From Fulvivirga imtechensis AK7 (lineage in GTDB: Bacteria; Bacteroidota; Bacteroidia; Cytophagales; Cyclobacteriaceae), in NCBI RefSeq assembly GCF_000331535.1, contig NZ_AMZN01000037.1, forward strand, positions 1 to 64,000: 64,000 nucleotides of DNA, read 5' to 3'. The notes below the pieces were generated by a model. The model was not told where the DNA came from. It was given only the letters and a program-made list of their open reading frames with translations, and did no database searches. Positions 1-64,000 of the stretch are shown piece by piece. Within the stretch, counting starts at the first letter, position 1; the number at the start of each line of letters is the position of its first letter. The translations under genes and the position numbers were made by a program.

Positions 1-11
1 AACACACCGAA

Positions 12-302
12 ATGAGTGGCACTATTCGAACCGAATTAGCCACATGGCGCCATTGCTCAACGGCCTGCCGGCTATCCTGCCCTCAAAAAGATACTTTTTG
101 GGACCTTATCAAAGACATGACTACCAGGCAAAATTGCCAATTTATAATCGCCTCCCATTCTCCGATTCTAATGACCTTGCCGAATAGCCAACTGTTTGAA
201 TTCAATGAGATAATTGAAGAAAAACACTATGAGGAAACCGAGCATTTTACTGTTCTAGAGCAATTCTTAAATACGCCTGAAGCTTTTACTCGTTTTCTGT
301 GA
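12..302 (+). pseudogene. 3' end of AAA-family (RecF/SMC-like) ATPase, partial or degraded
   Basis: The last ~70 residues read like the C-terminus of the small predicted ATPases (AAA_21/AAA_15 type) that resemble ABC ATPases. FIIASHSPILM is the switch/H-loop strand with its histidine. The following segment (LFEFNEIIEE, then YEETEHFTVLEQFLNTPE) matches the usual family ending. The first ~30 residues should hold the Walker B/D-loop (LDEPEAALSPQ-like). Here only SCPQK resembles it and the acidic Walker B residues are not visible, so the upstream part is either frameshifted or strongly diverged. The frame stays open to the left window edge, so the start at 12 is not meaningful. It could be the tail of an intact gene extending upstream. 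I lean towards a decayed copy. Confidence 0.5.
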
Positions 303-326
303 CTCCACGAACTCACTTTGCCAGAC

Positions 327-351
327 CTGACAGGTTTTGAAAATCTGTCAG
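327..351. repeat. Short palindrome (CTGACAG...CTGTCAG)
   Basis: CTGACAG at 327-333 pairs perfectly with CTGTCAG at 345-351. The inner bases TTT/AAA extend the hairpin. It lies between the ends of the ATPase remnant and the oxygenase gene, which are convergent. It may act as a terminator, although there is no long T-run. Palindromes of this composition are dispersed in many Bacteroidota genomes (from memory). Confidence 0.5.
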
Positions 352-365
352 TATGAACTTCAGAA

Positions 366-2579
366 TCATTCTGGTTGACAGACAAAAGCTTCTACTTTTT
401 TTGCTGCTTTTTTTAGTAATTCCGTGTCTTCCTGCCACTCCCTAAATTGTTGCTTGTAGGTAGCCTGAGTTTTTGTGATGCGGAGAGTATGAGGAGATCC
501 CTTTTTTATTGTTTCCATAGTCAGATCTGCTTTTACACTGCTGATTGCTGACTCCATCAGCTTTCTTTCTTGCATATTTGTTCGATAATCGAAGGTGTGC
601 TGAACAGGTGACTGCATAAAACCGGACAATAAATTCCATTGTTGGGCATATGGTTTTGATTGAGGTACCAGGCGCGACCAGTCTGCCGGTGGTTGCGGCA
701 TATTATTTACACGATCCTGTAAATTGTCATGACATACCAATAGTAGCTTACATGCTAATGCGGTTCGTTTCTTTGAAGCCATGACTTTATTTAATAAAAC
801 CATATTGATATAGCTTCTTTCCCCGGGAGCCATGAGAATGGCTGTCATTGCTTCTACCCATGTTTCTTTTTGAGGAAACATGCCTTCAAGGGCCAGTAGA
901 TCTTCAAGCGATTTAGTAGTCACAGGCTGGTTGTCTTTTTTAAGATCTGTCTTTGCAAAATAGTCAGGGAGGGCCTTCAGACACAACGACACCTCACTGC
1001 TACATTCCGGTAATGTAGTCAGGGCATGCAATATGGAAAGCAGATGGGTCATAATCTTTGTGTTACCTTCCTGGCCTACTTCGTTAAATATGTGCCCCAG
1101 GTATTTCATTGGATAAAATCGAGCTAGTTTTATCCAGTGTGTAGTATCTATTCCTAAAAAATGCTCCTTCAGCAACCGGTTTCCGATCCTGCGAAAGCAA
1201 GATGTATCGTTCTCACCTATCAGCCAGTCTATGATAATGTTATAGTCAGCTTTTTCGTAATGTTGGTCATCAAGGGAGCCGGACAGGATAATTTCACACA
1301 AGGAGATTTCTCTCTCATTCAACTGGTTCCTGTGTTTGTTATAGTACGCGATCCATTCCAGTTTATTGGCAGCGGTTTGCTCAGGGAGCAATTTTTCATG
1401 TATTTCAGCCGACCAGAGTATGACCGCGCCATAATGATACCAGTACATGATATCGGGACCATAATTGCCCATATAGCCTGTACTTTCTTTTACGATGGGC
1501 TCACCTTCATCCAGATGGAATGGGACCAGCAGATCTTTTTCTTCGAACCGGATATTGCCTAGGGGTGGGACACCTTCACTTAGCCAATGCTCAACATATA
1601 GCGATTCATCATACACTTCATCCATGGTTGCATACTCATCCGGCTCTTCATCATATCCATACCCATATCCATCATAGGCTGGCATACCGGCTTTATAGGA
1701 AGTTACCAGACACATTTTGGCATAATACCCTGCTTGTTCGGCTGCTCTCAGGAGCGCCTCAGCCCTGGAGCGATCATCTAGCTTCAGGTTTTCGGCTGAG
1801 AAATTTTCAGGTGTATATTGATGTCCCAATAAAATGATTTTTTGGGTCATATCCGGATTGCGCTCATCCGCTTTTAATAAGCCGGCAAGTTTGTTAACAT
1901 ACTTTTGAAGTGGTTCCAATTGTATTTGCTTTCCGGCCTTTTTTTGAATCAGATTATAGATCAACACTACTCTGTATCCGGAGGTTAGTGGTTTGATCTC
2001 ATGGTCACAGTCGGAGTAAAAAGCAGCGTAAGGTATAACGCTATCATCACAACAGGAATCAAACCGTATCACTTTTTGCTTTCCATCAAAACTCACCAAC
2101 AGTTCGCCTCCACTGTGATGGGCCGGCAGACCAATGATCAACGTGCCAAACATTCCTTTTTCCTTTTCGGAATCCTTGTGGGGCAGGAAGAAATCACCTT
2201 TTTCGTAAATAAGCATCTTATAAAGGTGAGCAGCCACTTCATCTTCTTCAATGCCCAGGTCGGATTTAATATTGACTAATATCCTTCGAATAAGTTTTTC
2301 CCATTTATCCCCATTAAATTTCAGCTTTTCGGCATCTATCTCCCAGGCACTCCTGACCTTATTATCTACAATGGTAAGACTTCCTTTTCCAAAGGCGGCT
2401 TTGTGTGCTACATCTATCAATGCTACAGCCTGAGGTTTATTAATAGGATATGATAATTCACCTACTCCCTCCACGTCCAGGGCAGGAAAAATAAAGGGCT
2501 CCGTACTGCTACAGGCAAAGGAGCCTTTGCCTTTAATGTCATTAAGACAATCTAAAATATCTTGATCCAAATTAGTCAT
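366..2579 (-). CDS. Large 2OG-Fe(II) oxygenase-family protein
   Basis: 737 residues. The N-terminal third is a prolyl-hydroxylase-like 2-oxoglutarate/Fe(II) dioxygenase fold. The metal ligands are visible as HKD (His134, Asp136) and a distal His193 in DCDHEIKPL, followed by Arg203 in GYRVVLIYN, the expected 2OG-binding arginine. GTLIIGLPAHHSGGELLV is the typical core strand. The remaining ~500 residues have no motif I recognise. They are rich in helices and contain an acidic Tyr-rich patch near residues 300-320 (YDGYGYGYDEEPDEY). Related bacterial and fungal proteins have the same layout, with an oxygenase N-terminus and a long uncharacterised C-terminus. Substrate unknown; there is no signal peptide, so it is probably cytoplasmic. 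It is monocistronic, with a 350-bp spacer upstream. Confidence 0.85.
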   Translation of the reverse strand: MTNLDQDILDCLNDIKGKGSFACSSTEPFIFPALDVEGVGELSYPINKPQAVALIDVAHKAAFGKGSLTIVDNKVRSAWEIDAEKLKFNGDKWEKLIRRILVNIKSDLGIEEDEVAAHLYKMLIYEKGDFFLPHKDSEKEKGMFGTLIIGLPAHHSGGELLVSFDGKQKVIRFDSCCDDSVIPYAAFYSDCDHEIKPLTSGYRVVLIYNLIQKKAGKQIQLEPLQKYVNKLAGLLKADERNPDMTQKIILLGHQYTPENFSAENLKLDDRSRAEALLRAAEQAGYYAKMCLVTSYKAGMPAYDGYGYGYDEEPDEYATMDEVYDESLYVEHWLSEGVPPLGNIRFEEKDLLVPFHLDEGEPIVKESTGYMGNYGPDIMYWYHYGAVILWSAEIHEKLLPEQTAANKLEWIAYYNKHRNQLNEREISLCEIILSGSLDDQHYEKADYNIIIDWLIGENDTSCFRRIGNRLLKEHFLGIDTTHWIKLARFYPMKYLGHIFNEVGQEGNTKIMTHLLSILHALTTLPECSSEVSLCLKALPDYFAKTDLKKDNQPVTTKSLEDLLALEGMFPQKETWVEAMTAILMAPGERSYINMVLLNKVMASKKRTALACKLLLVCHDNLQDRVNNMPQPPADWSRLVPQSKPYAQQWNLLSGFMQSPVQHTFDYRTNMQERKLMESAISSVKADLTMETIKKGSPHTLRITKTQATYKQQFREWQEDTELLKKAAKKVEAFVCQPE

Positions 2580-2931
2580 ACCCGAAATTAAGGAACCTGG
2601 TTTAAAAAAATGCTGATTTCACTAAAGATTAATAGTGGCAATATCCCTGAGCTATTAATTTTGTGAAGGGACTAAAGACATAGTCTGAACCTGCCTCCAT
2701 ATCTGCTTGCGGGAGACTCACCGGAAGAGAATTTTTCGGGAGGTTTTGAAAACCGATCACTGATTCGGACTTACAAGCGTCATTTATCGGATGTGATTGG
2801 CCTTGCGGAGACACGCATCCGATGAGTTGCTCAGGCTTTTCAAACCACCTCCAACTTTTTCCGTTTGACTATAAGCGGATCATATGTGTTATTAGCTCAA
2901 CAATTCAGAAGGTTTTTATTATGTTTGTTTT
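2580..2931. other. Intergenic region, no gene seen
   Basis: A 352-bp spacer between the divergent oxygenase and permease genes. A 61-codon frame on the minus strand (2629-2814) shows no recognisable motif and I do not call it. A Bacteroidota-type -7 box (TATGTTTG) lies at the right end. Nothing else was detected. Confidence 0.5.
2920..2927 (+). promoter_or_regulatory. Candidate -7 box TATGTTTG upstream of AI-2E permease gene
   Basis: Matches the Bacteroidota consensus TAnnTTTG and ends 4 nt before the ATG at 2932, so the transcript would be leaderless or nearly so. No TTG was found at the usual ~19-nt spacing, so the call is tentative. Confidence 0.3.
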
Positions 2932-4029
2932 ATGCCAGGACGTACATTTTTTTATATCATTCTATCTTTAGCCCTTGTTGTTTTCTTCGGATGGGTATTT
3001 CTCGACATTTTTATATACATAGCTATAGCCATAGTGGTTAGTAGTATTTTAAGGCCACTTACCCAGTATATAGTTAATACACAGATATTTAGGATCAGGA
3101 TACCCCGGTTGCTGGCAGTGATCTTGTCCTATGCCATATTGATACTCCTTATCGTTTCATTTGTTATTTTGTTCATCCCTCTTATATCGGACCAGATAGA
3201 GGTAATATCTGGTATTAACTACGAAAATCTATATACTCGTCTGACCCTGCCTCTACAGCGGCTGGAAGATTTTTTAATTGCTAATGATCTTACTACCGAA
3301 TCAGAGGGATTTATTGTTAATAGCCTGAAAGACAACATTATTTCCGTTATCTCTGAGGTAAAATTCGGCAATGTTTTAAATGACATTCTGGCCTTTACAG
3401 GGCAATTTTTTGTGGGTATTCTGGCGGTGAGCTTTATTTCATTCTTCTTCCTATATGAAATGGGTTCCATGCGCAAGAAGTTGATATCACTTATACCAAA
3501 CAAGTATTTTGAGGTAACCATTGCCGCTTACAATAAGATAGAGCGACTACTTTCAAACTACCTCATCGGTTTGCTGTTCCAAATGTTTTTCATTTTTACC
3601 ATTGCCTCTCTGGGGTTGAGCATCCTGGGGATAAAATATGCTCTGACTATAGCGCTTTTTGCTGCTGTGGCCAACCTGATACCATACCTGGGACCAATTC
3701 TTGGAGCTACTTTTGGTATCCTCGTTGGTATTTCTACAGGCACCGATTTGGTGTATTCTCAGGATTACCTGGTCCTGATCCTTAAAATTGCAGCAGTATT
3801 TGCCATTGTCCAATTGGTGGATAACATTGTCCTTCAGCCATTAATCTTTTCGAAAAGTGTAAAAGCACATCCATTAGAAATATTTATAATTATATTTGCA
3901 GGCGCTTCGCTGGCGGGCATTCCCGGAATGATCGCTGCCATACCTGTTTATACTGTTATCAGGGTCTCTATTTCTGAACTATATTCAGGGTACAGAAGCT
4001 ATAATATTTTTAAACTTCAGAAAAAGTAG
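2932..4029 (+). CDS. AI-2E family transporter (UPF0118 permease)
   Basis: 365 residues with about eight hydrophobic segments: two near the N-terminus, a soluble insert at ~85-150, then a membrane block to ~350. The C-terminal signature VDNIVLQPLIFSKSVKAHPL followed by GIPGMIAAIPV is characteristic of PF01594. Known members include autoinducer-2 exporters and Na+/H+ antiporters, so the substrate cannot be assigned from sequence. It ends 6 bp before ychF on the same strand, which suggests cotranscription. Confidence 0.9.
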   Translation: MPGRTFFYIILSLALVVFFGWVFLDIFIYIAIAIVVSSILRPLTQYIVNTQIFRIRIPRLLAVILSYAILILLIVSFVILFIPLISDQIEVISGINYENLYTRLTLPLQRLEDFLIANDLTTESEGFIVNSLKDNIISVISEVKFGNVLNDILAFTGQFFVGILAVSFISFFFLYEMGSMRKKLISLIPNKYFEVTIAAYNKIERLLSNYLIGLLFQMFFIFTIASLGLSILGIKYALTIALFAAVANLIPYLGPILGATFGILVGISTGTDLVYSQDYLVLILKIAAVFAIVQLVDNIVLQPLIFSKSVKAHPLEIFIIIFAGASLAGIPGMIAAIPVYTVIRVSISELYSGYRSYNIFKLQKK

Positions 4030-4035
4030 AATTTC

Positions 4036-5133
4036 ATGGCACTGAAATGTGGTATAGTAGGGTTGCCCAATGTTGGGAAGTCCACTCTTTTTAATGCGAT
4101 CTCAAATAATAAGGCAGAAGCTGCCAATTTCCCGTTTTGTACTATTGAGCCTAACGTTGGAGTGATCACCGTACCTGATGAGCGGCTTCAGATACTCGAG
4201 GAACTGGTGAATCCGCAAAGAGTGCTGCCTACTACCATTGAATTTGTAGATATTGCCGGGTTGGTAAAGGGTGCCAGCAAAGGAGAAGGGCTTGGTAACC
4301 AGTTTTTGGCTAATATCAGAGAGGTAGATGCAATCGCTCATGTTGTGCGTTGCTTTGCCGATGACAACATTGTGCATGTAGAAGGGAAGGTAGACCCGGT
4401 GGCTGATAAGGAGGTGATAGATGCTGAATTACAATTAAAAGATCTGGAATCTGTCGATAAAAAGATAGCCCGTATTGAAAAGGTAGCCAAGAGTGGAGAT
4501 ACAAAGGCAAAAAAGGACCTTTCGGTATTGCAGCAGTACAAAACGCATCTGGAGGCAGGAAACAATGCACGAACACTGGAGCTTGACCCTGAAGAAAGGA
4601 AGGCCATTGCAGATCTTCAACTGCTCACGGCTAAACCAGTGATATATGTGGCCAATGTTGAAGAAACAGCGCTGCCTGACGGTAACGAATACTCTAATAT
4701 GCTGAAGCAAGCCGTGAAAGGGGAGAATGCAGAAGTGGTTGTGGTGTCGGCTTCTATTGAAGCCCAGATCGCAGAACTTGAAGACTCGGAAGAGCGGGCG
4801 CTGTTCCTTGAAGAGTATGGACTAAAAGAGTCAGGCTTGAATAAGCTGATCAAAGCTGCCTATAACATACTTAACCTGATCACCTATTTTACTGCCGGAG
4901 TACAAGAGGTAAGAGCCTGGACCATTAAAAAAGGATGGAAGGCTCCGCAGGCGGCAGGGGTTATCCATACCGATTTTGAAAAGGGCTTTATTAAGGCTGA
5001 AGTTATAAAATTAGAGAATTATCAAAAATATAAATCTGAAGTGGCTTGTAAAGAAGCCGGTAAAATTGCCATCGAAGGAAAGGAATATATTGTGTGCGAT
5101 GGAGACATTATGCACTTCAGATTTAATGTTTAA
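4036..5133 (+). CDS. ychF: Redox-regulated ATPase YchF (Obg-family)
   Basis: 365 residues, the normal length. The Walker A is GLPNVGKST (residues 9-17). The switch region [10 protein letters not shown] and [20 protein letters not shown] are family hallmarks. The G4 position reads NVEE instead of NKxD, which explains the family's ATP preference over GTP. The C-terminal TGS domain ([29 protein letters not shown]) is intact and the protein ends in MHFRFNV, as YchF proteins do. It is a ribosome-associated, universally conserved protein linked to stress and translation. It follows the AI-2E gene by 6 bp. Confidence 0.97.
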
Positions 5134-5348
5134 AATATTTTTTTATTACATGAATTTTTAGAATTGGCGATTTAACGTTATTTTTATTAAAATATTGTAT
5201 AACTTTTTTGAATAACGATAACAATCTGGCTGAAAGTTAAAGTTACAACTGTTTGTTTGGAGAGGGGGTGACGCGAGAATTTTTTAAGATAAAACAGTGA
5301 TTATATCCCTTTGGCCCTGATTTTTTGTCTAGGTAATTTTATTTCAAA

Positions 5349-6149
5349 TTGAGAGTCAGGATTATATTTCTTCTAAAGAATAGGGGGAGCCATGTCCCTT
5401 TTCATCACCAATATTTGCTTGCGCAAATGATCAAAGGAATTTTGATGAAGGGTGGTGAGGAAAAGTTTATTAAGTATTCTTTCTACAATTTTTCCGGGCT
5501 TAAAGGTCAAACTAAAGTGAGTAGAAAAGGGTTGCACTTTTATTCTTCTCGTGTAACACTTGTTTTTTCAAGCCCTAATAAGCAATTCATTGATTACTTC
5601 CTCATGAATCTATTTGAGTTCGAGCAGGTGGAGCTGGGTGGACTATTCCTGCAGCCTGAGGCCGTGGAGTTGGAGGAAAAGGTGGAGTTAGGCGAATCTT
5701 TGAAATTTATCTGTATATCACCGCTGGTCATACTCAATTCCTCATTTAACGATAGTTCTGCCAAGCGATTTATTTCTCCGGATACGGATGCTTTTTCTGA
5801 CCTGCTTTACGAATCTACTATTGGGAGAATGCAGGCAGCGGAGATGTTTACCGATGAGCAAATAGTGAGTTTTTATAAGTTTCAGGTTGTGCCGGACAAA
5901 AGCTACCTTGCCAGGCTGGCTGCGGCACAAAAGAAATTTGCCAGGATCTACCCCGTCTATGACCAGGATGTAAAGTATGAGGTAAGAGGGTACACCTTTC
6001 CATTTACACTATATGCTGCCAAAGAGGTACAGGAGTTTGTCTTTCACTGTGGCCTTGGCCAGTTTACACACAAAGGGTTTGGCATGCTGGATGTAGCCCA
6101 CTCCAATCCTAACAGCAGGGTGCTGAAATATGAATTCAGCTATGCCTAA
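5349..6149 (+). CDS. cas6: Cas6-family CRISPR endoribonuclease, stand-alone
   Basis: 266 residues, the usual Cas6 length. It begins MRVRIIFLLKN, like the first strand of a Cas6 ferredoxin-like (RAMP) fold. The C-terminal half carries the diagnostic glycine-rich loop GLGQFTHKGFG (residues 235-245), an exact GhGxxxxxGhG. Histidines 15, 19 and 20 lie in VPFHHQYLLAQMIKG, the region where Cas6 enzymes carry the helix with the general base, so catalysis is plausible. The start codon is TTG: no in-frame ATG fits, and the TTG start gives the conserved N-terminus. Cas6 normally cleaves pre-crRNA in CRISPR repeats of type I/III systems. Here the neighbours are ychF and a T9SS plug gene, and no other cas gene or array lies within the window. 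It may serve a distant array or have another RNA substrate. Confidence 0.85.
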   Translation: MRVRIIFLLKNRGSHVPFHHQYLLAQMIKGILMKGGEEKFIKYSFYNFSGLKGQTKVSRKGLHFYSSRVTLVFSSPNKQFIDYFLMNLFEFEQVELGGLFLQPEAVELEEKVELGESLKFICISPLVILNSSFNDSSAKRFISPDTDAFSDLLYESTIGRMQAAEMFTDEQIVSFYKFQVVPDKSYLARLAAAQKKFARIYPVYDQDVKYEVRGYTFPFTLYAAKEVQEFVFHCGLGQFTHKGFGMLDVAHSNPNSRVLKYEFSYA

Positions 6150-6345
6150 TGGGCTGATCTCTAAATCAACAGCTATATTCACAACTCTTTTCCTTCATGT
6201 CTGGTTGAGATTTTTCAATATTTGGGATCAAGCGATATTTATGGGGCGGTAATGTAAATATTGCTGATAATGCAGGTTCTTACATCCTTCCTGAAAGAAA
6301 TCTCATTCCCCGGCGGGCCTCAATGCCCCAGGCTACAAAGGATTC

Positions 6346-6360
6346 CATCCCTCCGGGATG
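6346..6360. repeat. Perfect hairpin CATCCC-TCC-GGGATG
   Basis: A six-base-pair stem with a 3-nt loop inside GC-rich non-coding sequence. It resembles the short REP-like hairpins scattered in Bacteroidota intergenic DNA. There is no T-run, so it is unlikely to be a terminator by itself. Confidence 0.45.
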
Positions 6361-6396
6361 CTTAGCTTGACGGCTATGGTACAGTTGTCCGGGAAG

Positions 6397-6448
6397 AGTA
6401 TTTTTGGGACAAGCATAACGCAGATATTGACGTTTTCTAAAAGCCACT
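6397..6448. repeat. Truncated copy of the dispersed MITE-like element
   Basis: This 52-bp stretch aligns without gaps to 58406-58457, the right part of the intact element at 58 kb. By eye about 43 of 52 positions agree. It ends in GTTTTCTAAAAGCCACT, corresponding to the element's terminal inverted repeat. The left two thirds are missing. Confidence 0.6.
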
Positions 6449-6454
6449 ATTTAG

Positions 6455-7741
6455 TTAGTTAGTGGCATTCAGCGTTATATGTTTGTATCCGATCAGCATA
6501 TCTGCCCGGCTTGCGGGGGGGCTATAATAAACGAATATTTCATATTCATTTTCTGTTTCGAAGTGGTTACCCTCAAAGTAGTTATTTTTTAAAGTATCTC
6601 CTTTTATAAAGTATTGATAGTCGTAATATCCTTGTTTCAGGATCATTTCACCGTGGTACATTTCGGTTTTCTTGTCGTAGTTCATCTTATTGGTTAGATC
6701 CCAATTGTTCATTTTGCCTACTACATACACATCACCACCAATTTCGTCTGCTTTCAATGTGAAATAAGTGGTAACATAGTCACTTTGCACGGGACCATTG
6801 CCCGTGTCAGTATTGGCTATGAAAAAATCACCGTTCAGGTCATCATATTGTGTATATACCTGGTATATCCTGGGCAGATCTGTCATCAGTTGCACCGAAA
6901 TGGGACGCGTGTTGAGGTGTACGCGCTGTACATTCTGGCCGGGGTACCTGAGCGACCGCATGTCAAAAAAACGGAATTCATTGCCGGCACTGAAATTATT
7001 TTCATAGTTGAAAAAACGGTATTCTAGCTCACTTATATTTTCTCTGATGAAATTTGGCTTAAGTGTCGTAATGGCATTATCCCAGCGCTGATTTTGTCTG
7101 AGTACTATTTGAATACTTTCGAGAGGGTTTTGAATAGGGAAATCTGTATAGTCAATCTTGAAATCCAACTGCTGATTCATTCTGTTCACCGAGGTGAGGC
7201 CGGTAAGGCTACTGGTAAGTGAAATGCTTACATTATTATTGAATAGCATAAATCTCTTTGAGAGAATAATGTCTGATTCATTTGAACCCCTGTAAGCCAC
7301 CAGCAGGTAGTTGCCGGGCAGTTTTATGTTGGGCAACTTAAATCTATAATGGACATAGGCAATTTTAGTATCAACTGATAACTCATAGTTATTGATATTG
7401 TACTCATTGTAGTCATATAGATAATCCAGGTTGCGAAGTCTGGAGGGTCGCCAGTCGCTGTTGCAGTGAATGATCTTTACCTTGTAGTTTTCAGGAGACT
7501 GAACCAGGTCATCAAATTCAAGCATGAGACTATTGTTCCCAACCGGAGCGACCGCAGGTAGTAAAATGTCATTAGGCTTACCGGTGTTTGGATAAAGCTG
7601 CACCGTTCGTATCTCCATTTCGTAGGTGGCATCTTTGTATAGTAATTTTTTTTCCTGGGGAAAAGTTTTATTTCCCGGAGCGTTGCCAAAAGAGAATTGG
7701 CTAAAAATTATTATTGCTGAGGCGATCCATTTTATCATCAC
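6455..7741 (-). CDS. Type IX secretion system plug protein (DUF5103)
   Basis: 428 residues with an N-terminal signal sequence (MMIKWIASAIIIFSQFSFGNA). The body matches the DUF5103 family: an N-terminal beta domain (YEMEIRTVQLYPNTGKPNDILLPAV) with the conserved NSDWRPSRLRNLDYLYDYNEYNI segment, and a C-terminal domain with VYVVGKMNNWDLTNKMNYD that looks like a carbohydrate-binding/E-set fold. In the T9SS translocon this periplasmic protein plugs the SprA channel. No other T9SS machinery gene lies in the window, but a T9SS substrate is encoded at 36.8 kb. It is divergent from the sigma factor gene, with a 101-bp spacer. Confidence 0.88.
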   Translation of the reverse strand: MMIKWIASAIIIFSQFSFGNAPGNKTFPQEKKLLYKDATYEMEIRTVQLYPNTGKPNDILLPAVAPVGNNSLMLEFDDLVQSPENYKVKIIHCNSDWRPSRLRNLDYLYDYNEYNINNYELSVDTKIAYVHYRFKLPNIKLPGNYLLVAYRGSNESDIILSKRFMLFNNNVSISLTSSLTGLTSVNRMNQQLDFKIDYTDFPIQNPLESIQIVLRQNQRWDNAITTLKPNFIRENISELEYRFFNYENNFSAGNEFRFFDMRSLRYPGQNVQRVHLNTRPISVQLMTDLPRIYQVYTQYDDLNGDFFIANTDTGNGPVQSDYVTTYFTLKADEIGGDVYVVGKMNNWDLTNKMNYDKKTEMYHGEMILKQGYYDYQYFIKGDTLKNNYFEGNHFETENEYEIFVYYSPPASRADMLIGYKHITLNATN

Positions 7742-7842
7742 GCATTAAAATTATGATTAATTTTGATATACGAGGTAACGTATTCCAACCAAAGTTAATT
7801 GTGCAGTGTCTACAAAACATAGCACGTGCTCATTTGTTGTAA

Positions 7843-8394
7843 ATGGATTCAGAAAAAGACCTTATAGAGGGGTGTTGCAGAGGTGATAGAAAGTCGCAAA
7901 GGCGTCTTTTCGATCTTTTTTCTAAAAAGATGAAAGTGGTTGCCATGCGTTACTCCAAGTCGGATCTTGAAGCGGAAGATATTCTGCAGGAATCTTTTAT
8001 TAAGATTTTTGATAAGATCAAAACCTTCCGGGGCGACTCACGCCTGGAATTTTGGATCAAAAGGGTGGTAGTCAACACTGCGCTAAATCATCAACGAAGT
8101 AAACTGTATTTATTCCCGATGGTTGATGTTAATGGATTGACCTGTTTAGAGGATGGAGGCTTTTCATTGGCAGGTTTTCACTTTCGGGAATTGTTGAAGC
8201 TGATACAGGATCTGCCTTCAGGTTGCCAGGTAATATTTAACCTGTTTGCCATAGAAGGATATTCTCATAAAGAAATTGCCGAGATGCTGGATATCAGTGA
8301 AGGCACTTCGAAATCCCAGTATGCGAGGGCGAGGAGCCTTCTTCGGGAGAAAATTGAAAAAGAAGAAAGTATTAGTTATGGAAATGCAAGATAG
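7843..8394 (+). CDS. ECF RNA polymerase sigma factor
   Basis: 183 residues. Region 2 is DLIEGCCRGDRKSQRRLFDLF with AEDILQESFIKIFDKIKTFRG, and region 4 is IFNLFAIEGYSHKEIAEMLDISEGTSKSQYARARSLLREKI, the standard sigma-70 ECF layout. The stop overlaps the start of the next gene by 17 bp, so the two are probably translationally coupled. The partner encodes an anti-sigma-like membrane protein, the common Bacteroidota arrangement. Its target regulon cannot be read from sequence. Confidence 0.92.
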   Translation: MDSEKDLIEGCCRGDRKSQRRLFDLFSKKMKVVAMRYSKSDLEAEDILQESFIKIFDKIKTFRGDSRLEFWIKRVVVNTALNHQRSKLYLFPMVDVNGLTCLEDGGFSLAGFHFRELLKLIQDLPSGCQVIFNLFAIEGYSHKEIAEMLDISEGTSKSQYARARSLLREKIEKEESISYGNAR

Positions 8395-9766
8395 AACCGA
8401 TTTCGAGAGAGAGTGGGAGAGCGCATTTGCCGAGGCCGAAGCAGATGTGTCGCCTGCTGTTTGGAATAACATCGATCAGGCTATGGGTGATGGGGCAAGC
8501 TATAAAAGACGGTTGCTGGTGCTTACACTGCTGGCTGCGGCATCAGTGGCATTTGCCCTTTCTGTAGCAGGAGTGGGGGTATACAGAATGTATTTGAATA
8601 ACGATGCAACCCATGTGAAGCAGGTGGCCAGCGCCGAAACTGAAAAGAACCAAGTAGAAACAGCACCGGGTAAGGAGAATATGGTAGCATCAGATGAAGA
8701 TAATCACCGGCAGTATGCAGACGCAACTGAAAAGTTACAGGCTCCTTCGGATAATAGATATTCTTCTGCCAATGATCATAAAAAAGACGTGTCTCCGGCA
8801 CCTGGTATGTCATCACCTGATCTGTTGGCTAATGGGATAACGGGAGGTGAGGAAGAAAATGGAACACAAAAAATGGGAAGTGTGAACGGGGGTGTTGTAG
8901 TAACCTCTGAGGCAGACAAAGGGACATCGGGATCAGAGCCTCAGCCTGTGGACCGGAGATTTGCATTTTTAGAAACGTCACCCATTCAGCTTGCTGAGTT
9001 GCGTATGGTACCCTGGTATGGGTATATCTCTACAAAAAAGACTAGTAACGCTAAAAAATTGTGGGCGGGTATTGGTTTTTCAGCGGGGCGTCTTGACCCA
9101 AATACATCTTCGTCTGCTGCAGGCAACAGGGAATTTTTGCAGACTTTTGATGGGGTATCGGCAGAAAGAAGCCCATCGTTTTTAAATGAAAGAGAAGGCC
9201 AGGCAATAAATATGGGGGTTAACATGGGGGTTCAGGTTTTTGAAAAATGGGTACTGCAAAGCGGTATAACATACATCCAGCAGCAAACTACCAGCACATC
9301 AAATGTTGCAGTGAATAATGCGGGGTCTACGGCCAAAACGTTAAGTAATCATTTGGAGATCAAAGACGAAGACAGATTAGTTTTCACAGCTCCGTACGAT
9401 GTTAATAATACTTATGAACTTATCTCTATACCTGTGCAGGCCGGATATATTGTGCTGGACCGTGATATTCAAATTACACTTTTGGGTGGTGTTGCCAACA
9501 GTATCCTGTTAAAAAGCGAAGTCAGTGACGAGTCCGGTAATTTTGAAGGGGTAACTATTCCTGCAGGTGACAGATCACGTTACAATACTTATCAGTTGAG
9601 CGCTATTGTGAGCTCCGAAGTCAGTTATCTGGTGAGTACGCACTATCAACTTGCTTTAATACCTCAAATTAGGCAATCGGTAAACTCTGTTACCAAGTCC
9701 GAGGCGGGCTATTTAAGTCGCCCGACAGTATTGGAAATTGGGTTCAGGTTTAAATACATTTTCTAA
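8378..9766 (+). CDS. Anti-sigma-like N-terminus fused to outer-membrane-type beta-barrel domain
   Basis: I choose ATG 8378 (462 residues). The longer frame from 8276 only reads through the sigma gene. Residues 1-43 are acidic and contain WNNIDQAMGD, like anti-sigma N-termini. Residues ~44-69 form one transmembrane helix (RRLLVLTLLAAASVAFALSVAGVGVY). Residues ~70-200 are a low-complexity, Ser/Glu/Lys-rich linker. The C-terminal ~250 residues alternate polar and hydrophobic and end in LEIGFRFKYIF, typical of a PorT/OmpA-like beta-barrel with a terminal aromatic. An inner-membrane helix plus a barrel-like domain suggests a protein that spans or senses the envelope. The anti-sigma role is inferred from position. 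Confidence 0.8.
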   Translation: MEMQDRTDFEREWESAFAEAEADVSPAVWNNIDQAMGDGASYKRRLLVLTLLAAASVAFALSVAGVGVYRMYLNNDATHVKQVASAETEKNQVETAPGKENMVASDEDNHRQYADATEKLQAPSDNRYSSANDHKKDVSPAPGMSSPDLLANGITGGEEENGTQKMGSVNGGVVVTSEADKGTSGSEPQPVDRRFAFLETSPIQLAELRMVPWYGYISTKKTSNAKKLWAGIGFSAGRLDPNTSSSAAGNREFLQTFDGVSAERSPSFLNEREGQAINMGVNMGVQVFEKWVLQSGITYIQQQTTSTSNVAVNNAGSTAKTLSNHLEIKDEDRLVFTAPYDVNNTYELISIPVQAGYIVLDRDIQITLLGGVANSILLKSEVSDESGNFEGVTIPAGDRSRYNTYQLSAIVSSEVSYLVSTHYQLALIPQIRQSVNSVTKSEAGYLSRPTVLEIGFRFKYIF

Positions 9767-9870
9767 AAGTTGACTCTTTTTCCAACCCCTGTTGTCCAAA
9801 GCGTGTCTTTTAGGTGTAGTTAAAGTTTACACCAATGAAATGAGCATAAACCTATGGCTATCCCGGAGGC

Positions 9871-9908
9871 CCCGATAATCGATTATAATCGATTATAATC
9901 GATTCGGG
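9871..9908. repeat. Three tandem 10-bp units (ATAATCGATT) flanked by CCCG/CGGG
   Basis: Units at 9875-9884, 9885-9894 and 9895-9904 are identical. The block is bracketed by CCCG and CGGG and is nearly self-complementary as a whole, so it can form a long AT-rich cruciform or hairpin. It lies between the anti-sigma/barrel gene and the LVIVD gene. It could be a terminator stem or protein-binding site; no function is shown. Just downstream (9925-9960) is a word repeat of the GGCAGTAGGCAAAAAG type. Confidence 0.7.
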
Positions 9909-10040
9909 ACAGGCTTGGATGAATAATTGGTAGTTGGCAAAAAGGCAGTAGGCAAAAAGAGTGTTACTAATAGTCGAGTGACTTCAATGAAGCACTTCGA
10001 TCTTTGAACTATCTCATACTCAATACTAAAATATAGACAT

Positions 10041-11360
10041 ATGAAAAGTATAAGCCCCGGTAGAAAGTCATCCGGAGTGAATCGGTCGTTGACCATACTA
10101 CTCCTGATCATGGCATTAGTTTCCTGCCTCTTAGTAGGATGCACTGATAAGTGCAATGTAAAAAATACATACACCTACTTTGAGCCGGTATATACTCCTT
10201 TAGCTGAAATTAGAGCTGCTGTGACAACCCTGCCGGCTCAGGAGATCAGTCAGGCGGGTAAAATGTTTTATAATAATGGGTTTTTATTTATCAATGAACC
10301 TAACCAGGGGGTACATGTGATTGACAACAGAGACCCTTCTCAGCCACAAAATATAACTTTTATCAATATTCCGGGTGCTTTTGATCTGGCAGTAAAAGGG
10401 CACATACTTTTTTCTGACAGCTATGTTGATCTTGTGGCAATAGATATCACCGATGTCCATAATGCAAAAGAGGTAGGCAGGTTAAAGGATCTGTTCGCCA
10501 GTTATAATTCCTATGGTTTTTATGCCACGGCTGAACTGGGCGTAGTTACAGGTTGGAAAGAGGTGGAGCAGGTCAACTTGTATGAGTCCGATTGTGAGGC
10601 GTCTTCTGATTGGCACCTGTATGAAACCGGTATAGCGGTAGATAATAACATGCGGTTTGAAGCTAATCTGGCGGTGTCACCGGGTGCTTCAGGCATTGGC
10701 GGGTCTATGGCTCGTTTTGCATTGGGGCAAGGTCATCTATATGCCATTGATGCCACGGATCTCTATCCTATAGATGTAAGCAATGCTACGGATATGCATC
10801 CGACAGAAAAGGTACTTGTAGACTGGGGTATTGAAACGCTCTTCCCCATAGGCGATAAGCTGTTTATTGGGGCTCAAAATGGTATGTTCATCATGGATAT
10901 TTCCGATCCTCTGCACCCGGTACAGGTATCGAACTACCGCCACGTAACCAGTTGCGACCCCGTAGTTGTAGATGGCAATTATGCCTATGTAACGTTGCGA
11001 AGTGGTACTGAATGTCAGGGATTTACTAATCAGCTTGAGGTTATTGATATATCGGATATTAGTAGCCCCCAGCTACTGCACGTATATGAAATGTATAATC
11101 CGCATGGCTTGGGTAAGGATGGCGATGTGCTGTTTATATGTGATGGCACTGAAGGTCTCAAGATATATAATGCTGCTCGGGTAGATGCAATAGCCCAAAA
11201 TTTACTGGCACACTACAAAAATATCAGAGCTTTTGATGTTATACCTTTTAACAATGTGGCCATGATGATTGGTGATGACGGACTGTACCAGTATGACTAC
11301 TCTGATATTAGCAATATTAAATTTCTGAGCCATATCAAAATATCTACGGATGCAGACTAA
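10041..11360 (+). CDS. LVIVD-repeat lipoprotein
   Basis: 439 residues. The N-terminus is charged, then hydrophobic (LTILLLIMALVSCLLVGC), with a lipobox at LVGC (Cys34), so it is a predicted lipoprotein. The body contains repeats of the LVIVD/beta-propeller type: GVHVIDNRDPSQPQNI, LVAIDITDVHNAKEVGRL, GMFIMDISDPLHPVQVSNY, LEVIDISDISSPQLLHVYE. These usually form a surface-exposed propeller; a ligand cannot be assigned. The 3' end overlaps the next gene by 11 bp, so the two are coupled. Confidence 0.85.
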   Translation: MKSISPGRKSSGVNRSLTILLLIMALVSCLLVGCTDKCNVKNTYTYFEPVYTPLAEIRAAVTTLPAQEISQAGKMFYNNGFLFINEPNQGVHVIDNRDPSQPQNITFINIPGAFDLAVKGHILFSDSYVDLVAIDITDVHNAKEVGRLKDLFASYNSYGFYATAELGVVTGWKEVEQVNLYESDCEASSDWHLYETGIAVDNNMRFEANLAVSPGASGIGGSMARFALGQGHLYAIDATDLYPIDVSNATDMHPTEKVLVDWGIETLFPIGDKLFIGAQNGMFIMDISDPLHPVQVSNYRHVTSCDPVVVDGNYAYVTLRSGTECQGFTNQLEVIDISDISSPQLLHVYEMYNPHGLGKDGDVLFICDGTEGLKIYNAARVDAIAQNLLAHYKNIRAFDVIPFNNVAMMIGDDGLYQYDYSDISNIKFLSHIKISTDAD

Positions 11361-12114
11361 GAAACTCTTTCTGGCCGGGCTCTTACTGTTGTGGCAATTA
11401 TATGCTTTTTCCCAAAATGACAAGGTATTCCTTAAAAATGGCAGTCTCCTGTACGGACAGGTGGTGTCTGCCACCCCGGATACAACCCTTTTTCGCACCG
11501 ACAATAGCCTGTTTCGGATCAATAATTTAGAGGTCAACCATATCAAGCTCAACAGACGGAACAGAGCGGCTGTTGTTCCTCATGTGCTGGATGTTATTAA
11601 TAAAAATGATTATGAGCGTGGGCTGAAGATAGGTTTTGAAGGAGGGGTATTGGTTGGTGGAGATGGGGTTAATCAGTCTCATCCTCAGGTGACTTTTTCA
11701 GTCCTGACGTATTATAAGCTTGAACCATGGGCACAATTGGGCGTGAATATTGGTTTTGAAAACTATTTTCGTTTTAGGTGTGTGCCTTTTTTGGTATATT
11801 ATAAAACCGATCTTGACCGAAAGGATGGTGGAGCATTTGTGTATGCAGCTTTTGGCTACGGAAAACCGTGGCAACGGAGGGAGTCAGAACGCGACTATGA
11901 AAAATTAAGCGGGGGAGTAGCCCTCAAACTGGGTGCCGGACATACTTTTAATATTGGAATTTGGCCCATGGAACTGTCACTGGCATATAGTTTGCAAAAA
12001 GTAAGGGAAGTATACCCTGAGCGAAGTACGTGGGGAATTTGGGGTGGAGAAGTACAAACAATATTATCGAGATCGATGAACAGAATGTTGTTTAAACTCG
12101 GAATTTATATTTAA
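11350..12114 (+). CDS. Hypothetical outer-membrane beta-barrel protein
   Basis: 254 residues with a clear signal peptide (MQTKKLFLAGLLLLWQLYAFSQ). A short N-terminal segment (VFLKNGSLLYGQVVSATPDTTLFRTDNSLFRI) resembles the small beta domain that precedes many Bacteroidota outer-membrane proteins. Alternating-strand sequence follows, ending MLFKLGIYI, consistent with a small barrel. It starts inside the last codons of the LVIVD lipoprotein gene, so the products may work together, for example as an outer-membrane barrel and its surface lipoprotein. Specific function unknown. Confidence 0.7.
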   Translation: MQTKKLFLAGLLLLWQLYAFSQNDKVFLKNGSLLYGQVVSATPDTTLFRTDNSLFRINNLEVNHIKLNRRNRAAVVPHVLDVINKNDYERGLKIGFEGGVLVGGDGVNQSHPQVTFSVLTYYKLEPWAQLGVNIGFENYFRFRCVPFLVYYKTDLDRKDGGAFVYAAFGYGKPWQRRESERDYEKLSGGVALKLGAGHTFNIGIWPMELSLAYSLQKVREVYPERSTWGIWGGEVQTILSRSMNRMLFKLGIYI

Positions 12115-12242
12115 ATAATCTTAGAAATCTCCTAAATAAATGTTTAAGTTTGTGCCGTTTTTAAAAATATAATGAAAAAGAGAGTTACCTTTTGAGCGTA
12201 ACCCTCATTAATATGTAATCTATTAACATTCACTTAATTTTT

Positions 12243-12332
12243 ATGAAGATTTACGAACTACAATTAAGGAAGATGATTTTGAGATATGCTGTTGCTGTAG
12301 TAGTTACTTTGATCATAATGATATTAATATAG
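12243..12332 (+). CDS. Possible 29-residue single-span membrane peptide
   Basis: An ATG frame encodes MKIYELQLRKM followed by a continuous hydrophobic stretch (ILRYAVAVVVTLIIMILI) and TAG. A charged N-terminus plus one membrane helix is the pattern of small membrane proteins. It lies just before a terminator-like hairpin in an otherwise gene-free 299-bp spacer. No homology can be claimed and a chance frame in AT-rich DNA is possible. Confidence 0.25.
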   Translation: MKIYELQLRKMILRYAVAVVVTLIIMILI

Positions 12333-12352
12333 TCATTACCGATTAATTGACT

Positions 12353-12393
12353 AAGTGCGGCAGCATATTTTTTGCGCACTTTTAGTTTTTTTT
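12353..12393 (+). terminator. Rho-independent terminator-like hairpin
   Basis: AAGTGCG (12353-12359) pairs with CGCACTT (12375-12381), with a 15-nt loop, followed by TTAG and a run of eight T. The orientation fits the end of the transcript carrying the LVIVD and barrel genes. Confidence 0.6.
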
Positions 12394-12413
12394 AAGAAAT
12401 TTTGGTTGGTCCT

Positions 12414-14336
12414 CTAACTATTCTCTAACTGATCTATTTCTTCGGCTTTTGCTTCCCATTGTTGGTTGAGGCTGTCTAGTTGAGTTTTGAGATGTTCATA
12501 CTTATCATTTGCTTTAAAAAGCTTATCAGGGTCGCCAAAGACTGCAGGGTCAGCCATTTCCTCTTCCGCAAGAGCTATTTCATTCTCTAATGCCGTTATA
12601 CGCTCTTCAATTTTGGTTAGGTCCCTCTGATGACTTTGTAAAAGCTTATCATTGCCGTTGTCAGAGGTTTTCTGAGGCTTGGGTTTGTTTACCTTCTTCT
12701 CTTTCGATTGTTTTGAAAGATCGTTATTGTTTTGCCCCTCAGGGTTCTTGCTTTTCCAATAGATATATTCCTCATAGGTTCCGGGATATTCTTTTATCTG
12801 ATGGTTTTCTATATACCATATCTTATTGGCTACTTTAGAGATGAAGTGGCGATTGTGAGATACAGTAATGAATGCACCCTTAAATTGTTGCAATGCCTGG
12901 GCTAATATATTTTCAGATTGGAAATCGAGGTGGTTGGTAGGCTCATCAAGCAACAAGAAATTTGATTCTGAAATAAGCGTCTTCGCCAGCGCTACTCGTG
13001 ACTTTTCACCTCCTGAGAGTACTTTTATTTTTTTGAATACATCATCCGAGCTAAAGAGGAAGCACCCTAACACTTGTCTGAGTTCTAATTCTGTTTTATT
13101 GGCGCCCGCTTGTTTGAGTTCATCTAATATTTCATTGTCAACATTTAGCGCTTCGAGCTGGTGCTGTGCATAAAACCCTTTGATTACATTATAACCTTCC
13201 TCTCTTTTTCCCTCAATGGGCTCAGTGCCAGCTATAATTCTGAGCAGGGTGGATTTACCTTTACCATTGGCGCCTATCAGCGCTATTTTATCACCCCTTT
13301 CTATGTTTGCTGACGTGTCTTTTAATATTTTAAGGTCTCCGTATGACTTACTTACATGTTCCAGGCGGATGACGTGCCGGCCGGATTTCTGTTTGAAGTT
13401 GAATTTGAAATTTACAGTGGCAGTTCCGTCTATTACGTCTTCAACCACATCCATTCTTTCCAATGCTTTTACACGCGATTGCACCTGCCGGGCTTTAGTT
13501 GCTTTGGCACGGAATTTTTCGATAAACCGCTCAGTCTGTTTTATCTTTTGCTGTTGGTTTTCAAATGCATTTTTTTGAATTTCCGCCCGTTGCTCCTTTT
13601 CCTGTAGAAAATAGTCATAATTACCTTCATAAGTTACCAGTTGCTGGTTGGCAACTTCTACAATCTTTGATACGGTATTGTTGAGAAACTGCCTGTCGTG
13701 GGAAACAACAATCACAGCTCCTTCATATCCTCTAAGGTAATTTTCTACCCATTCGATAGAGGGTAGGTCCAGGTGGTTGGTGGGCTCATCCAGCATCAAA
13801 AGTGATGGTTTTTCCAACAACAGTTTGGCGAGCATTACCCGCATACGCCACCCTCCCGAAAATTCCTTTAATGGCCTTTGAAGGTCTGGCGTGGAAAAGC
13901 CAATCCCCTCCAGTATTTCCTCGGCTTTGGCTTGCATAGTGTAGCCTTCCAAACGCTCGAACTTCTCCTGAAGCTTAGTAAGCTTTTCGACAAGGTCATC
14001 CGAATAGTCAGTTTCCAGCTTCTTAAGTATTTTATCTATTGCCTTCTGCGTTTCAACAGCTTCACCAAAGGCCTGCATGGCTACAGAGAGAATGCTGTCT
14101 TCAGATTGATAGGATAAGAGATCCTGATTGAGAAAACCTATTGTGCAGTCATTGCTTTTGCTGATCTCACCTTTGTCTTGCTTATAATCACCGTTTATGA
14201 GCTTTAACAATGTGGATTTGCCGGTGCCATTGAGGCCAATAAGCCCAATTTTATCTTTAGGTTTAATATGTAGCGAGGCATCTTCATAGAGAGGCCTGCC
14301 CCCGATGTAGTAAGAAAGATTGGTGATTGATAACAT
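12414..14336 (-). CDS. ABC-F family ATP-binding protein
   Basis: 640 residues with two ABC domains and no membrane segments. Walker A motifs are GLNGTGKST (~35-43) and GANGKGKST. The signature motifs are FSGGWRMR and LSGGEKSR, each followed by LLMLDEPTNHLD or LLLDEPTNHLD. The interdomain linker is long and charged (EKEQRAEIQKNAFENQQQKIKQ...), as in ABC-F proteins. The C-terminus is a coiled coil (residues ~565-640), as in Uup/YheS types. ABC-F proteins bind the ribosomal E site and act in translation or antibiotic protection. This looks like a housekeeping member; no resistance role can be inferred. Confidence 0.93.
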   Translation of the reverse strand: MLSITNLSYYIGGRPLYEDASLHIKPKDKIGLIGLNGTGKSTLLKLINGDYKQDKGEISKSNDCTIGFLNQDLLSYQSEDSILSVAMQAFGEAVETQKAIDKILKKLETDYSDDLVEKLTKLQEKFERLEGYTMQAKAEEILEGIGFSTPDLQRPLKEFSGGWRMRVMLAKLLLEKPSLLMLDEPTNHLDLPSIEWVENYLRGYEGAVIVVSHDRQFLNNTVSKIVEVANQQLVTYEGNYDYFLQEKEQRAEIQKNAFENQQQKIKQTERFIEKFRAKATKARQVQSRVKALERMDVVEDVIDGTATVNFKFNFKQKSGRHVIRLEHVSKSYGDLKILKDTSANIERGDKIALIGANGKGKSTLLRIIAGTEPIEGKREEGYNVIKGFYAQHQLEALNVDNEILDELKQAGANKTELELRQVLGCFLFSSDDVFKKIKVLSGGEKSRVALAKTLISESNFLLLDEPTNHLDFQSENILAQALQQFKGAFITVSHNRHFISKVANKIWYIENHQIKEYPGTYEEYIYWKSKNPEGQNNNDLSKQSKEKKVNKPKPQKTSDNGNDKLLQSHQRDLTKIEERITALENEIALAEEEMADPAVFGDPDKLFKANDKYEHLKTQLDSLNQQWEAKAEEIDQLENS

Positions 14337-14341
14337 GGCTG

Positions 14342-14349
14342 CAAATTTA
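14342..14349 (-). promoter_or_regulatory. Candidate -7 box TAAATTTG of the ABC-F gene
   Basis: Read on the minus strand, TAAATTTG ends 5 nt before the ATG at 14336 and matches TAnnTTTG. The nearest upstream TTG is at 24-nt rather than ~19-nt spacing, so confidence is modest. Confidence 0.3.
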
Positions 14350-14437
14350 CCTGTTGTATTAGTATTAAAAAATCAAAACGATTTATACTTTGGCAATACG
14401 ATTCAAAAAGTGTAATTTTTGATAAAACCTGATTACA

Positions 14438-15760
14438 ATGAAAAATATGATACTTAGTGTCTGTAAGAAAACGCCAATGCCTGCTTTACGCTTGCCCAAA
14501 AAATGCTCTGCCACAGGGGACTCCACTTTTTGGGGCTTTATCGCGCTCTTTGGCGGGAACGGTTTCTTAAAGCTACTTAGAGTTTTCTTACAAGCACCAC
14601 TTATATATATGTTTGTCATGTTGTTTGGCATTGCCTGTAGTTCACCGGAAACAACCGGGAAGAACAATTCAGATAATACAAAAGAAGCAGAAAACGTTCC
14701 TGACAGTTCAAGTTATTCTAAATACCCCATTGATGGGATAAGCTTGCCACATGGTTTTAAAATCGATGTATTTGCGGAAGTTGATAATGCCCGTTCATTG
14801 GCTATGAGCCCCGCTGGAGTTATCTATGTTGGTAACAGGTCGGGAGATAAGGTGTATGCGGTAAGAGATAACAACGGAGACTGGAAGGCCGATGAAAAAT
14901 ACATACTGGCCTCCGGACTTGAGATGCCGAATGGAGTGGCATTTAAAGAAGGGGACCTTTATGTAGCAGAAGTCAGTCGCATCCTCAGGTTTAACGATAT
15001 AGAGGCGAATCTGGCCAATCCGTTAAAGCCGGATGTAGTGTATGACAAGTATCCCAAGGAGCACCATCATGGCTGGAAATATATTGCTTTTGGGCCAGAC
15101 GGGATGTTGTATGTTCCTGTAGGTGCGCCTTGCAACATTTGCGAAAGTAAGAAACCCATATATGCCTCTATTACTCGTATCAAACCTGATGGAACGGGCA
15201 TGGAAATTTATGCAGAAGGGGTGAGGAATACAGTAGGTTTCGATTGGCATCCTGAAACCAAAACTTTGTGGTTTACCGACAATGGGCGTGACATGTTGGG
15301 AGATAATATACCTCCTTGCGAACTGAACAGGGCGCCGGAAAAAGGACTACACTTTGGCTATCCGTATTGCCATGGCAACGATATTGGCGATCCGGAATTC
15401 GGAGAAAAGCGGCCATGCAGTGAGTTTAAAAAGCCTGCATGGAATTTTGCAGCTCATACCGCTCCATTAGGGATGAAATTTTATACAGGTGATATGTTTC
15501 CAAGTGATTATAAAGGAGATATAATAGTAGCGCAGCATGGTTCGTGGAACAGGTCATCAAAAATTGGCTACAGGCTAATGCGCGTAAAGGTGAATAATGA
15601 GCGAGCAACTGAGGCAGAAGTGTTTGCGGATGGATGGTTGAATGACCAGGAGCAGGAGGCGTGGGGCAGGCCTGTGGATGTGTTACAGATGCCAGATGGT
15701 TCATTGTTAGTTTCTGATGATAAAGCGGGGTTGATTTATAGAATTTCATATGAAGGGTAA
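14438..15760 (+). CDS. PQQ-type sugar/sorbosone dehydrogenase-like lipoprotein with element-derived N-terminal insert
   Basis: 440 residues. From ~residue 85 it is a six-bladed propeller of the PQQ-dependent sugar dehydrogenase family: SLAMSPAGVIYVGNRSGDKVYAVRD, LEMPNGVAFKEGDLYVAEVSRILRF, HHHGWKYIAFGPDGMLYVPVGAPCN, GVRNTVGFDWHPETKTLWFTDNGRD, and a C-terminal WGRPVDVLQMPDGSLLVSDD. A lipobox-like GIAC precedes a Ser/Asn-rich linker, so it is probably exported. Codons 7-55 coincide with a 143-bp dispersed repeat plus a 4-bp flanking repeat (14456-14602, 147 bp). Removing those 49 codons would leave MKNMILIYMFVMLFGIAC, a normal lipoprotein signal. Translation could also start at ATG 14609, giving a very short signal. 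Whether export still works is uncertain. Confidence 0.85.
   Translation: MKNMILSVCKKTPMPALRLPKKCSATGDSTFWGFIALFGGNGFLKLLRVFLQAPLIYMFVMLFGIACSSPETTGKNNSDNTKEAENVPDSSSYSKYPIDGISLPHGFKIDVFAEVDNARSLAMSPAGVIYVGNRSGDKVYAVRDNNGDWKADEKYILASGLEMPNGVAFKEGDLYVAEVSRILRFNDIEANLANPLKPDVVYDKYPKEHHHGWKYIAFGPDGMLYVPVGAPCNICESKKPIYASITRIKPDGTGMEIYAEGVRNTVGFDWHPETKTLWFTDNGRDMLGDNIPPCELNRAPEKGLHFGYPYCHGNDIGDPEFGEKRPCSEFKKPAWNFAAHTAPLGMKFYTGDMFPSDYKGDIIVAQHGSWNRSSKIGYRLMRVKVNNERATEAEVFADGWLNDQEQEAWGRPVDVLQMPDGSLLVSDDKAGLIYRISYEG
14452..14602 (+). mobile_element. MITE-like element copy R1 (143 bp) with 4-bp flanking repeats
   Basis: The left end AGTGTCTGTAAGAAAAC (14456-14472) and right end GTTTTCTTACAAGCACC (14582-14598) are inverted copies. 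ACTT flanks both sides (14452-14455 and 14599-14602), like a target duplication. The interior resembles copies R2 and R3, with shared words such as GCCAATG, CCAAAAA and TTTCTTAAA. It contains no transposase and lies inside the reading frame of the sugar dehydrogenase-like gene. Confidence 0.75.
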
Positions 15761-15981
15761 TGGTAAAGCTGCCCGGCTTTAATGACAGTTATTTATGATT
15801 GTCAAGGTATATGTTTTGCGTGTATGAAGGGATAACCGGTAAAAACACTGCCGAATATTTGAAGAGCAGGTTATTCATTTGGTAGAGTTGGCCGAGGTGC
15901 AGGACTGTTAGTATAGATCACCAGAGAGACATATTGCTTTTTCTGGTTGCCCAGGTGGCATGGTTGTTAGTCGTAGAAAGA
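15761..15981. other. Intergenic region, no feature found
   Basis: A 221-bp spacer between the convergent sugar dehydrogenase and TPR genes. No hairpin terminator, repeat or convincing short gene was seen. A 24-codon frame near 15810-15885 has no support. Confidence 0.4.
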
Positions 15982-16869
15982 TCATTCATTTTTCCTTTTA
16001 TACAAACCATCAAACGCAATTGTCCACGTCTTTCCATCATCTGTCGAGCTTTCCATTAATTGCCGTACGGTGCCATCACCTTGCAGTGTAAAGGTCATGC
16101 GCGAAAGAGATACTTCTCCGTTGCGGTTCTGAAATTTACTCTCCAGTCGAAGCATGCCATTGTCTTTGGCTGTTTCCAGGTAGTTATAAACATCACCTGC
16201 ACTTCCTACCCAATGTTGGTGCCACTTTTTGTCTATCGGATCGTAATAGTTGATACTTTGGCCGGAGTAATTGTGTGAAGTGGAATAGCTCTCGTGAATG
16301 GCACATCCTCCGTTGGCTATAGTTATGGAGTTATCACCAACTTTGCCACCTCTGGCGAACACTTCCCATTCTCCAACCCAAAAGTCCAGATGACGATGAT
16401 CCGTGCTGCTCAGGCAGGGGTAAGCGTTTATCCTGTACTTTTCAAGGGCCTCGGCAAAACCTTTGTCGTTACGAATTGGATCAAATTCCATATCAGATCT
16501 TAGTCGTATATACGCAGAAGCCCCTTTTTCTGCCCCGCTTTTTAATTCTGCTATTGCCTGAGCCCGGTCGCCTTTAAGCAGATATGATTTAGCCCTGTTG
16601 ATGCTCACATTGGAGATGGGAAAGTTGTATTCTTCAGCTTTATTATAAAAGGCGATGGCATCATCATACTTCTTCAGCTTCATATTGCTAAAAGCCAGAT
16701 TGTACCATGCTGTCGAATCAGTAGCATTTGTCCTTAGATATTGCTCAAAGGCAGTCGCTGCTTTTTCCCAATCCCGGTCATTAAAATGTTTATCTGCTGT
16801 CTCTTTGATGTCCTGGGCAAAGAGGCTTATATAAACGGTACTGAGTATTATTATTAGAATATTTTTCAT
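15982..16869 (-). CDS. Secreted TPR protein with C-terminal beta-rich domain (DUF1579-like)
   Basis: 295 residues with a signal peptide (MKNILIIILSTVYISLFAQ). Residues ~25-130 hold two to three tetratricopeptide repeats (WEKAATAFEQYLRTNATDSTAWYNLAFSNMKLKKYDDAIAFYNKAEE). From ~155 the sequence HRHLDFWVGEWEVFARGGKVGDNSI begins a lipocalin-like domain of the type that starts with a xFWxGxWxV motif (DUF1579 or a relative). The combination suggests an exported binding protein; the ligand is unknown. It is alone between convergent and tandem neighbours. Confidence 0.75.
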   Translation of the reverse strand: MKNILIIILSTVYISLFAQDIKETADKHFNDRDWEKAATAFEQYLRTNATDSTAWYNLAFSNMKLKKYDDAIAFYNKAEEYNFPISNVSINRAKSYLLKGDRAQAIAELKSGAEKGASAYIRLRSDMEFDPIRNDKGFAEALEKYRINAYPCLSSTDHRHLDFWVGEWEVFARGGKVGDNSITIANGGCAIHESYSTSHNYSGQSINYYDPIDKKWHQHWVGSAGDVYNYLETAKDNGMLRLESKFQNRNGEVSLSRMTFTLQGDGTVRQLMESSTDDGKTWTIAFDGLYKRKNE

Positions 16870-17054
16870 GCGAGTGCAATTAGTTTAAGATATTGGTAGT
16901 GTGGTCATTGAGACTGGAGAATTCTGTTTTTTGCCGTTCGTATCGCTGCTTTTCCACGCAATACTCAAGATCAAATACTCATGACTCTCTTATTGAGGCT
17001 ATGATAGGACAATAGGAGTGAAAATCGGGCAAATCCGATAATATTTTACCTGAT

Positions 17055-18128
17055 TTAGTTAGAGTGAGCCTCGTTTGGGTTTAATTGTTTGTTGCGGTAT
17101 TCCGAAGGTGGCTGACCTGTAAATTTTTTAAATGCATTATTGAAAGACGCTTTATTGTTGAAGCCGCTGTCATAAGCTACATGTATTATTTTTTTGTCGC
17201 ACATTGTAGGGTCAGCAAGCATTTGCCGTGCGGCATTGACCCGGTATATGTTAATAAAGTCAGAGAAATTTTGCTTCTCCAGATCATTAATTACCTGGGA
17301 AATGTGATGCGCTGAAAAGGAGAGCTGTTCTGCAAGTTGCTGAAGCTTCAGGTCACTATCCAAATAGGGTTTTTGGGTAGCCATATGCATTTTTATTGTG
17401 GCCAGAATAGATCTTGCTGCAGAATCGGATAGCGTAGACCGATCATACCTGGGCGTCTCCTGTACCTTCAGTACATCCGGATGTTGAAAACCTTGATAAC
17501 CTATAAAATAGATGAAGAATGATGATGCAAATGATATGGCATAGTCATACTCTATCTTCAGTGTACTTGTCCACACCAGGAGGTAATAGCCTAAAAAGCT
17601 TAATGCATATCCAAAGAAAGCCCAGGCGACCTTTCTCTTCCACAGGAAATCTTTAAGCATACCATTCTGAAGAGTTTTTTGCCTTTGTAACCAATGAAAA
17701 ATCAACGCTGTGTATGACAGCAGATGGAGGTTCTGGATAATAACTTGTATGGTGATAGCTTTGGTTTGTAGCGATGGGTGGAGGTAGGTCCGGCTAAAAA
17801 AGAAGACTACAAATAATATGTATGGAAGCAGGTGCCAGGCATTAAAGGCCAATTCCTTTTTATTTGATCGAATGTAAAGATATGCCAGTGGTCCGAATAA
17901 GTAGGTGAAGCCTTGCGTTATGCCCACGTGAAACGGCAGAAACTGCACATACCTCGTCCAAAATGCTACATAATACAACAGACAAAGACTAAAAGTGAGT
18001 ATTAGTGAGCCAAGCAGGTAGTTGACCCCGGATCTTCGCATATAGATCATTACAGCAAGGAATAAGCCCTGGATACCTACTACCAGGAAAATAATCGTCC
18101 ATGTGTCCAGCGATGCTTTTGCTTCCAT
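17055..18128 (-). CDS. AraC-family regulator with N-terminal multi-span membrane domain
   Basis: 357 residues. About seven hydrophobic segments fill residues 10-220. The C-terminal ~100 residues are an AraC/XylS DNA-binding domain: LQQLAEQLSFSAHHISQVINDLEKQNFSDFINIYRVNAARQML, then IIHVAYDSGFNNKASFNNAFKKFTGQPPSEYR. This 7TM-like plus AraC layout is common in Bacteroidota and suggests membrane sensing coupled directly to DNA binding. The 15-bp gap from the DUF962 gene upstream (same strand) suggests cotranscription. No operator was recognised. Confidence 0.88.
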   Translation of the reverse strand: MEAKASLDTWTIIFLVVGIQGLFLAVMIYMRRSGVNYLLGSLILTFSLCLLYYVAFWTRYVQFLPFHVGITQGFTYLFGPLAYLYIRSNKKELAFNAWHLLPYILFVVFFFSRTYLHPSLQTKAITIQVIIQNLHLLSYTALIFHWLQRQKTLQNGMLKDFLWKRKVAWAFFGYALSFLGYYLLVWTSTLKIEYDYAISFASSFFIYFIGYQGFQHPDVLKVQETPRYDRSTLSDSAARSILATIKMHMATQKPYLDSDLKLQQLAEQLSFSAHHISQVINDLEKQNFSDFINIYRVNAARQMLADPTMCDKKIIHVAYDSGFNNKASFNNAFKKFTGQPPSEYRNKQLNPNEAHSN

Positions 18129-18143
18129 TGAAGGAGGTTATTG

Positions 18144-18479
18144 TTAAACGGATTCTTTTTCCGGGTTGAATTTCCTTTTCCCTTTTAAAAGGTCAAAAAA
18201 TAGAATAAAGTCAGAAGCCAGGCTATAACCCGGATACTGAAATGTAGCTGGCTTATTTTTTTCAAAAAAGAAATGTCCTACCCATGCGAAGCCGTAACCT
18301 ACAAAAGGAATAAGAATTAGTAACCACCAAATTTGCGTGAATATTGCTGTGAAGAGAATAACGAAAATTAGAGCAGTACCAATAAAATGTAGTATGCGAC
18401 ATGTAGTATTGCTATGTTCGGAGAGGTAAAAGGGATAAAACTCTTTTAAGCTGGTGTATTTTTTCTCCATAGCTATCAA
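18144..18479 (-). CDS. Mpo1-like / DUF962 membrane protein
   Basis: 111 residues, or 108 if it starts at the fourth-codon ATG (18470). The family signature is visible: FYPFYLSEHSNTTCRILHFIGT at the N-terminus and GYGFAWVGHFFFEKNKPATFQYPGYSLASDFILF in the C-terminal half, with two hydrophobic hairpins between. The yeast homologue Mpo1 is an Fe(II)-dependent dioxygenase of 2-hydroxy fatty acids. The conserved histidines in HSNTTCRILH and GHFF support a related activity, but this is inference. It lies just upstream of the AraC-type gene. Confidence 0.85.
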   Translation of the reverse strand: MIAMEKKYTSLKEFYPFYLSEHSNTTCRILHFIGTALIFVILFTAIFTQIWWLLILIPFVGYGFAWVGHFFFEKNKPATFQYPGYSLASDFILFFDLLKGKRKFNPEKESV

Positions 18480-18543
18480 TAAGTTGATTTGCTATAGAAA
18501 GATACAAATTTTTCAGGAGAATTTGTGGGGTGATAAAATGAAG

Positions 18544-18573
18544 AACGGAGCTGCTTAGCAAGGCAACTCCGTT
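18544..18573 (-). terminator. Hairpin terminator downstream of coiled-coil gene
   Basis: AACGGAGCTGC (18544-18554) pairs with GCAACTCCGTT (18563-18573) over 11 bp with one G-T wobble. On the minus strand it is followed by CTTCATTTTATC. It sits 22 bp past the stop of the coiled-coil gene. Confidence 0.55.
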
Positions 18574-18595
18574 GAGCAAACCTGTGAATTTGCTT

Positions 18596-19468
18596 TTATC
18601 TCAATCTTATTTGGCTGCTACCAAGGTAGGTCCCTTCATGATGGATATCTATTTTATAGATGCCTTTTTTGAATTTTTCCTTGGGTTTGTAACTTAAAGC
18701 CACTCGTTTTGAATGACCATTGGTTGTAACTACCATGTCGGTGGACGCTAACAATACGGGCTCCTCCTCATTAATAATTTGATAAGTAACAGCGCTTGAA
18801 GTAGCATTGTTGTGTTTTATGCCAACTGGCGTTGTAACTGTAAGGGACAAGTTATCAGCCATATGGGCCGGTACATCGAATCCTAAAACAATGGCTTTAG
18901 TTTTACGCGCATTGATGGTGAGCTTCTCATTCTTTTTGTGAGCCTCTACTCCGTAGTTGTCACCAGCTACCTTCGACAGAAAATCATTTTTCTTGCTGAG
19001 TTCCTTATTTGCTTTTTCTAATGAAGCAACGGTGTTTTGAAGGTATGAATTTTTAAATCTCAGATCTTCGAGCGATTCATTTAATCCACTTATTTCATTC
19101 TGAAGCTGCTTTTTGTAATCATTTAAATCGCTGATCTGCTTTTTAAGTTTCGATTCATTTAAAGATCTTTGCTTCATTAGCGCGTTTAGCTCGTTTTCCT
19201 TTGCTGTCAACTTTGCATATAAATCGGCAAGCTTACCATCCAGTTGTTTGTTCTTTCCCTGGTATGATTGTATTTCTGATTTTAGCTTGTCAATATCTTT
19301 ATTTAGTGCCAGCTTTTGTGAGAGCATTTTTTCAGATTTAAGCTTTTCATTTTTAAGGTTCTCATTCAGGGCTTTGTTATCAGCCGAGTAGAAGAGCGCG
19401 AAACCAAGGGCGGTGAAAAACATTGCAGTTACTACCCCTGCAATGATCTTTTCTTTTGAAGTTTTCAT
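18596..19468 (-). CDS. Membrane-anchored coiled-coil protein of unknown function
   Basis: 290 residues. After MKTSKEKI comes one transmembrane helix (IAGVVTAMFFTALGFALFYSA). A long heptad-rich coiled coil follows (~residues 30-165, Lys/Leu/Glu/Asn-rich). The C-terminal ~115 residues form a beta-rich domain (TINARKTKAIVLGFDVPAHMADNLSLTVTTPVG...). The layout resembles an inner-membrane protein projecting a stalk and globular head into the periplasm. I do not recognise the family. It follows the histidine kinase gene by 83 bp on the same strand and may belong to the same regulon. Confidence 0.7.
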   Translation of the reverse strand: MKTSKEKIIAGVVTAMFFTALGFALFYSADNKALNENLKNEKLKSEKMLSQKLALNKDIDKLKSEIQSYQGKNKQLDGKLADLYAKLTAKENELNALMKQRSLNESKLKKQISDLNDYKKQLQNEISGLNESLEDLRFKNSYLQNTVASLEKANKELSKKNDFLSKVAGDNYGVEAHKKNEKLTINARKTKAIVLGFDVPAHMADNLSLTVTTPVGIKHNNATSSAVTYQIINEEEPVLLASTDMVVTTNGHSKRVALSYKPKEKFKKGIYKIDIHHEGTYLGSSQIRLR

Positions 19469-19551
19469 TTTTTTATTGAATAATATTTATGTGAATTAAC
19501 GACCAGGTTGTTAACGTGGGATAAAAATGAGATTAAAAAGCAATTAAAATT

Positions 19552-20913
19552 TTAAACCGTTTCGAGCTTTACAGTTATGGTGGCGCCTTCGCCTTCTGTG
19601 GATGTGATCGTCATGGAACCGCTATGTATGTCGATGATGTTTTTTGCAAGTGATAAGCCTATGCCATGCCCTCTAATGGTTACAGCATTACTGGCCCGGA
19701 AGAAGGGTTGGGTAATTTTTTCTAATTCTGAATCAGGGATGCCAATTCCCTGGTCTTTGAACTCTATGCCTATGTATTTATCAGAGGGTGCTATTGATAT
19801 GATGACTTCATTGTCTGCGGAAAATTTGCAGGCATTATCGATTATGTTAAGAAAAACGCTTTTCAACATTTGCTCGTTACCTGCAACGGTGAGTTGTTGC
19901 TCATCATCAATATCAGGAGATAGCGCTACTTTAATTTTATAGTGGGGGTGATGTTGGGCTACTTCTGAAATGAGTTGCCAGATGATGGTATCAACTCTTA
20001 AGGTACTAAAGCTTTCACTAAACGCTTCCGTTCTGGCCAGAAGAAGAAGCTTGGTGGTCAGTTCATTTAAATTTCGCACATCATCTCTTACCGAAATCAA
20101 GGTTTTTATGTAATCCTGCTTTTCCCTTTCTTTAAGCAAGCTTACGTCTATTTGTGACAAAATAGCTGTCATTGGAGTACGAAGCTCGTGTGAGGCATTT
20201 GAAATGAAGCTTCTCTGACTTCTGAAGGCATTTTGGATACGGTCGAGCATCCGATTGAAGGTAATGCCCAGAAGGGCTATTTCATCCTGACTGTTGCCCT
20301 CGGATATGCGCTTGTCCAGATTTGTTGCACTAATAGTATTTACTTCGGCTATTACATTGGAAATGGGTTGCAAAGCACTTCTTGCATAAATACGCCCGAC
20401 CAGCGCTACGATCAAAATAGATAATAAAAACACAATGATGAGTATATTTCTAAGGTTTTGTAGCTTGCTTTTACCGAAGATATCATTGGCAGCAGCTATC
20501 ACTACAAAGCGTTCATACCGATCAGTATACAGCAGTCCTAATACTTCAATGTCTCCTTGTTGCCAATCGATCTGCCCTTCAAGCCTGATCTGATCCATAA
20601 TATCTTTTGAGATGGCAATATCAGGATCAATATTGGTGCTGAATATCTCAGTATTGTTGTAATCAAAAATGGAAATTTTTTCAGAGGGTAGCTGTATGGG
20701 GTTAGCCGATTCGATCTTTTTCAAAAGATCAGCATCTACTTCTTCAAACTCTATAAGTAATCGGGCCGCAGTAGTGGCCTTGGACTCCAGGCGCCTGTAA
20801 AATTCTTCTTTACGATATTCTGCTGAAAAGATGTAAATGGAGAGAGAAGCAACAAACCAAATGCTGCTAACCATCAGGAGTAATCTGTACGCCAGTTTTG
20901 ATTTAATATTCAT
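19552..20913 (-). CDS. Sensor histidine kinase (HAMP, HisKA, HATPase)
   Basis: 453 residues. Transmembrane segment 1 is at ~10-30 and segment 2 at ~155-175, with a ~120-residue periplasmic sensor domain between. A HAMP linker follows (~176-230). The H-box is ISNASHELRTPMTAIL with phospho-acceptor His242. The ATP-binding domain shows the N-box (IIDNACKF), G1 (FKDQGIGIP) and G2 (GHGIGLSLAKNI). This is the classical EnvZ/CusS-like architecture. It overlaps the response regulator gene by 4 bp, so they form one two-component unit. The stimulus is unknown. Confidence 0.94.
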   Translation of the reverse strand: MNIKSKLAYRLLLMVSSIWFVASLSIYIFSAEYRKEEFYRRLESKATTAARLLIEFEEVDADLLKKIESANPIQLPSEKISIFDYNNTEIFSTNIDPDIAISKDIMDQIRLEGQIDWQQGDIEVLGLLYTDRYERFVVIAAANDIFGKSKLQNLRNILIIVFLLSILIVALVGRIYARSALQPISNVIAEVNTISATNLDKRISEGNSQDEIALLGITFNRMLDRIQNAFRSQRSFISNASHELRTPMTAILSQIDVSLLKEREKQDYIKTLISVRDDVRNLNELTTKLLLLARTEAFSESFSTLRVDTIIWQLISEVAQHHPHYKIKVALSPDIDDEQQLTVAGNEQMLKSVFLNIIDNACKFSADNEVIISIAPSDKYIGIEFKDQGIGIPDSELEKITQPFFRASNAVTIRGHGIGLSLAKNIIDIHSGSMTITSTEGEGATITVKLETV

Positions 20914-21590
20914 CCACGATCATCGATGTAATATCCCATTCCAACCCGTGTATGTATAAGCTTGCGGTCAGAGTTTTTATCGATCTTCTTCCGCAGTATA
21001 TTGACATAAACATCTACCACATTGGTGCCTGTATCAAAGTCCAGTTCCCACACCCTTTCAATGATCTCCACCCGGGAAAGCACACGACCTTTATTTCTCA
21101 TAAGAAATTCTAACAACGAGTATTCTTTGGCAGTAAGGTCAATAGTTTGTTGGTTCCGTTTTGCCACCTTCTTACTTAAGTCCAACTCCAGGTCTGCTAT
21201 TTTAATGGAGGGGGAGGGCCGGTCAGGAGTAGGTTTACGTTTGCACACCACTTTGATCCTGGCGAGCAGTTCCCGGAAGTCAAACGGTTTTACTACATAA
21301 TCATCCGCACCGGATTCAAGACCTTCTACTTTATCGTCAGTGGTGCCCAGCGCTGTAAGCATAATGATCTTAGTGTCAATGTCTGATCTTCTTATCTCCT
21401 GACATAGCTCAAAACCATTTTTTCCGGGCAGGATGGCATCCAATAGTATCAGATCATACTTATTTTGTTGATAAAGTTTGAGCCCCATAGCTCCGTCATA
21501 AGCTATATGGGCCTGATAGCCATTTTCTTCCAGGCCTTGTTTTAAATGGTTAGCTACTTTAACTTCATCCTCAATGATCAGTATGTTCAA
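20910..21590 (-). CDS. OmpR-family response regulator
   Basis: 226 residues. The receiver domain has acidic residues IEDE, phospho-acceptor Asp51 (LILLDAILPGKNG), Thr in IIMLTAL and Lys in DYVVKPF. The C-terminal winged helix contains KEYSLLEFLMRNKGRVLSRVEIIERVW and ends VGMGYYIDDRG. It is the middle gene of DUF2911-regulator-kinase (9-bp and 4-bp overlap/gap junctions) and partners with the kinase at 19552-20913. Confidence 0.95.
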   Translation of the reverse strand: MNILIIEDEVKVANHLKQGLEENGYQAHIAYDGAMGLKLYQQNKYDLILLDAILPGKNGFELCQEIRRSDIDTKIIMLTALGTTDDKVEGLESGADDYVVKPFDFRELLARIKVVCKRKPTPDRPSPSIKIADLELDLSKKVAKRNQQTIDLTAKEYSLLEFLMRNKGRVLSRVEIIERVWELDFDTGTNVVDVYVNILRKKIDKNSDRKLIHTRVGMGYYIDDRG

Positions 21591-21599
21591 GGTATTTTT

Positions 21600-22145
21600 T
21601 TATAAAGTTAAAAACTGAATAGGTATTGATACTTTGGTTTGATCCCACATTATTAGCAGGGCTGCTTCTTCATTTTTTTGTTCAAAAGCCATAGTAAAAG
21701 GTTCCCACACCACACTTTGTGTTTTTTCCACAGGTACATCAAAACGCATAACGTCAGAATCCTGGTGATAGTTATAGGACCCCCATTGACCCAGTTCGTC
21801 ATTAATGATAATGGTCCATTTTTCTTTTTGAGGAATAGTGAATATAGAATAAGTGCCGGCTTTGAGGGTATCACCATTCATAAGTACGTTGCCAGTTAGC
21901 GTAATTTCCGTAGCTTCATTCGCGCCAGTTCGCCATACATGGCCATATGGCACAAGTGTTCCAAAAATATCGCGACCCCTTTTGTGAGGCTGGCTGTAGG
22001 TGAGTTTTACGTAAGTGTCGTCATACTTCATGGTAACAATAGCGGTGGGACTGGGTCGTGGAGTAATGGCTTCCTGAGCCATAGTATTTATATGAATTAA
22101 AGAAAAGACGATAAAAAAAGTGAGGAATAGCAGTTTTGAATTCAT
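21600..22145 (-). CDS. DUF2911 secreted protein
   Basis: 181 residues with a signal peptide (MNSKLLFLTFFIVFSLIHINTMAQ). The DUF2911 core is evident: PTAIVTMKYDDTYVKLTYSQPHKRGRDIFGTLVPYGHVWRTGANEATEITLTGNV, then LKAGTYSIFTIPQKEKWTIIIN. Function is not established for the family; a periplasmic or envelope location is likely. It is the first gene of the operon with the two-component system, so it may be part of the sensing module or its first target. A perfect 10-bp inverted repeat lies 20 bp upstream of its start. Confidence 0.88.
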   Translation of the reverse strand: MNSKLLFLTFFIVFSLIHINTMAQEAITPRPSPTAIVTMKYDDTYVKLTYSQPHKRGRDIFGTLVPYGHVWRTGANEATEITLTGNVLMNGDTLKAGTYSIFTIPQKEKWTIIINDELGQWGSYNYHQDSDVMRFDVPVEKTQSVVWEPFTMAFEQKNEEAALLIMWDQTKVSIPIQFLTL

Positions 22146-22165
22146 AATTTTGTATAATTTCTTTT

Positions 22166-22189
22166 AGTTGTGTATAAATATACACAACT
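22166..22189. promoter_or_regulatory. Perfect inverted repeat in the divergent DUF2911/dCMP deaminase promoter
   Basis: AGTTGTGTAT (22166-22175), a 4-bp spacer, and ATACACAACT (22180-22189). The two half-sites are fully complementary and typical in size for a dimeric regulator. It is centred in the spacer between the starts at 22145 (minus) and 22225 (plus). It could serve either promoter; the regulator is unknown. Confidence 0.5.
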
Positions 22190-22224
22190 TTCTATCAAAT
22201 ATTATACCGCAGTACAGCACAAAG

Positions 22225-22716
22225 ATGTTACGTATGAGGCGTCCGGAATTTGACGATATTTTTATGGAATTAGCCGTTAATCTGGCTAAAAGGTCCCATT
22301 GTATTATGCGCCATGTAGGTGCAGTTTTAACTAAAGACACCCGCATTATTTCTATCGGCTATAACGGGCCCCCTGCAGGAACACACAACTGTGATGAAGA
22401 ATGGCCGGAGCAGGGTTGTCCGCGTGATTCAAAAGGTGGCTGCTCGTTAGCTATCCATGCCGAGCAAAATGCCTTATTGTATGCCGTTAAGAACAAGACT
22501 GAAGTGAAAGGAGCTACTTTGTATGTAACATTAGCGCCATGTTTGGCATGCGCCCGTATCATCTATACTATGGGAGTAAGCAAGGTAATATACCTCAACT
22601 CTTATGCGGAATATAAAGGCATTGAAAGTGATGAAGGTGTTGATTTCCTTGAAAAATTTGGTGTGGAGGTAGAGCGTTATCACGGCAATATTTCTCATGC
22701 TACCGCTTTGACTTAA
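22225..22716 (+). CDS. Deoxycytidylate (dCMP) deaminase family protein
   Basis: 163 residues from ATG 22225. The longer frame from 22168 would run through the inverted repeat and adds non-conserved residues. The zinc site is His78-Ala-Glu80 (IHAEQNAL) with Cys106 and Cys109 (APCLACARI). The extra segment THNCDEEWPEQGCPRDSKGGC is the second zinc-binding insert typical of dCMP deaminases and ComEB. The predicted reaction is dCMP to dUMP, feeding thymidylate synthesis. It is divergent from the DUF2911 operon. Confidence 0.9.
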   Translation: MLRMRRPEFDDIFMELAVNLAKRSHCIMRHVGAVLTKDTRIISIGYNGPPAGTHNCDEEWPEQGCPRDSKGGCSLAIHAEQNALLYAVKNKTEVKGATLYVTLAPCLACARIIYTMGVSKVIYLNSYAEYKGIESDEGVDFLEKFGVEVERYHGNISHATALT

Positions 22717-22755
22717 GAAACGTCCTTGTTGTTTTCAGAACTTTTCGGGTTGATG

Positions 22756-22786
22756 TTTGGTTTATACGATAAGTCATCGTATTTTG
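22756..22786 (+). promoter_or_regulatory. Promoter with embedded inverted repeat upstream of vapBC
   Basis: TTTG (22756-22759) and TATTTTG (22780-22786) resemble the Bacteroidota -33 and -7 elements, with slightly non-ideal spacing. Between them ATACGAT (22764-22770) and ATCGTAT (22776-22782) form a perfect 7-bp inverted repeat with a 5-bp spacer, as expected for an autoregulatory toxin-antitoxin operator. Confidence 0.45.
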
Positions 22787-22808
22787 GTGTAGTTTAAATA
22801 TTGACCCT

Positions 22809-23024
22809 ATGAAAATAACAGCTCTTATACCTGAGGACCTTATTGAAGAAGTGAAAAAGGCTACAGGAGGTAAGAATATTACTGAAAGTCTGATTATTGC
22901 CCTAAAGGCATACCTGGCGCACAGGAAAATAGATTATCTTATTGATCAGGTGCAGAAAGAGTCTTTGCAGTTCAACGAGGATTACACTGCTTATGGTATC
23001 CGCAAAATAAACAGAAACAGGTGA
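22809..23024 (+). CDS. VapB-type antitoxin
   Basis: 71 residues. MKITALIPEDLIEEVKKATGGKNITESLIIALKAYL is a ribbon-helix-helix-like N-terminus of the DUF2191/VapB type. The basic C-terminal tail (IRKINRNR) would wrap the toxin. Its stop overlaps the GTG start of the toxin gene (GTGA), the standard TA arrangement. It probably represses its own promoter through the inverted repeat at 22764-22782. Confidence 0.85.
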   Translation: MKITALIPEDLIEEVKKATGGKNITESLIIALKAYLAHRKIDYLIDQVQKESLQFNEDYTAYGIRKINRNR

Positions 23025-23401
23025 TTATAGCGGATACATCCGTGTGGATCGAATATCTGAAGGGAAACAACGATATCACCGGTCTTTTCATACCCTATCT
23101 TAGAAAGGACCATATTATAGCTTCATCGGCCATATTTGGAGAGCTCCTTCAGGGAGTCAGAAACAAGCGTGAGCGTAATATTATCACAGAATTCTGGATT
23201 AACTTGCCTAAGGTAGATGAGCATGAATTATTTATTGAGGCAGGCCAACTGTCTAACCGGTATAAGCTATACGCCAGGGGAATCGGGTTGATAGATTGCT
23301 ATATCCTCGCTGCAGCCCTCAAGTACGACTACGCCTTATGGACGCTTGACAAAAAACTGCTTGATACTATAGATATGCTCAACAATGCCTCATTCAAATA
23401 A
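23021..23401 (+). CDS. VapC-type PIN-domain toxin ribonuclease
   Basis: 126 residues, GTG start overlapping the antitoxin stop. The PIN-domain acidic residues are in place: Asp5 in IIADTSVWIEYL, Glu in IFGELLQG, Asp in GIGLIDCYILAAAL, and Asp in LWTLDKKL. VapC toxins are Mg2+-dependent RNases that cut tRNA or rRNA and are neutralised by VapB. The length is normal and no damage is visible. The module lies between dCMP deaminase and murB, with no mobile element beside it. Confidence 0.9.
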   Translation: MIIADTSVWIEYLKGNNDITGLFIPYLRKDHIIASSAIFGELLQGVRNKRERNIITEFWINLPKVDEHELFIEAGQLSNRYKLYARGIGLIDCYILAAALKYDYALWTLDKKLLDTIDMLNNASFK

Positions 23402-23482
23402 TGTCCCCCAATGGACGTGTCCCATAGCCATAAATTCGGGCGGGATAACCTGGCTTATAAACTATTTTATAGTGAACCCCCA

Positions 23483-24502
23483 CTAAATAATGTTGACTTC
23501 CTGGTTTAACTCGATACCAAACTTCTTAATTACCGAATCCTTAATTTCTTCAGCAAGAGCCTTTAGATCACTACCTTTTCCTCCTCCGTAATTCACCAAT
23601 ACAAGCGCCTGGTTTTTATGCACTCCTATCTCACCTCTTTGCACACCTTTCCATCCACACTGTTCAATAAGCCAGGCAGCAGGAACTTTAACATTATCAT
23701 CGGGCAGTTCATAACCAGGTATATCAGGGTATTCTGTCTTCAACTCTTCGTATTGAATTTTATCAATTGTCGGATTTTTAAAGAAACTACCCGCATTTCC
23801 AATTTTAGCAGGATCAGGTAGTTTGCTTTGTCTTATTTTTGTTACTGCATCGCTGATGTCGCGAATGGTTGGCTTTTTAGCTTTCATTTCCTCAAGTGTC
23901 TGATATATAGCGCCATAAGAGGTGTTTAGCTGATGCTCACGTTTGGTAAGTTTCAGTACTACATAGGCTATTACATACTTACCTTTTGCCTTATTTTTAA
24001 AGATGCTTTCACGGTAACCAAAGCGGCATTGGTCTTTATTAAATTTTTCTATATCTCCCGATTCAATATTTACAGCCTCCAAATACTCGAACACTTCCTT
24101 GATCTCCACACCATAGGCGCCAATATTTTGCATTGGCGCAGCGCCTACTGTACCTGGGATCAAAGAAAGGTTTTCAATACCTCCCCATTCCTGATCGAGG
24201 GCGTAGCGTACGAACTCATGCCAGTTTTCTCCGGCACCGATCTTTGCTAACACAAAATCTTCCGTTTCATGTATCACTTCTTTGCCATTAATGCTGTTTT
24301 TGATGACCAGCCCATCAAAGTCCTGCGTGAGAAGTATATTACTTCCTCCTCCCAGGATCATAATCTCATTATCCCTGGCCTCATCGGACGCTAGCGCTTC
24401 CCGAAGCTCATCAATAGTGGACACTTCAACAAAAAGTTTTGCTTTAGCTTCCAGGCCAAAGGTATTCAAAGGTTTCAGGGATATTTTTTTTTGTATCTGC
24501 AT
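23483..24502 (-). CDS. murB: UDP-N-acetylenolpyruvoylglucosamine reductase
   Basis: 339 residues, type I MurB. It starts with the NTFGLEAKAK segment. The FAD-binding motif is ILGGGSNILLT, followed by GIENLSLIPGTVGAAPMQNIGAYGVEI. Substrate-site residues appear in CRFGYRESIFK, KIGNAGSFFKNP (catalytic Ser) and GVHKNQALVLVN. It performs the second committed step of UDP-MurNAc synthesis in the cytoplasm. A dispersed repeat (R2) lies in the 264-bp spacer to the divergent DUF1028 gene. Confidence 0.96.
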   Translation of the reverse strand: MQIQKKISLKPLNTFGLEAKAKLFVEVSTIDELREALASDEARDNEIMILGGGSNILLTQDFDGLVIKNSINGKEVIHETEDFVLAKIGAGENWHEFVRYALDQEWGGIENLSLIPGTVGAAPMQNIGAYGVEIKEVFEYLEAVNIESGDIEKFNKDQCRFGYRESIFKNKAKGKYVIAYVVLKLTKREHQLNTSYGAIYQTLEEMKAKKPTIRDISDAVTKIRQSKLPDPAKIGNAGSFFKNPTIDKIQYEELKTEYPDIPGYELPDDNVKVPAAWLIEQCGWKGVQRGEIGVHKNQALVLVNYGGGKGSDLKALAEEIKDSVIKKFGIELNQEVNII

Positions 24503-24600
24503 GCTTTTGCGAATTAACGCAATCTCCTTAAAGTATGGTATTATTTAATCGCTTAAAATGTATTTTTAAAATATATTTCAACTATCTTTTGAAGATGCTT

Positions 24601-24743
24601 AGTGTCTCTAAGAAAATGCCAATGTCTGCGTTATGATTGTCCCAAAAATGCTCACGTACCTCAGTACGCTCCGCTTTTTTGGCATTCACAAGCCTTGACC
24701 TTGACGTTTTCTTAAAACCACTCAGAGTTTTCTTACAAACACT
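24601..24743 (+). mobile_element. MITE-like element copy R2 (143 bp)
   Basis: The ends are AGTGTCTCTAAGAAAAT (24601-24617) and GTTTTCTTACAAACACT (24727-24743), an inverted pair. The flanks are GCTT on the left and ACTT on the right. It aligns along its whole length with the reverse complement of R3 at 58 kb and has the same orientation and length as R1. It sits 23 bp upstream of the DUF1028 start, so it may carry or disturb that gene's promoter. Confidence 0.75.
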
Positions 24744-24766
24744 ACTTAAACATCAAATTACCAGGT

Positions 24767-25756
24767 ATGTTAAAAATTGCTATATGTCTTTTAATTCTTG
24801 GCGCCTCTGATGCTTTGTTTGCCCAGGTATACCTTCAAAATGAACCGTTTTCCCATACCTATTCCATTGTGGCCAGAGATCCTGAAACAGGAGAGATGGC
24901 GGTTGGTGTTCAGAGTCATTGGTTTTCCGTTGGTACGGTTGTTAGCTGGGGTGAAGCAGGTGTGGGCGTGGTTGCCACGCAGTCATTCGTTAACAAATCG
25001 TTTGGTCCGCTGGGCTTACAACTACTGAAGGATGGAAAAACGGCCAATGAAGCTTTGAAGATCTTGCTTAGGTCTGATGAGGGAAGGGAAGTGCGTCAGG
25101 TGGCTATTGTTGATGCCAGGGGGAATGTGGCTACACATACCGGGGACAAGTGTATTGCCTATGCTGGCCATCAACAGGGCGAAAATTATTCTGTACAGGC
25201 CAATATGATGCTTACAAAAGAGGTTTGGCCTGCCATGGCAGATGCATATGAAAAAAGCAGTGGCTTGCCGTTGGCTGAGCGGGTGATCATTGCTCTGGAA
25301 GCCGCTGAAAAAGCGGGGGGTGATATCAGGGGTAAGCAATCAGCAGCTCTTTTGGTGGTAAAAGGGCAACCGGTAAAGAATAGCTGGGATGACCCTATGA
25401 TCAATTTGCGCGTTGATGACCATACCAATCCTGTAGAAGAGCTAAAGCGGTTGTTAAAAGTATATCGTGCATATGAGCATATGAATAAAGGAGATCTGGC
25501 AGTGGAGGTAGGTGATATGTCACTGGCGCTACAGGAATATGGTAAAGCACAATCTATGTTTCCTCATAATCTTGAGATGCAATACTGGACAGCCGTAACC
25601 CTGGCGAATAATCATCGAATAGAGGAAGCGCTGCCTATTTTTGAACGTGTGTTTCGTGAAAATGAAAACTGGCGCGAGCTCACCCGCAGATTGCCGGATG
25701 CCGGCCTGCTGGATATCAAAAGAAAAGAGCTGAAAAAGATATTGAAACTCAAATAA
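24767..25756 (+). CDS. Secreted DUF1028 protein with C-terminal TPR-like region
   Basis: 329 residues with a signal peptide ending ALFAQ. Residues ~25-215 are the DUF1028 domain (HTYSIVARDPETGEMAVGVQSHWFSVG, GVGVVATQSFVNKSFGPLGLQLL, GDIRGKQSAALLVVKG), a family with an Ntn-hydrolase-like fold. The C-terminal ~100 residues carry TPR-like helices (MSLALQEYGKAQSMFPHNLEMQYWTAVTLANNHRIEEALPIFERVF). Catalytic activity is not established. It is convergent with the symporter gene, 7 bp apart. Confidence 0.87.
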   Translation: MLKIAICLLILGASDALFAQVYLQNEPFSHTYSIVARDPETGEMAVGVQSHWFSVGTVVSWGEAGVGVVATQSFVNKSFGPLGLQLLKDGKTANEALKILLRSDEGREVRQVAIVDARGNVATHTGDKCIAYAGHQQGENYSVQANMMLTKEVWPAMADAYEKSSGLPLAERVIIALEAAEKAGGDIRGKQSAALLVVKGQPVKNSWDDPMINLRVDDHTNPVEELKRLLKVYRAYEHMNKGDLAVEVGDMSLALQEYGKAQSMFPHNLEMQYWTAVTLANNHRIEEALPIFERVFRENENWRELTRRLPDAGLLDIKRKELKKILKLK

Positions 25757-25763
25757 ACGCTGG

Positions 25764-27536
25764 TCAGCTCTGCTTATCAGAAAAAATACGGACTTTGCCG
25801 GCTGTATATCTTAATACTACAAAAGATACTATACAGATGGTGGAATAAATGATGCCTTCATTCCATTCTTTGAAAATGAAACTCCCCGTTAGAAATAAGG
25901 CAGAATATGCCATTGCGATAGCACTTAACCAGCAAATAATCAGCTTCATGAGCCTTTGACCGTGCTTTTCAGCCCGGAAAGGACGCCAGTTGCCGTCAGG
26001 CTTAATTTTGTCAAAAAAGGCTCTCAGGTGTTTTTCATCAGTAGGCTTGCTTACATATGTGGCTACAATCCATGCTACTGTGGTAAATGCTACCGTAAAG
26101 AAAAAACTTCTGGGGTCCTCTCCCAGGCCTTTTCCCCAGGATTCATCAAGCTGTACAAATACAAATTTTGATAGGCCATAACCTATGAAAGGGGCTACAG
26201 TTGCTACAATTTCGCTCCAGGCATTGATCCGCCACCAGTACCATCTAAGGATCATTACTAATCCAAGTCCGGCTCCACATTCTATAATAAAGGACCATAC
26301 TCCTGAAATGGTGTTTATCAATGAGGTGACGAACAGTGCTATAAGCATCAGGAGTAGGGTGCCAATCCGTGAGGCCATTACAAACTGCTTTTGACCTGCC
26401 TGTGGGCTAATGAATCTTTTATAAAAATCATTGATAAGATAACTGGTGCCCCAGTTGAGCTGAGTGGAAATAGTACTCATGTAGGCGGCAAAAAATGCTA
26501 CCAGCAACAGGCCCTTCAAACCTGTAGGTAAGAAATCTTTCATGGCCATTACGTAACCAAGTTTACTGTCAGTAGCGCTCAATTCAGGATATAAGATGAT
26601 AGCACATAAGGCAACGAGGATCCATGGCCAGGGACGAATACAATAATGAGCAATCTGAAAGAATAGCGTGGAATATACCGCGTCCTTTTCTGTTTTTGTG
26701 CTCATCATCCGCTGTGCGATATAGCCGCCACCTCCGGGTTCTGCACCGGGATACCAACTGGCCCACCATTGGAAACCAATGAATGCTAAAAAGCTCCCCA
26801 GTCCCAAAGCGAGCATAGAACCACCCCCTTCAGAGCCTATTTTCGGGAAGAAATTTAATGTTCCCTCGGGTAAACTGGCTTTCAGGTTATCAATACCCCC
26901 TACCTTGTCAGAATTTACCACTATAATGGCGAGTATAATGCTCCCCGTCATGGCTATTACAAATTGGATAACATCGGTAAAAGCAACCCCTAAAAGCCCG
27001 GACATGGCTGAATAGACTACTACTATGAGCATAGCCCCGGCTACATACCATAAAAGCTCATTTTGTGGGATATCGAAAAAGATCTGAAGCAGCGACATGA
27101 GCGCTACGTTTACCCACCCAATGATCAGCACATTCATAAATACTCCAAAGTATAACGCCCGGAAGCCACGCAAAAACCGGGCAGCTTTGCCGCTGTACCT
27201 CAGCTCAATAAATTCTATATCAGTAAGTACATCGGCACGCCTCCAGTATTTGGCAAAGAAAAATGTAGTGAGCATGCCTCCAGCCAACATGTTCCACCAA
27301 AGCCAGTTTCCGGCTACACCATTCTGTGCTACGAGCTCTGTAACAGCCAAAGGTGTGTCAGCGGCAAATGTGGTGGCCACCATGGAGATACCTGCGATAT
27401 ACCAGGGCAGGTTCCTGCCGCCTAAAAAGAAATGACTAATATCCTTGCCGGCCTCTTTTCTGAACCATAATCCGATGGCCAGAGAAATAAGGAAAAAGGA
27501 GATAATAATAATATAGTCAATAAGGGCGAGTTCCAT
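25764..27536 (-). CDS. Sodium:solute symporter family transporter
   Basis: 590 residues with about 14 hydrophobic segments. The SSS family is recognisable from FFLGGRNLPWYIAGISMVATTFAADTPLAVTELV, the DVLTDIEFIELRYSGKAARFLRGFRALYFG segment, and the sodium-site region around LVAFFAAYMSTISTQLNWGTSYLINDFYKRF. Related proteins carry sugars, nucleosides or other solutes; the substrate is not determinable. It lies 70 bp downstream of the deoR-type gene on the same strand and is probably its target. Confidence 0.92.
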   Translation of the reverse strand: MELALIDYIIIISFFLISLAIGLWFRKEAGKDISHFFLGGRNLPWYIAGISMVATTFAADTPLAVTELVAQNGVAGNWLWWNMLAGGMLTTFFFAKYWRRADVLTDIEFIELRYSGKAARFLRGFRALYFGVFMNVLIIGWVNVALMSLLQIFFDIPQNELLWYVAGAMLIVVVYSAMSGLLGVAFTDVIQFVIAMTGSIILAIIVVNSDKVGGIDNLKASLPEGTLNFFPKIGSEGGGSMLALGLGSFLAFIGFQWWASWYPGAEPGGGGYIAQRMMSTKTEKDAVYSTLFFQIAHYCIRPWPWILVALCAIILYPELSATDSKLGYVMAMKDFLPTGLKGLLLVAFFAAYMSTISTQLNWGTSYLINDFYKRFISPQAGQKQFVMASRIGTLLLMLIALFVTSLINTISGVWSFIIECGAGLGLVMILRWYWWRINAWSEIVATVAPFIGYGLSKFVFVQLDESWGKGLGEDPRSFFFTVAFTTVAWIVATYVSKPTDEKHLRAFFDKIKPDGNWRPFRAEKHGQRLMKLIICWLSAIAMAYSALFLTGSFIFKEWNEGIIYSTICIVSFVVLRYTAGKVRIFSDKQS

Positions 27537-27606
27537 AGGCTGAAAATTTGCGGGTAAAATAGTGCTTAATTTTTTGATTATCTATGGAAAACTAACGAAA
27601 TCCGGT

Positions 27607-28353
27607 CTAGAGTATTTCGATTCCTTCTTTTATATAAGGCTTAAGCTTTGGGGCGTCAGGTTGGTTGGTGATAATAGTGTTTATTTGGGTAGCCGGGCAT
27701 ATGTAGTAAGGTTCTACCGTTTCGAGTTTTTCTATGGAAGAGAGGGCAACGATTTGCTGAGAGGAGTTGACGATAACCTTTTTTACTTCACTTTCCTCAT
27801 AGTCTGGTGTGGTAACTCCAAGTGACGGGTGTATGCTGCAAATACCCAGAAAACACAGGTCAGCTTTTATGTTTTGGAAAAATCTTAATGTGTCATGACC
27901 AGTAGTTACAAAAGACTGCTTAAAAAGTCGCCCTCCGGCAAACAGGACTTCCACATTTTTATGGTCTTCCAATATGGTCACGATTGGGAAGCTGTTGGTG
28001 ACTACTGTTATGCTGAGGTCTTCCGGTAAAATACTGGCCACTGCCAATGCCGATGTGCCCGCATCAAATATTACGACCTGGTCGTTCTTCAATTTTTGCA
28101 GCGCCTTTCGGGCTATGATCATTTTAGACTCCTGATTATAATTCATGCGATCTTTAAAATGATGGGGTATCGGGGAGTGTGGTACCGCACCACCACGGAC
28201 GGCTCTCAGTAACCCCTGATCATCCAACTCTTTAATATCGCGTCTGATAGTGTCAGTAGATACACCTAACTCTTCACTCAACTGACTCAGAAGTACTTTG
28301 CTATCCGCACCAAGCCTGCTAAGAATGAATTGAAAACGCTCTTCCTTTAGCAT
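27607..28353 (-). CDS. DeoR/GlpR-family transcriptional regulator
   Basis: 248 residues. The N-terminal winged helix is FILSRLGADSKVLLSQLSEELGVSTDTIRRDIKELDDQGLLRAVRGGAV, an almost textbook DeoR HTH. The C-terminal DeoRC domain shows VVIFDAGTSALAVASIL and VVTNSFPIV, the phosphosugar-binding core, with GGRLFKQSFVTTG. Members respond to phosphorylated sugars or nucleosides. It is followed by the symporter gene and diverges from a nucleotidase/MFS pair, suggesting control of both transcripts through the shared spacer. Confidence 0.93.
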   Translation of the reverse strand: MLKEERFQFILSRLGADSKVLLSQLSEELGVSTDTIRRDIKELDDQGLLRAVRGGAVPHSPIPHHFKDRMNYNQESKMIIARKALQKLKNDQVVIFDAGTSALAVASILPEDLSITVVTNSFPIVTILEDHKNVEVLFAGGRLFKQSFVTTGHDTLRFFQNIKADLCFLGICSIHPSLGVTTPDYEESEVKKVIVNSSQQIVALSSIEKLETVEPYYICPATQINTIITNQPDAPKLKPYIKEGIEIL

Positions 28354-28382
28354 CTGTTTTGAATTTGTTTCTCAAATATAAA

Positions 28383-28449
28383 GCAATATTTTGTAATAAC
28401 TTGCAATATTATGCGATATATGCCTTATATTTACTGCAATAATTTGCAA
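28383..28449. promoter_or_regulatory. Repeated GCAATA(T/A)T words between deoR-type gene and nucleotidase
   Basis: GCAATATT occurs at 28383-28390 and 28403-28410, exactly 20 bp (two helical turns) apart. The related GCAATAAT is at 28436-28443, within TGCAATAATTTGCAA, which is partly palindromic. The words cover the spacer between the divergent genes and are the natural candidates for DeoR-type operators. Confidence 0.45.
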
Positions 28450-28473
28450 ACTAATACAGACATTTCTTCAAAA

Positions 28474-29010
28474 ATGATACGAAAATCAATCGCCATAGAT
28501 ATGGACAATGTGATTGCCGATATTGAAAGTCAGGCTATATCATGGTATTATGAGAAATATGGTGTGCTGGTGAAAAAAGAAGGGCTTCATGGTAAACCTG
28601 AAGGTGAGGGCTTTCCCGAAAAGGAAAGAGTTCGTCAATTTTTATATACTCCGGGCTTTTTCAGGCATACGCCGGTAATGGAGGGCGCTCAGGAAGCGGT
28701 GGAAAAGCTCAGCGGTGACTTTGATGTGTTTATTGTATCTGCGGCAATGGAATTTCCTCAATCGCTTCCTGAAAAATACGAATGGTTGAATGAGCATTTT
28801 CCATTTATCAGTTGGAGGAATATCATTTTCTGTGGCGACAAGAGTGTAGTGGATACTGATTTTATGATAGATGATCACCTCAAAAACCTCAACTATTGCA
28901 AAGGTAGGGGGATACTTTACACTGCGTGTCACAACGTGACGCTGGATTACGAAGTGCGGGTAAATGACTGGGAGCAGGCGCTTAAATATTTATATAATAA
29001 TCAATCTTAA
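28474..29010 (+). CDS. HAD-superfamily 5'(3')-deoxyribonucleotidase-like protein
   Basis: 178 residues from ATG 28474. The longer frame from 28411 would translate the operator-like repeats. Motif I is IAIDMDNVIAD (DxDxV), motif II lies at VFIVSAAME, and motif IV is FMIDDHLKNL. These fit the NT5C family, which dephosphorylates (deoxy)nucleoside monophosphates. Divergent from the DeoR regulator, it overlaps the MFS gene by one base (TAATG). This supports a nucleoside or sugar-phosphate theme for the cluster. Confidence 0.85.
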   Translation: MIRKSIAIDMDNVIADIESQAISWYYEKYGVLVKKEGLHGKPEGEGFPEKERVRQFLYTPGFFRHTPVMEGAQEAVEKLSGDFDVFIVSAAMEFPQSLPEKYEWLNEHFPFISWRNIIFCGDKSVVDTDFMIDDHLKNLNYCKGRGILYTACHNVTLDYEVRVNDWEQALKYLYNNQS

Positions 29011-30137
29011 TGCCGATAAAATTTTCACGTGTTGCAGTCGGGATTATTTTCTTTTGTTATGGCTTGTGTTTTGCGAGCTGGGCTTCACGCATACCCTCCA
29101 TTCAGCAACTATTAGCCCTATCTGAGGCCGAATTAGGAGGTATTTTGTTTGCATTACCTATTGGATCTTTATTATCAGTTCCTGTTTCCGGGTATTGGGT
29201 GGCAAAAGCCGGCAGCCGGACAGTTGTTGTGTTTTCAGCCTTTTTGTATCCTTTGGTTTTGCTGGCGATTGGCTTTTCTGCCGGAGTTTGGTCGCTTATC
29301 GCTGCTTTATTTTTGTTTGGTATGCTTGGCAATATGCTGAATATCTCCATTAACACCCAGGCGGTGGGGGTGGAGGCTGCCTATGAGCGAAATATTATGG
29401 CTACATTTCATGGTATGTGGAGCTTAGCGGGATTTGCCGGGGCTGGGATTGGGGCTGTCATGATCGCTGCATCAATACCACCGGGCACTCATTATCTAAT
29501 GATAGCCGGCGCTGTAGCAATAGTGTTGGCATTCACTGTCAAATATTTGCTACCGGAGGATGTGAATACTGATAAAGACAAACCTATTTTTTCACTTCCC
29601 GACAGGTCGTTGGTCGTACTGGGGATTATTGCCTTTTGCTCAATGATGTGCGAAGGGGCCATGTTTGATTGGAGCGGGGTATATTTCAACAAAGTCATTG
29701 CCGTTAAGCAGGATTGGATTGGTATTGGGTATACAGTTTTTATGATATCTATGGCGGGAACCAGGTTTGTAGCAGACAAACTTGTGTACCGGTTTGGACT
29801 TAAAAAAATATTAGTGGGCAGTGGCTTATTCACAGCTACAGGCTTTTTTCTGTCTGTTTTGCTTCCGCATTTTGAAACTTCCCTTTTAGGTTTTTTTATC
29901 ATAGGTATTGGAGTGTCATCAGTGGTGCCATTGGTTTTTAGCGCCGCGGGGCGATCAAAAATCCAATCTCCCGGGATAGCCCTGGCTTCTGTTTCTACTC
30001 TTGGCTTCTTTGGATTTCTAATAGGGCCGCCTGTAATTGGCCTGGTCGCCGGGGCGACTGATTTGAGGTTATCATTTGCATTACTTGGCGCCATGGGTTT
30101 GGCCGTTGCCACCCTTTCTTCAAAAGGGTCCGTATAA
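29010..30137 (+). CDS. MFS transporter
   Basis: 375 residues with about 12 hydrophobic segments. FASWASRIPSIQQLLALSEAELG is characteristic of the small MFS subgroup near FucP/YbjJ. The protein begins one base before the nucleotidase stop, so the two are translationally linked. The substrate is unknown; the neighbouring DeoR regulator and nucleotidase suggest a sugar or nucleoside. Confidence 0.9.
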   Translation: MPIKFSRVAVGIIFFCYGLCFASWASRIPSIQQLLALSEAELGGILFALPIGSLLSVPVSGYWVAKAGSRTVVVFSAFLYPLVLLAIGFSAGVWSLIAALFLFGMLGNMLNISINTQAVGVEAAYERNIMATFHGMWSLAGFAGAGIGAVMIAASIPPGTHYLMIAGAVAIVLAFTVKYLLPEDVNTDKDKPIFSLPDRSLVVLGIIAFCSMMCEGAMFDWSGVYFNKVIAVKQDWIGIGYTVFMISMAGTRFVADKLVYRFGLKKILVGSGLFTATGFFLSVLLPHFETSLLGFFIIGIGVSSVVPLVFSAAGRSKIQSPGIALASVSTLGFFGFLIGPPVIGLVAGATDLRLSFALLGAMGLAVATLSSKGSV

Positions 30138-30326
30138 AATCTGCTGCCTCTCAATATGGTACGAAATATGCACTCTTTAAGGGGAGAACTAAATATCTGG
30201 CGCCATGAAATGACCATATGCCTAAGCCATACCAACCGAAGATCAATATTGAGAAATTTTCAAGTTGCAAAGGCAGTCAAGGACTTTGGTTATTCCATGT
30301 GGCAACTTAAAATCAATTATATACAC

Positions 30327-30539
30327 ATGAAAGTTTTAGGCTTTGTATTTATTGGGCTTACAGTGTTATTGTTTCTCTTGTTTCTGATTTTTGCCCCGGA
30401 TGCCCCAATGACCAGCGACTATGAATTTACCTATACCTGGCCATATATTTTATTATTATTTGGTTTGGCAGCCGGAGTCGCTTTACTACTGGCAGATTGG
30501 AATATCAGCCGCCAAAAGAAAGGGAAAGTAAAGCACTAG
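30327..30539 (+). CDS. Small two-span membrane protein, hypothetical
   Basis: 70 residues from ATG 30327. The frame is open back to 30156, but the upstream 57 residues are polar and uncharacteristic. MKVLGFVFIGLTVLLFLLFLIFAP is the first membrane helix, WPYILLLFGLAAGVALLLADW the second, and the protein ends in a basic tail (RQKKGKVKH). No family recognised. Confidence 0.55.
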   Translation: MKVLGFVFIGLTVLLFLLFLIFAPDAPMTSDYEFTYTWPYILLLFGLAAGVALLLADWNISRQKKGKVKH

Positions 30540-30590
30540 AAATAACAGAGGACTGTGACACACAAAAGTGAGTAAAAAATTGCACAAGAT

Positions 30591-31652
30591 ATGAGCAGCA
30601 TTTTACCGGCAGGATTCCTATTGTTTCTGATCACTATTGGTTGCAATTTTTCCAGTGATCATTCCGAACATTCGCCAAGTACCTCGGCAACGGGTCGGAT
30701 GACCAGTGCAGGGGCATACCTCGATACAGTCGATTATAAATGGCAGGAGTATTCAAACTCACGATATCATTTTTCGATTCAATACCCTGACAATTGGAGG
30801 ATATTCAATAATTCGGGTGAAAAGGGTTCGGTGATTAATGTTTACAATTACACCTCCGGTGAACGCCTGAAATTACCATTAAAACTTCATGAAGATCCTG
30901 AGGCATCGTATCTCGCCTTTTTCCCTGAAGGATTCGGTGTTGACAGACCGGTAGGAGACAGGATTAAGTTGTTTGAAGCCGGTACTGATGTGACAGTTTC
31001 TTTTGATGTGGATCAGGACGCCTCTGTTGCGTACCAACTCAATGATGGAAACGTATGGGGCTATCTGCTGAAACCCCTGATCTCTCCACCCGGATGGTCT
31101 GACGAAGGGTTTATTTTTATTCAAATCGGAATGCGGGCATTTAATATTAAATGTTTTGATGCTTCAGGAAAGGAAAAGACCCTTGTGCATTGTAACACCA
31201 TGGGAGGAGGCGACCGTTTGGTGAGGTATGGTGAGGTAAAACGTGATCAGCGGCAACAGGTGGACAGGATATTAGGCAGTCTTCATTTTTTCAGGGATAA
31301 GGAGAAAAGGCCAATTGATGATTTAATTCGAGTGGAAGAGCCGCAGGCTGATAGCCAGGTATCTTCTACCGTAAAAGTAAGAGGTAGGGCGCGTGGTATG
31401 TGGTTTTTTGAAGGTGAATTTCCAGTGGTGCTCAAAGGTGAGGATAATAAACCCTTGGCTCAGGCATCAGCACGAGCCAAAGGTAACTGGATGATGGAAG
31501 ACTGGGTTACATTTGAAGCTGACCTTATTTTTCATGTTTCCAGGTCGCAGCCGGCAACATTGATCTTTAAAAAGTCGAACGCTTCCGGTATGCCGGAACA
31601 TGACCGTTCGTATACGGTGCCACTGTTTTTAGTGGCTCGCCAAAGCCAATGA
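30591..31652 (+). CDS. Lipoprotein with C-terminal Gmad2 immunoglobulin-like domain
   Basis: 353 residues. Lipobox ITIGC (Cys18) after a hydrophobic signal. The region ~45-230 begins YKWQEYSNSRYHFSIQYPDNW, like PsbP/DUF-type domains that start with a YGFSIxYPxxW motif. The C-terminal ~90 residues (VEEPQADSQVSSTVKVRGRARGMWFFEGEFPVVLKG, TFEADLIF, ATLIFKKSNASG) fit Gmad2, which is usually found in exported or spore/biofilm lipoproteins. Function unknown. It ends 2 bp before the convergent DUF2267 gene. Confidence 0.8.
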   Translation: MSSILPAGFLLFLITIGCNFSSDHSEHSPSTSATGRMTSAGAYLDTVDYKWQEYSNSRYHFSIQYPDNWRIFNNSGEKGSVINVYNYTSGERLKLPLKLHEDPEASYLAFFPEGFGVDRPVGDRIKLFEAGTDVTVSFDVDQDASVAYQLNDGNVWGYLLKPLISPPGWSDEGFIFIQIGMRAFNIKCFDASGKEKTLVHCNTMGGGDRLVRYGEVKRDQRQQVDRILGSLHFFRDKEKRPIDDLIRVEEPQADSQVSSTVKVRGRARGMWFFEGEFPVVLKGEDNKPLAQASARAKGNWMMEDWVTFEADLIFHVSRSQPATLIFKKSNASGMPEHDRSYTVPLFLVARQSQ

Positions 31653-31653
31653 C

Positions 31654-32097
31654 TTACATCTCGTGGAGCAATGGCTTGACCTCAGCAGGTAGTTGGTCCT
31701 CTATGTGTCTTAACTGCCCTTCATCAAGATATTTGCGCAGCTTTCCTATCATCCTGGACACAATTTCTTCAGTAGACAAACTCCAGTCAAATCGTGTTTC
31801 TCCGTATTTTTCCTGTCGTGATTTTATGTCTGACTTAAATTCCTCCAGGCTTCTGATCTTATTGGGTTTTTCATGGTATTTCCAATCTTCCACATATATA
31901 CCTTTTAGAAGGAGCGGAAGTTGGGCAAGTACGTTGAATGATTCGGCAATGGTTATTCTGTCACGAATAGCATGCATGACCGACCTAAGCGCTATTAGGG
32001 TCTGCTCCTGACTCTCAGGATGTCCTAATTCTTCGGACAGTTCGTTAATGAATTCATTAGCTTCCTGTGCAAACTTGTCAAACTTAACTTTGCTCAT
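31654..32097 (-). CDS. DUF2267 domain protein
   Basis: 147 residues. The DUF2267 pattern is visible: FDKFAQEANEFINELSEELGHPESQEQTLIALRSVMHAIRDRITIAESFNVLAQLPLLLKGIYVEDW, then FDWSLSTEEIVSRMIGKLRKYLDEGQLRHIEDQLPAEVKPLL. Cytoplasmic and helical; function not established. In many genomes it travels with stress and redox genes. A perfect TTGAT-N4-ATCAA motif lies 143 bp upstream of its start. Confidence 0.88.
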   Translation of the reverse strand: MSKVKFDKFAQEANEFINELSEELGHPESQEQTLIALRSVMHAIRDRITIAESFNVLAQLPLLLKGIYVEDWKYHEKPNKIRSLEEFKSDIKSRQEKYGETRFDWSLSTEEIVSRMIGKLRKYLDEGQLRHIEDQLPAEVKPLLHEM

Positions 32098-32240
32098 AAT
32101 TCCTAAGATTTAAGATTTGAAAAATCGACTTGATCATATGGATTTAAGGCGCAAAAAACACACCAGGGGATTCGATGCTTTATGCAGAAATCCTTTGATT
32201 GCTATGCAGAAACACAGAAAGGTATCAAGGCCATGTAGTC

Positions 32241-32254
32241 TTGATATAGATCAA
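32241..32254. promoter_or_regulatory. FNR/CRP-type box TTGAT-ATAG-ATCAA
   Basis: An exact match to the palindromic FNR consensus TTGATnnnnATCAA, in the 236-bp spacer upstream of the DUF2267 gene (minus strand). The motif is short enough to arise by chance, and no FNR-type regulator lies in the window. Confidence 0.35.
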
Positions 32255-32333
32255 CTTTTCGGATCATAATGAGTTAAAATGATCTGATCATTTATTCCAC
32301 AATATGTCCAGTGAATTACCCGTTAAATATCAA

Positions 32334-33449
32334 CTAAACGTAGGTTTTTACAGGTGCCACATCATACTTGCCCAAGTCTCTTAACATTCTGGCGTGGTTT
32401 AAAATAGCTTGCAGGAAGTTGGGCTGAGAATGGTAGGGTAGCCCAAATTCTTCGGCTGTCTGTTTTACAATGCCTGCAATCTTCCTGTAGTGTATGTGGC
32501 ATATAGTAGGAAACAAATGATGCTCGATCTGGTAGTTTAAACCCCCAACATACCATCCAAGTAGTCTGCTATTCGGACTAAAATTAGTAGTGGTATATAG
32601 TTGGTGTACCGCCCAGTCATTTTCAAGATTCCCCTCTTTGTCCGGCAAGGGAAAATCGGCTGTAGGCATAACATGGGCGGGCTGAAAAACACAGCCAAGA
32701 ATAAGGCCGGCTGTGAAATGCATGGCTATAAAAAAGATAAGTACCAACCACCAGTTGATATTTAGAACCGCTATCGGTAGGGCAAGAAAAACGGCATAAT
32801 AGAGAATTTTGGCTATAATTAGTCTAAACAACTGCACTTGGGTATTTATGTTTTGTGACTTAGTGAGCCCCATATTTTTATACCTGAACAGTTGTCTGAA
32901 ATCTTTGGTGGTTATCCATAAAAAAGTCATCAGACCATACAGTCCCCATCCATAGATATGCTGAATGCGGTGAAGCATGTACCTCTTTTTATGAGGCGAC
33001 AGGCGCATGAGCTTTCCTGGATCTATGTCTTCGTCCATACCATCTATGTTGGTGTAGGTATGGTGTAAAACGTTGTGCTGAATTTTCCAATTGATGGCAC
33101 TTCCACCAACTATATTGATAAGATAACCTAGATACTTATTTACTTTTTTGTTTTTGGAATAGGCTCCATGATTGGCATCGTGCATAATTGAAAAGCCAAT
33201 GCCTGCCATGGCAATGCCCATGACGATCCACATGGCTAAAATCGCCCATACATTAGTAATAACACCAACTATCATTAGCAAATAAGGTATAATATACATG
33301 GCTAGCATGGCAATAGTTTTTATCACCATATGCACGTTACCATATTTTGAAATCTTATTACTCTCAAAGTAGCCATTTACCCTCGAGCGAAGGGTTTTAA
33401 TAAAATCAACTTGATGATTTCCTGAGAATCTGAGGGGTTTATAACTCAT
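32334..33449 (-). CDS. Membrane fatty acid desaturase
   Basis: 371 residues. The three histidine boxes are HDANH (90-94), HNVLHH (125-130) and QIEHHLFP (~305), the front-end/acyl-lipid desaturase pattern with Q in the third box. Two hydrophobic pairs flank them. The predicted reaction is O2-dependent insertion of a double bond in acyl chains at the membrane, which adjusts fluidity. The regiospecificity is not readable. No redox partner is adjacent. Confidence 0.92.
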   Translation of the reverse strand: MSYKPLRFSGNHQVDFIKTLRSRVNGYFESNKISKYGNVHMVIKTIAMLAMYIIPYLLMIVGVITNVWAILAMWIVMGIAMAGIGFSIMHDANHGAYSKNKKVNKYLGYLINIVGGSAINWKIQHNVLHHTYTNIDGMDEDIDPGKLMRLSPHKKRYMLHRIQHIYGWGLYGLMTFLWITTKDFRQLFRYKNMGLTKSQNINTQVQLFRLIIAKILYYAVFLALPIAVLNINWWLVLIFFIAMHFTAGLILGCVFQPAHVMPTADFPLPDKEGNLENDWAVHQLYTTTNFSPNSRLLGWYVGGLNYQIEHHLFPTICHIHYRKIAGIVKQTAEEFGLPYHSQPNFLQAILNHARMLRDLGKYDVAPVKTYV

Positions 33450-33536
33450 ATAAAATTATTGAATAGCTAATTTATGTTCTATGATGGATAAAAGATCAGT
33501 ATTTTGAGTGAATTTGGCAAGCGGTAAAAGTAAAAA

Positions 33537-34754
33537 TCAGATTTTGCTTAATACTGCTGTTTTAATTTCCTTTTTGTCATTGTCAGTCCAGGCAAATATT
33601 AAATGATCACCGCTTTTAGTCATCTGAGGGAATCCACTTGCCCGTGCTTCTGATGATGAACTAACGAGCACCGCCTTACTTTTAGTTCCATTTTGACTGA
33701 CTTTCACGACCTTTATGTCAGCACCCTCCATGTAGCTTACCACGGCTGTACTTTCATTTAGCATTACTACATCCACACGCCCTACGGTTTTTGCAGAATC
33801 TATACGTATAGGGTCAGTGAAGGAAGCGCCACCATCCTGAGAAAAGGCAATTTTGACCTGTGCGTTTCCCTCGGGGGCTGAAAACCAGGCCACGGCCATG
33901 TTGTTTCCTAACGATGCCGCCCGCGGACCGTTTACAGGGCATCCTGCTATTTTCCAGCCATCATTATGAACCGGCTGTGGGGCTGTCCAGGTGCTGTCAT
34001 CCATGAGCCGCACGATGGACATGTCCCTGATTTCTTCTTCGGATCGGTCACGGTATATCACCACCGGCCCATTTGCAGTTATTGCAGTTGTTGTCTGGCA
34101 GCAATCACACACCCGGTCATCCAACTCCCATTCATTAAGTTTACCGCCTGCAGGATCAATAACAGCAGCTCTTATGGTCATGGCTCCATGATGCTCCATG
34201 TTATGGCCCTCAGATCCCGATCCTGTATGTTGAGTTTGATCAGCAGCATTCCGACCATCCAGCCAGGTTATGAAAAAGTTTTCCCCGTACGGCATAATTG
34301 AAGCAAAACCATGCTCGGCCTCTTTACCGTCATCGTGAAGAATATATGGGGCATTCCAGTTTTTGCCATTATCATTGGAATGCGTCAAGTACACATCATA
34401 TGAATATGTGCCTTCTCCGCTCATGGCCAGAAAATGAGCTACAATATTACCTCGGCTATCTGCTGATAAAGTTGGATAGTCTGCCCAGTTGACAAACCAA
34501 TCAGTTCCTGAGGCAATAGTTTGTGGCTCAGACCACTGATCATTATTAAATGTAGAGAACCTGAGATAGTTAGTGTCCTGTTTTTGTTCAATCCAGGATA
34601 GATACACTTTACCATCCGGTCCGGTGCAAAGGAACGGCTCAGCACTGGACCCCGCTGTTTTAACAGGGATGTGTTTTAAAACTGGTGATGAAGTTTTTTC
34701 AGCATCGCTGCATGCTGTAATAATGCAGAAAAATATGATGATCAGGTATTTCAT
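33537..34754 (-). CDS. BNR/sialidase-like propeller lipoprotein with CDCC motif
   Basis: 405 residues, lipobox ITAC (Cys15). The body has BNR/Asp-box repeats (THSNDNGKNWNAPYIL, AFSQDGGASFTDPIRI) of a sialidase-like six-blade propeller. The catalytic arginine triad and Tyr/Glu of true sialidases cannot be confirmed. It contains an unusual VCDCCQTT segment (three Cys in four residues) and a His-rich stretch (QHTGSGSEGHNMEHHG), both potential metal ligands. It overlaps the upstream TlpA-like gene by 4 bp, so the two are made together, which suggests thiol redox control of the Cys cluster. Enzymatic activity uncertain. Confidence 0.75.
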   Translation of the reverse strand: MKYLIIIFFCIITACSDAEKTSSPVLKHIPVKTAGSSAEPFLCTGPDGKVYLSWIEQKQDTNYLRFSTFNNDQWSEPQTIASGTDWFVNWADYPTLSADSRGNIVAHFLAMSGEGTYSYDVYLTHSNDNGKNWNAPYILHDDGKEAEHGFASIMPYGENFFITWLDGRNAADQTQHTGSGSEGHNMEHHGAMTIRAAVIDPAGGKLNEWELDDRVCDCCQTTTAITANGPVVIYRDRSEEEIRDMSIVRLMDDSTWTAPQPVHNDGWKIAGCPVNGPRAASLGNNMAVAWFSAPEGNAQVKIAFSQDGGASFTDPIRIDSAKTVGRVDVVMLNESTAVVSYMEGADIKVVKVSQNGTKSKAVLVSSSSEARASGFPQMTKSGDHLIFAWTDNDKKEIKTAVLSKI

Positions 34755-35239
34755 TCGATATATTGAGTTACCAATTGAATGTTTTCAGCAGCGTTCCAAT
34801 CACGTGCTCCCATTTCAGAGAATACTACCTCGCCCTCGGAGTTAATTATAAGTGTGGTTGGCAGACCCTGGATGTTCAATTGTTCGAGAGACATATCCAA
34901 CTGTGCATAGTGAAAGTCATATTGATGTGATCGCATGAAATTTTTTATTTGTCCGCGAGGTTCATTGGAGGCCATTATAAAGACAATGTTTTTATCCTTC
35001 AGTTTTGTCTGTGCCTTTTCAATTGAAGGCATCTCTATTATGCATGGCCTGCACCATGTTGCCCAAAAATTAATAAAAATAGTTTTACCCTTGTATTCTT
35101 CCAGGTCTATATCATCCCCTTCAAGGGTTTTTAATTTCAATTTCTGGTTTAAAGGTTGTGATTCAGTAGATTCGGTTGTAGTACCACCGGTGCAACTGAT
35201 AATTGCAATGATCAGCGTTAAAAATACAAACCTTACCAT
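34751..35239 (-). CDS. TlpA-like thioredoxin-fold lipoprotein
   Basis: 162 residues from ATG 35239. The 11 codons upstream overlap a -7 box, so the internal start is preferred. Lipobox IISC follows MVRFVFLTLIIA. The thioredoxin active site is WATWCRPC, with the cis-Pro region IQGLPTTLIINSEGEV. It is a predicted periplasm-facing, membrane-anchored thiol-disulfide reductase, as in ResA/TlpA proteins involved in cytochrome c or copper-site maturation. The product is coupled to the CDCC-containing propeller protein, a plausible substrate. Confidence 0.9.
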   Translation of the reverse strand: MVRFVFLTLIIAIISCTGGTTTESTESQPLNQKLKLKTLEGDDIDLEEYKGKTIFINFWATWCRPCIIEMPSIEKAQTKLKDKNIVFIMASNEPRGQIKNFMRSHQYDFHYAQLDMSLEQLNIQGLPTTLIINSEGEVVFSEMGARDWNAAENIQLVTQYIE

Positions 35240-35261
35240 ATATTTTGATTTTGAAAACTCC

Positions 35262-35269
35262 CAAATATA
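35262..35269 (-). promoter_or_regulatory. -7 box TATATTTG for the TlpA-like gene
   Basis: On the minus strand TATATTTG matches TAnnTTTG exactly, 22 nt upstream of ATG 35239. It overlaps the codons of the longer open frame, which argues that translation begins at 35239. Confidence 0.4.
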
Positions 35270-35357
35270 CATATTTCTTTTCCCTATTTTCTAATGAACT
35301 AATTATATCCGCTAAAAGTTTTATATTTAACTTTACTCATATCAAGCATTTAAAATC

Positions 35358-35882
35358 ATGAGAATTTTTACCTGCCTTTTTAGTTTAGCTGTTGTTGCAA
35401 TGTTGTCAACAGCATGTAGCGATGAGCAAAATACCCGGGAAGATCAGGAGTTTACCGGTCGGGAAATGGTTTATGACCTGTTGCAAGCCTCAGAATTTCC
35501 AATTGAAGGTACTGTGGTATTTCGTGAAAGAATGGACAAGTCTATACAGATAGAGGTGAGAGTGAGCGGCACTAGTGGCAATGCTCTTCATCCTGTTCAC
35601 CTTCATTACGGTAATTTATCCATTCCGGATGCTGATTTGGCAGCTCAACTTAATGATCTTTCTGCGGAGGCAGGAGAAAGCATCACTATTGTGCCAAGGC
35701 TTCTGGATGAGTCAGTTTTTGAATACGATTATCTGAGGAATTTTGATGGTAGCGTTAAGATCCACCTTGCCGCTTCAGGAGAAGGTAGTAATGTAATATT
35801 GGCAGGTGGAAATATTGGAATTGCTGCTGAAAAGCAACCTGCTTCCGGCAGGATCAATATAGCAGTGTGCAAAAGTGAATAA
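35358..35882 (+). CDS. Hypothetical lipoprotein (CHRD-like)
   Basis: 174 residues with lipobox STAC after MRIFTCLFSLAVVAML. The core has SASEFPIEGTVVF-like strands and ALHPVHLHYGNL, where the HPVHLHYG motif recalls CHRD domains or the metal-binding region of Cu/Zn superoxide dismutase. There are not enough ligands to call an SOD. The tail repeats small beta-strands (GSNVILAGGNIGIAA). Convergent with the DUF72 gene, 1 bp apart. Confidence 0.6.
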   Translation: MRIFTCLFSLAVVAMLSTACSDEQNTREDQEFTGREMVYDLLQASEFPIEGTVVFRERMDKSIQIEVRVSGTSGNALHPVHLHYGNLSIPDADLAAQLNDLSAEAGESITIVPRLLDESVFEYDYLRNFDGSVKIHLAASGEGSNVILAGGNIGIAAEKQPASGRINIAVCKSE

Positions 35883-35883
35883 A

Positions 35884-36627
35884 TTATTTTGTATCTGCTG
35901 TCTCGGTTGCCAGCAGCTCTGTTAATTTTTTGCCATTTTTTACCGCATTCGCATTGTAGTCGTTGTTGAAGTAGATAAACACTTCATCGGCCTCCATCTT
36001 TCCCAGAAGTTCACCCCATTGCTTTAGCTCCTCATCAGAGTAGTAGTAGTTATACCAGTGATCTTTACCGTGAAAGCGCATATAGGCATGTTTGGCTGTG
36101 GAAATGACATGTTCAGGCAGATCCTGAGGTGCGGAAATGATGCAATAAGCTACTCTGTATTTCCTGAGCATATCATATACTTCTTCATCGAACCAGCTCT
36201 GGTGCCTGAACTCAATTACATTTTTGTATTCCGGGGTCAGTAACCTGCAAAATGCCTCCAGTCTTTCCATATTTTTCTTGAGGCCTGGGGGAAGCTGCCA
36301 TAGTACACTTCCCAGCTTTTCTTTGAGTATATCCGCCAGATGATAAAAATAAGCAACACTTTCTGATACTTCTTTCAGCTTTTTGATGTGTGTTACATAC
36401 CTGCTTCCTTTTAAGGTGAAAGTAAAATTGTGAGGAGTTCGGTCGTACCACCCCTGAACTGTACTCTCTTTAGGCATACGATAAAATGAATTGTTGATCT
36501 CCACTGTATCAAAAGTTTCAGCATAGTATTCCAGCCACTTCTTTTTTTTAAGGTCTTCCGGGTAGAATTTACCCACCCAGTCATTGTAGTAAAAACCAGA
36601 GCATCCGATGTGATATTTTTTGTTCAT
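35884..36627 (-). CDS. DUF72 (YecE-like) protein
   Basis: 247 residues. It has the family opening YHIGCSGFYYNDWVGKFYPEDL, the FDTVEINNSFYRMP strand of a TIM-barrel, and LPPGLKKNMERLEAFCRLL with the C-terminal VFIYFNNDYNANAVKNG. The family has a TIM-barrel fold and no firmly established reaction. Cytoplasmic. Gene alone on its strand, divergent from the giant protease. Confidence 0.92.
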   Translation of the reverse strand: MNKKYHIGCSGFYYNDWVGKFYPEDLKKKKWLEYYAETFDTVEINNSFYRMPKESTVQGWYDRTPHNFTFTLKGSRYVTHIKKLKEVSESVAYFYHLADILKEKLGSVLWQLPPGLKKNMERLEAFCRLLTPEYKNVIEFRHQSWFDEEVYDMLRKYRVAYCIISAPQDLPEHVISTAKHAYMRFHGKDHWYNYYYSDEELKQWGELLGKMEADEVFIYFNNDYNANAVKNGKKLTELLATETADTK

Positions 36628-36794
36628 AGCATCTGTACTTTTAAGAAAAACGGGGCAAGAGTCGTGCCGTCTGGTTAAAGTCAGGAAAATCGGGATGCTT
36701 TCCAGTAAATATCAAAAATATAAATAACTATAGGTTATATATGGATTTTGTTTTATATTGCAACCTTTAAAATTTTTAACAAAATAGTACAATA

Positions 36795-39700
36795 ATGGTT
36801 GGCTTCTTTAGACTTATTTTATTTCTTGTTTTTTTTGTTCCTGGTTTGCTTCAAGGGCAAGCGCAACTTTACGAAAAGGAGCATGTAATTCGAATTAAAT
36901 TCAATGGATCTTATATTAATGAGATCAAACCATCTACTTTTTCAAGGACCTCTGAAGGGTATGTAAAGACAGGTTTGAGCTCTCTGGACGCACTTAATGA
37001 ACAGTTTGGGGCCCTTGAGCTGAGAAGAGTCTTTTCAGATGGAGGCAAGTACAGGGAAAGAAGAGAAAAGTTTGGGCTGCATCTTTGGTATGAGGTGAGA
37101 TTTGATGCCTCTAAAGCGAGTTCGGTACAAAAATTACTTAATAATTATTCCGGTTGTATTGCTATTCAGCAAGCTGAGCCTCTTTATTCCAAGCACAGAG
37201 GTGGGATTTCGGGGCTGCCATTTCTTTCCAAACCTGTTGCTAATTTTTCAGATGGTACAGGTCAAAATTATACTACTAACGATCCCAGGTTAGTCGAACA
37301 GTGGCATTATAACAATACAACGCAAACAGGAGGTACATCCGGGGCCGATATTAAGTTGCTTTCAGCGTGGGACCTTCAAAAAGGCTCTTCTGACGTGGTT
37401 ATCTCCATTCATGATGGCGGCATTGATGTTGATCATACCGACATTGCAGATAATATGTGGATAAACTTAGCAGAACTTAATGGAACTCCGGGAATAGACG
37501 ATGACGGTAATGGTTATATTGATGATATATATGGCTACAATCTGGCCGATAATACAGGAAACATCCTTGCTGATGATCATGGGACACACGTGGCAGGTAC
37601 AGTAGCGGCAGTGAATAACAACAATATAGGTGTGGCAGGTGTAGCGGGTGGCAGTGGCTCGGGGGATGGGGCCAGGTTAATGTCCTGTCAGGTTTTTGGT
37701 AATAGTATTGGCGGGTTTGCAGAGTCATATGCCTATGCAGCAGATAATGGAGCAGTTATTTCTCAAAATAGCTGGGGATATACCTATTCCGGTTATTATG
37801 AGCAAGTTGTACTTGATGCTATAGATTATTTTATTGCTAACGCTGGTTTCGATGAGAATGGAAATCCGGTAGGTCCTATGCAAGGAGGAATAGTGATCTT
37901 TGCGGCTGGAAATAGTAACTCTAGCGCGGCTTACTATCCGGGATATTATGAGCCCGTATTGTCGGTTGCGTCAACGAACCATAATGACCAAAAATCTTAC
38001 TACTCTAATTATGGTTCATGGGTAGATGTGTCTGCACCGGGAGGAGAAACCGCTGTAACCAATCAAGGTATACTAAGTACACTTCCCAATAATAACTATG
38101 GATTTTTTCAAGGCACATCAATGGCATGTCCACATGTATCCGGGGTCGCCGCTTTAATCGTCTCGCAATTTGGAGGTGCAGGGTTTACTCCGGCACAATT
38201 AAGGTTCAGGCTGACAGAGACAACTGATGATATTGATGACGTAAATTCTTCTTTTTCAGGGCAATTAGGAACAGGAAGGATAAATGCCTTTGCAGCGCTG
38301 TTGCAAGATGATGGCATTGCTCCGGATCAGATAGCTGATTTAGTTGCAAGCGAGCTAAGGCATGACCAGGCCACAGTATCATGGACAGCTCCGGCGGATG
38401 AGGATAATAATTCTGCCAGCTCATATGAAATAAGGTATAGTTTGTCACCAATTACAGAGGCTAATTTTGAGTCAGCGATCCTTGCTGGTAGTCTTGCTGC
38501 CCAGTCTCAGGGAAGTATGGAAACATATACTTTTGAAAATTTGTCACCTCACACCTCTTACTATTTTGCTATCAGGTCACGCGATTATTTCAGTAACATA
38601 TCAGCTATTTCCAACGTGCTAAATGTTACCACTACCGGTGTACCGGTAATGGAAGTGGCACCACTTTCTTTAACTTCTAATTTGTATGTCGGAGAATCTG
38701 AAGTTCAGCAAATTAGTATTAGCAACACCGGAGAGGGTGTTTTGGAGTACATTCTTGAACTAGGAAGCACTTCATTCAGTAAGGCAATGACGGTATTGCA
38801 ACAAAGCGCTGTTTTTAAAGGATTGGATACACCGCACGACAAAAGCATAAAACCTGTAACAAATGAAGCGCTATCAGCGGGTCAGTTTGAAAGAGTGGAT
38901 CTTCAACAGGTAATTGGAAGCATTCAGCAGTCTTCTGACATAGATCTTCAGATTGTGCTGGATAGCCTGAATAACAGCCATAGTACTATAACAGCGCTTA
39001 TTCCGGACTACTATAGCTTTAGTGAAGGGGAAACCGGATATGAAATTTGGGATGGCGGTAATGATATGTATGATGGAGGCAATAAGTTGGCCACAGATGT
39101 GGGGGGTTATATCAATTATCATGATAAAGCAATAACTACAAGTACGTATTTAAACAATGAGCATTACTTTACGGCAAAATATCCGGGTTTGTTTGTGCTT
39201 GCAACGGATTTAAATGAGCAATCCTATTTTGAAATCACAGGCAATTTAGGTGCGGATGGTTCTGGCAGTGTTGATGGAGCCGTACTTAGTCTGGTTAAAA
39301 ATGGTAAATCTTATCTGGGCTTTGTCAAAAGGGTCTATGATGCATGGGACCCTTCTGTTAATCATTTAATTATTGTTGAAGATAATGGCTCCGTCAACCA
39401 TGAGTTTTCTACTAATACTAATGATGACTACCATAGAATAAATGGTTTAACAGGGATAGATCGGATGTATTACCTGCTTTTTGCCGGTACTAGCGGTTCT
39501 TATATAGATAATGATGTAATGCTGGGAGTTATGGATCGATTTGTTTCTATAAGCACAGGTACAAGAGGAGTATTTCTGGAAGAACATTCCGGTACTGTAG
39601 AAGCGGGAGAGACGAAAGCTGTTGATATTCTTTTTGACGCTGCTGGTCTGGAGCCTGGGCAATATAACAGCAACATCTTCATCACCAGCAATGCTTCTGA

Positions 39701-42700
39701 TGAAACTACTACGGTTGCTACTGAATTAAACGTGGAGGGAGCCCCCCATATTACAAGCAATTTTACCAATCTAGATTTTGGGAATGTATTTATTAACCAG
39801 TCAGCCCAACTTTCACTCTATTTGAAGAATACTGGCAATGAAGATCTTGAGATAACTGACATCAGTGTGGATGATTCAGCATATGTCACTAGTGTGGGAT
39901 CAGGGGCAGTTGTTCCCGGAGATAGCTTATTGGTCAATATTGATTTTAGTCCCGTAAGCACCGGTTCTATTGGTGCTGATCTTATGATACGCAGCAATGA
40001 TCCGAACAACGATCCATATCAAATAAGATTGATTGGAAACGGTGTTGAACCCCCTGTAATCAATGTCAACCCTATATCACTGACAGAAGCTCTGTATACA
40101 GGAGGGACATCTTCTCAGATTATAACCATTTCAAATTCTGGGAATAGTGAATTGTATGTTGTAAATAGTATCGACTATGCGGAAGTTAGCGGATCTTCCG
40201 TTTTTACATTAAGTGAGAAAATGGTGAAGGCGAAGGATCCGGATAGCGACAAACAAATTGAGATCTTTGCCCAAAGATTAGAAGCCACATTAACTGACCT
40301 TACCGGAATAAATGTAGGTGTGTTTGGTTACGGTGATTATTCGATATTAATTCAGGATATAAGTGCCAGAGGAGCTTCGGTAACTGAGCTATTCTTTCCA
40401 TTATCCGATATGACAGCTTACGATATAGTCATCGTCAATGACTATATATACTACGCTAGTGTATCTGATCTGGATATGCTTATTGATTTTGTAGATAGAG
40501 GGGGAAATCTTATTATGGAGGCTGATGATCATGATTCCCAGACTAATATTAACTATGTTATAGCGCAAACGAGCAGTGTATTTAATTCCTTAAGTAATTA
40601 TTACAATGACTATTTTACTGATCTGGCTGTGCACCCGATCACTTCGAATATTTCAGGGATATACTCTTTCTCTTATGGTGGATATTATAGCGGCTCGTCA
40701 AATGAAATAGTTAAAGACAACGATGGGAATGGACATGTAGTGGTGGAAAAGCTTGGAGCTGGGAAATTTGTGCTAATGGCCAATGAACTAATGATAAACG
40801 GAGCGATATACGATGAAGATAATCGCTTGTTTGCCAATCAGGTCGTTGATTGGCTGGCCGGTAATATCTATAGTTGGCTAACTGTTGATCCTCAATCTTC
40901 TCAAATAGCTAGTCAGAGTTCAAGTTCTTTTTCAATCCATTTTGATGCTACCGGATTAGTTGGAGGTATATATAACGCTGAGATCAACGTGGATAGCAAT
41001 GATCCGGTTACACCGCGCATAACTATTCCAGTCACTCTCGAAGTTACAGGCATTCCATTAATGGAACTTTCGCTGAGTGAGATGGCGCTTGACGATACAT
41101 ATATTGGTCAGGAGAGGACTGACTCGCTTTTTATTTTTAATAATGGGACGGAGACATTACACATCAGTAATATTAACTCGTCACATGCGGAGTTTATCGC
41201 CTCTTCAAATACCTTGGATATAGAGATGGGTGAGGGGCAATGGCTAAAGATCTCCTTTAATCCAACGACTGCAGCAGAAATCGTTGGTACTTTGACATTT
41301 GAAAGTGATGATCCTACAAATGCCACGGTTACCATTTCTCTTAGTGGCCTTGGAATGGAACCACCTCAGGTTACATTGTCACCAAGTGAGATATTTGAGA
41401 GTTTAGTTGTTGGAGAAAGTTCCACTAGAGATATTTCTATATTCAATAGTGGAAATGGAGAACTTCAGTATGAAATGTATGTGTCTTATGGAGCTGAAGC
41501 CAGCAGTGGAGCCAGACAAACTGATGTTCCGGCTGTTGGATATTTTGCTGATATGAGTAGGTATCAATCGGCAAAATCTGACGCTGCTCAATTGGGTATT
41601 GGTGATACATTGAATGTGAACAATAATTTTATTGAACGATCAACGGGAATGGCTTATGTAGATGGATTTTTGTATGTGATAAGCTATATAACAAATGAAT
41701 TGGTAAAATTTGATCCCGTTACTTTAACTGAAGTTAGTAGATTCGGCATACATTTGTACCCATATAGCATAACATGGGATGGTACTTATCTTTGGATTGG
41801 TGACTATGTTGGAAACGTTTATGCTTATGATCGTAATGGCACCCAGCACGGATCTTTTAGCTGCCCTTTCGAATATTATCCAACAATTGCCTGGGATGGA
41901 GATCATCTCATTATAAGTAAGGCCTTTTCCTATAAGTCGACCATTTATGAATTAGATGTGACAGGAACTATTTCAGACACTTTTCATTCATCCTATGGAG
42001 GTTATATTTATAGTAGCGTATACGTAGATTCTCATAATGGGGGAACCTTCTGGGCGATAGATTTTGAGCATTTGGGTCGTATTATACATTATGCCCTGGA
42101 AGACCAAGAGATGACTGTGATGGAAGAGATTACAGTAAACTCCAATTATATTCCGGCATATTCTATAGCGCATAATGGAAGTAATTTGCTTCTGGCGACA
42201 TGGGACGGAACGATATCAGAGATAGACGATGGTGTGGTAGAAGCGAGCTGGCTTAAGTTATCTTCCGATATAGGAAATATAGGTCCAGCATCAAGCGGAA
42301 CGAATAGTGTTAGTATCGATGCTGCCGAGTTGGAAGCGGGTGAGTATTCAGCTATAATCCACTTTATTAGTAATGATCCTGAAAAACCAAAGATAAAAAT
42401 ACCTGTGTCATTAAATGTTTGCGAAGCTGCATCTGCCAGTCCTCCTGAAATTGAGCTACCGGTGGACGACCAAGTCATAGACCCCGATGATGGAAAAGTG
42501 TTAATCGATATGGAAGGTGTATTTTCATCTTCTGCGGAACTCACATATGGATTTTATACTAACAACCCTACGTTGGCACAGATAGACCTATATGGCCCAA
42601 TCCTTGCCATCAACCCGGTTCAATTGGGGGAAATGGTAGTGACGGTCTATGCTTTTGATAGTGATTGCGGAAGAACAGAAGACTCATTTAAAGTAAGCAT

Positions 42701-42989
42701 CGAAGAAATAACGGCTATAGAAGATGAGATCACAGGTGCGGATATAAAAATATACCCTAATCCGATGGGCAGTTCCGGAGGAGTTATTGAATTTATTTCT
42801 AAAAAACACGGAGATGTTGATATCACACTATTGGATATCAATGGACGTGAAGTTCAGAAGCTATATTCCGGGGAAATATCTTCCGGTGTCAATTTGATAG
42901 AAATCTCCAATGGTGTGCAAAGTGGTTTTTACCTCGTCAAGATCACTATGGATGAGCAAAGCAACCTATTGAGATTAATGGTTAAGTAA
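36795..42989 (+). CDS. Giant S8 subtilisin-family protease with T9SS sorting domain
   Basis: 2,064 residues. Signal peptide 1-23; prodomain-like segment to ~150. The S8 catalytic domain (~160-505) has Asp207 (SIHDGGID), His262 (DDHGTHVAG), oxyanion Asn373 (AAGNSN) and Ser442 (GTSMACPHVSG). A fibronectin III repeat follows (~515-615), then several Ig-like 'choice-of-anchor'/ASH-type repeats (consensus around ISNTGEGVLEY, LYLKNTGNEDLEITDI, IFNNGTETLHISNI). These are interrupted by a papain/ThuA-like or hydrolase-type insert (~1140-1370) and a propeller-like segment (~1600-1790). The last ~80 residues (IKIYPNPM... GFYLVKI) are a type A T9SS sorting domain. Predicted to be secreted and surface-attached, degrading proteins. 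Ends at a bidirectional terminator. Confidence 0.93.
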   Translation: MVGFFRLILFLVFFVPGLLQGQAQLYEKEHVIRIKFNGSYINEIKPSTFSRTSEGYVKTGLSSLDALNEQFGALELRRVFSDGGKYRERREKFGLHLWYEVRFDASKASSVQKLLNNYSGCIAIQQAEPLYSKHRGGISGLPFLSKPVANFSDGTGQNYTTNDPRLVEQWHYNNTTQTGGTSGADIKLLSAWDLQKGSSDVVISIHDGGIDVDHTDIADNMWINLAELNGTPGIDDDGNGYIDDIYGYNLADNTGNILADDHGTHVAGTVAAVNNNNIGVAGVAGGSGSGDGARLMSCQVFGNSIGGFAESYAYAADNGAVISQNSWGYTYSGYYEQVVLDAIDYFIANAGFDENGNPVGPMQGGIVIFAAGNSNSSAAYYPGYYEPVLSVASTNHNDQKSYYSNYGSWVDVSAPGGETAVTNQGILSTLPNNNYGFFQGTSMACPHVSGVAALIVSQFGGAGFTPAQLRFRLTETTDDIDDVNSSFSGQLGTGRINAFAALLQDDGIAPDQIADLVASELRHDQATVSWTAPADEDNNSASSYEIRYSLSPITEANFESAILAGSLAAQSQGSMETYTFENLSPHTSYYFAIRSRDYFSNISAISNVLNVTTTGVPVMEVAPLSLTSNLYVGESEVQQISISNTGEGVLEYILELGSTSFSKAMTVLQQSAVFKGLDTPHDKSIKPVTNEALSAGQFERVDLQQVIGSIQQSSDIDLQIVLDSLNNSHSTITALIPDYYSFSEGETGYEIWDGGNDMYDGGNKLATDVGGYINYHDKAITTSTYLNNEHYFTAKYPGLFVLATDLNEQSYFEITGNLGADGSGSVDGAVLSLVKNGKSYLGFVKRVYDAWDPSVNHLIIVEDNGSVNHEFSTNTNDDYHRINGLTGIDRMYYLLFAGTSGSYIDNDVMLGVMDRFVSISTGTRGVFLEEHSGTVEAGETKAVDILFDAAGLEPGQYNSNIFITSNASDETTTVATELNVEGAPHITSNFTNLDFGNVFINQSAQLSLYLKNTGNEDLEITDISVDDSAYVTSVGSGAVVPGDSLLVNIDFSPVSTGSIGADLMIRSNDPNNDPYQIRLIGNGVEPPVINVNPISLTEALYTGGTSSQIITISNSGNSELYVVNSIDYAEVSGSSVFTLSEKMVKAKDPDSDKQIEIFAQRLEATLTDLTGINVGVFGYGDYSILIQDISARGASVTELFFPLSDMTAYDIVIVNDYIYYASVSDLDMLIDFVDRGGNLIMEADDHDSQTNINYVIAQTSSVFNSLSNYYNDYFTDLAVHPITSNISGIYSFSYGGYYSGSSNEIVKDNDGNGHVVVEKLGAGKFVLMANELMINGAIYDEDNRLFANQVVDWLAGNIYSWLTVDPQSSQIASQSSSSFSIHFDATGLVGGIYNAEINVDSNDPVTPRITIPVTLEVTGIPLMELSLSEMALDDTYIGQERTDSLFIFNNGTETLHISNINSSHAEFIASSNTLDIEMGEGQWLKISFNPTTAAEIVGTLTFESDDPTNATVTISLSGLGMEPPQVTLSPSEIFESLVVGESSTRDISIFNSGNGELQYEMYVSYGAEASSGARQTDVPAVGYFADMSRYQSAKSDAAQLGIGDTLNVNNNFIERSTGMAYVDGFLYVISYITNELVKFDPVTLTEVSRFGIHLYPYSITWDGTYLWIGDYVGNVYAYDRNGTQHGSFSCPFEYYPTIAWDGDHLIISKAFSYKSTIYELDVTGTISDTFHSSYGGYIYSSVYVDSHNGGTFWAIDFEHLGRIIHYALEDQEMTVMEEITVNSNYIPAYSIAHNGSNLLLATWDGTISEIDDGVVEASWLKLSSDIGNIGPASSGTNSVSIDAAELEAGEYSAIIHFISNDPEKPKIKIPVSLNVCEAASASPPEIELPVDDQVIDPDDGKVLIDMEGVFSSSAELTYGFYTNNPTLAQIDLYGPILAINPVQLGEMVVTVYAFDSDCGRTEDSFKVSIEEITAIEDEITGADIKIYPNPMGSSGGVIEFISKKHGDVDITLLDINGREVQKLYSGEISSGVNLIEISNGVQSGFYLVKITMDEQSNLLRLMVK

Positions 42990-43007
42990 TGAGGATGTAG
43001 CGAAAAG

Positions 43008-43042
43008 GATAGGGTCTGTTTTTTAATGAAGCAGACCCTATC
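43008..43042. terminator. Bidirectional terminator, 11-bp stem
   Basis: GATAGGGTCTG (43008-43018) pairs perfectly with CAGACCCTATC (43032-43042). T-rich sequence lies in the loop and after the stem. It is located exactly between the convergent stops of the protease (42989) and the SIMPL gene (43047). Confidence 0.7.
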
Positions 43043-43046
43043 TATT

Positions 43047-43757
43047 TTAATCAATCTCAAAAACCGCCCTTATTTGCGATTTCAGCTTAATGGTTTTATA
43101 CTCAAGATCAGACTGATAACTTTCATCTTGTGCTGATCCTTTAGCGTAGGACATAGTGGCTCTTTCATACATAGGATATTGGTCGCCATAGTCAATGTCC
43201 TGGATCTCCAGAGCGCTACCTAATTTTTCACCAATGCCATCGAGCAGATATTTGGCCTTTTCCTTGGCAGCTTTAAGGGCCTGGAGCTTTAAGTCATTTC
43301 TCAATTCTTTAATTTTTGAGTGACTCACCTCAGCAATATTCATACTATTAACACCTTCAGGATCAAGCTTTTCTACAAGATTATTGATCATCTTTACGTC
43401 TTTCAGCTTCAGGCGGAAGCTTTTGGTTGCCAAAAACTCATCGCTTTTCTTTTTCCTCCAGTCCCAATTATATCCATAGATATTCTCCACCTGCAGGTTT
43501 TCCTTTGGCAAACCGAGCTGTTCGATAGCTTTTACCAATTGGGCTTCCAGCTTATCCATATTCACCTTTTTTGTATCAGCTTTATATTCTTTTAAAGCTA
43601 CCCTCAGATAGATTTCATCTGGGATAACTTCCATTTCTGCCGAACCTTGCACTTCAATTTTCTTTATCATCGGATAGTTGGGGTAAGGATTAGGGTGTTG
43701 AGCAAAAGCTGACAGCGCTGTCAGCCATAGCAATGTTAATAACGTTATCTTTTTCAT
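43047..43757 (-). CDS. SIMPL-domain (DUF541) periplasmic protein
   Basis: 236 residues with signal peptide ending AFAQ. KIEVQGSAEMEVIPDEIYLRVAL is the SIMPL opening and the second half contains LRNDLKLQALKAAKEKAKYLLDGIGEKLGSALEI, the conserved helix. Homologues (BP26, YggE) form oligomeric channel-like assemblies in the periplasm and are linked to oxidative stress. Monocistronic on the minus strand. Confidence 0.88.
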   Translation of the reverse strand: MKKITLLTLLWLTALSAFAQHPNPYPNYPMIKKIEVQGSAEMEVIPDEIYLRVALKEYKADTKKVNMDKLEAQLVKAIEQLGLPKENLQVENIYGYNWDWRKKKSDEFLATKSFRLKLKDVKMINNLVEKLDPEGVNSMNIAEVSHSKIKELRNDLKLQALKAAKEKAKYLLDGIGEKLGSALEIQDIDYGDQYPMYERATMSYAKGSAQDESYQSDLEYKTIKLKSQIRAVFEID

Positions 43758-43853
43758 GGATGTTTTTATTTTATTTACTAGATGAACGAATGCTTAAAAA
43801 TCCATAAAAACTGCTCAAATTTTATGCCTCTAATAAAATTTTATTTAAAATGC

Positions 43854-43883
43854 TTGTACATACAAATGTTAATGCTACCTTTG
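43854..43883 (+). promoter_or_regulatory. marR-type gene promoter with overlapping operator
   Basis: TTG at 43854-43856, a spacer of exactly 19 bp, and TACCTTTG at 43876-43883 make a textbook Bacteroidota promoter 7 nt before the ATG. TTGTACATACAA (43854-43865), a perfect inverted repeat (TTGTA-CA-TACAA), covers the -33 element. The same 12-mer recurs before the next operon (44339-44350). Confidence 0.7.
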
Positions 43884-43890
43884 CCAATGT

Positions 43891-44316
43891 ATGGAGGAGA
43901 ACAAAAACAAATATTGTGGGTGCCTGTACTATTCTGCTAGTGCATTGGCCAGGCAGATAACAAAAATGGCTGATGAAGCTTTTAGCCCTACAGGTATGTC
44001 TCCTTCTTATGCTTTTCTTTTAATGATTGTCAATGAGCATCCAGGTATACAACCCGGTGACATAGCTATAAAAATGCAATTGACCCCATCAACGGTAACA
44101 AGACTAATTGATAAACTGGAGCATAAGGGCTTTCTGGAGCGTACCGCTGAAGGTCGTACCACCAGAGTGCAGCCGACAAAGAAGAGTATGGAGCTACAGG
44201 ATAAGCTGGTAGAAGCCTGGCAGAGTTTATATCATCGATATGTTGCTATTCTGGGAGAGGAGGACAGCAGAAAATTAACGAATATGTGCTATGAAGCTTA
44301 TTTAAAATTGGCATAA
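43891..44316 (+). CDS. MarR-family transcriptional regulator
   Basis: 141 residues. The winged helix is PGIQPGDIAIKMQLTPSTVTRLIDKLEHKGFLERTAEGRTTRVQPTKKSMEL, with the typical RTxExRTT wing. Cys9 and Cys11 in YCGCLYY near the N-terminus could give redox sensitivity (inference). Its promoter and that of the adjacent oxidoreductase operon share an identical palindrome, so auto-repression and control of the neighbour are likely. Confidence 0.92.
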   Translation: MEENKNKYCGCLYYSASALARQITKMADEAFSPTGMSPSYAFLLMIVNEHPGIQPGDIAIKMQLTPSTVTRLIDKLEHKGFLERTAEGRTTRVQPTKKSMELQDKLVEAWQSLYHRYVAILGEEDSRKLTNMCYEAYLKLA

Positions 44317-44338
44317 AAATTTTTACTCTTATTATTGA

Positions 44339-44350
44339 TTGTACATACAA
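44339..44350. promoter_or_regulatory. Second MarR operator TTGTACATACAA
   Basis: Identical 12-bp perfect inverted repeat to the one over the marR-type promoter, 16 bp upstream of the ATG at 44367. A clear -7 box was not identified here. Confidence 0.65.
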
Positions 44351-44366
44351 ATTAAATTTTAATACT

Positions 44367-45017
44367 ATGAAAAAGAAAATTGGAATTTTGGGATCAGGAA
44401 CGGTTGGTCAGGCTCTGGCTGCCGGGTTTATTAAGTATGGGCACCAGGTAATGATCGGTACAAACCATCCGGTGAAACTTGAAGAATGGTTAGACCAGGT
44501 GCAGGGGAAAGGGAGTGTTGGTGATTTTGCCGAAGCAGCGGCTTTTGGCGAGATTATCGTTTTGGCAGTAAAAGGAACTGTGGCTGACAAGGTGCTTCAG
44601 GAGGCAGAGGCTGTCAATTTAAGGAATAAGATTGTTATTGATGCTACTAATCCCATAGCAGATGCTCCTCCTGTGAATGGCGTACTTAAATTTTTCACCA
44701 ACCTGGACGACTCCTTAATGGAAAGGCTTCAGAACGAACATGCAGAAGCTAAATTTGTTAAAGCCTTCAACAGCGTGGGTGCACACCTAATGGTTGATCC
44801 GGAATTTGATGGTATGAAGCCCACCATGTTCATATGCGGCAACGATAATTCTGCAAAACAGGAGGTGGCAGCAATACTGGATCAATTTGGATGGGAAACG
44901 GAGGACATGGGTACGGTAGAGGCTGCTCGGGCATTAGAGCCGCTTTGTATTCTTTGGTGCATACCAGGGTTCAAAAGCAATCAATGGAACCAGGCTTTTA
45001 AATTTCTTAAAAAATAA
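44367..45017 (+). CDS. NADP(H)-dependent oxidoreductase, F420-reductase (FNO) fold
   Basis: 216 residues. The N-terminal Rossmann motif is IGILGSGTVGQALAAGF, followed by VMIGTNHP at the position of NADP-specific residues. IVIDATNPIAD, FVKAFNSVGAH and MFICGNDNSAKQEVAAILDQFGWE are family signatures (PF03807). In non-F420 organisms these proteins act as NADP-dependent reductases of unknown substrate. The ATG of the SDR gene follows 3 bp after its stop. Confidence 0.88.
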   Translation: MKKKIGILGSGTVGQALAAGFIKYGHQVMIGTNHPVKLEEWLDQVQGKGSVGDFAEAAAFGEIIVLAVKGTVADKVLQEAEAVNLRNKIVIDATNPIADAPPVNGVLKFFTNLDDSLMERLQNEHAEAKFVKAFNSVGAHLMVDPEFDGMKPTMFICGNDNSAKQEVAAILDQFGWETEDMGTVEAARALEPLCILWCIPGFKSNQWNQAFKFLKK

Positions 45018-45020
45018 TTG

Positions 45021-45713
45021 ATGAGTAAGACTATTGTTGTGACCGGCGGTAACCGCGGGATCGGGTACGAGATATGTCGGCAATTGGCTACTCTTGGGCA
45101 TAGCGTCATACTTACTGCCCGCGATCCTCAGAAAGGCTTGCGGGCACAACAACAGCTACAGGCTGAGGGACTGGATACCATACTCAAGATGTTGGATGTG
45201 GCTGATCATGAAAGTATTAGTCATTTTATTGATGATATAAAGACTGAGCATCAACGTGTAGACGTACTGATCAACAATGCTGCCGTCTCTCAGGACCAGG
45301 GGTATGATAGTACCAACATACCAATGGACCTGATGCAAGACACGATAAATGTTAATTTCTATGGTATTATGGAGCTTACGCAGGCTTTGTTGCCTCTTAT
45401 CAGGAAAAGTAGCGATGGTCGTATTGTGAATATTTCGAGTGGTATGGGGGCGGTATCTTCCATGGGCGGCGGCTACCCGGGCTATAGAATATCAAAGGTA
45501 GCGCTAAATGCTTTGACACAGATATTGGCAGCGGACCTCCGTGGAGAAGTCACAGTAAATAGCATGTGCCCGGGATGGGTACGAACGGGCATGGGAGGAA
45601 AAAATGCACCCCGATCTGTTGAAAAGGGAGCCGAAACTGCTGTTTGGCTGGCAACAGCACCAGATATACCTAATGGAAAATTTCTCCGCGATAAGCGGGT
45701 GATTCTTTGGTAA
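45021..45713 (+). CDS. Short-chain dehydrogenase/reductase
   Basis: 230 residues from ATG 45021 (the frame can be extended one codon to a TTG). Cofactor motif TGGNRGIGYE, NNAA, catalytic Ser in NISSGMG, and YRISK (Tyr/Lys). The C-terminus MCPGWVRTGMGGKNAPRSVEKGAETAVWLAT resembles carbonyl-reductase-like SDRs. NADPH-dependent carbonyl reduction is the likely reaction. Second gene of the MarR-controlled operon. Confidence 0.92.
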   Translation: MSKTIVVTGGNRGIGYEICRQLATLGHSVILTARDPQKGLRAQQQLQAEGLDTILKMLDVADHESISHFIDDIKTEHQRVDVLINNAAVSQDQGYDSTNIPMDLMQDTINVNFYGIMELTQALLPLIRKSSDGRIVNISSGMGAVSSMGGGYPGYRISKVALNALTQILAADLRGEVTVNSMCPGWVRTGMGGKNAPRSVEKGAETAVWLATAPDIPNGKFLRDKRVILW

Positions 45714-45877
45714 GTCATTGATCAGAAATGTAAAATCGTAGCCTGACGGATATTCACGAGAGGTATAAAAAAAACTGATGTCTGTGTCAGTCAGTCCGTC
45801 CCTTCTAACCAGTGACTAAGGACCAGTTCTTTTTCCTCAATAACAAAAGCATTACTTTTGCCGAAAATTTTCAAGGC

Positions 45878-46897
45878 ATGAGGCTTTTATACTTCTTTTT
45901 TATTGTAGCGTTATTATATAGTTGTGGCAAAAGTAGTGACACACAGAAACAAAGGTTTTTGATCAGGGGTAATGAGGCTCTAACGCAACATAATCATCGA
46001 GATGCGATGCGGTTCTTTAAGGAAGCGATTTATCTTGACTCATGTTATGTGCCCGCTATAAATAATCTTGGGATCGTATATTTCGAACAAAGGCTGTATA
46101 ACAAAGCAGTGCTGGAGTATGACAAAGTCTTGATGTGCGACCCACAATATATGGATGCATACATGAACCGGGCGAATGCTTTCTATGAGCTTAATGAGCT
46201 TTACCGCGCACTTGATGACCTCGAGTATGTAAAAAAGAGTATTCCTGATTCTGCAACAGTGTATTTTCGTATGGGGCTTGTCAAAGCTAAGATGCGAAAA
46301 TTTGAGGAAGCCATAGCGGATTTTGATCAGGCCTGGAAATTAGACAGCGGTAATGCTGAGACGCTTATCAACCGGGGTACCGTAAAGTATTATCTCAGAA
46401 GGTTGGACGATGCGGAGAATGATCTGAAGCGGGCTTTGGAAAGATCTCCCCTTGAACCCAATGCCTATAATGCACTGGCGCTGATAGAAGTAGAGAGAGA
46501 GGATTATGACAAAGCTCTGGATCTCGTGAATGAAGCGCTAAACTATGAACCTGGCCAGCCATATTTTCTTAATAACAGAGGTTTCGTCTATCTTTTGCAA
46601 GGGAGGCTGGATAAAGCGAAGGCGGATATCGACAGGAGCATTACGATAGATCCTAATAATGCCTGGGCCTACCGCAATAAGGGATGGTATTATTATCTCT
46701 CGGGAAATTATACAGACGCTATCCGACTGTTGCAGCGGGCGTTAGTGCTCGATCCATATGTTGACCGGGGGCACTTACTTCTTGCACAGGCTCAAATTGG
46801 TGCAGGTGATATAGAGGGAGGCTGTAAAAGCTTGAGGAAGGCTGTTGCAAATAATGTGGAGTTGCCTCAGCAGTTTTTGGATCGCTGTGGTTTATAG
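45878..46897 (+). CDS. TPR-repeat lipoprotein
   Basis: 339 residues from ATG 45878, which gives a clean signal with lipobox LYSC (MRLLYFFFIVALLYSCG). The earlier GTG at 45812 adds non-signal residues, and a TACTTTTG -7-like box at 45853-45860 lies within them. About eight tetratricopeptide repeats (e.g. YVPAINNLGIVYFEQRLYNKAVLEYDKVL, AWAYRNKGWYYYLSGNYTDAIRLLQRALVLDP) fill the rest. Probably an envelope scaffold; partners unknown. Its 3' end overlaps the convergent MBL gene by 6 bp. Confidence 0.88.
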   Translation: MRLLYFFFIVALLYSCGKSSDTQKQRFLIRGNEALTQHNHRDAMRFFKEAIYLDSCYVPAINNLGIVYFEQRLYNKAVLEYDKVLMCDPQYMDAYMNRANAFYELNELYRALDDLEYVKKSIPDSATVYFRMGLVKAKMRKFEEAIADFDQAWKLDSGNAETLINRGTVKYYLRRLDDAENDLKRALERSPLEPNAYNALALIEVEREDYDKALDLVNEALNYEPGQPYFLNNRGFVYLLQGRLDKAKADIDRSITIDPNNAWAYRNKGWYYYLSGNYTDAIRLLQRALVLDPYVDRGHLLLAQAQIGAGDIEGGCKSLRKAVANNVELPQQFLDRCGL

Positions 46898-47578
46898 TTC
46901 ATATTCCTTTCCATCGCTGGCTACATCCAATTCCACCCCTTTGGGTTGTAACTCCATAATTTTCTGCATTCCTGTTTTAGCATCTTTCATAAACCAGGTG
47001 CCCAGGTGCATAAATATTATTTTTGGTGAAAACCTGCTAAAAAGTGTAATAAGGTCGGGAATTCCCTGATGCCCATAGATCTGGTCATCTTTTCTTCTGA
47101 TCACACCCTTTTTCTTGATGTAGCTACCTTCGGTGATCACCAGATCCAGATCATGGAGAAGCGGATGGTATTGTTTTTCGATCCAGGCTAAGTCTCCGGA
47201 ATAGTACAGCCGCTTGCCCCCATACTCTATGAGCAGCCCAACTGATTTAACTTTAATGCTATGAAGAGTCGGTATGGGAGTGATTTTATATCCGTCAAGG
47301 GTAATGGGTGAGTGGAGTAGATTCACCTTTTCTATGTAGCGACTTAATTCGGGGGCATATACAGGAATGTCTACTCGAAGTTGTTCGTTTGTTTCCACAA
47401 ACCAGGCGTGATCAGGATGTAAGTGACTAAACAGAATATATTCCGGCTTGTAATCGAGAAACTCCTTTTCACCCACATCCAACAGTAATTTATTGTCAAT
47501 TAAAACACCGGAATGCTTAGCGTGGTTCGACAGGCTTTTTTTGACCTTAGCCCTGGTGCCTAATATTTTAATATTCAT
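46892..47578 (-). CDS. MBL-fold metallo-hydrolase
   Basis: 228 residues. Zinc motif FSHLHPDHAW (HxHxDH variant: SHLHPDH), later His in TPIPTLHSIKV, Asp in YYSGDLAW, and a final His in IYGHQGIPD. It resembles small beta-lactamase-fold phosphodiesterases, PhnP- or RNase Z-like. Specific substrate unknown. It is third in a minus-strand run after the phosphoribosyltransferase and the alpha/beta hydrolase. Confidence 0.85.
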   Translation of the reverse strand: MNIKILGTRAKVKKSLSNHAKHSGVLIDNKLLLDVGEKEFLDYKPEYILFSHLHPDHAWFVETNEQLRVDIPVYAPELSRYIEKVNLLHSPITLDGYKITPIPTLHSIKVKSVGLLIEYGGKRLYYSGDLAWIEKQYHPLLHDLDLVITEGSYIKKKGVIRRKDDQIYGHQGIPDLITLFSRFSPKIIFMHLGTWFMKDAKTGMQKIMELQPKGVELDVASDGKEYEL

Positions 47579-47625
47579 AAAGCCGGGTAGGGTTACGGTG
47601 GAGTAGCCTTGCAGGAAGCATTGTG

Positions 47626-48267
47626 TTATAAATGCTTCTCAAACCATGCCGCGGCCATCTCTGCCACTTCTTCTAATTTACCCCTTTCCTCAAATAAATG
47701 TGTTGCCCCTGCCACAATTTTCAATTCACTTACAGCAGTAAGTTGTTTTAATGCTTGTTCGTTGTATTCTATTACCGGTGTATCAAGCGCCCCAACGATT
47801 AGCAGGGTGGGAGCTTTTACCTTGTCAAGAAAAGGTAATGCAAGATCGGGCCGTCCCCCTCGTGATACTATGGCTTGAATGCCTTTGCCAAGTTTTGAAG
47901 CCGCCATAAGTGCAGAGGCTGCTCCGGTACTGGCTCCAAAGTATCCCATGGGGAGTTTTTTTAGGTGCTCCTGTTGCTTAACCCATTGTGTGGCGGCTAT
48001 TAACCTTTCTGTAAGCATATCGATATCAAAACGGTTTTCATAGACAGCATCTTCATATTTGGTCAGCAGATCGAAAAGGAGCGTTGCTATGCCACGTTTT
48101 TGAAGCTGTTCTGCAACCAAATTGTTCCTAGGACTAAACCGGCTACTTCCTGATCCATGGGAAAATATCACCAGGGCAATCGCATTTTCGGGTACTACCA
48201 GGTTGCCTGATAGAGTCACCTCCTGTAAAGGTATTTTAACTTCCTCTCGGATCATTGTATGCTCCAT
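47626..48267 (-). CDS. Alpha/beta hydrolase (dienelactone hydrolase-like)
   Basis: 213 residues. Nucleophile elbow GYFGASTGAASAL (Ser in GASTG), Asp in LLIVGALDTPVIEYN, and His in KIVAGATHLFEE. N-terminal VIFSHGSGSSRFSPRN is the oxyanion region. These proteins commonly neighbour, or are fused to, phosphoribosyltransferases like the gene upstream (11-bp gap), suggesting a shared pathway that is not characterised. Confidence 0.88.
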   Translation of the reverse strand: MEHTMIREEVKIPLQEVTLSGNLVVPENAIALVIFSHGSGSSRFSPRNNLVAEQLQKRGIATLLFDLLTKYEDAVYENRFDIDMLTERLIAATQWVKQQEHLKKLPMGYFGASTGAASALMAASKLGKGIQAIVSRGGRPDLALPFLDKVKAPTLLIVGALDTPVIEYNEQALKQLTAVSELKIVAGATHLFEERGKLEEVAEMAAAWFEKHL

Positions 48268-48278
48268 TGGTTTTATTT

Positions 48279-48890
48279 TTAGTGCAACATTTCTATTACT
48301 TCCCGGTCATTAACCTGCTCGAAATTTTCATAGAACTGACCTACCGCTCTAAAATCGGTGGGCGTTTCCAGACAAATAACATCATCGGCCACCGTTCTTA
48401 ATTTTCTGATGGCTGCCGGTGCCCCAACGGGCACTGCAACGATGATTTTGGCAGCATCCTGATGCTGCACCATTTGTACAGTGGCCAGCAATGTACTTCC
48501 AGTCGCTACTCCGTCATCCACAATAATTACAGTTTTATTTTTCAGACTCACAGGATGCCTGTCTCCCATATATTGGTGGTAACGTTTCTGTAGCTTTTCC
48601 CTTACCTTGTCTATTTCTTCATCAACATAGTCACGCGAAACTGTTCGTTCGGTTTCCGTGAAGAACTCATCTTCTAGGCCCACAGCGCCTATGGCAAACT
48701 CTTTATTAGCAGGATGACCTATTTTTTTGATAAGGCTTATGTCTAGAGGAAAGTGTAGTGCTTCGGAGATTTTTTTTCCCAATGGCACGCCACCCCTGGG
48801 TATGGCCAAGACTACAGCATTTTCGTGCCGAAACTGCTTTAATGCTATTATCAGTTGGTTTGCAGCATCTTCTCTGTTGTGAAACATCAT
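48279..48890 (-). CDS. Phosphoribosyltransferase-fold protein
   Basis: 203 residues. The PRPP-binding motif is VIIVDDGVATGSTLLAT and the upstream loop is AIPRGGVPLGKKISEAL. DISLIKKIGHPANKEFAIGAVG matches the class found beside dienelactone hydrolases. The base acceptor is unknown. Divergent from the GNAT gene, with 80 bp between starts; it heads the run with the hydrolase and probably the MBL gene. Confidence 0.9.
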   Translation of the reverse strand: MMFHNREDAANQLIIALKQFRHENAVVLAIPRGGVPLGKKISEALHFPLDISLIKKIGHPANKEFAIGAVGLEDEFFTETERTVSRDYVDEEIDKVREKLQKRYHQYMGDRHPVSLKNKTVIIVDDGVATGSTLLATVQMVQHQDAAKIIVAVPVGAPAAIRKLRTVADDVICLETPTDFRAVGQFYENFEQVNDREVIEMLH

Positions 48891-48970
48891 CCACCTCCTT
48901 TCTCTTAAAACATGGTTTTGAGGGGGATTGTTCTTATCTTAATTCATATTATCAAATACTAGAAAGCAGC

Positions 48971-49414
48971 ATGTCGGAAAAAATTGAAATAGTCCATGTA
49001 GATAAGGTGGAATTAATGGAGATAGCCTGGGATATCAGGCATAGCGTTTTTACAAAAGAGCAGGGTATACCTGCGGAACTGGACAAAGACGGTGAAGATA
49101 AGCATGCTTTAAATATACTCTTGTATGTAGATGGCAGGGTTGCAGGTACAGGAAGAATGGTAATTGAAAATAAAAAAGGTGTATTGGCAAGGATTGCTGT
49201 GCTTCGGGAATTTCGAGGTAGAGGATATGCATCAGAGATTGTCAGAGCACTCGAGCGCTATGGAGTTGAACAAGGAGTGACAAAATTTGAACTATACCCA
49301 CATCGTTATCTTGAAAGCTTTTATAATAGGTTAGGGTACATCTCTGATCCGGATTATTCATCGAATGTTGCTGGGCATGCGTTGATCAGGATGAGCAAGG
49401 AGGTTACACAATAA
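48971..49414 (+). CDS. GNAT-family N-acetyltransferase
   Basis: 147 residues from ATG 48971. The longer frame from 48758 overlaps the divergent gene and is not credible. The ElaA-like opening IRHSVFTKEQGIPAELDKDGEDKHALNILLY is followed by the acetyl-CoA loop IAVLREFRGRGYASEIVRALE (motif R-x-x-G-x-G/A) and FYNRLGY. Substrate unknown. A strong terminator begins at its stop codon. Confidence 0.92.
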   Translation: MSEKIEIVHVDKVELMEIAWDIRHSVFTKEQGIPAELDKDGEDKHALNILLYVDGRVAGTGRMVIENKKGVLARIAVLREFRGRGYASEIVRALERYGVEQGVTKFELYPHRYLESFYNRLGYISDPDYSSNVAGHALIRMSKEVTQ

Positions 49415-49446
49415 AAATGCCGAAGAAAAAAATCCTTCGGCATTTT
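49414..49446. terminator. Strong bidirectional terminator, 12-bp stem
   Basis: AAAATGCCGAAG (49414-49425) and CTTCGGCATTTT (49435-49446) pair perfectly, with A-runs on one side and T-runs on the other. The stem extends further with one bulge (CAATA/TATTG). Confidence 0.85.
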
Positions 49447-49472
49447 ATTGTATGTGTCAAATACTAAAATCT

Positions 49473-49635
49473 AACTATTGCCTCTAAGAAAACTTACAAT
49501 TTATCGTCATTGCGAACGAAGTGCGGCAATCCCCTCTTCTTTGACGTGCATTAAGAGGGGATCGCTTCGATTCCTCCCCGTGGCAAGCCCGGGACAGGCG
49601 CGATGAGGACAAGAGTTTTCTTAGAGACACTAACT
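49473..49635. mobile_element. Composite MITE-like element R4 (155 bp) with REP-like core
   Basis: The left end (49477-49493) matches AGTGTCTCTAAGAAAAC at 15 of 17 positions; the right end GTTTTCTTAGAGACACT (49615-49631) is its perfect inverse. AACT flanks both sides (49473-49476, 49632-49635). The interior differs from R1-R3: it holds GTCATTGCGAACGAAG and a stem CCCCTCTT...AAGAGGGG (about 49532-49561), a REP-like core. The right flank runs into the susD stop codon (TAG, minus strand, 49634-49636). Confidence 0.65.
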
Positions 49636-50950
49636 ACAACGTTTCATTCTCCGTTACCGGAGTTGGGAATGCTTCTAAAACATTATCACCTGCACGATCA
49701 GTGGGTATTTCATCTAGTCTGTCATACCTTCTGAGATCAATCCATCTGTGACCTTCTCCAAAAAGAGAATATCTCCTTTGTTGTAACAATTCATCAACTA
49801 ATGCATCATCTGTAGTAGCCCCGGTATAGTCTCCGATACCAGCAGCATTTCTAACTACATTCAATGCGTCTTCAGCCTCTGCATTGTCAAATCCTATATT
49901 GGCTTCAGCCCAAAGAAGGATTAACTCTTCATTGCGAATTATTGGAACAGGATCTGTATTGCTACTGTAGAGATTTACCTGATTTGTAGCTGTGAGATTA
50001 TCAAAGGTTACCGGGCCTCCAGCGTATGGGTCAGATTTTGTGGTTACACGGTTGTCTCCAGGTTCTGCATCAGCCAGCCATGAATCGTGTACCATATATT
50101 CCTGTCCAGATTGGTCTTGTATGTAAAAAAGTGGGTTAGGAAGATCGTTACCTACTCGACCTCCGAAAATATGAGCCGGCCCTTCATCTAAATCTCCATT
50201 CAAATCCAGGAATGAATCATTTAGCAGGGTCCTGGCCAATGCCTTATTACCTTGATAAATTGCAACTCTTGCTGCTATGGCTCTATTAAATTCAGCAAAA
50301 GTCTCAGGGGTGTTAAATCCGGTAAAACCTGAACTTAAAGGAAAATCAAATTGGCCGGGCGAGTTCTGTAGTTCATTATAAGCTTCGTTAAGAAGATCCA
50401 TAATACCTTCTAATGCTACACTATAAGTAACTAATGGGCCCAAATTATCTGGGTCCGAAACCTCAAGCCGTATGCCGTTGGTGTACTGTCGGTTCGCTAC
50501 CATTAACAAGGCATAAGCTTTCAACGTTTTAGCATACCCAAAATAACTATTTTCTTGTTCTTGAGTGAAATCTGGTGATGCCAGTTCGGCAGATTGCATG
50601 AGAAGATTAGCCGTTTGTACAATTTTGTACCAGGCTGCAAAAGAACGTGTTGTTAAAAAACCATTATTATCCAATGGACCTTTTAATAATTCTCCTGTAT
50701 ATCGAGGGTCCACACCTGTGAGGTCATAATATTCACGCCCCATAATACTAACTGTTTGATAATGAAAGCCGATATCATTTCTCATTACGGCTTCCAGGCC
50801 AGTTGCCAGTAACCGGGCATCAGCCTGGGTCGGATTTTCAATGAAGCTACCATAAGTAGGGGCATTGGGATTTTTAATCTCTTCAAGTTCGCAGGAAGAG
50901 AGGAAAACTACTGCACCTACTATCAATAATATATTAAGTATATTTTTCAT
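49634..50950 (-). CDS. SusD/RagB-family nutrient-binding lipoprotein
   Basis: 438 residues with lipobox LSSC. PNAPTYGSFIENPTQADARLLATGLEAVMRNDIG and the C-terminal EELILLWAEANIGFDNAEAEDALNVVRNAAG, then LLQQRRYSLFGEGHRWIDLRRYDR, are SusD signatures. It caps the SusC-type transporter encoded just upstream (12-bp gap). No glycoside hydrolase or peptidase is linked, so the substrate (glycan or peptide) cannot be predicted. Its last codon abuts repeat R4. Confidence 0.95.
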   Translation of the reverse strand: MKNILNILLIVGAVVFLSSCELEEIKNPNAPTYGSFIENPTQADARLLATGLEAVMRNDIGFHYQTVSIMGREYYDLTGVDPRYTGELLKGPLDNNGFLTTRSFAAWYKIVQTANLLMQSAELASPDFTQEQENSYFGYAKTLKAYALLMVANRQYTNGIRLEVSDPDNLGPLVTYSVALEGIMDLLNEAYNELQNSPGQFDFPLSSGFTGFNTPETFAEFNRAIAARVAIYQGNKALARTLLNDSFLDLNGDLDEGPAHIFGGRVGNDLPNPLFYIQDQSGQEYMVHDSWLADAEPGDNRVTTKSDPYAGGPVTFDNLTATNQVNLYSSNTDPVPIIRNEELILLWAEANIGFDNAEAEDALNVVRNAAGIGDYTGATTDDALVDELLQQRRYSLFGEGHRWIDLRRYDRLDEIPTDRAGDNVLEAFPTPVTENETL

Positions 50951-50962
50951 AGTTGATATCTT

Positions 50963-53926
50963 TTAAAAATTAACATTTAGGTGGAAGTTGATAAATTTGG
51001 ACGCAGGGTAAGGCGTTACCTCCACATTGTTAGCCAGTACATTATTCCCGAAATTCGATGCTTCCGGATCGTAGCTGTTATAATCGAATATATTAATAAG
51101 ATTTCTGCCCGATACACCTACTCGTATTTGAGAAACCTGAGGGATTAACTGCTTGGGAAGTGTATAGTACAAACCTATCTCTCTAAGTCTGATATATCCG
51201 GCATCTTCAATCAATGGATCAGGATTGGCGAAAGCCTGACTGGCTCTATATTGACCATTGGTAAGCACGCCTTCGGGATCCAAACCAGTATCATCATAAT
51301 CCCAGGTTGTTCCAGCTAGATCATACAGAAGCGTAGTTAAGTTGATGGCGTCACCACCCTGCTTCCAGTGAAACAAGAAGCTCAAGTCAAAGTTTTTATA
51401 ACTCAACTGGTTAAACCACGACATTTGAAAGTCCGGCTCAGCGTCTCCATAAACAGCGAAACCATCCCCATCAGGATCGCAACCGTTGCATTCAGAAGGA
51501 ATATATGTGCCCACAATTTGTGTGGCGCTTTTACCTTCCTGAATCCTCATGGTTCCAAGCGCAGCCGCAAAACCACCTTCATTAAATGCAGGAACATCTA
51601 ATCTGGTTACTTCTGACCTGTTTCTCCACCAATTAATTGTAGTGGACCAGTTTAGAGAGGCATTCTGAATAACGTAGGCATCCAGTCCCAGTTCTATCCC
51701 TTTATTCACTAACTCTGCAGCATTGTCCACCCTTGCAGTGAAACCTGAAGATGTAGGGGTGTTTAAACGTAGTAATACATCTTCCATTGTTTTCTTGTAT
51801 AAAGTAATGTCAAGAGCGATCCGGTTGTTTAAGAAGCCTAAGTCTGCTCCATATTCCAACTCAATTTGTCGTTCCGGACCAACATCTTGGTTGCCACGAA
51901 GGTTGGCAGGACTTACCCCTGAATTGATACCAATTAGCTGAGGATTTGTTAAGCTAAACCTGTCATTAAAGTTAGCAAATCGCCCTGACTGCCCATACGC
52001 AATACGTGGTTTGACATTAGTAATAGTAGTGCTATTCCAGAAGCTGAATTCATGGAGGTTAATGGCCAAACTTGCTTTTGGATAATAGTAGAATTGATTG
52101 GCATCACCGTTGTTAGTGGATTTGTCGCCTCTAATGCCTAAGGTAGCAATAATTTTGTCCTGATAGTTTACTTCTTCCTGAACAAAGAAACCCTTATCTC
52201 TTTGTGGTAGGTCTATTTGCTGAACACCAACATTGGTTGATTGACCCAAGTTAGTTTGAGAACCATTAAGTCCAGTCGCAGTAGTGATTACTGTGTTTCT
52301 ATCAAAATCTTGTAAAAAGTTACCTAACTGAGTAGTAAAACTTAGACCGTTATCCAGATAGTAAGAATGAACTAGGTTAGCTGACAAATTATAGTTGGTT
52401 GTAATTGTACTTCCGGAAATCGAAACACCTCTTAATGAAGTAGGATTTCTGAAGTACGAAAGCTGTTGAGGAAAAATACTTGTAGTTCTAAGTGTATACT
52501 GATCCAAACCTGCTTGTAGAACTAATTTGAGTTGGTTATTTTCCTTCGATATTATTTTCACATTTGCGGTTGCGCCTCCTATGTAGCGGTTAGTATTTTC
52601 CCGGTTTGTGGTAATAGCTACTGTTTCAAGAACGTTTGAGCCTGCTCCGCCCTGTGGATATGCTCCGTTTACCGGAGAGAGGTTTTCCCAAGGATAAGTG
52701 AAGGCCAACGCGTATCCGATAGTTCTGTTAGCGTTTCCATTGTTGAAGAAACCCCTGTCAGACGTTGAATTAATATAATTATTAGTTACATAAATGTCTA
52801 GCCAATCATTAAACTTATGTCCAACATTGAGCCTGAATGAGCCTTTTTCATAACCGGTATTGTCTACCAAGCCGGGTTCATTTTTATAAGTAGCTCCAAG
52901 AAAGTAATCCGTATTTTCTCTACCTCCTGATACTGTGATTCGTGAAGTGTTGGTAACTCTGGTATGATCGAATAGTTCAGCCTCATAATCCCTTAGCTGA
53001 CCATTGGCTACTGCCGCTGCTGCACTGGGGCCACCAATAGCCTCTGCTTCTGCAGGATCCCAATCCCTTAGACCCAGTAGTTGTGTAGGACTTCTGAAAC
53101 CCACAATTTGTGAAAATGACACTCTGGAATCACCTCCTTTTTTTCCGCGTTTTGTAGTAATAATTACCACACCACCGGCCGCTCGTGACCCATAGATGGC
53201 AGCGGCTGACGCTCCTTTTAGTATTTCGATATTTTCGATGTCTTCAGGATCAATATCAGCGATTCTGTTAGACGCATCATCCTGGTTGGTAGAAGGATTT
53301 CCACCACCGGCAGCCTCACTTACGATGTTATTTCCCAATGAAATTGAAGAGTTGTCAACATACACACCATCTACGATAAACAGTGGCTGCTGATCTCCGA
53401 AAATGGATGTTACGCCCCTTAAACGCATAGAAATGCCACCGCCGGGAGCCCCGGAGTTGGATCTGATATCAGCGCCTTTAAACTTCCCGTAAAGGGCGGC
53501 ATCCATAGTCGACTGATTGGTTAGGCCTGTAAGTTTCTTAGAAGAAACGGTTGCAACGGAGTTTGCCAAATTAGAACGTTTAATCGTTGTGGCCAAACCG
53601 GAAATTACCACCTCTTCCAAACTTGTAATATCTTCACTAAGAGTTACGTCAAGGTTGGCTGAATTTACAGTCACTTCTTCAGTTAAATACCCGATAAATG
53701 AAAATTGAAGAACTGATCCTGTAGGAACTGTCAGTGAATATCTTCCATTTCCATCGGTAATGGTGCCGCTGGTAGTTCCTTTTTGAATCACATTCACCCC
53801 GGCAATAGGTTCACCGGTCATGGCTTCGGTCACCTTCCCGGTGACCTGGATCTCCTGAGCGTGACCTGTCTGATACAGCACTAAGCTGAGACAGAACGCC
53901 AGGAGCGTTGTGTAAGTTTTCTTCAT
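50963..53926 (-). CDS. SusC/RagA-family TonB-linked outer-membrane transporter
   Basis: 987 residues from ATG 53926 (MKKTYTTLLAFCLSLVLYQTGHAQ signal). The 24 codons upstream in frame lack signal character. A carboxypeptidase-like domain (residues ~30-110: GKVTEAMTGEPIAGVNVIQKGTTSGTITDGNGRYSL) precedes the TonB box region, plug (LFIVDGVYVDN, GASAAAIYGSRAAGGVVIITTKRG) and 22-strand barrel, ending FINFHLNVNF. With the SusD partner it forms a TonB-driven uptake complex. Confidence 0.95.
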   Translation of the reverse strand: MKKTYTTLLAFCLSLVLYQTGHAQEIQVTGKVTEAMTGEPIAGVNVIQKGTTSGTITDGNGRYSLTVPTGSVLQFSFIGYLTEEVTVNSANLDVTLSEDITSLEEVVISGLATTIKRSNLANSVATVSSKKLTGLTNQSTMDAALYGKFKGADIRSNSGAPGGGISMRLRGVTSIFGDQQPLFIVDGVYVDNSSISLGNNIVSEAAGGGNPSTNQDDASNRIADIDPEDIENIEILKGASAAAIYGSRAAGGVVIITTKRGKKGGDSRVSFSQIVGFRSPTQLLGLRDWDPAEAEAIGGPSAAAAVANGQLRDYEAELFDHTRVTNTSRITVSGGRENTDYFLGATYKNEPGLVDNTGYEKGSFRLNVGHKFNDWLDIYVTNNYINSTSDRGFFNNGNANRTIGYALAFTYPWENLSPVNGAYPQGGAGSNVLETVAITTNRENTNRYIGGATANVKIISKENNQLKLVLQAGLDQYTLRTTSIFPQQLSYFRNPTSLRGVSISGSTITTNYNLSANLVHSYYLDNGLSFTTQLGNFLQDFDRNTVITTATGLNGSQTNLGQSTNVGVQQIDLPQRDKGFFVQEEVNYQDKIIATLGIRGDKSTNNGDANQFYYYPKASLAINLHEFSFWNSTTITNVKPRIAYGQSGRFANFNDRFSLTNPQLIGINSGVSPANLRGNQDVGPERQIELEYGADLGFLNNRIALDITLYKKTMEDVLLRLNTPTSSGFTARVDNAAELVNKGIELGLDAYVIQNASLNWSTTINWWRNRSEVTRLDVPAFNEGGFAAALGTMRIQEGKSATQIVGTYIPSECNGCDPDGDGFAVYGDAEPDFQMSWFNQLSYKNFDLSFLFHWKQGGDAINLTTLLYDLAGTTWDYDDTGLDPEGVLTNGQYRASQAFANPDPLIEDAGYIRLREIGLYYTLPKQLIPQVSQIRVGVSGRNLINIFDYNSYDPEASNFGNNVLANNVEVTPYPASKFINFHLNVNF

Positions 53927-54072
53927 AGTTAAGTTGTTTTTAGTGTTTTTTAGCAGCTTTAAGGTATCAATTTTATATTGAAAATTAAAGCTGAACAAGA
54001 AGCTTATTTATGGTATTTCGTTTTGTTAATGCAAAGGTTTATAGAATATTATATTGCAAATGGCCGGATTTC

Positions 54073-55074
54073 TTATTTCAGCATTTTCCTGGGGGGTACA
54101 ACAAAGATGCTGAAGTTATAAACCAACGCCTGGTTCAGGCTATTTTCAATGACTACATCAGTGCGTATGGAGGAATCGCTGGAAAGGTCGAAATTAATAT
54201 TGCTACGCAGGCCGCCTTCAACGCCAAACCATAACCAGTCATGAATTTCTCTCTCCCAGGAGAGTAGGAAGCGTACTTCTGATTTATTAAGGTATACAAG
54301 GTCTTCTTTTGCCTCGTCCAGTCGTACACTGTAGTTGGCACCATGAAGCTCGGCCTTGGCGTAGAAATAGTTTTTTTGATTGAGTGTACTGTACCTCAGT
54401 TTGATCTCTGCCGGGAGTATTGACTCAATACCCCATTTATTATTAAAACTTTTATTGTAAACTATTATGGGATAAACAGACCTGCGGCCAAAGCCATAGC
54501 TAAAGGCCACACCGAATGCATAGGATACATAGTCATTCTTTTTCCAGCCCATGAGTGATGAGATGGAAAACTTAAAAAAGTCGCTCTTGGCGAAAGATTC
54601 GGAACTATAGTCACCATTGAGGCCACCACTCAGCCGGAGGATATAATACTTGTTGGTCAGTGTGGGTTTTACAATGAATATATCGCCTCGTATGCTTCGG
54701 AGTGAGCGATCCTCAAGGTTTTGATAGAAAGGAAAATTAAGAGATTCGGGGTTTTCAAAATTAAACTCTTCAACATAATACTTGATACCTGCAGCCATTT
54801 TAAAACCATCTTTTAATATGATCGGGGCTCTTAATTTAAACTCCCATCTTCTGTTTCTCCTGATTTCTGCTGAGGCTTTGCCTCCGTCTGATTCCGATCG
54901 AATGAGGTAGTCCCTGACGAGTTCTCGCTTAATTACAATACCTTTGGAGCGCGGAAGGCCTACTACACCTGGCACACAAAAAACAGAATCTGTACAATTT
55001 ATAATGGTTTCCTGAGCATGTGAGGTCTGGAATATTAAAGCAAAAAGTAGAATGCAAGCCGCTGATTTAAACAT
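54073..55074 (-). CDS. DUF6268-family outer-membrane beta-barrel protein
   Basis: 333 residues from ATG 55074 (MFKSAACILLFALIFQTSHAQ signal). The upstream 11 codons are not signal-like. The body shows alternating barrel strands (YYVEEFNFENPESLNF, LRSIRGDIFIVKPTLTNKYYILRLSGGLNGDYSS, FSYGFGRRSVYPIIVYNKSFNNKWGIESILPAEIKLRYS), as in DUF6268. Function unknown. Divergent from the lipocalin-like gene, with 66 bp between starts. Confidence 0.72.
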   Translation of the reverse strand: MFKSAACILLFALIFQTSHAQETIINCTDSVFCVPGVVGLPRSKGIVIKRELVRDYLIRSESDGGKASAEIRRNRRWEFKLRAPIILKDGFKMAAGIKYYVEEFNFENPESLNFPFYQNLEDRSLRSIRGDIFIVKPTLTNKYYILRLSGGLNGDYSSESFAKSDFFKFSISSLMGWKKNDYVSYAFGVAFSYGFGRRSVYPIIVYNKSFNNKWGIESILPAEIKLRYSTLNQKNYFYAKAELHGANYSVRLDEAKEDLVYLNKSEVRFLLSWEREIHDWLWFGVEGGLRSNINFDLSSDSSIRTDVVIENSLNQALVYNFSIFVVPPRKMLK

Positions 55075-55140
55075 TCTTTGAGCGTAACTATTACTTTGAG
55101 TAGGCAAAATACTATTTATTCTACAAACATCTTATTTTTA

Positions 55141-56229
55141 ATGATGTTTAAACAGGTGATGAAAAAACTGCCATTAATCTGCCTCCTGGGGCTGTTATCT
55201 TGCAAATTTACGCCTTACAGCGGCAATGACATCTACAATAATGAAGCTGGCCCCCCGCAGGACGAAGCATTGCATTTTAAAAATTCGCTGGAGTGGTGGT
55301 ATTTCACGGGGCACCTCAGCGATGTTCACTCCGGCAAAGAATATGGAGTTGAGTATGTTGTATTTCATTTTAACCCCAGAAATAAGCATGATTACCTGAT
55401 GACCAATTTTGCAGTGACTGATCCTGCCAATAATTTGTTCCTTCATGACTACAAAATTGAAAAGCAAGATAGCCTGCTTCAGCCTGAGTTGCCGGTTTAT
55501 CTGGCTATTAACGACAAGAACAGATCACATATTTTACAAGGCGCAGAAGGAAAGTATACAATCGAAGCAAACATGGCCAAACAGAAAGTAGCTATTACAT
55601 TGTCGACAGAACCAAGCAAGCCAGTGCTGCTTCACAATGGCACTGGCTATGAAACGTATGGAGAATACACCAAAGCCGGATACTATTCCTACCCAAGGCT
55701 GCAGGCAACGGGGAGACTCTATATCAATGGTGATTCTGTTGAGGTAGCCGGGGAGCTATGGTATGACAGACAGTGGAATTGCGTAGGCGTGTGGCAGAAG
55801 CAGGTGGCCTGGGATTGGATATCAATTCAGTTGGACCAGCCAAAAGAGGAGCTGATGCTATACAGGTTGCATCATTTTGGTGATAATAATGTGCTTTATG
55901 GCGGCAGCTACTATACCAGCAATAATGAGGTAATCTCTATTGATAAGAAAGATATTAAGCTTATAGAGCTTGATTTTTGGAAAAGTGGTAAGTCGAAGGC
56001 TATTTACCCGGTGAAGTGGAAATTGGCCATTGATAAGCTTGATTTAGATGTAACAATAGAAGCCAGGATGCCTAACCAGGAATTGGGAGTAGGATTTACC
56101 TCATTATATAAGCTGTATTATTGGGAGGGAATGTGCTCTGTAGTAGGAACTATGGGTGGAGAGCCGGTTACCGGTAAATCATATGTAGAACTAACCAACA
56201 GGGACGCTTTTAAAAAGTATCGTGATTAA
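55141..56229 (+). CDS. Lipocalin-like (CrtC/AttH-type) lipoprotein
   Basis: 362 residues from ATG 55141 (or 356 from 55159). Lipobox LLSC. The N-terminal EWWYFTGHLSDVHSGKEYGVEYVVFHF and central GELWYDRQWNCVG with the C-terminal GMCSVVGTMGGEPVTGKSYVELTNR are hallmarks of the double-lipocalin family that includes carotenoid 1,2-hydratase CrtC and AttH. No other carotenoid gene is nearby, so an unrelated lipid-handling role is equally possible. The 3' end overlaps the NUDIX gene by 8 bp. Confidence 0.85.
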   Translation: MMFKQVMKKLPLICLLGLLSCKFTPYSGNDIYNNEAGPPQDEALHFKNSLEWWYFTGHLSDVHSGKEYGVEYVVFHFNPRNKHDYLMTNFAVTDPANNLFLHDYKIEKQDSLLQPELPVYLAINDKNRSHILQGAEGKYTIEANMAKQKVAITLSTEPSKPVLLHNGTGYETYGEYTKAGYYSYPRLQATGRLYINGDSVEVAGELWYDRQWNCVGVWQKQVAWDWISIQLDQPKEELMLYRLHHFGDNNVLYGGSYYTSNNEVISIDKKDIKLIELDFWKSGKSKAIYPVKWKLAIDKLDLDVTIEARMPNQELGVGFTSLYKLYYWEGMCSVVGTMGGEPVTGKSYVELTNRDAFKKYRD

Positions 56230-56860
56230 GGAATTTGTGAAAAATTTGGAGGGGAGGCTCAAAAGGCCATTGCCCGGGGCAGAGGCTCAGAAATTGATGA
56301 TGCCTGTAGAAAGTATCAACTCACGGTTTGACCTCAACCAGAATAATGCTCGCTTAGGGGGCGTGTTGATTCTGTTTTATCCATCTGATGGTGAGATATA
56401 CCTCCCACTGACACAGCGACATGACTACGGAGGTACGCATGGTGGCCAGGTAAGCTTTCCAGGGGGGAAATGGGAGGAAGGGGATCTGGACCTGGAACAC
56501 ACCGCGTTAAGGGAAACCAGCGAAGAGATCGGGGTTAATATGTCTGACATAGCCGTTATCGGGAGACTGACAGATCTTTACATTCCTCCTAGCAACTTTC
56601 GCGTAACACCTGTTGTAGGTTTCACCGAAAAAAAGCCTCAATTTAATATTGACCCATACGAAGTGAAGGAATTGGTGGAAACTCCCTTGTCGCTCCTGGT
56701 TAAAAAATCAACAGTAAAAAGAAAAGACATACTTGTTCGTGGATCTTACAGTCTAAATGCACCATTCTTTGACATAGCTGGTAAAACAGTGTGGGGAGCG
56801 ACTGCCATGATGCTTTCTGAGCTGGTTGAGGTGGTGAAGGAATTAAAAAGCAATTTGTAA
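56222..56860 (+). CDS. NUDIX hydrolase, CoA pyrophosphatase type
   Basis: 212 residues, GTG start overlapping the previous stop. The NUDIX box runs from GGKWEEGDLDLEHTA into LRETSEEIG, preceded by GGTHGGQVSFPGG, the CoA-pyrophosphatase (NudL/YeaB) hallmark. PPSNFRVTPVVGF follows. Predicted to cleave CoA or related dinucleotide-like substrates to give 3',5'-ADP and phosphopantetheine. Position suggests coexpression with the flanking lipoprotein. Confidence 0.92.
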   Translation: MIKEFVKNLEGRLKRPLPGAEAQKLMMPVESINSRFDLNQNNARLGGVLILFYPSDGEIYLPLTQRHDYGGTHGGQVSFPGGKWEEGDLDLEHTALRETSEEIGVNMSDIAVIGRLTDLYIPPSNFRVTPVVGFTEKKPQFNIDPYEVKELVETPLSLLVKKSTVKRKDILVRGSYSLNAPFFDIAGKTVWGATAMMLSELVEVVKELKSNL

Positions 56861-56910
56861 TTCTTGCCTAATATGCATTAGTTTGGGAAATCTATAAACT
56901 CCAAAACGTG

Positions 56911-58167
56911 ATGAAGGAAGAACATTTTGAACCTTTTTTTACTAACGATGCTGTTATTTTTGGCATTTTAATGACTTTGCTAGCCATTATTTTCAAAACA
57001 GCGGCAAGTAAAAACCCGGGATGGCAGAAGTTTTACAAAGTTATTCCCACTATTCTGCTGTGTTATTTTCTGCCTTCATTACTGAATACATTTGGTCTGG
57101 TGGATGCTGAGGAGTCGAAGCTATATTTTGTTGCATCGAGATATCTTCTACCCGCTTGCCTGGTTTTGCTGACGCTAAGTGTGGACTTAAAGGAAGTAAT
57201 AAGATTGGGGCCAAAAGCGTTGGTCATGTTCTTTACGGCAACAATAGGTGTGGTCATAGGCGGGCCACTGGCCATACTTATTGTTTCAGCAATTAATCCT
57301 GAATTTGTTGGGGGTATCGGTCCTGATGCTGTCTGGAGAGGGATGACCACCATAGCAGGTAGCTGGATAGGGGGGAGCGCTAATCAGGCGGCTATGTATG
57401 AGCTTTTTCAACCTACCGATACCCTGTTTTCAGTTAGTATAACAGTGGACGTAATAGTGGCGGAATTATGGATGGCTGCCTTATTGCTGGGAATAGGCCG
57501 GACGGATAGGATCGATCATTTTTTCAAAGCCGATAATTCTGCCATCACAACGTTAAAGGATAAAATGGAGGCATATAGCCTTAGCATAGCTAAGATCCCT
57601 ACTTTGGCAGATTTTATGATCATACTTGCCATTGGGTTTGGCGCCACAGGTTTTGCTCATTTCATTGCTGATATTGTAGCACCCTATATAGGTGAAAATG
57701 CTCCCTATCTTAAAAACTTCAGCCTTGATTCCCAGTTTTTCTGGATTGTGGTTATTTCAACAGCCATCGGAGTTATATTCTCATTTACAAAATTACGCCA
57801 GTTAGAGGGTGCAGGAGCTTCCAAGATAGGTACTGTTTTTATATTTATTCTTGTAGCGTCTATAGGCATGAAGATGGATGTGCTGGCCATTTTGGAAAAC
57901 CCCGGCTTCTTTTTGGTCGGACTGGTATGGATGATTATTCATGCAGCGCTGCTGATCATTGTGGCTAGGTTGATCCATGCTCCTTATTTCTTTCTGGCAG
58001 TTGGAAGTAAAGCCAACATCGGAGGAGCAGCCTCAGCACCTGTTTTAGCGGCCGCCTTCCATCCTTCACTAGCTCCGGTTGGGGTGCTTTTAGCTGTTTT
58101 AGGCTACGCCCTTGGTACCTACGGTGCCTGGCTTTGTGGCATCTTGATGCAGGTAGTGGCGAAGTGA
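56911..58167 (+). CDS. DUF819 (YjcL-like) membrane protein
   Basis: 418 residues; start at ATG 56911 (a GTG precedes it). About 11 hydrophobic segments, including GVVIGGPLAILIVS, TTIAGSWIGGSANQAAM and the C-terminal GSKANIGGAASAPVLAAAFHPSLAPVGVLLAVLGYALGTYGAWL. The paired GG/GSxN motifs in two half-repeats resemble ion-coupled carboxylate transporters. Substrate unknown. Follows the NUDIX gene by 50 bp. Confidence 0.9.
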   Translation: MKEEHFEPFFTNDAVIFGILMTLLAIIFKTAASKNPGWQKFYKVIPTILLCYFLPSLLNTFGLVDAEESKLYFVASRYLLPACLVLLTLSVDLKEVIRLGPKALVMFFTATIGVVIGGPLAILIVSAINPEFVGGIGPDAVWRGMTTIAGSWIGGSANQAAMYELFQPTDTLFSVSITVDVIVAELWMAALLLGIGRTDRIDHFFKADNSAITTLKDKMEAYSLSIAKIPTLADFMIILAIGFGATGFAHFIADIVAPYIGENAPYLKNFSLDSQFFWIVVISTAIGVIFSFTKLRQLEGAGASKIGTVFIFILVASIGMKMDVLAILENPGFFLVGLVWMIIHAALLIIVARLIHAPYFFLAVGSKANIGGAASAPVLAAAFHPSLAPVGVLLAVLGYALGTYGAWLCGILMQVVAK

Positions 58168-58788
58168 TGTAACAGTTTTTTAGTTCTCAATTCACAGTTC
58201 ACAGTTTTAATTCTATGTCAAACTTAACCAGTTGGCAGTAGGTAAGCGGTATAGCCGCAAGCTTTAAGCTTCAAGCTGTATGTAACCAAACATCTTGGGG
58301 CATGAATATTAAGTAGTGTCTATAAGAAAACTCCAAATGGCTTTAAGAAAACGTCAAGGTCAACGCTTGTGAAGTGCCAAAAAGCGGAGCGCACTGAGGT
58401 ACGTGAGCATTTTTGGGGCGAGCGTAACGCAGACATTGGTGTTTTCTTAAAGTCACTAAGTAACAAAAGCCGGCTTTACTAAGCCTGGAAGGACTAGTAA
58501 AGCTTTCGCCTTAGATCAATCGGCAGAAGCAGTGGGCAAGTGGAGCAGTGTAGCCGAAAGCTCTAAGCTTCAAGCAGCAAATAAATACCAAACAGACCAA
58601 TCGGCTGCAGTCCTCGACCAGTAAGCAACCACTAACAATTAACAATTAACAGTTAGCCCTTAACATAGATACAAACCAGTAGGCAATCAGCAGAAGCAGT
58701 AGGCACAAGTGCAAGCAACTACCAGTAATCCTAATCAGGGAAGTTCAAAAGACATCAAACATCAGACACGAAACGCTGAATTTTGAAT
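58168..58788. other. Long repeat-rich intergenic region
   Basis: No gene seen. It contains element R3 (58315-58457) and two diverged copies of a ~45-bp stretch: 58247-58290 (TATAGCCGCAAGCTTTAAG, TTCAAGC) and 58546-58592 (TGTAGCCGAAAGCTCTAAG, TTCAAGC). It also has AACAATTAACAATTAACAGTTA-type and GCAGAAGCAGTAGGCA-type word repeats typical of Bacteroidota intergenic DNA. The right end leads into the iron-operon promoter. Confidence 0.6.
58311..58461 (-). mobile_element. MITE-like element copy R3 (143 bp) with AAGT flanks
   Basis: Ends AGTGTCTATAAGAAAAC (58315-58331) and GTTTTCTTAAAGTCACT (58441-58457). AAGT lies on both sides (58311-58314 and 58458-58461). Its reverse complement aligns along the whole length with R2. 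It carries nested inner ends (CTTTAAGAAAAC at 58351-58362). No coding capacity. Confidence 0.75.
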
Positions 58789-58811
58789 TTATTTAAAATT
58801 AATCTAAATAA
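58789..58811. promoter_or_regulatory. Operator-like dyad 1 (TTATTTAAA-N5-TCTAAATAA)
   Basis: A 23-bp imperfect palindrome immediately upstream of the -33 element. Half-sites TTATTTAAA and TCTAAATAA match at all but one position. An almost identical copy lies 60 bp downstream. Dyads of this type precede iron genes in Bacteroidota (from memory), so a Fur- or DtxR-type metal repressor is the likely reader. Confidence 0.55.
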
Positions 58812-58812
58812 G

Positions 58813-58843
58813 TTTGACGAGTAAAAAGCGGCTGCTATATTTG
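58813..58843 (+). promoter_or_regulatory. Promoter of the imelysin operon (TTTG-N19-TATATTTG)
   Basis: TTTG at 58813-58816, exactly 19 bp, then TATATTTG at 58836-58843: a full match to the Bacteroidota sigma-ABfr consensus. It lies between two operator-like dyads, about 50 nt before the first ATG. Confidence 0.7.
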
Positions 58844-58848
58844 CATCA

Positions 58849-58871
58849 TTATTTAAACCAAGTCTAAATAA
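58849..58871. promoter_or_regulatory. Operator-like dyad 2 (TTATTTAAA-N5-TCTAAATAA)
   Basis: Same half-sites and same 5-bp spacer length as dyad 1, with a different spacer sequence. It covers the predicted transcription start, where a bound repressor would block initiation. Confidence 0.55.
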
Positions 58872-58893
58872 ATATAATATTCACTCAAAGACG

Positions 58894-60015
58894 ATGAAAT
58901 ATAAACTACTATTAAGCTTGCTAATTGTTGGAACACTCTTCTCTTGTGGCGATGATGATGATGCACAACCTACCTTGGAAGTTCCCCAAACCTATGAATT
59001 TACCAGAGATGGGCAGTCTACTGTTAACTTTCAGGGACAGACAGACCGTTTAAATATGGTTTCAGAAATGAAGGCCTACTTATCAACTGGCGATGCAGGA
59101 GAGACGCTCGAATTGCAAAAACTATTGAACATGTATTCTAATGAAAATTCTCCTTTTGAGGATCCAGCGCTTAATGCATCTACTAAGCAGTTGAAGGATA
59201 AAACCTTTGAAACTGAGAAAAAAACCTTTGAAGAGCTTTTTGACGCAGCAGCTATTGCAAGCACCAAGGGAGATGCTGCTGCCGGTGTAGCCGGTCGCAT
59301 TGCCAGAGGTTCTGGTAAAACAATACTGGTGAACGAAAAGGGACAGGAATTTACTCAACTTATTGAAAAAGGCTTAATGGGAGCTGTTTTCTACAGCCAA
59401 ATCTATAATTCATACCTTTCTGACGCCAAGACAGGCGATGATGTAGATAATACCAATTTGGAAAGTGGTAAGAACTATACAAAAATGGAGCATCACTGGG
59501 ACGAAGCCTTTGGTTACTGGGGTGTGCCCACCGATTTTCCTAACGGGAATCCTGTGTTGCCGGATGAGTATAAAAGATTTTGGGCCAACTATACCAATGG
59601 TCGTGATGCATTATTAGGTACTAACAAAACATTGATGGATGCTTATCTCACCGGAAGGGCAGCTATTGTGGCCAAAAGGTATGATATCAAAAATGAGCAA
59701 AAGGAAATTATTTATGAAGCACATGAGTTGGTAGCTGCTGGCACTGCCGTTCACTATATTAATGAAGCGCTTGATTACTTCGGTCAAAATCAAGGAGATT
59801 TCCTGCATGTATTGTCTGAAGCTTATGCTTTTGTTAAGGCGCTGGAGTACAGCCCTGTAAGGAAAATTACCGAAGAACAGTTAAGCCAGATAAAAAATTC
59901 TGATTTTGGTACTGAGGGTGATTTTTGGACTGCTACCGTTGCTGGTTTGCAAAATGCTAAAACTACCCTGGTAAGTGTATATCCTGAACTTGAGCCAGTA
60001 AAAGACGAGCTGTAA
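58894..60015 (+). CDS. DUF4856 lipoprotein of iron-type operon
   Basis: 373 residues with lipobox LFSC (MKYKLLLSLLIVGTLFSC), then an acidic Asp stretch (GDDDDA) typical of exported Bacteroidota lipoproteins. DUF4856 features: YEFTRDGQSTVNFQGQTDRLNMVSEMKAYL, MEHHWDEAFGYWGVPTDFPNG, and a long helical C-terminus. The EHHWDEAFGYWG segment offers His/Glu/Asp metal ligands, analogous to the GxHxxE site of imelysins. First gene of the operon, 2 bp before the imelysin gene. A surface iron or metal-binding role is inferred. Confidence 0.85.
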   Translation: MKYKLLLSLLIVGTLFSCGDDDDAQPTLEVPQTYEFTRDGQSTVNFQGQTDRLNMVSEMKAYLSTGDAGETLELQKLLNMYSNENSPFEDPALNASTKQLKDKTFETEKKTFEELFDAAAIASTKGDAAAGVAGRIARGSGKTILVNEKGQEFTQLIEKGLMGAVFYSQIYNSYLSDAKTGDDVDNTNLESGKNYTKMEHHWDEAFGYWGVPTDFPNGNPVLPDEYKRFWANYTNGRDALLGTNKTLMDAYLTGRAAIVAKRYDIKNEQKEIIYEAHELVAAGTAVHYINEALDYFGQNQGDFLHVLSEAYAFVKALEYSPVRKITEEQLSQIKNSDFGTEGDFWTATVAGLQNAKTTLVSVYPELEPVKDEL

Positions 60016-60017
60016 TA

Positions 60018-61118
60018 ATGAAAAATCTATTTTCGACAATAACATTATTAGCCATACTTACCGCTATTGGATGTAAGAATGACGACTCCGGGAGTGTAAC
60101 TCCCGGATTTGATCGTCAATTGATGCTGGAAGAATTGGCTGATAATGTCATTATTCCAGCCTATGATACACTCAATAAAACAACTACTACATTAGATGCA
60201 GCTATGAATGCTTTTGTAGCTGATCCTACTACAACTACACTCAGTAATGCACGAACAGCATTCGAAGCAGCTTACCATGCCTGGCAAAGAGCTTCCTTTT
60301 GGGACTTTGGACCGGCCTTCGATGCTTTCCTGATAAGTTCATTGAATTCTTTTCCGGCTTCTAAGGTCGGGATCGATAATAATATAGCTACCGGTACATA
60401 TGATTTTTCTACCAGTGATGCACAAAGTCAAAAAGGTTTTCCGGCCATCGACTACTTACTTTACGGGGTGGCAAATACGGAGGCCGGTGTGGTAGATATG
60501 TTTACAAATGATGCAAACGCAGACAACAGGAGAGCCTATATACAGGCGGTGATGGAAGACATAGTGAAAAGGGTGCATGATGTTGCGTCTGCCTGGTCCG
60601 GCACTTATCGACAGTCATTCATCAATAAGGATGGCACAGATGTGGGCAGCAGTGTTGGATTAATAGTCAATGAATTGAATAAATACTTCGAGCGGGTAGC
60701 CCGTGACAAGAAAATAGGCATTCCACTCGGCAAGCGTTCCAATGGAATTCCGATTCCAGCCAATGTGGAGGCCTACTATAGTGGTATTTCCATTTCGCTG
60801 GCGCTGGAAAACCTGAAGGCTATCAGAGATTTTTATATGGGTATAGGTCCCGAAGAAGATGTAACCGGCCTGTATGAATACCTTGATGCCATCAACGCGC
60901 AAGAGGGTACTTTGGCCGATGTGATCAAAGATCAGTTTGAATTGGCCATTAAAGAGGTGGGTGAAATACCTTCTCCGTATTCAGAAACGGTGGAGACTAA
61001 TCCCGGCCCTGCCAATGAAGCCTATCAGGAGCTTCAGGCATTGGTAGTCTTATTAAAAGCAGATATGCCTTCTGCCCTCGGTGTACTGATCACATATCAG
61101 GATAATGATGGTGACTGA
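60018..61118 (+). CDS. Imelysin-family (peptidase M75-like) lipoprotein
   Basis: 366 residues with lipobox AIGC. Two imelysin helical repeats: ARTAFEAAYHAWQRASFWDFGPAFD and GFPAIDYLLYGVANTEAGVVDMF, then LKAIRDFYMG. In this member the family's GxHxxE is replaced by GFPAIDYLL, so the metal site differs. Known relatives (EfeO, IrpA, ICMP) bind iron at the cell surface. Second gene of the operon, 2 bp before the HTTM gene. Confidence 0.9.
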   Translation: MKNLFSTITLLAILTAIGCKNDDSGSVTPGFDRQLMLEELADNVIIPAYDTLNKTTTTLDAAMNAFVADPTTTTLSNARTAFEAAYHAWQRASFWDFGPAFDAFLISSLNSFPASKVGIDNNIATGTYDFSTSDAQSQKGFPAIDYLLYGVANTEAGVVDMFTNDANADNRRAYIQAVMEDIVKRVHDVASAWSGTYRQSFINKDGTDVGSSVGLIVNELNKYFERVARDKKIGIPLGKRSNGIPIPANVEAYYSGISISLALENLKAIRDFYMGIGPEEDVTGLYEYLDAINAQEGTLADVIKDQFELAIKEVGEIPSPYSETVETNPGPANEAYQELQALVVLLKADMPSALGVLITYQDNDGD

Positions 61119-61120
61119 TC

Positions 61121-62482
61121 ATGATCAAAAAGCTTAACGATAGCATTTATAAGCCATTCTCAATAGCACCCTTAGCAGTTTTCAGGGTGCTTTTTGGCTT
61201 TGTCATGTTCGTTAGTGTGATCAGGTTTATGCTCAATGGGTGGGTACGGACACAGTATCTCGATCCAAAATTTTATTTTCCCTATTACGGTTTTGAGTGG
61301 ATAAAACCTTTAGGAGAAGCAGGTATTTATTCATTATTCGTCATTATGGCGCTGTCAGCGCTTGGCGTGATGCTGGGGTCTTTCTACAGAATTTCCGCCG
61401 CCTTGTTTTTTGTAGCTTTTACCTATGTAGAACTGATAGACAAGACCAACTACCTGAATCATTATTATTTTGTGAGTCTCGTGAGTCTGGTGATGGTGTT
61501 CCTGCCTGCACATCGAGGATTTTCACTGGATGTACTGCGCAAGCCAGCGTTAAAACTGGACAAAATACCCTATTGGTGTGTACTGATCATTCAGCTTCAA
61601 TTGGCCGTGGTGTATTTCTATGCCGGGGTAGCCAAACTCAATTATGATTGGTTGGTTGAGGCTTTGCCATTGCGAATGTGGCTTTTGCCTCACACTCATC
61701 TGCCTGTAATAGGCGGGTTTTTGGACAAGTTGTGGGTGGCGTATTTCTTTAGCTGGTTTGGCGCTGTTTACGATCTCTCCATCCCATTTTTGTTGTTCAA
61801 CGGTAAAACCAGGACATTTGCTTATTTGGCTGTAGTAGCCTTTCATATTCTCACATGGTTGCTGTTTCCTATCGGCATGTTTCCATTCATCATGATCCTG
61901 GCTACATTAATTTTTTTCAAACCTGATTTTCATCAGCGTTTTATTCAAAATATCATACGAGTTTTGCAGCGGCTCAGAGTTTATAGGGAAGCAGCAATCG
62001 CGAGAAACAGGAATTCAACGGCTCCGGTAGGGAGTAAGCTTGTGGTAAGTTTTTTTGCAGTTTTTCTGCTTATACAAATACTGTTGCCGTGGCGCTTTCT
62101 GCTGTACCCGGGGGAGCTTTTCTGGACAGAGCAGGGTTATCGCTTTTCGTGGCGGGTAATGCTGATGGAAAAGGCTGGATATACCATTTTTCACATCACC
62201 GACCCTGAAAACGGCCGCAGTTGGGAGGCCTATGCACATGATTATCTGACTCCAATGCAGGAGAAACAGATGTCAACGCAGCCAGACATGATTTTACAGT
62301 ATGCTCAGTTTTTGGAGCGGGAATACATAAAGCAGGGAGTTAAAAACCCGGAAATACGCGTGGAGGCCTATGTTACATTGAATGGCAGGGGCAGCCGTCT
62401 TTTGATAGATCCCAAGATAGATCTCACAAAAGAAAAAGAAGGATTTCACCATAAAAATTGGATTTTGTCTTATAGCAAGTAA
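61121..62482 (+). CDS. HTTM-domain membrane protein (vitamin K-dependent carboxylase-like)
   Basis: 453 residues. About six to eight hydrophobic segments in residues 15-280. The HTTM/VKGC signature is visible in LAVFRVLFGFVMFVSVIRF and VVYFYAGVAKLNYDWLVEALPLRMWL. A soluble C-terminal part (~315-453) has GYRFSWRVMLMEKAGYTIFHITDPENGRSWEA, as in bacterial VKGC homologues. Gamma-glutamyl carboxylation is the reaction of the animal enzyme; bacterial members in iron operons have no established reaction. Third gene, overlapping the receptor gene by 1 bp. Confidence 0.88.
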   Translation: MIKKLNDSIYKPFSIAPLAVFRVLFGFVMFVSVIRFMLNGWVRTQYLDPKFYFPYYGFEWIKPLGEAGIYSLFVIMALSALGVMLGSFYRISAALFFVAFTYVELIDKTNYLNHYYFVSLVSLVMVFLPAHRGFSLDVLRKPALKLDKIPYWCVLIIQLQLAVVYFYAGVAKLNYDWLVEALPLRMWLLPHTHLPVIGGFLDKLWVAYFFSWFGAVYDLSIPFLLFNGKTRTFAYLAVVAFHILTWLLFPIGMFPFIMILATLIFFKPDFHQRFIQNIIRVLQRLRVYREAAIARNRNSTAPVGSKLVVSFFAVFLLIQILLPWRFLLYPGELFWTEQGYRFSWRVMLMEKAGYTIFHITDPENGRSWEAYAHDYLTPMQEKQMSTQPDMILQYAQFLEREYIKQGVKNPEIRVEAYVTLNGRGSRLLIDPKIDLTKEKEGFHHKNWILSYSK

Positions 62483-64000
62483 TGAAAGGGATTAAGAAAT
62501 ACATTTTTTTTACACTAACGCTGCTTTCTTCTGTGCAGGTTGCTTTGGCACAAGTCACCATTAGTGGTACAGTAGTTACCGATAAAGGCGAAGCGGTGGA
62601 AGGAGCAGATGTATTTCTTCAAAATACTGCTTACCTGACCTACACTGATAATAAAGGACGTTATAAACTGACGAATGTGCCCTATGGCACATATGCCCTG
62701 GCAGTCTTCTATATGGGTAAAGCTACTGCAACACGAGAGATAATACTGGATGAGGGCAAAATGACATTGCTGGTTGACTTTGAACTGCAGGATTTTTCAA
62801 CTGAGCTTGATAATGTGGTGATTAAAAGTGAGAGGGAAGCTACTACCGGCATCCGCAGGTTGCAATCGGTTGAGGGAGCTGCCATTTATGAAGGCAAGAA
62901 GAATGAGGTGATTGAATTAAATGATATTACTGCTAACCTGGCGGTGAACAACAGTCGCCAGGTGTATGCAAAAGTACCCGGACTCAACATTTGGGAAAGC
63001 GATGGGGCAGGATTGCAATTAGGCATTGGCGCCAGGGGCCTTGATCCAAGCAGAACCGCTAATTTCAATGTGCGACAAAATGGATATGATATTAGCGCTG
63101 ACGCACTTGGATACCCGGAAAGCTACTATACACCCTCGACTGAAGCGTTGGACCGTATTGAAGTGGTTCGGGGAGCTGCCTCATTACAATATGGGACACA
63201 ATTCGGGGGCTTGCTCAATTTTGTACTGAAAGAGGGGCCGGAAGATAAAAAAGCTCAAGTAACGACAAGAAATACTGTAGGCTCATATGGTTTTCTTAGC
63301 ACTTTCAACAGCGTTGGGGGTACTGTTGGGGCATGGAACTACTATACGTTCTTTCAGTATAAACAAGGTGACGGCTGGAGGGAAAATAGTCAGTTTGATT
63401 CGAAAATGGCTTACGCGTCCGTAAAATACAGCCCTTCGCACAAGCTCAGTGTAAAGTTCGAATACACGTTCATGGACTACCTGGCACAGCAACCGGGAGG
63501 ATTGAATGATTATTTTTTTGCTGATGATCCCAGGCAGTCTATTCGTGGAAGGAATTGGTTTCAGGTAAACTGGAACCTGATGGCCAACATTATCGATTAT
63601 AAAATCAACGATAGGCTGAAGTTTAACCTCAGGAATTTTGCCTTGCTGGGAGGAAGAGATGCATTGGGTAACCTGGGAAGGATAGATCGTATTGATGACC
63701 TTGAAATGCCGCGAGACCTTTTTTCTGATGATTTTAACAATTTCGGTAGCGAAGGGAGGCTTATCTACAACTATACGATAGGCCGTCAGCATGCAGTGGC
63801 TTTAGTGGGAGCCAGGTACTACAACGGTTTTACCGATAGAAAGCAAGGCAATGCAGATGCGACCTCAGAACCTCACTTCGACTTCCGCAACCCTGATGAT
63901 CTCGAGGGATCAGACTTTAATCTCCCCAGTGAAAACATTTCCATTTTTGCGGAAAATATCTTCGATATTACTGAAAAATTTAGTGTGACGCCTGGGGCAA
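62482..64000 (+). CDS. TonB-dependent receptor (partial, runs off the window)
   Basis: At least 506 codons, open to the window edge. Signal peptide MKGIKKYIFFTLTLLSSVQVALAQ. A carboxypeptidase-regulatory-like domain (VTISGTVVTDKGEAVEGADVFLQNTAYLTYTDNKGRYKLTNVPYG) is followed by the plug (LDRIEVVRGAASLQYGTQFGGLLNFVLKEGPE) and barrel strands. FecA-like receptors of this kind take up ferric siderophores or citrate. The ATG overlaps the HTTM stop (TAATG), completing a four-gene operon under the dyad-flanked promoter. Confidence 0.93.
   Translation, partial: MKGIKKYIFFTLTLLSSVQVALAQVTISGTVVTDKGEAVEGADVFLQNTAYLTYTDNKGRYKLTNVPYGTYALAVFYMGKATATREIILDEGKMTLLVDFELQDFSTELDNVVIKSEREATTGIRRLQSVEGAAIYEGKKNEVIELNDITANLAVNNSRQVYAKVPGLNIWESDGAGLQLGIGARGLDPSRTANFNVRQNGYDISADALGYPESYYTPSTEALDRIEVVRGAASLQYGTQFGGLLNFVLKEGPEDKKAQVTTRNTVGSYGFLSTFNSVGGTVGAWNYYTFFQYKQGDGWRENSQFDSKMAYASVKYSPSHKLSVKFEYTFMDYLAQQPGGLNDYFFADDPRQSIRGRNWFQVNWNLMANIIDYKINDRLKFNLRNFALLGGRDALGNLGRIDRIDDLEMPRDLFSDDFNNFGSEGRLIYNYTIGRQHAVALVGARYYNGFTDRKQGNADATSEPHFDFRNPDDLEGSDFNLPSENISIFAENIFDITEKFSVTPGA

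What the first reader, a model, noticed from the sequence alone, without database searches (positions are those of the whole stretch)
5349..6149. Stand-alone Cas6 endoribonuclease far from any CRISPR locus
A full-length Cas6-family protein with an intact glycine-rich loop (GhGxxxxxGhG, residues 235-245) and candidate catalytic histidines sits between ychF and a T9SS plug gene. I found no direct-repeat array and no other cas gene in 64 kb. It either serves an array elsewhere in the genome or has been recruited to process other structured RNA. The TTG start and isolated context are both unusual.
Basis: partly seen in the sequence, partly recalled or inferred. Interest (0 to 1): 0.75.

Follow-up and report, generated by a model that had tools for sequence, protein, structure and literature searches.

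The report
Cas6 turned CRISPR-free core gene
A protein built like the CRISPR RNA-cutting enzyme Cas6, but without its usual cutting loop, is kept as an ordinary chromosomal gene across much of a bacterial order, in species with and without detectable CRISPR genes, so it probably has an unknown everyday RNA job.

Summary
In detail: a 266-codon Cas6-family gene with a TTG start lies at 5349-6149 between ychF and a T9SS plug gene. The genome does have CRISPR: contig C13 carries a type I-B locus with its own cas6 and 53 repeats.

The window gene is another lineage, a vertically inherited core gene in much of the order Cytophagales (108 of 145 relatives; 75 of 87 and 84 of 87 genomes of its own family in two samples). 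It lies directly after ychF in 82 of 103 loci. Of 108 carriers, 52 show no Cas1, RAMP or Cas7; 48 of these have no other PF01881 Cas6. None of 103 orthologues has the histidine motif of CRISPR Cas6; that segment is shortened. In the closest set the start codon is TTG or GTG in 72 of 73 rows, whereas ychF next door has ATG in 79 of 79.

Best reading: a Cas6 exapted for a CRISPR-independent role, most likely RNA binding, perhaps with a rebuilt active site. The substrate is unknown. I saw no description in the searches made.

The parts
5349..6149 (+). Core-lineage Cas6-like gene ('cas6L'), 266 aa, TTG start, stop included
5403..5411 (+). Codons 19-21 (HHQ) at the start of helix alpha-1; H20 and Q21 invariant in 103 of 103 rows, H19 in 98 of 103
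5493..5513 (+). Codons 49-55 (SGLKGQT), lineage signature; S49, K52 and G53 invariant in 103 of 103
6051..6083 (+). Glycine-rich loop, codons 235-245 (GLGQFTHKGFG)
5322..5328 (+). Positions -27 to -21 before the start codon, T-rich in most close relatives (mean T 0.72 against 0.40 before ychF)
4036..5133 (+). ychF, conserved upstream neighbour, ATG start
6455..7741 (-). T9SS plug protein gene, conserved convergent downstream neighbour

Best explanation
The gene is a Cas6 that left CRISPR and became a vertically inherited core gene of much of Cytophagales. Shown: it has the double-RAMP Cas6 fold by sequence and by model, forms one clade apart from ten other Cas6-like rows of the same order, evolves under strong purifying selection, keeps its place after ychF in most loci, and persists in genomes without detectable Cas1, RAMP or Cas7. 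It lacks the segment with the canonical catalytic histidine and has residues invariant across the lineage that this genome's CRISPR Cas6 does not share. Inferred: it binds a cellular single-stranded or weakly structured RNA in the cleft between its two domains, as a catalytically inactive Pyrococcus homologue does, and acts as an RNA-binding regulator or chaperone; cutting by a rebuilt site around H20 is possible but not shown. Inferred: the prevailing TTG/GTG start and the U-rich stretch before it keep expression low or regulated, possibly by the protein itself.
For: Orthologue in 108 of 145 relatives (minus two non-core hits) and 173 of 391 genomes of the order (minus two weak hits). In its own family 75 of 87 and 84 of 87. 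52 of 108 carriers have no Cas1, RAMP or Cas7, including the single-contig genomes G003, G011, G042, G044 and G090; 48 of these 52 have only this PF01881 gene. ychF adjacent in 82 of 103 loci. Clade support 96/79, one branch in 95% of 200 bootstrap trees. Distances follow ychF (81 loci, Mantel r 0.50, best of 999 permutations 0.20). dN 0.04-0.16 with dS 1.7 or more, mostly saturated, in the 12 pairs printed. In 21 of 21 pairs of 7 genomes holding a second Cas6-like gene (five of the seven at CRISPR loci), the core copy is the more alike. No L/W-H-x-x-G in 103 of 103. Cas6 fold: VIA Z 18.5-20.4 to five structures. Start codon TTG 59, GTG 33, ATG 11 of 103.
Against: No RNA partner was found: no Rfam match near a gathering score, no conserved structure in the leader of 12 loci, no CRISPR repeat in the window. 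Carriers have Cas1 more often than non-carriers (56 of 108 against 9 of 37, Fisher p 0.004), which a CRISPR link would also give; family membership confounds this. Types V and VI effectors, orphan arrays and Cas6b (PF17262) were not searched in the cas-negative genomes. The structures closest by fold are tied (Z 20.4 to 19.7) and include active Pyrococcus Cas6 (3i4h) as well as 3ufc and 3qjj, so the fold does not speak for inactivity. RNA binding rests on fold and conserved residues; net charge is only +3. The AF2 model is weak at residues 198-214.
Confidence: 0.7

Rival explanations
1. It is a resident crRNA-processing enzyme that serves whatever CRISPR locus the cell holds, in trans (as type III systems often use a Cas6 encoded elsewhere).
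For: Cas1 is more frequent among carriers. In 11 of 14 RAMP-positive carriers the protein search showed no second Cas6. The 2025 classification says most type III loci apparently use Cas6 in trans (passage of PMC12669027).
Against: In 9 of those 11 genomes the CRISPR contigs carry a Cas6b (PF17262/PF17955); in 2 (G058, G116), on short contigs, none was found. The I-B locus of this genome has its own Cas6 with the canonical motif. 52 of 108 carriers have no Cas1, RAMP or Cas7. The canonical catalytic motif is lost.
Confidence: 0.12
2. It is still an endoribonuclease, with a rebuilt active site (invariant H20 at the start of helix alpha-1, K52, mostly H63), that processes a cellular RNA.
For: H20 and K52 are invariant in 103 of 103, H63 in 94 of 103; H20 begins the helix at 20-35. 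Catalytic residues differ among Cas6 subfamilies, TtCas6e and PaCas6f have their histidine in alpha-1, and SsoCas6 cuts without any (passages of PMC3652601 and PMC3727216). Sso Cas6-3 cleaves a non-CRISPR RNA, ncRNA60 (passages of PMC4041471). Active Cas6 3i4h is as close by fold as 3ufc and 3qjj.
Against: Pyrococcus Cas6 also has a histidine at the H20 position although its known catalytic one is His46; no substrate was found; by sequence profile the best match is the paralogue 3ufc (1.9e-13), far ahead of active 3pkm (0.0018), although 5yi6, which keeps an LH, comes second.
Confidence: 0.3
3. A decaying remnant of a former CRISPR locus.
For: Lone gene, lost catalytic motif.
Against: Full-length open frames, dN far below dS, retention across 13 family labels, and in five genomes a clean whole-gene absence rather than decay.
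Confidence: 0.02

Closest known systems
Cas6 of CRISPR types I-B/III (TIGR01877, PF01881)
   Same: Two RAMP domains, glycine-rich loop, above the curated cut-offs; VIA Z 18.5-20.4 to five Cas6 or Cas6-related structures
   Different: No cas gene found nearby, present without Cas1, RAMP and Cas7, canonical Tyr/His/Lys not kept, His segment shortened, conserved chromosomal place
Cas6-related Pyrococcus paralogues 3ufc and 3qjj (PH0350)
   Same: Among the nearest by fold (tied with 5yi6 and 3i4h); 3ufc is the best profile match and also has no His at the His46 column. A review calls a P. horikoshii homologue inactive and RNA-binding (passage of PMC3727216)
   Different: Archaeal, 18-22% identical. 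That 3qjj is PhCas6nc is recalled; whether those genes are CRISPR-independent was not examined
Sulfolobus Cas6-3 (sso1422)
   Same: A Cas6 that acts on a non-CRISPR RNA (passages of PMC4041471)
   Different: Also processes CRISPR repeats, in a genome with many CRISPR loci
Cas6 of this genome's own type I-B locus (contig C13)
   Same: Same family
   Different: 20% identical over the matched part, keeps WIY...FLHSQGY...FKFF, sits beside cas8b and the array

Membership tests
Cas6 protein family (sequence/fold) | Matches the curated Cas6 models | tested here: met
   37 of 37 aligned orthologues hit TIGR01877 at E <= 0.001 (their cut-offs not shown)
Cas6 protein family (sequence/fold) | Double RAMP fold with C-terminal glycine-rich loop | tested here: met
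   AF2 pLDDT 80.2 and pTM 0.81, VIA Z 20.4 to 3ufc; G235, G243 and G245 in 103 of 103, G237 in 102
CRISPR crRNA-processing Cas6 | Canonical catalytic residues (Pfu Tyr31, His46, Lys52) | tested here: not met
   No L/W-H-x-x-G in 103 of 103; segment 12-15 residues shorter in the three rows measured; Tyr column mostly Lys (76 of 103); Lys52 column not kept in the 17 core rows aligned. None of these residues is conserved in all Cas6 subfamilies (passage of PMC3727216)
CRISPR crRNA-processing Cas6 | Association with cas genes or an array | tested here: not met
   none on the contig with the models searched; 52 of 108 carriers without Cas1, RAMP, Cas7
CRISPR crRNA-processing Cas6 | Cleaves CRISPR repeat RNA | not testable with these tools
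   needs biochemistry
Non-catalytic RNA-binding Cas6 (PhCas6nc type) | Cas6 fold without the canonical catalytic triad | tested here: met
Non-catalytic RNA-binding Cas6 (PhCas6nc type) | Binds RNA without cutting | not testable with these tools
   needs biochemistry

The most novel reading that the evidence does not exclude
A CRISPR protein has become a housekeeping RNA factor of a bacterial order: it works on a defined set of cellular RNAs with a newly built active site (H20, K52, H63), possibly tied to translation through its old link with ychF and its own non-AUG start, and regulates its own messenger.
Probability: 0.25. Interest if true: 0.88.

Novelty: new variant of a known kind. Interest (0 to 1): 0.72.

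Why it matters
The exaptations of CRISPR that I saw described involve effector modules, on mobile elements or beside STAND NTPases (passages of PMC8730458 and PMC6452270). A single Cas6 fixed as a chromosomal core gene, also in species without detectable CRISPR genes, would show that a CRISPR RNA-processing protein can enter core RNA metabolism. It also means that a 'Cas6' annotation in these genomes does not by itself show a CRISPR system. The 2025 classification paper treated profile hits outside CRISPR-cas islands as false positives (passage of PMC12669027), so such a lineage could be set aside by design. Complete genomes of the same genus without Cas1, RAMP or Cas7 (G003, G011) give a direct test bed.

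Tried and rejected
Search for an RNA partner near the gene: Rfam on 4000-8000, two chance-level matches far below their gathering scores; RNAalifold on the ychF-cas6L spacer of 12 loci, -1.27 kcal/mol and 8 pairs, one with a double change: no conserved structure. The genome's CRISPR repeat with up to 3 mismatches in the window: none; with up to 2 in the genome: 54 places, 53 in the C13 array and one at the start of contig C3.

In-trans service to type III loci looked possible after (11 of 14 RAMP-positive carriers with no second Cas6 seen). CRISPR contigs of those 11 genomes were fetched. My own two HMMs found no Cas6 there. A glycine-loop pattern picked 18 frames; I scanned 10 of the 18, and all ten were Cas6b by PADLOC and Pfam, in 9 of the 11 genomes. 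The other eight frames were not scanned; several overlap RAMP hits. So the low count was mainly a limit of the query.

Neighbours as clues: ychF, the plug gene, an AI-2E transporter and DUF3276 (PUR-alpha; name recalled) surround it in many loci, but in families f2, f4, f9, f18, f19 and parts of f5, f15, f16, f20 and f22 ychF is not upstream, so no neighbour is a safe partner. PF10040 gave nothing in this genome. PF01905 (DevR) missed this genome's own Cas7, so PF05107 was added.

A first count of the histidine segment was flawed (it stopped early in 64 rows) and was redone. Four rows matched the widened pattern only as YHFSG or FHNFK; none has L/W-H-x-x-G.

Rows: two (L085, L106) had no start codon at the aligned residue; both have a GTG one codon upstream and were counted as GTG. 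L022 (cut at its 5' end) was left out. The 103 rows hold 101 different sequences, a few species twice. Three rows have an in-frame ATG 20 or more codons upstream (L015, L042; L080). Of the ten non-core Cas6-like rows, seven lie within about 7 kb of a Cas1, Cas7 or RAMP hit; L123, L124 and L127 do not. They are called CRISPR in the scripts but only the seven are so placed. The Cas6b proteins are not in the tree. In one search the ORF picked for L147 was not Cas6 and was dropped.

Literature: eight searches over open PMC papers; no listed title or abstract described a CRISPR-free core Cas6 in Cytophagales. Lists were capped in five of them (25 of 5,545; 25 of 176; 20 of 56; 15 of 30; 15 of 42). 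Subscription papers are not covered.

Full report
WHAT IS THERE. The ORF at 5349-6149 (+) encodes 266 residues from a TTG codon. It matches Cas6 models above the curated cut-offs of Pfam and NCBIfam, PADLOC Cas6b (2.5e-31) and solved Cas6 structures. An AlphaFold2 model from 37 orthologues (pLDDT 80.2, pTM 0.81) is a Cas6: VIA Z 20.4 to 3ufc, 20.3 to 3qjj, 19.9 to 5yi6, 19.7 to 3i4h, 18.5 to 3pkm; the first four are tied. The gene lies between ychF and a convergent T9SS plug gene. There is no direct-repeat array in the window.

THE GENOME HAS CRISPR, WITH ITS OWN CAS6. The window is contig C37, bases 1-64000 of 70,249, of a 6.7 Mb draft in 225 contigs. A second Cas6 lies on contig C13. That contig holds cas6, cas8b, cas7, cas5, cas3, cas4, cas1 and an array of 53 repeats; cas2 was not looked for. 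The repeat occurs in that array and once at an end of contig C3, nowhere else at up to 2 mismatches. The two Cas6 proteins are 20% identical over the matched part.

THE WINDOW GENE IS A CORE GENE IN MUCH OF THE ORDER. Named relatives come from Fulvivirga (87%), Marivirga, Persicobacter, Cyclobacterium, Roseivirga and others; Fulvivirga belongs to Cytophagales. In 145 relatives including this genome, 110 match; two (G072, G131) are not of this lineage, so 108 of 145, and 75 of 87 in the window's own family (two of the 12 without it are 52% and 83% complete). In 391 genomes of the order drawn evenly, at least 90% complete, 175 match; G560 and G780 are weak, so 173. By eye from that listing 84 genomes of the window's family match and 3 do not (G049, G054, G074; the list of non-matching genomes is cut but runs by kinship). 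It occurs in 13 family labels; others such as f13 have none, and f11 only the weak hit. In 392 genomes of the phylum every match outside the window's family is at most 67 bits. Of the 34 such genomes, ten whose frame was read (L137-L146) keep the canonical LH-x-x-G; the rest were not read.

PLACE. In the 34 loci (33 named records and the window) ychF is just upstream in 33 and the plug gene just downstream in 33; the exceptions (L003, L031) are cut by a contig or locus end. In the wider set of 103 loci ychF is adjacent in 82 and the plug gene found convergent in 76; some loci are short, and in several families the gene stands elsewhere. In 18 genomes without it, ychF was found whole in 15 and in part in one. 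In five of these 16 (G049, G054, G074, G114, G142) the plug gene follows ychF directly; a profile of the lineage found nothing at E below 2.8 in the 16 loci.

INDEPENDENCE FROM CRISPR. Of the 108 carriers, 56 have Cas1, RAMP or Cas7 and 52 have none; of the 37 others, 10 have one. The 52 include five single-contig genomes. All 52 have a PF01881 hit; in 48 it is the only one, while G053, G083, G112 and G133 have a second. Carriers do have Cas1 more often (p 0.004), not corrected for kinship. RAMP-positive carriers mostly have their own Cas6b (9 of 11 examined).

INHERITANCE AND SELECTION. In a tree of 53 core rows and 10 other Cas6-like rows of the order the core rows form one side of a branch (support 96/79, 95% of 200 bootstrap trees); the second value is just under the tool's star level. 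Seven of the ten others lie near Cas1, Cas7 or RAMP hits. One long-branched row from G125, a second Cas6-like frame next to that genome's canonical Cas6, joins nearest the core side; its place is unsure. Core distances follow those of ychF (81 loci, Mantel r 0.50 against at most 0.20 in 999 permutations; mean core distance 1.57 times that of ychF). In the 12 within-genus pairs printed dN is 0.04-0.16 while dS is 1.7 or more, mostly saturated. In seven genomes with a second Cas6-like gene (five of these at CRISPR loci), the core copy is the more conserved in 21 of 21 pairs.

ACTIVE SITE. Pyrococcus Cas6 cuts with Tyr31, His46 and Lys52 (passage of PMC3652601). In the profile alignment to 3pkm and in a joint alignment of 17 core rows the stretch with His46 is missing from the core proteins. 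All 103 core rows have 22-31 residues between HHQ and KG, and none has L/W-H-x-x-G there; measured to the F-x-F-S stretch, the distance is 40 in 8 of 10 other rows and 25, 27 and 28 in the three core rows measured. Seven of the ten other rows have LH-x-x-G; L127 has K instead of H, and L124 and L114_1176 lack the stretch. Residues invariant in 103 core rows but different in this genome's CRISPR Cas6 include H20 (Y), K52 (N), G53 (Y), S66 (G), E109 (L), K195 (S) and Y215 (W); H20 is not unique, as 3pkm and 5yi6 also have H there. H19 is kept in 98 and H63 in 94 of 103. Catalysis is not excluded: SsoCas6 works without a histidine, and Cas6e and Cas6f have theirs in alpha-1, where H20 lies in the model.

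START CODON AND LEADER. Of 103 rows TTG starts 59, GTG 33, ATG 11 (two rows set by hand). In the close set of 73 rows (69 and L083, L089, L094, L102) one, L094, is ATG; of the 30 rows of other families ten are ATG. The start is fixed by in-frame stops one or two codons upstream in several loci. ychF uses ATG in 79 of 79 scorable loci. The tree needs 22 start-codon changes, so TTG and GTG have exchanged repeatedly. A T-run of 5 or more lies at -35 to -17 in 48 of 68 close loci, against 16 of 65 before ychF and 9 of 34 in the other core loci. I read this as selection for weak or regulated initiation in the close set; that is inference.

FUNCTION. The substrate is unknown. The best-supported mechanism is RNA binding in the interdomain cleft; a review describes this for Pyrococcus Cas6 and an inactive homologue (passage of PMC3727216). 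A precedent for a non-CRISPR target is Sso Cas6-3 and ncRNA60 (passages of PMC4041471). YchF is a translation-associated ATPase (recalled), which makes a link to translation worth testing, but it is not shown.

NOVELTY. In eight literature searches (five with capped lists) I saw no description of this lineage; I read listings, and passages of six papers. I call it a new variant of a known kind: a Cas6 by fold and sequence, but not shown to be, and probably not, a crRNA-processing enzyme.

Noticed in passing
L067:1469-1501, 2040-2072, 2416-2448, 9314-9346 and 2076-2690: Inside the type I-B locus on contig C13 lie four palindromic 33-nt elements and a transposase-like ORF between cas3 and cas4; it looks like a REP-element/RAYT insertion (label recalled).
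   Followed up: no
L114:2726-4227 (G125 contig C2): Genome G125 has two Cas6-like frames side by side: one canonical with LH-x-x-G, one short and without it that carries core-like features (DHQHLL, SKGLH); a possible intermediate.
   Followed up: partly
window 6240-6400: The spacer after the gene holds a GC-rich stretch with inverted repeats (by eye: CCCCGGCGGGCC, CATCCCTCCGGGATG) that looks like an intergenic repeat element.
   Followed up: no
window 5134-5300 and alignment A2: A T-rich element (TATTTTTA) invariant in the 12 aligned genus loci lies shortly after the ychF stop; it may be a promoter or other signal.
   Followed up: partly
window 366-2579 (-): A 737-aa protein whose N-terminal part resembles 2OG-Fe(II) oxygenases (by eye) lies where relatives have DUF3276 and DUF58 genes upstream of this block (family names recalled).
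   Followed up: no
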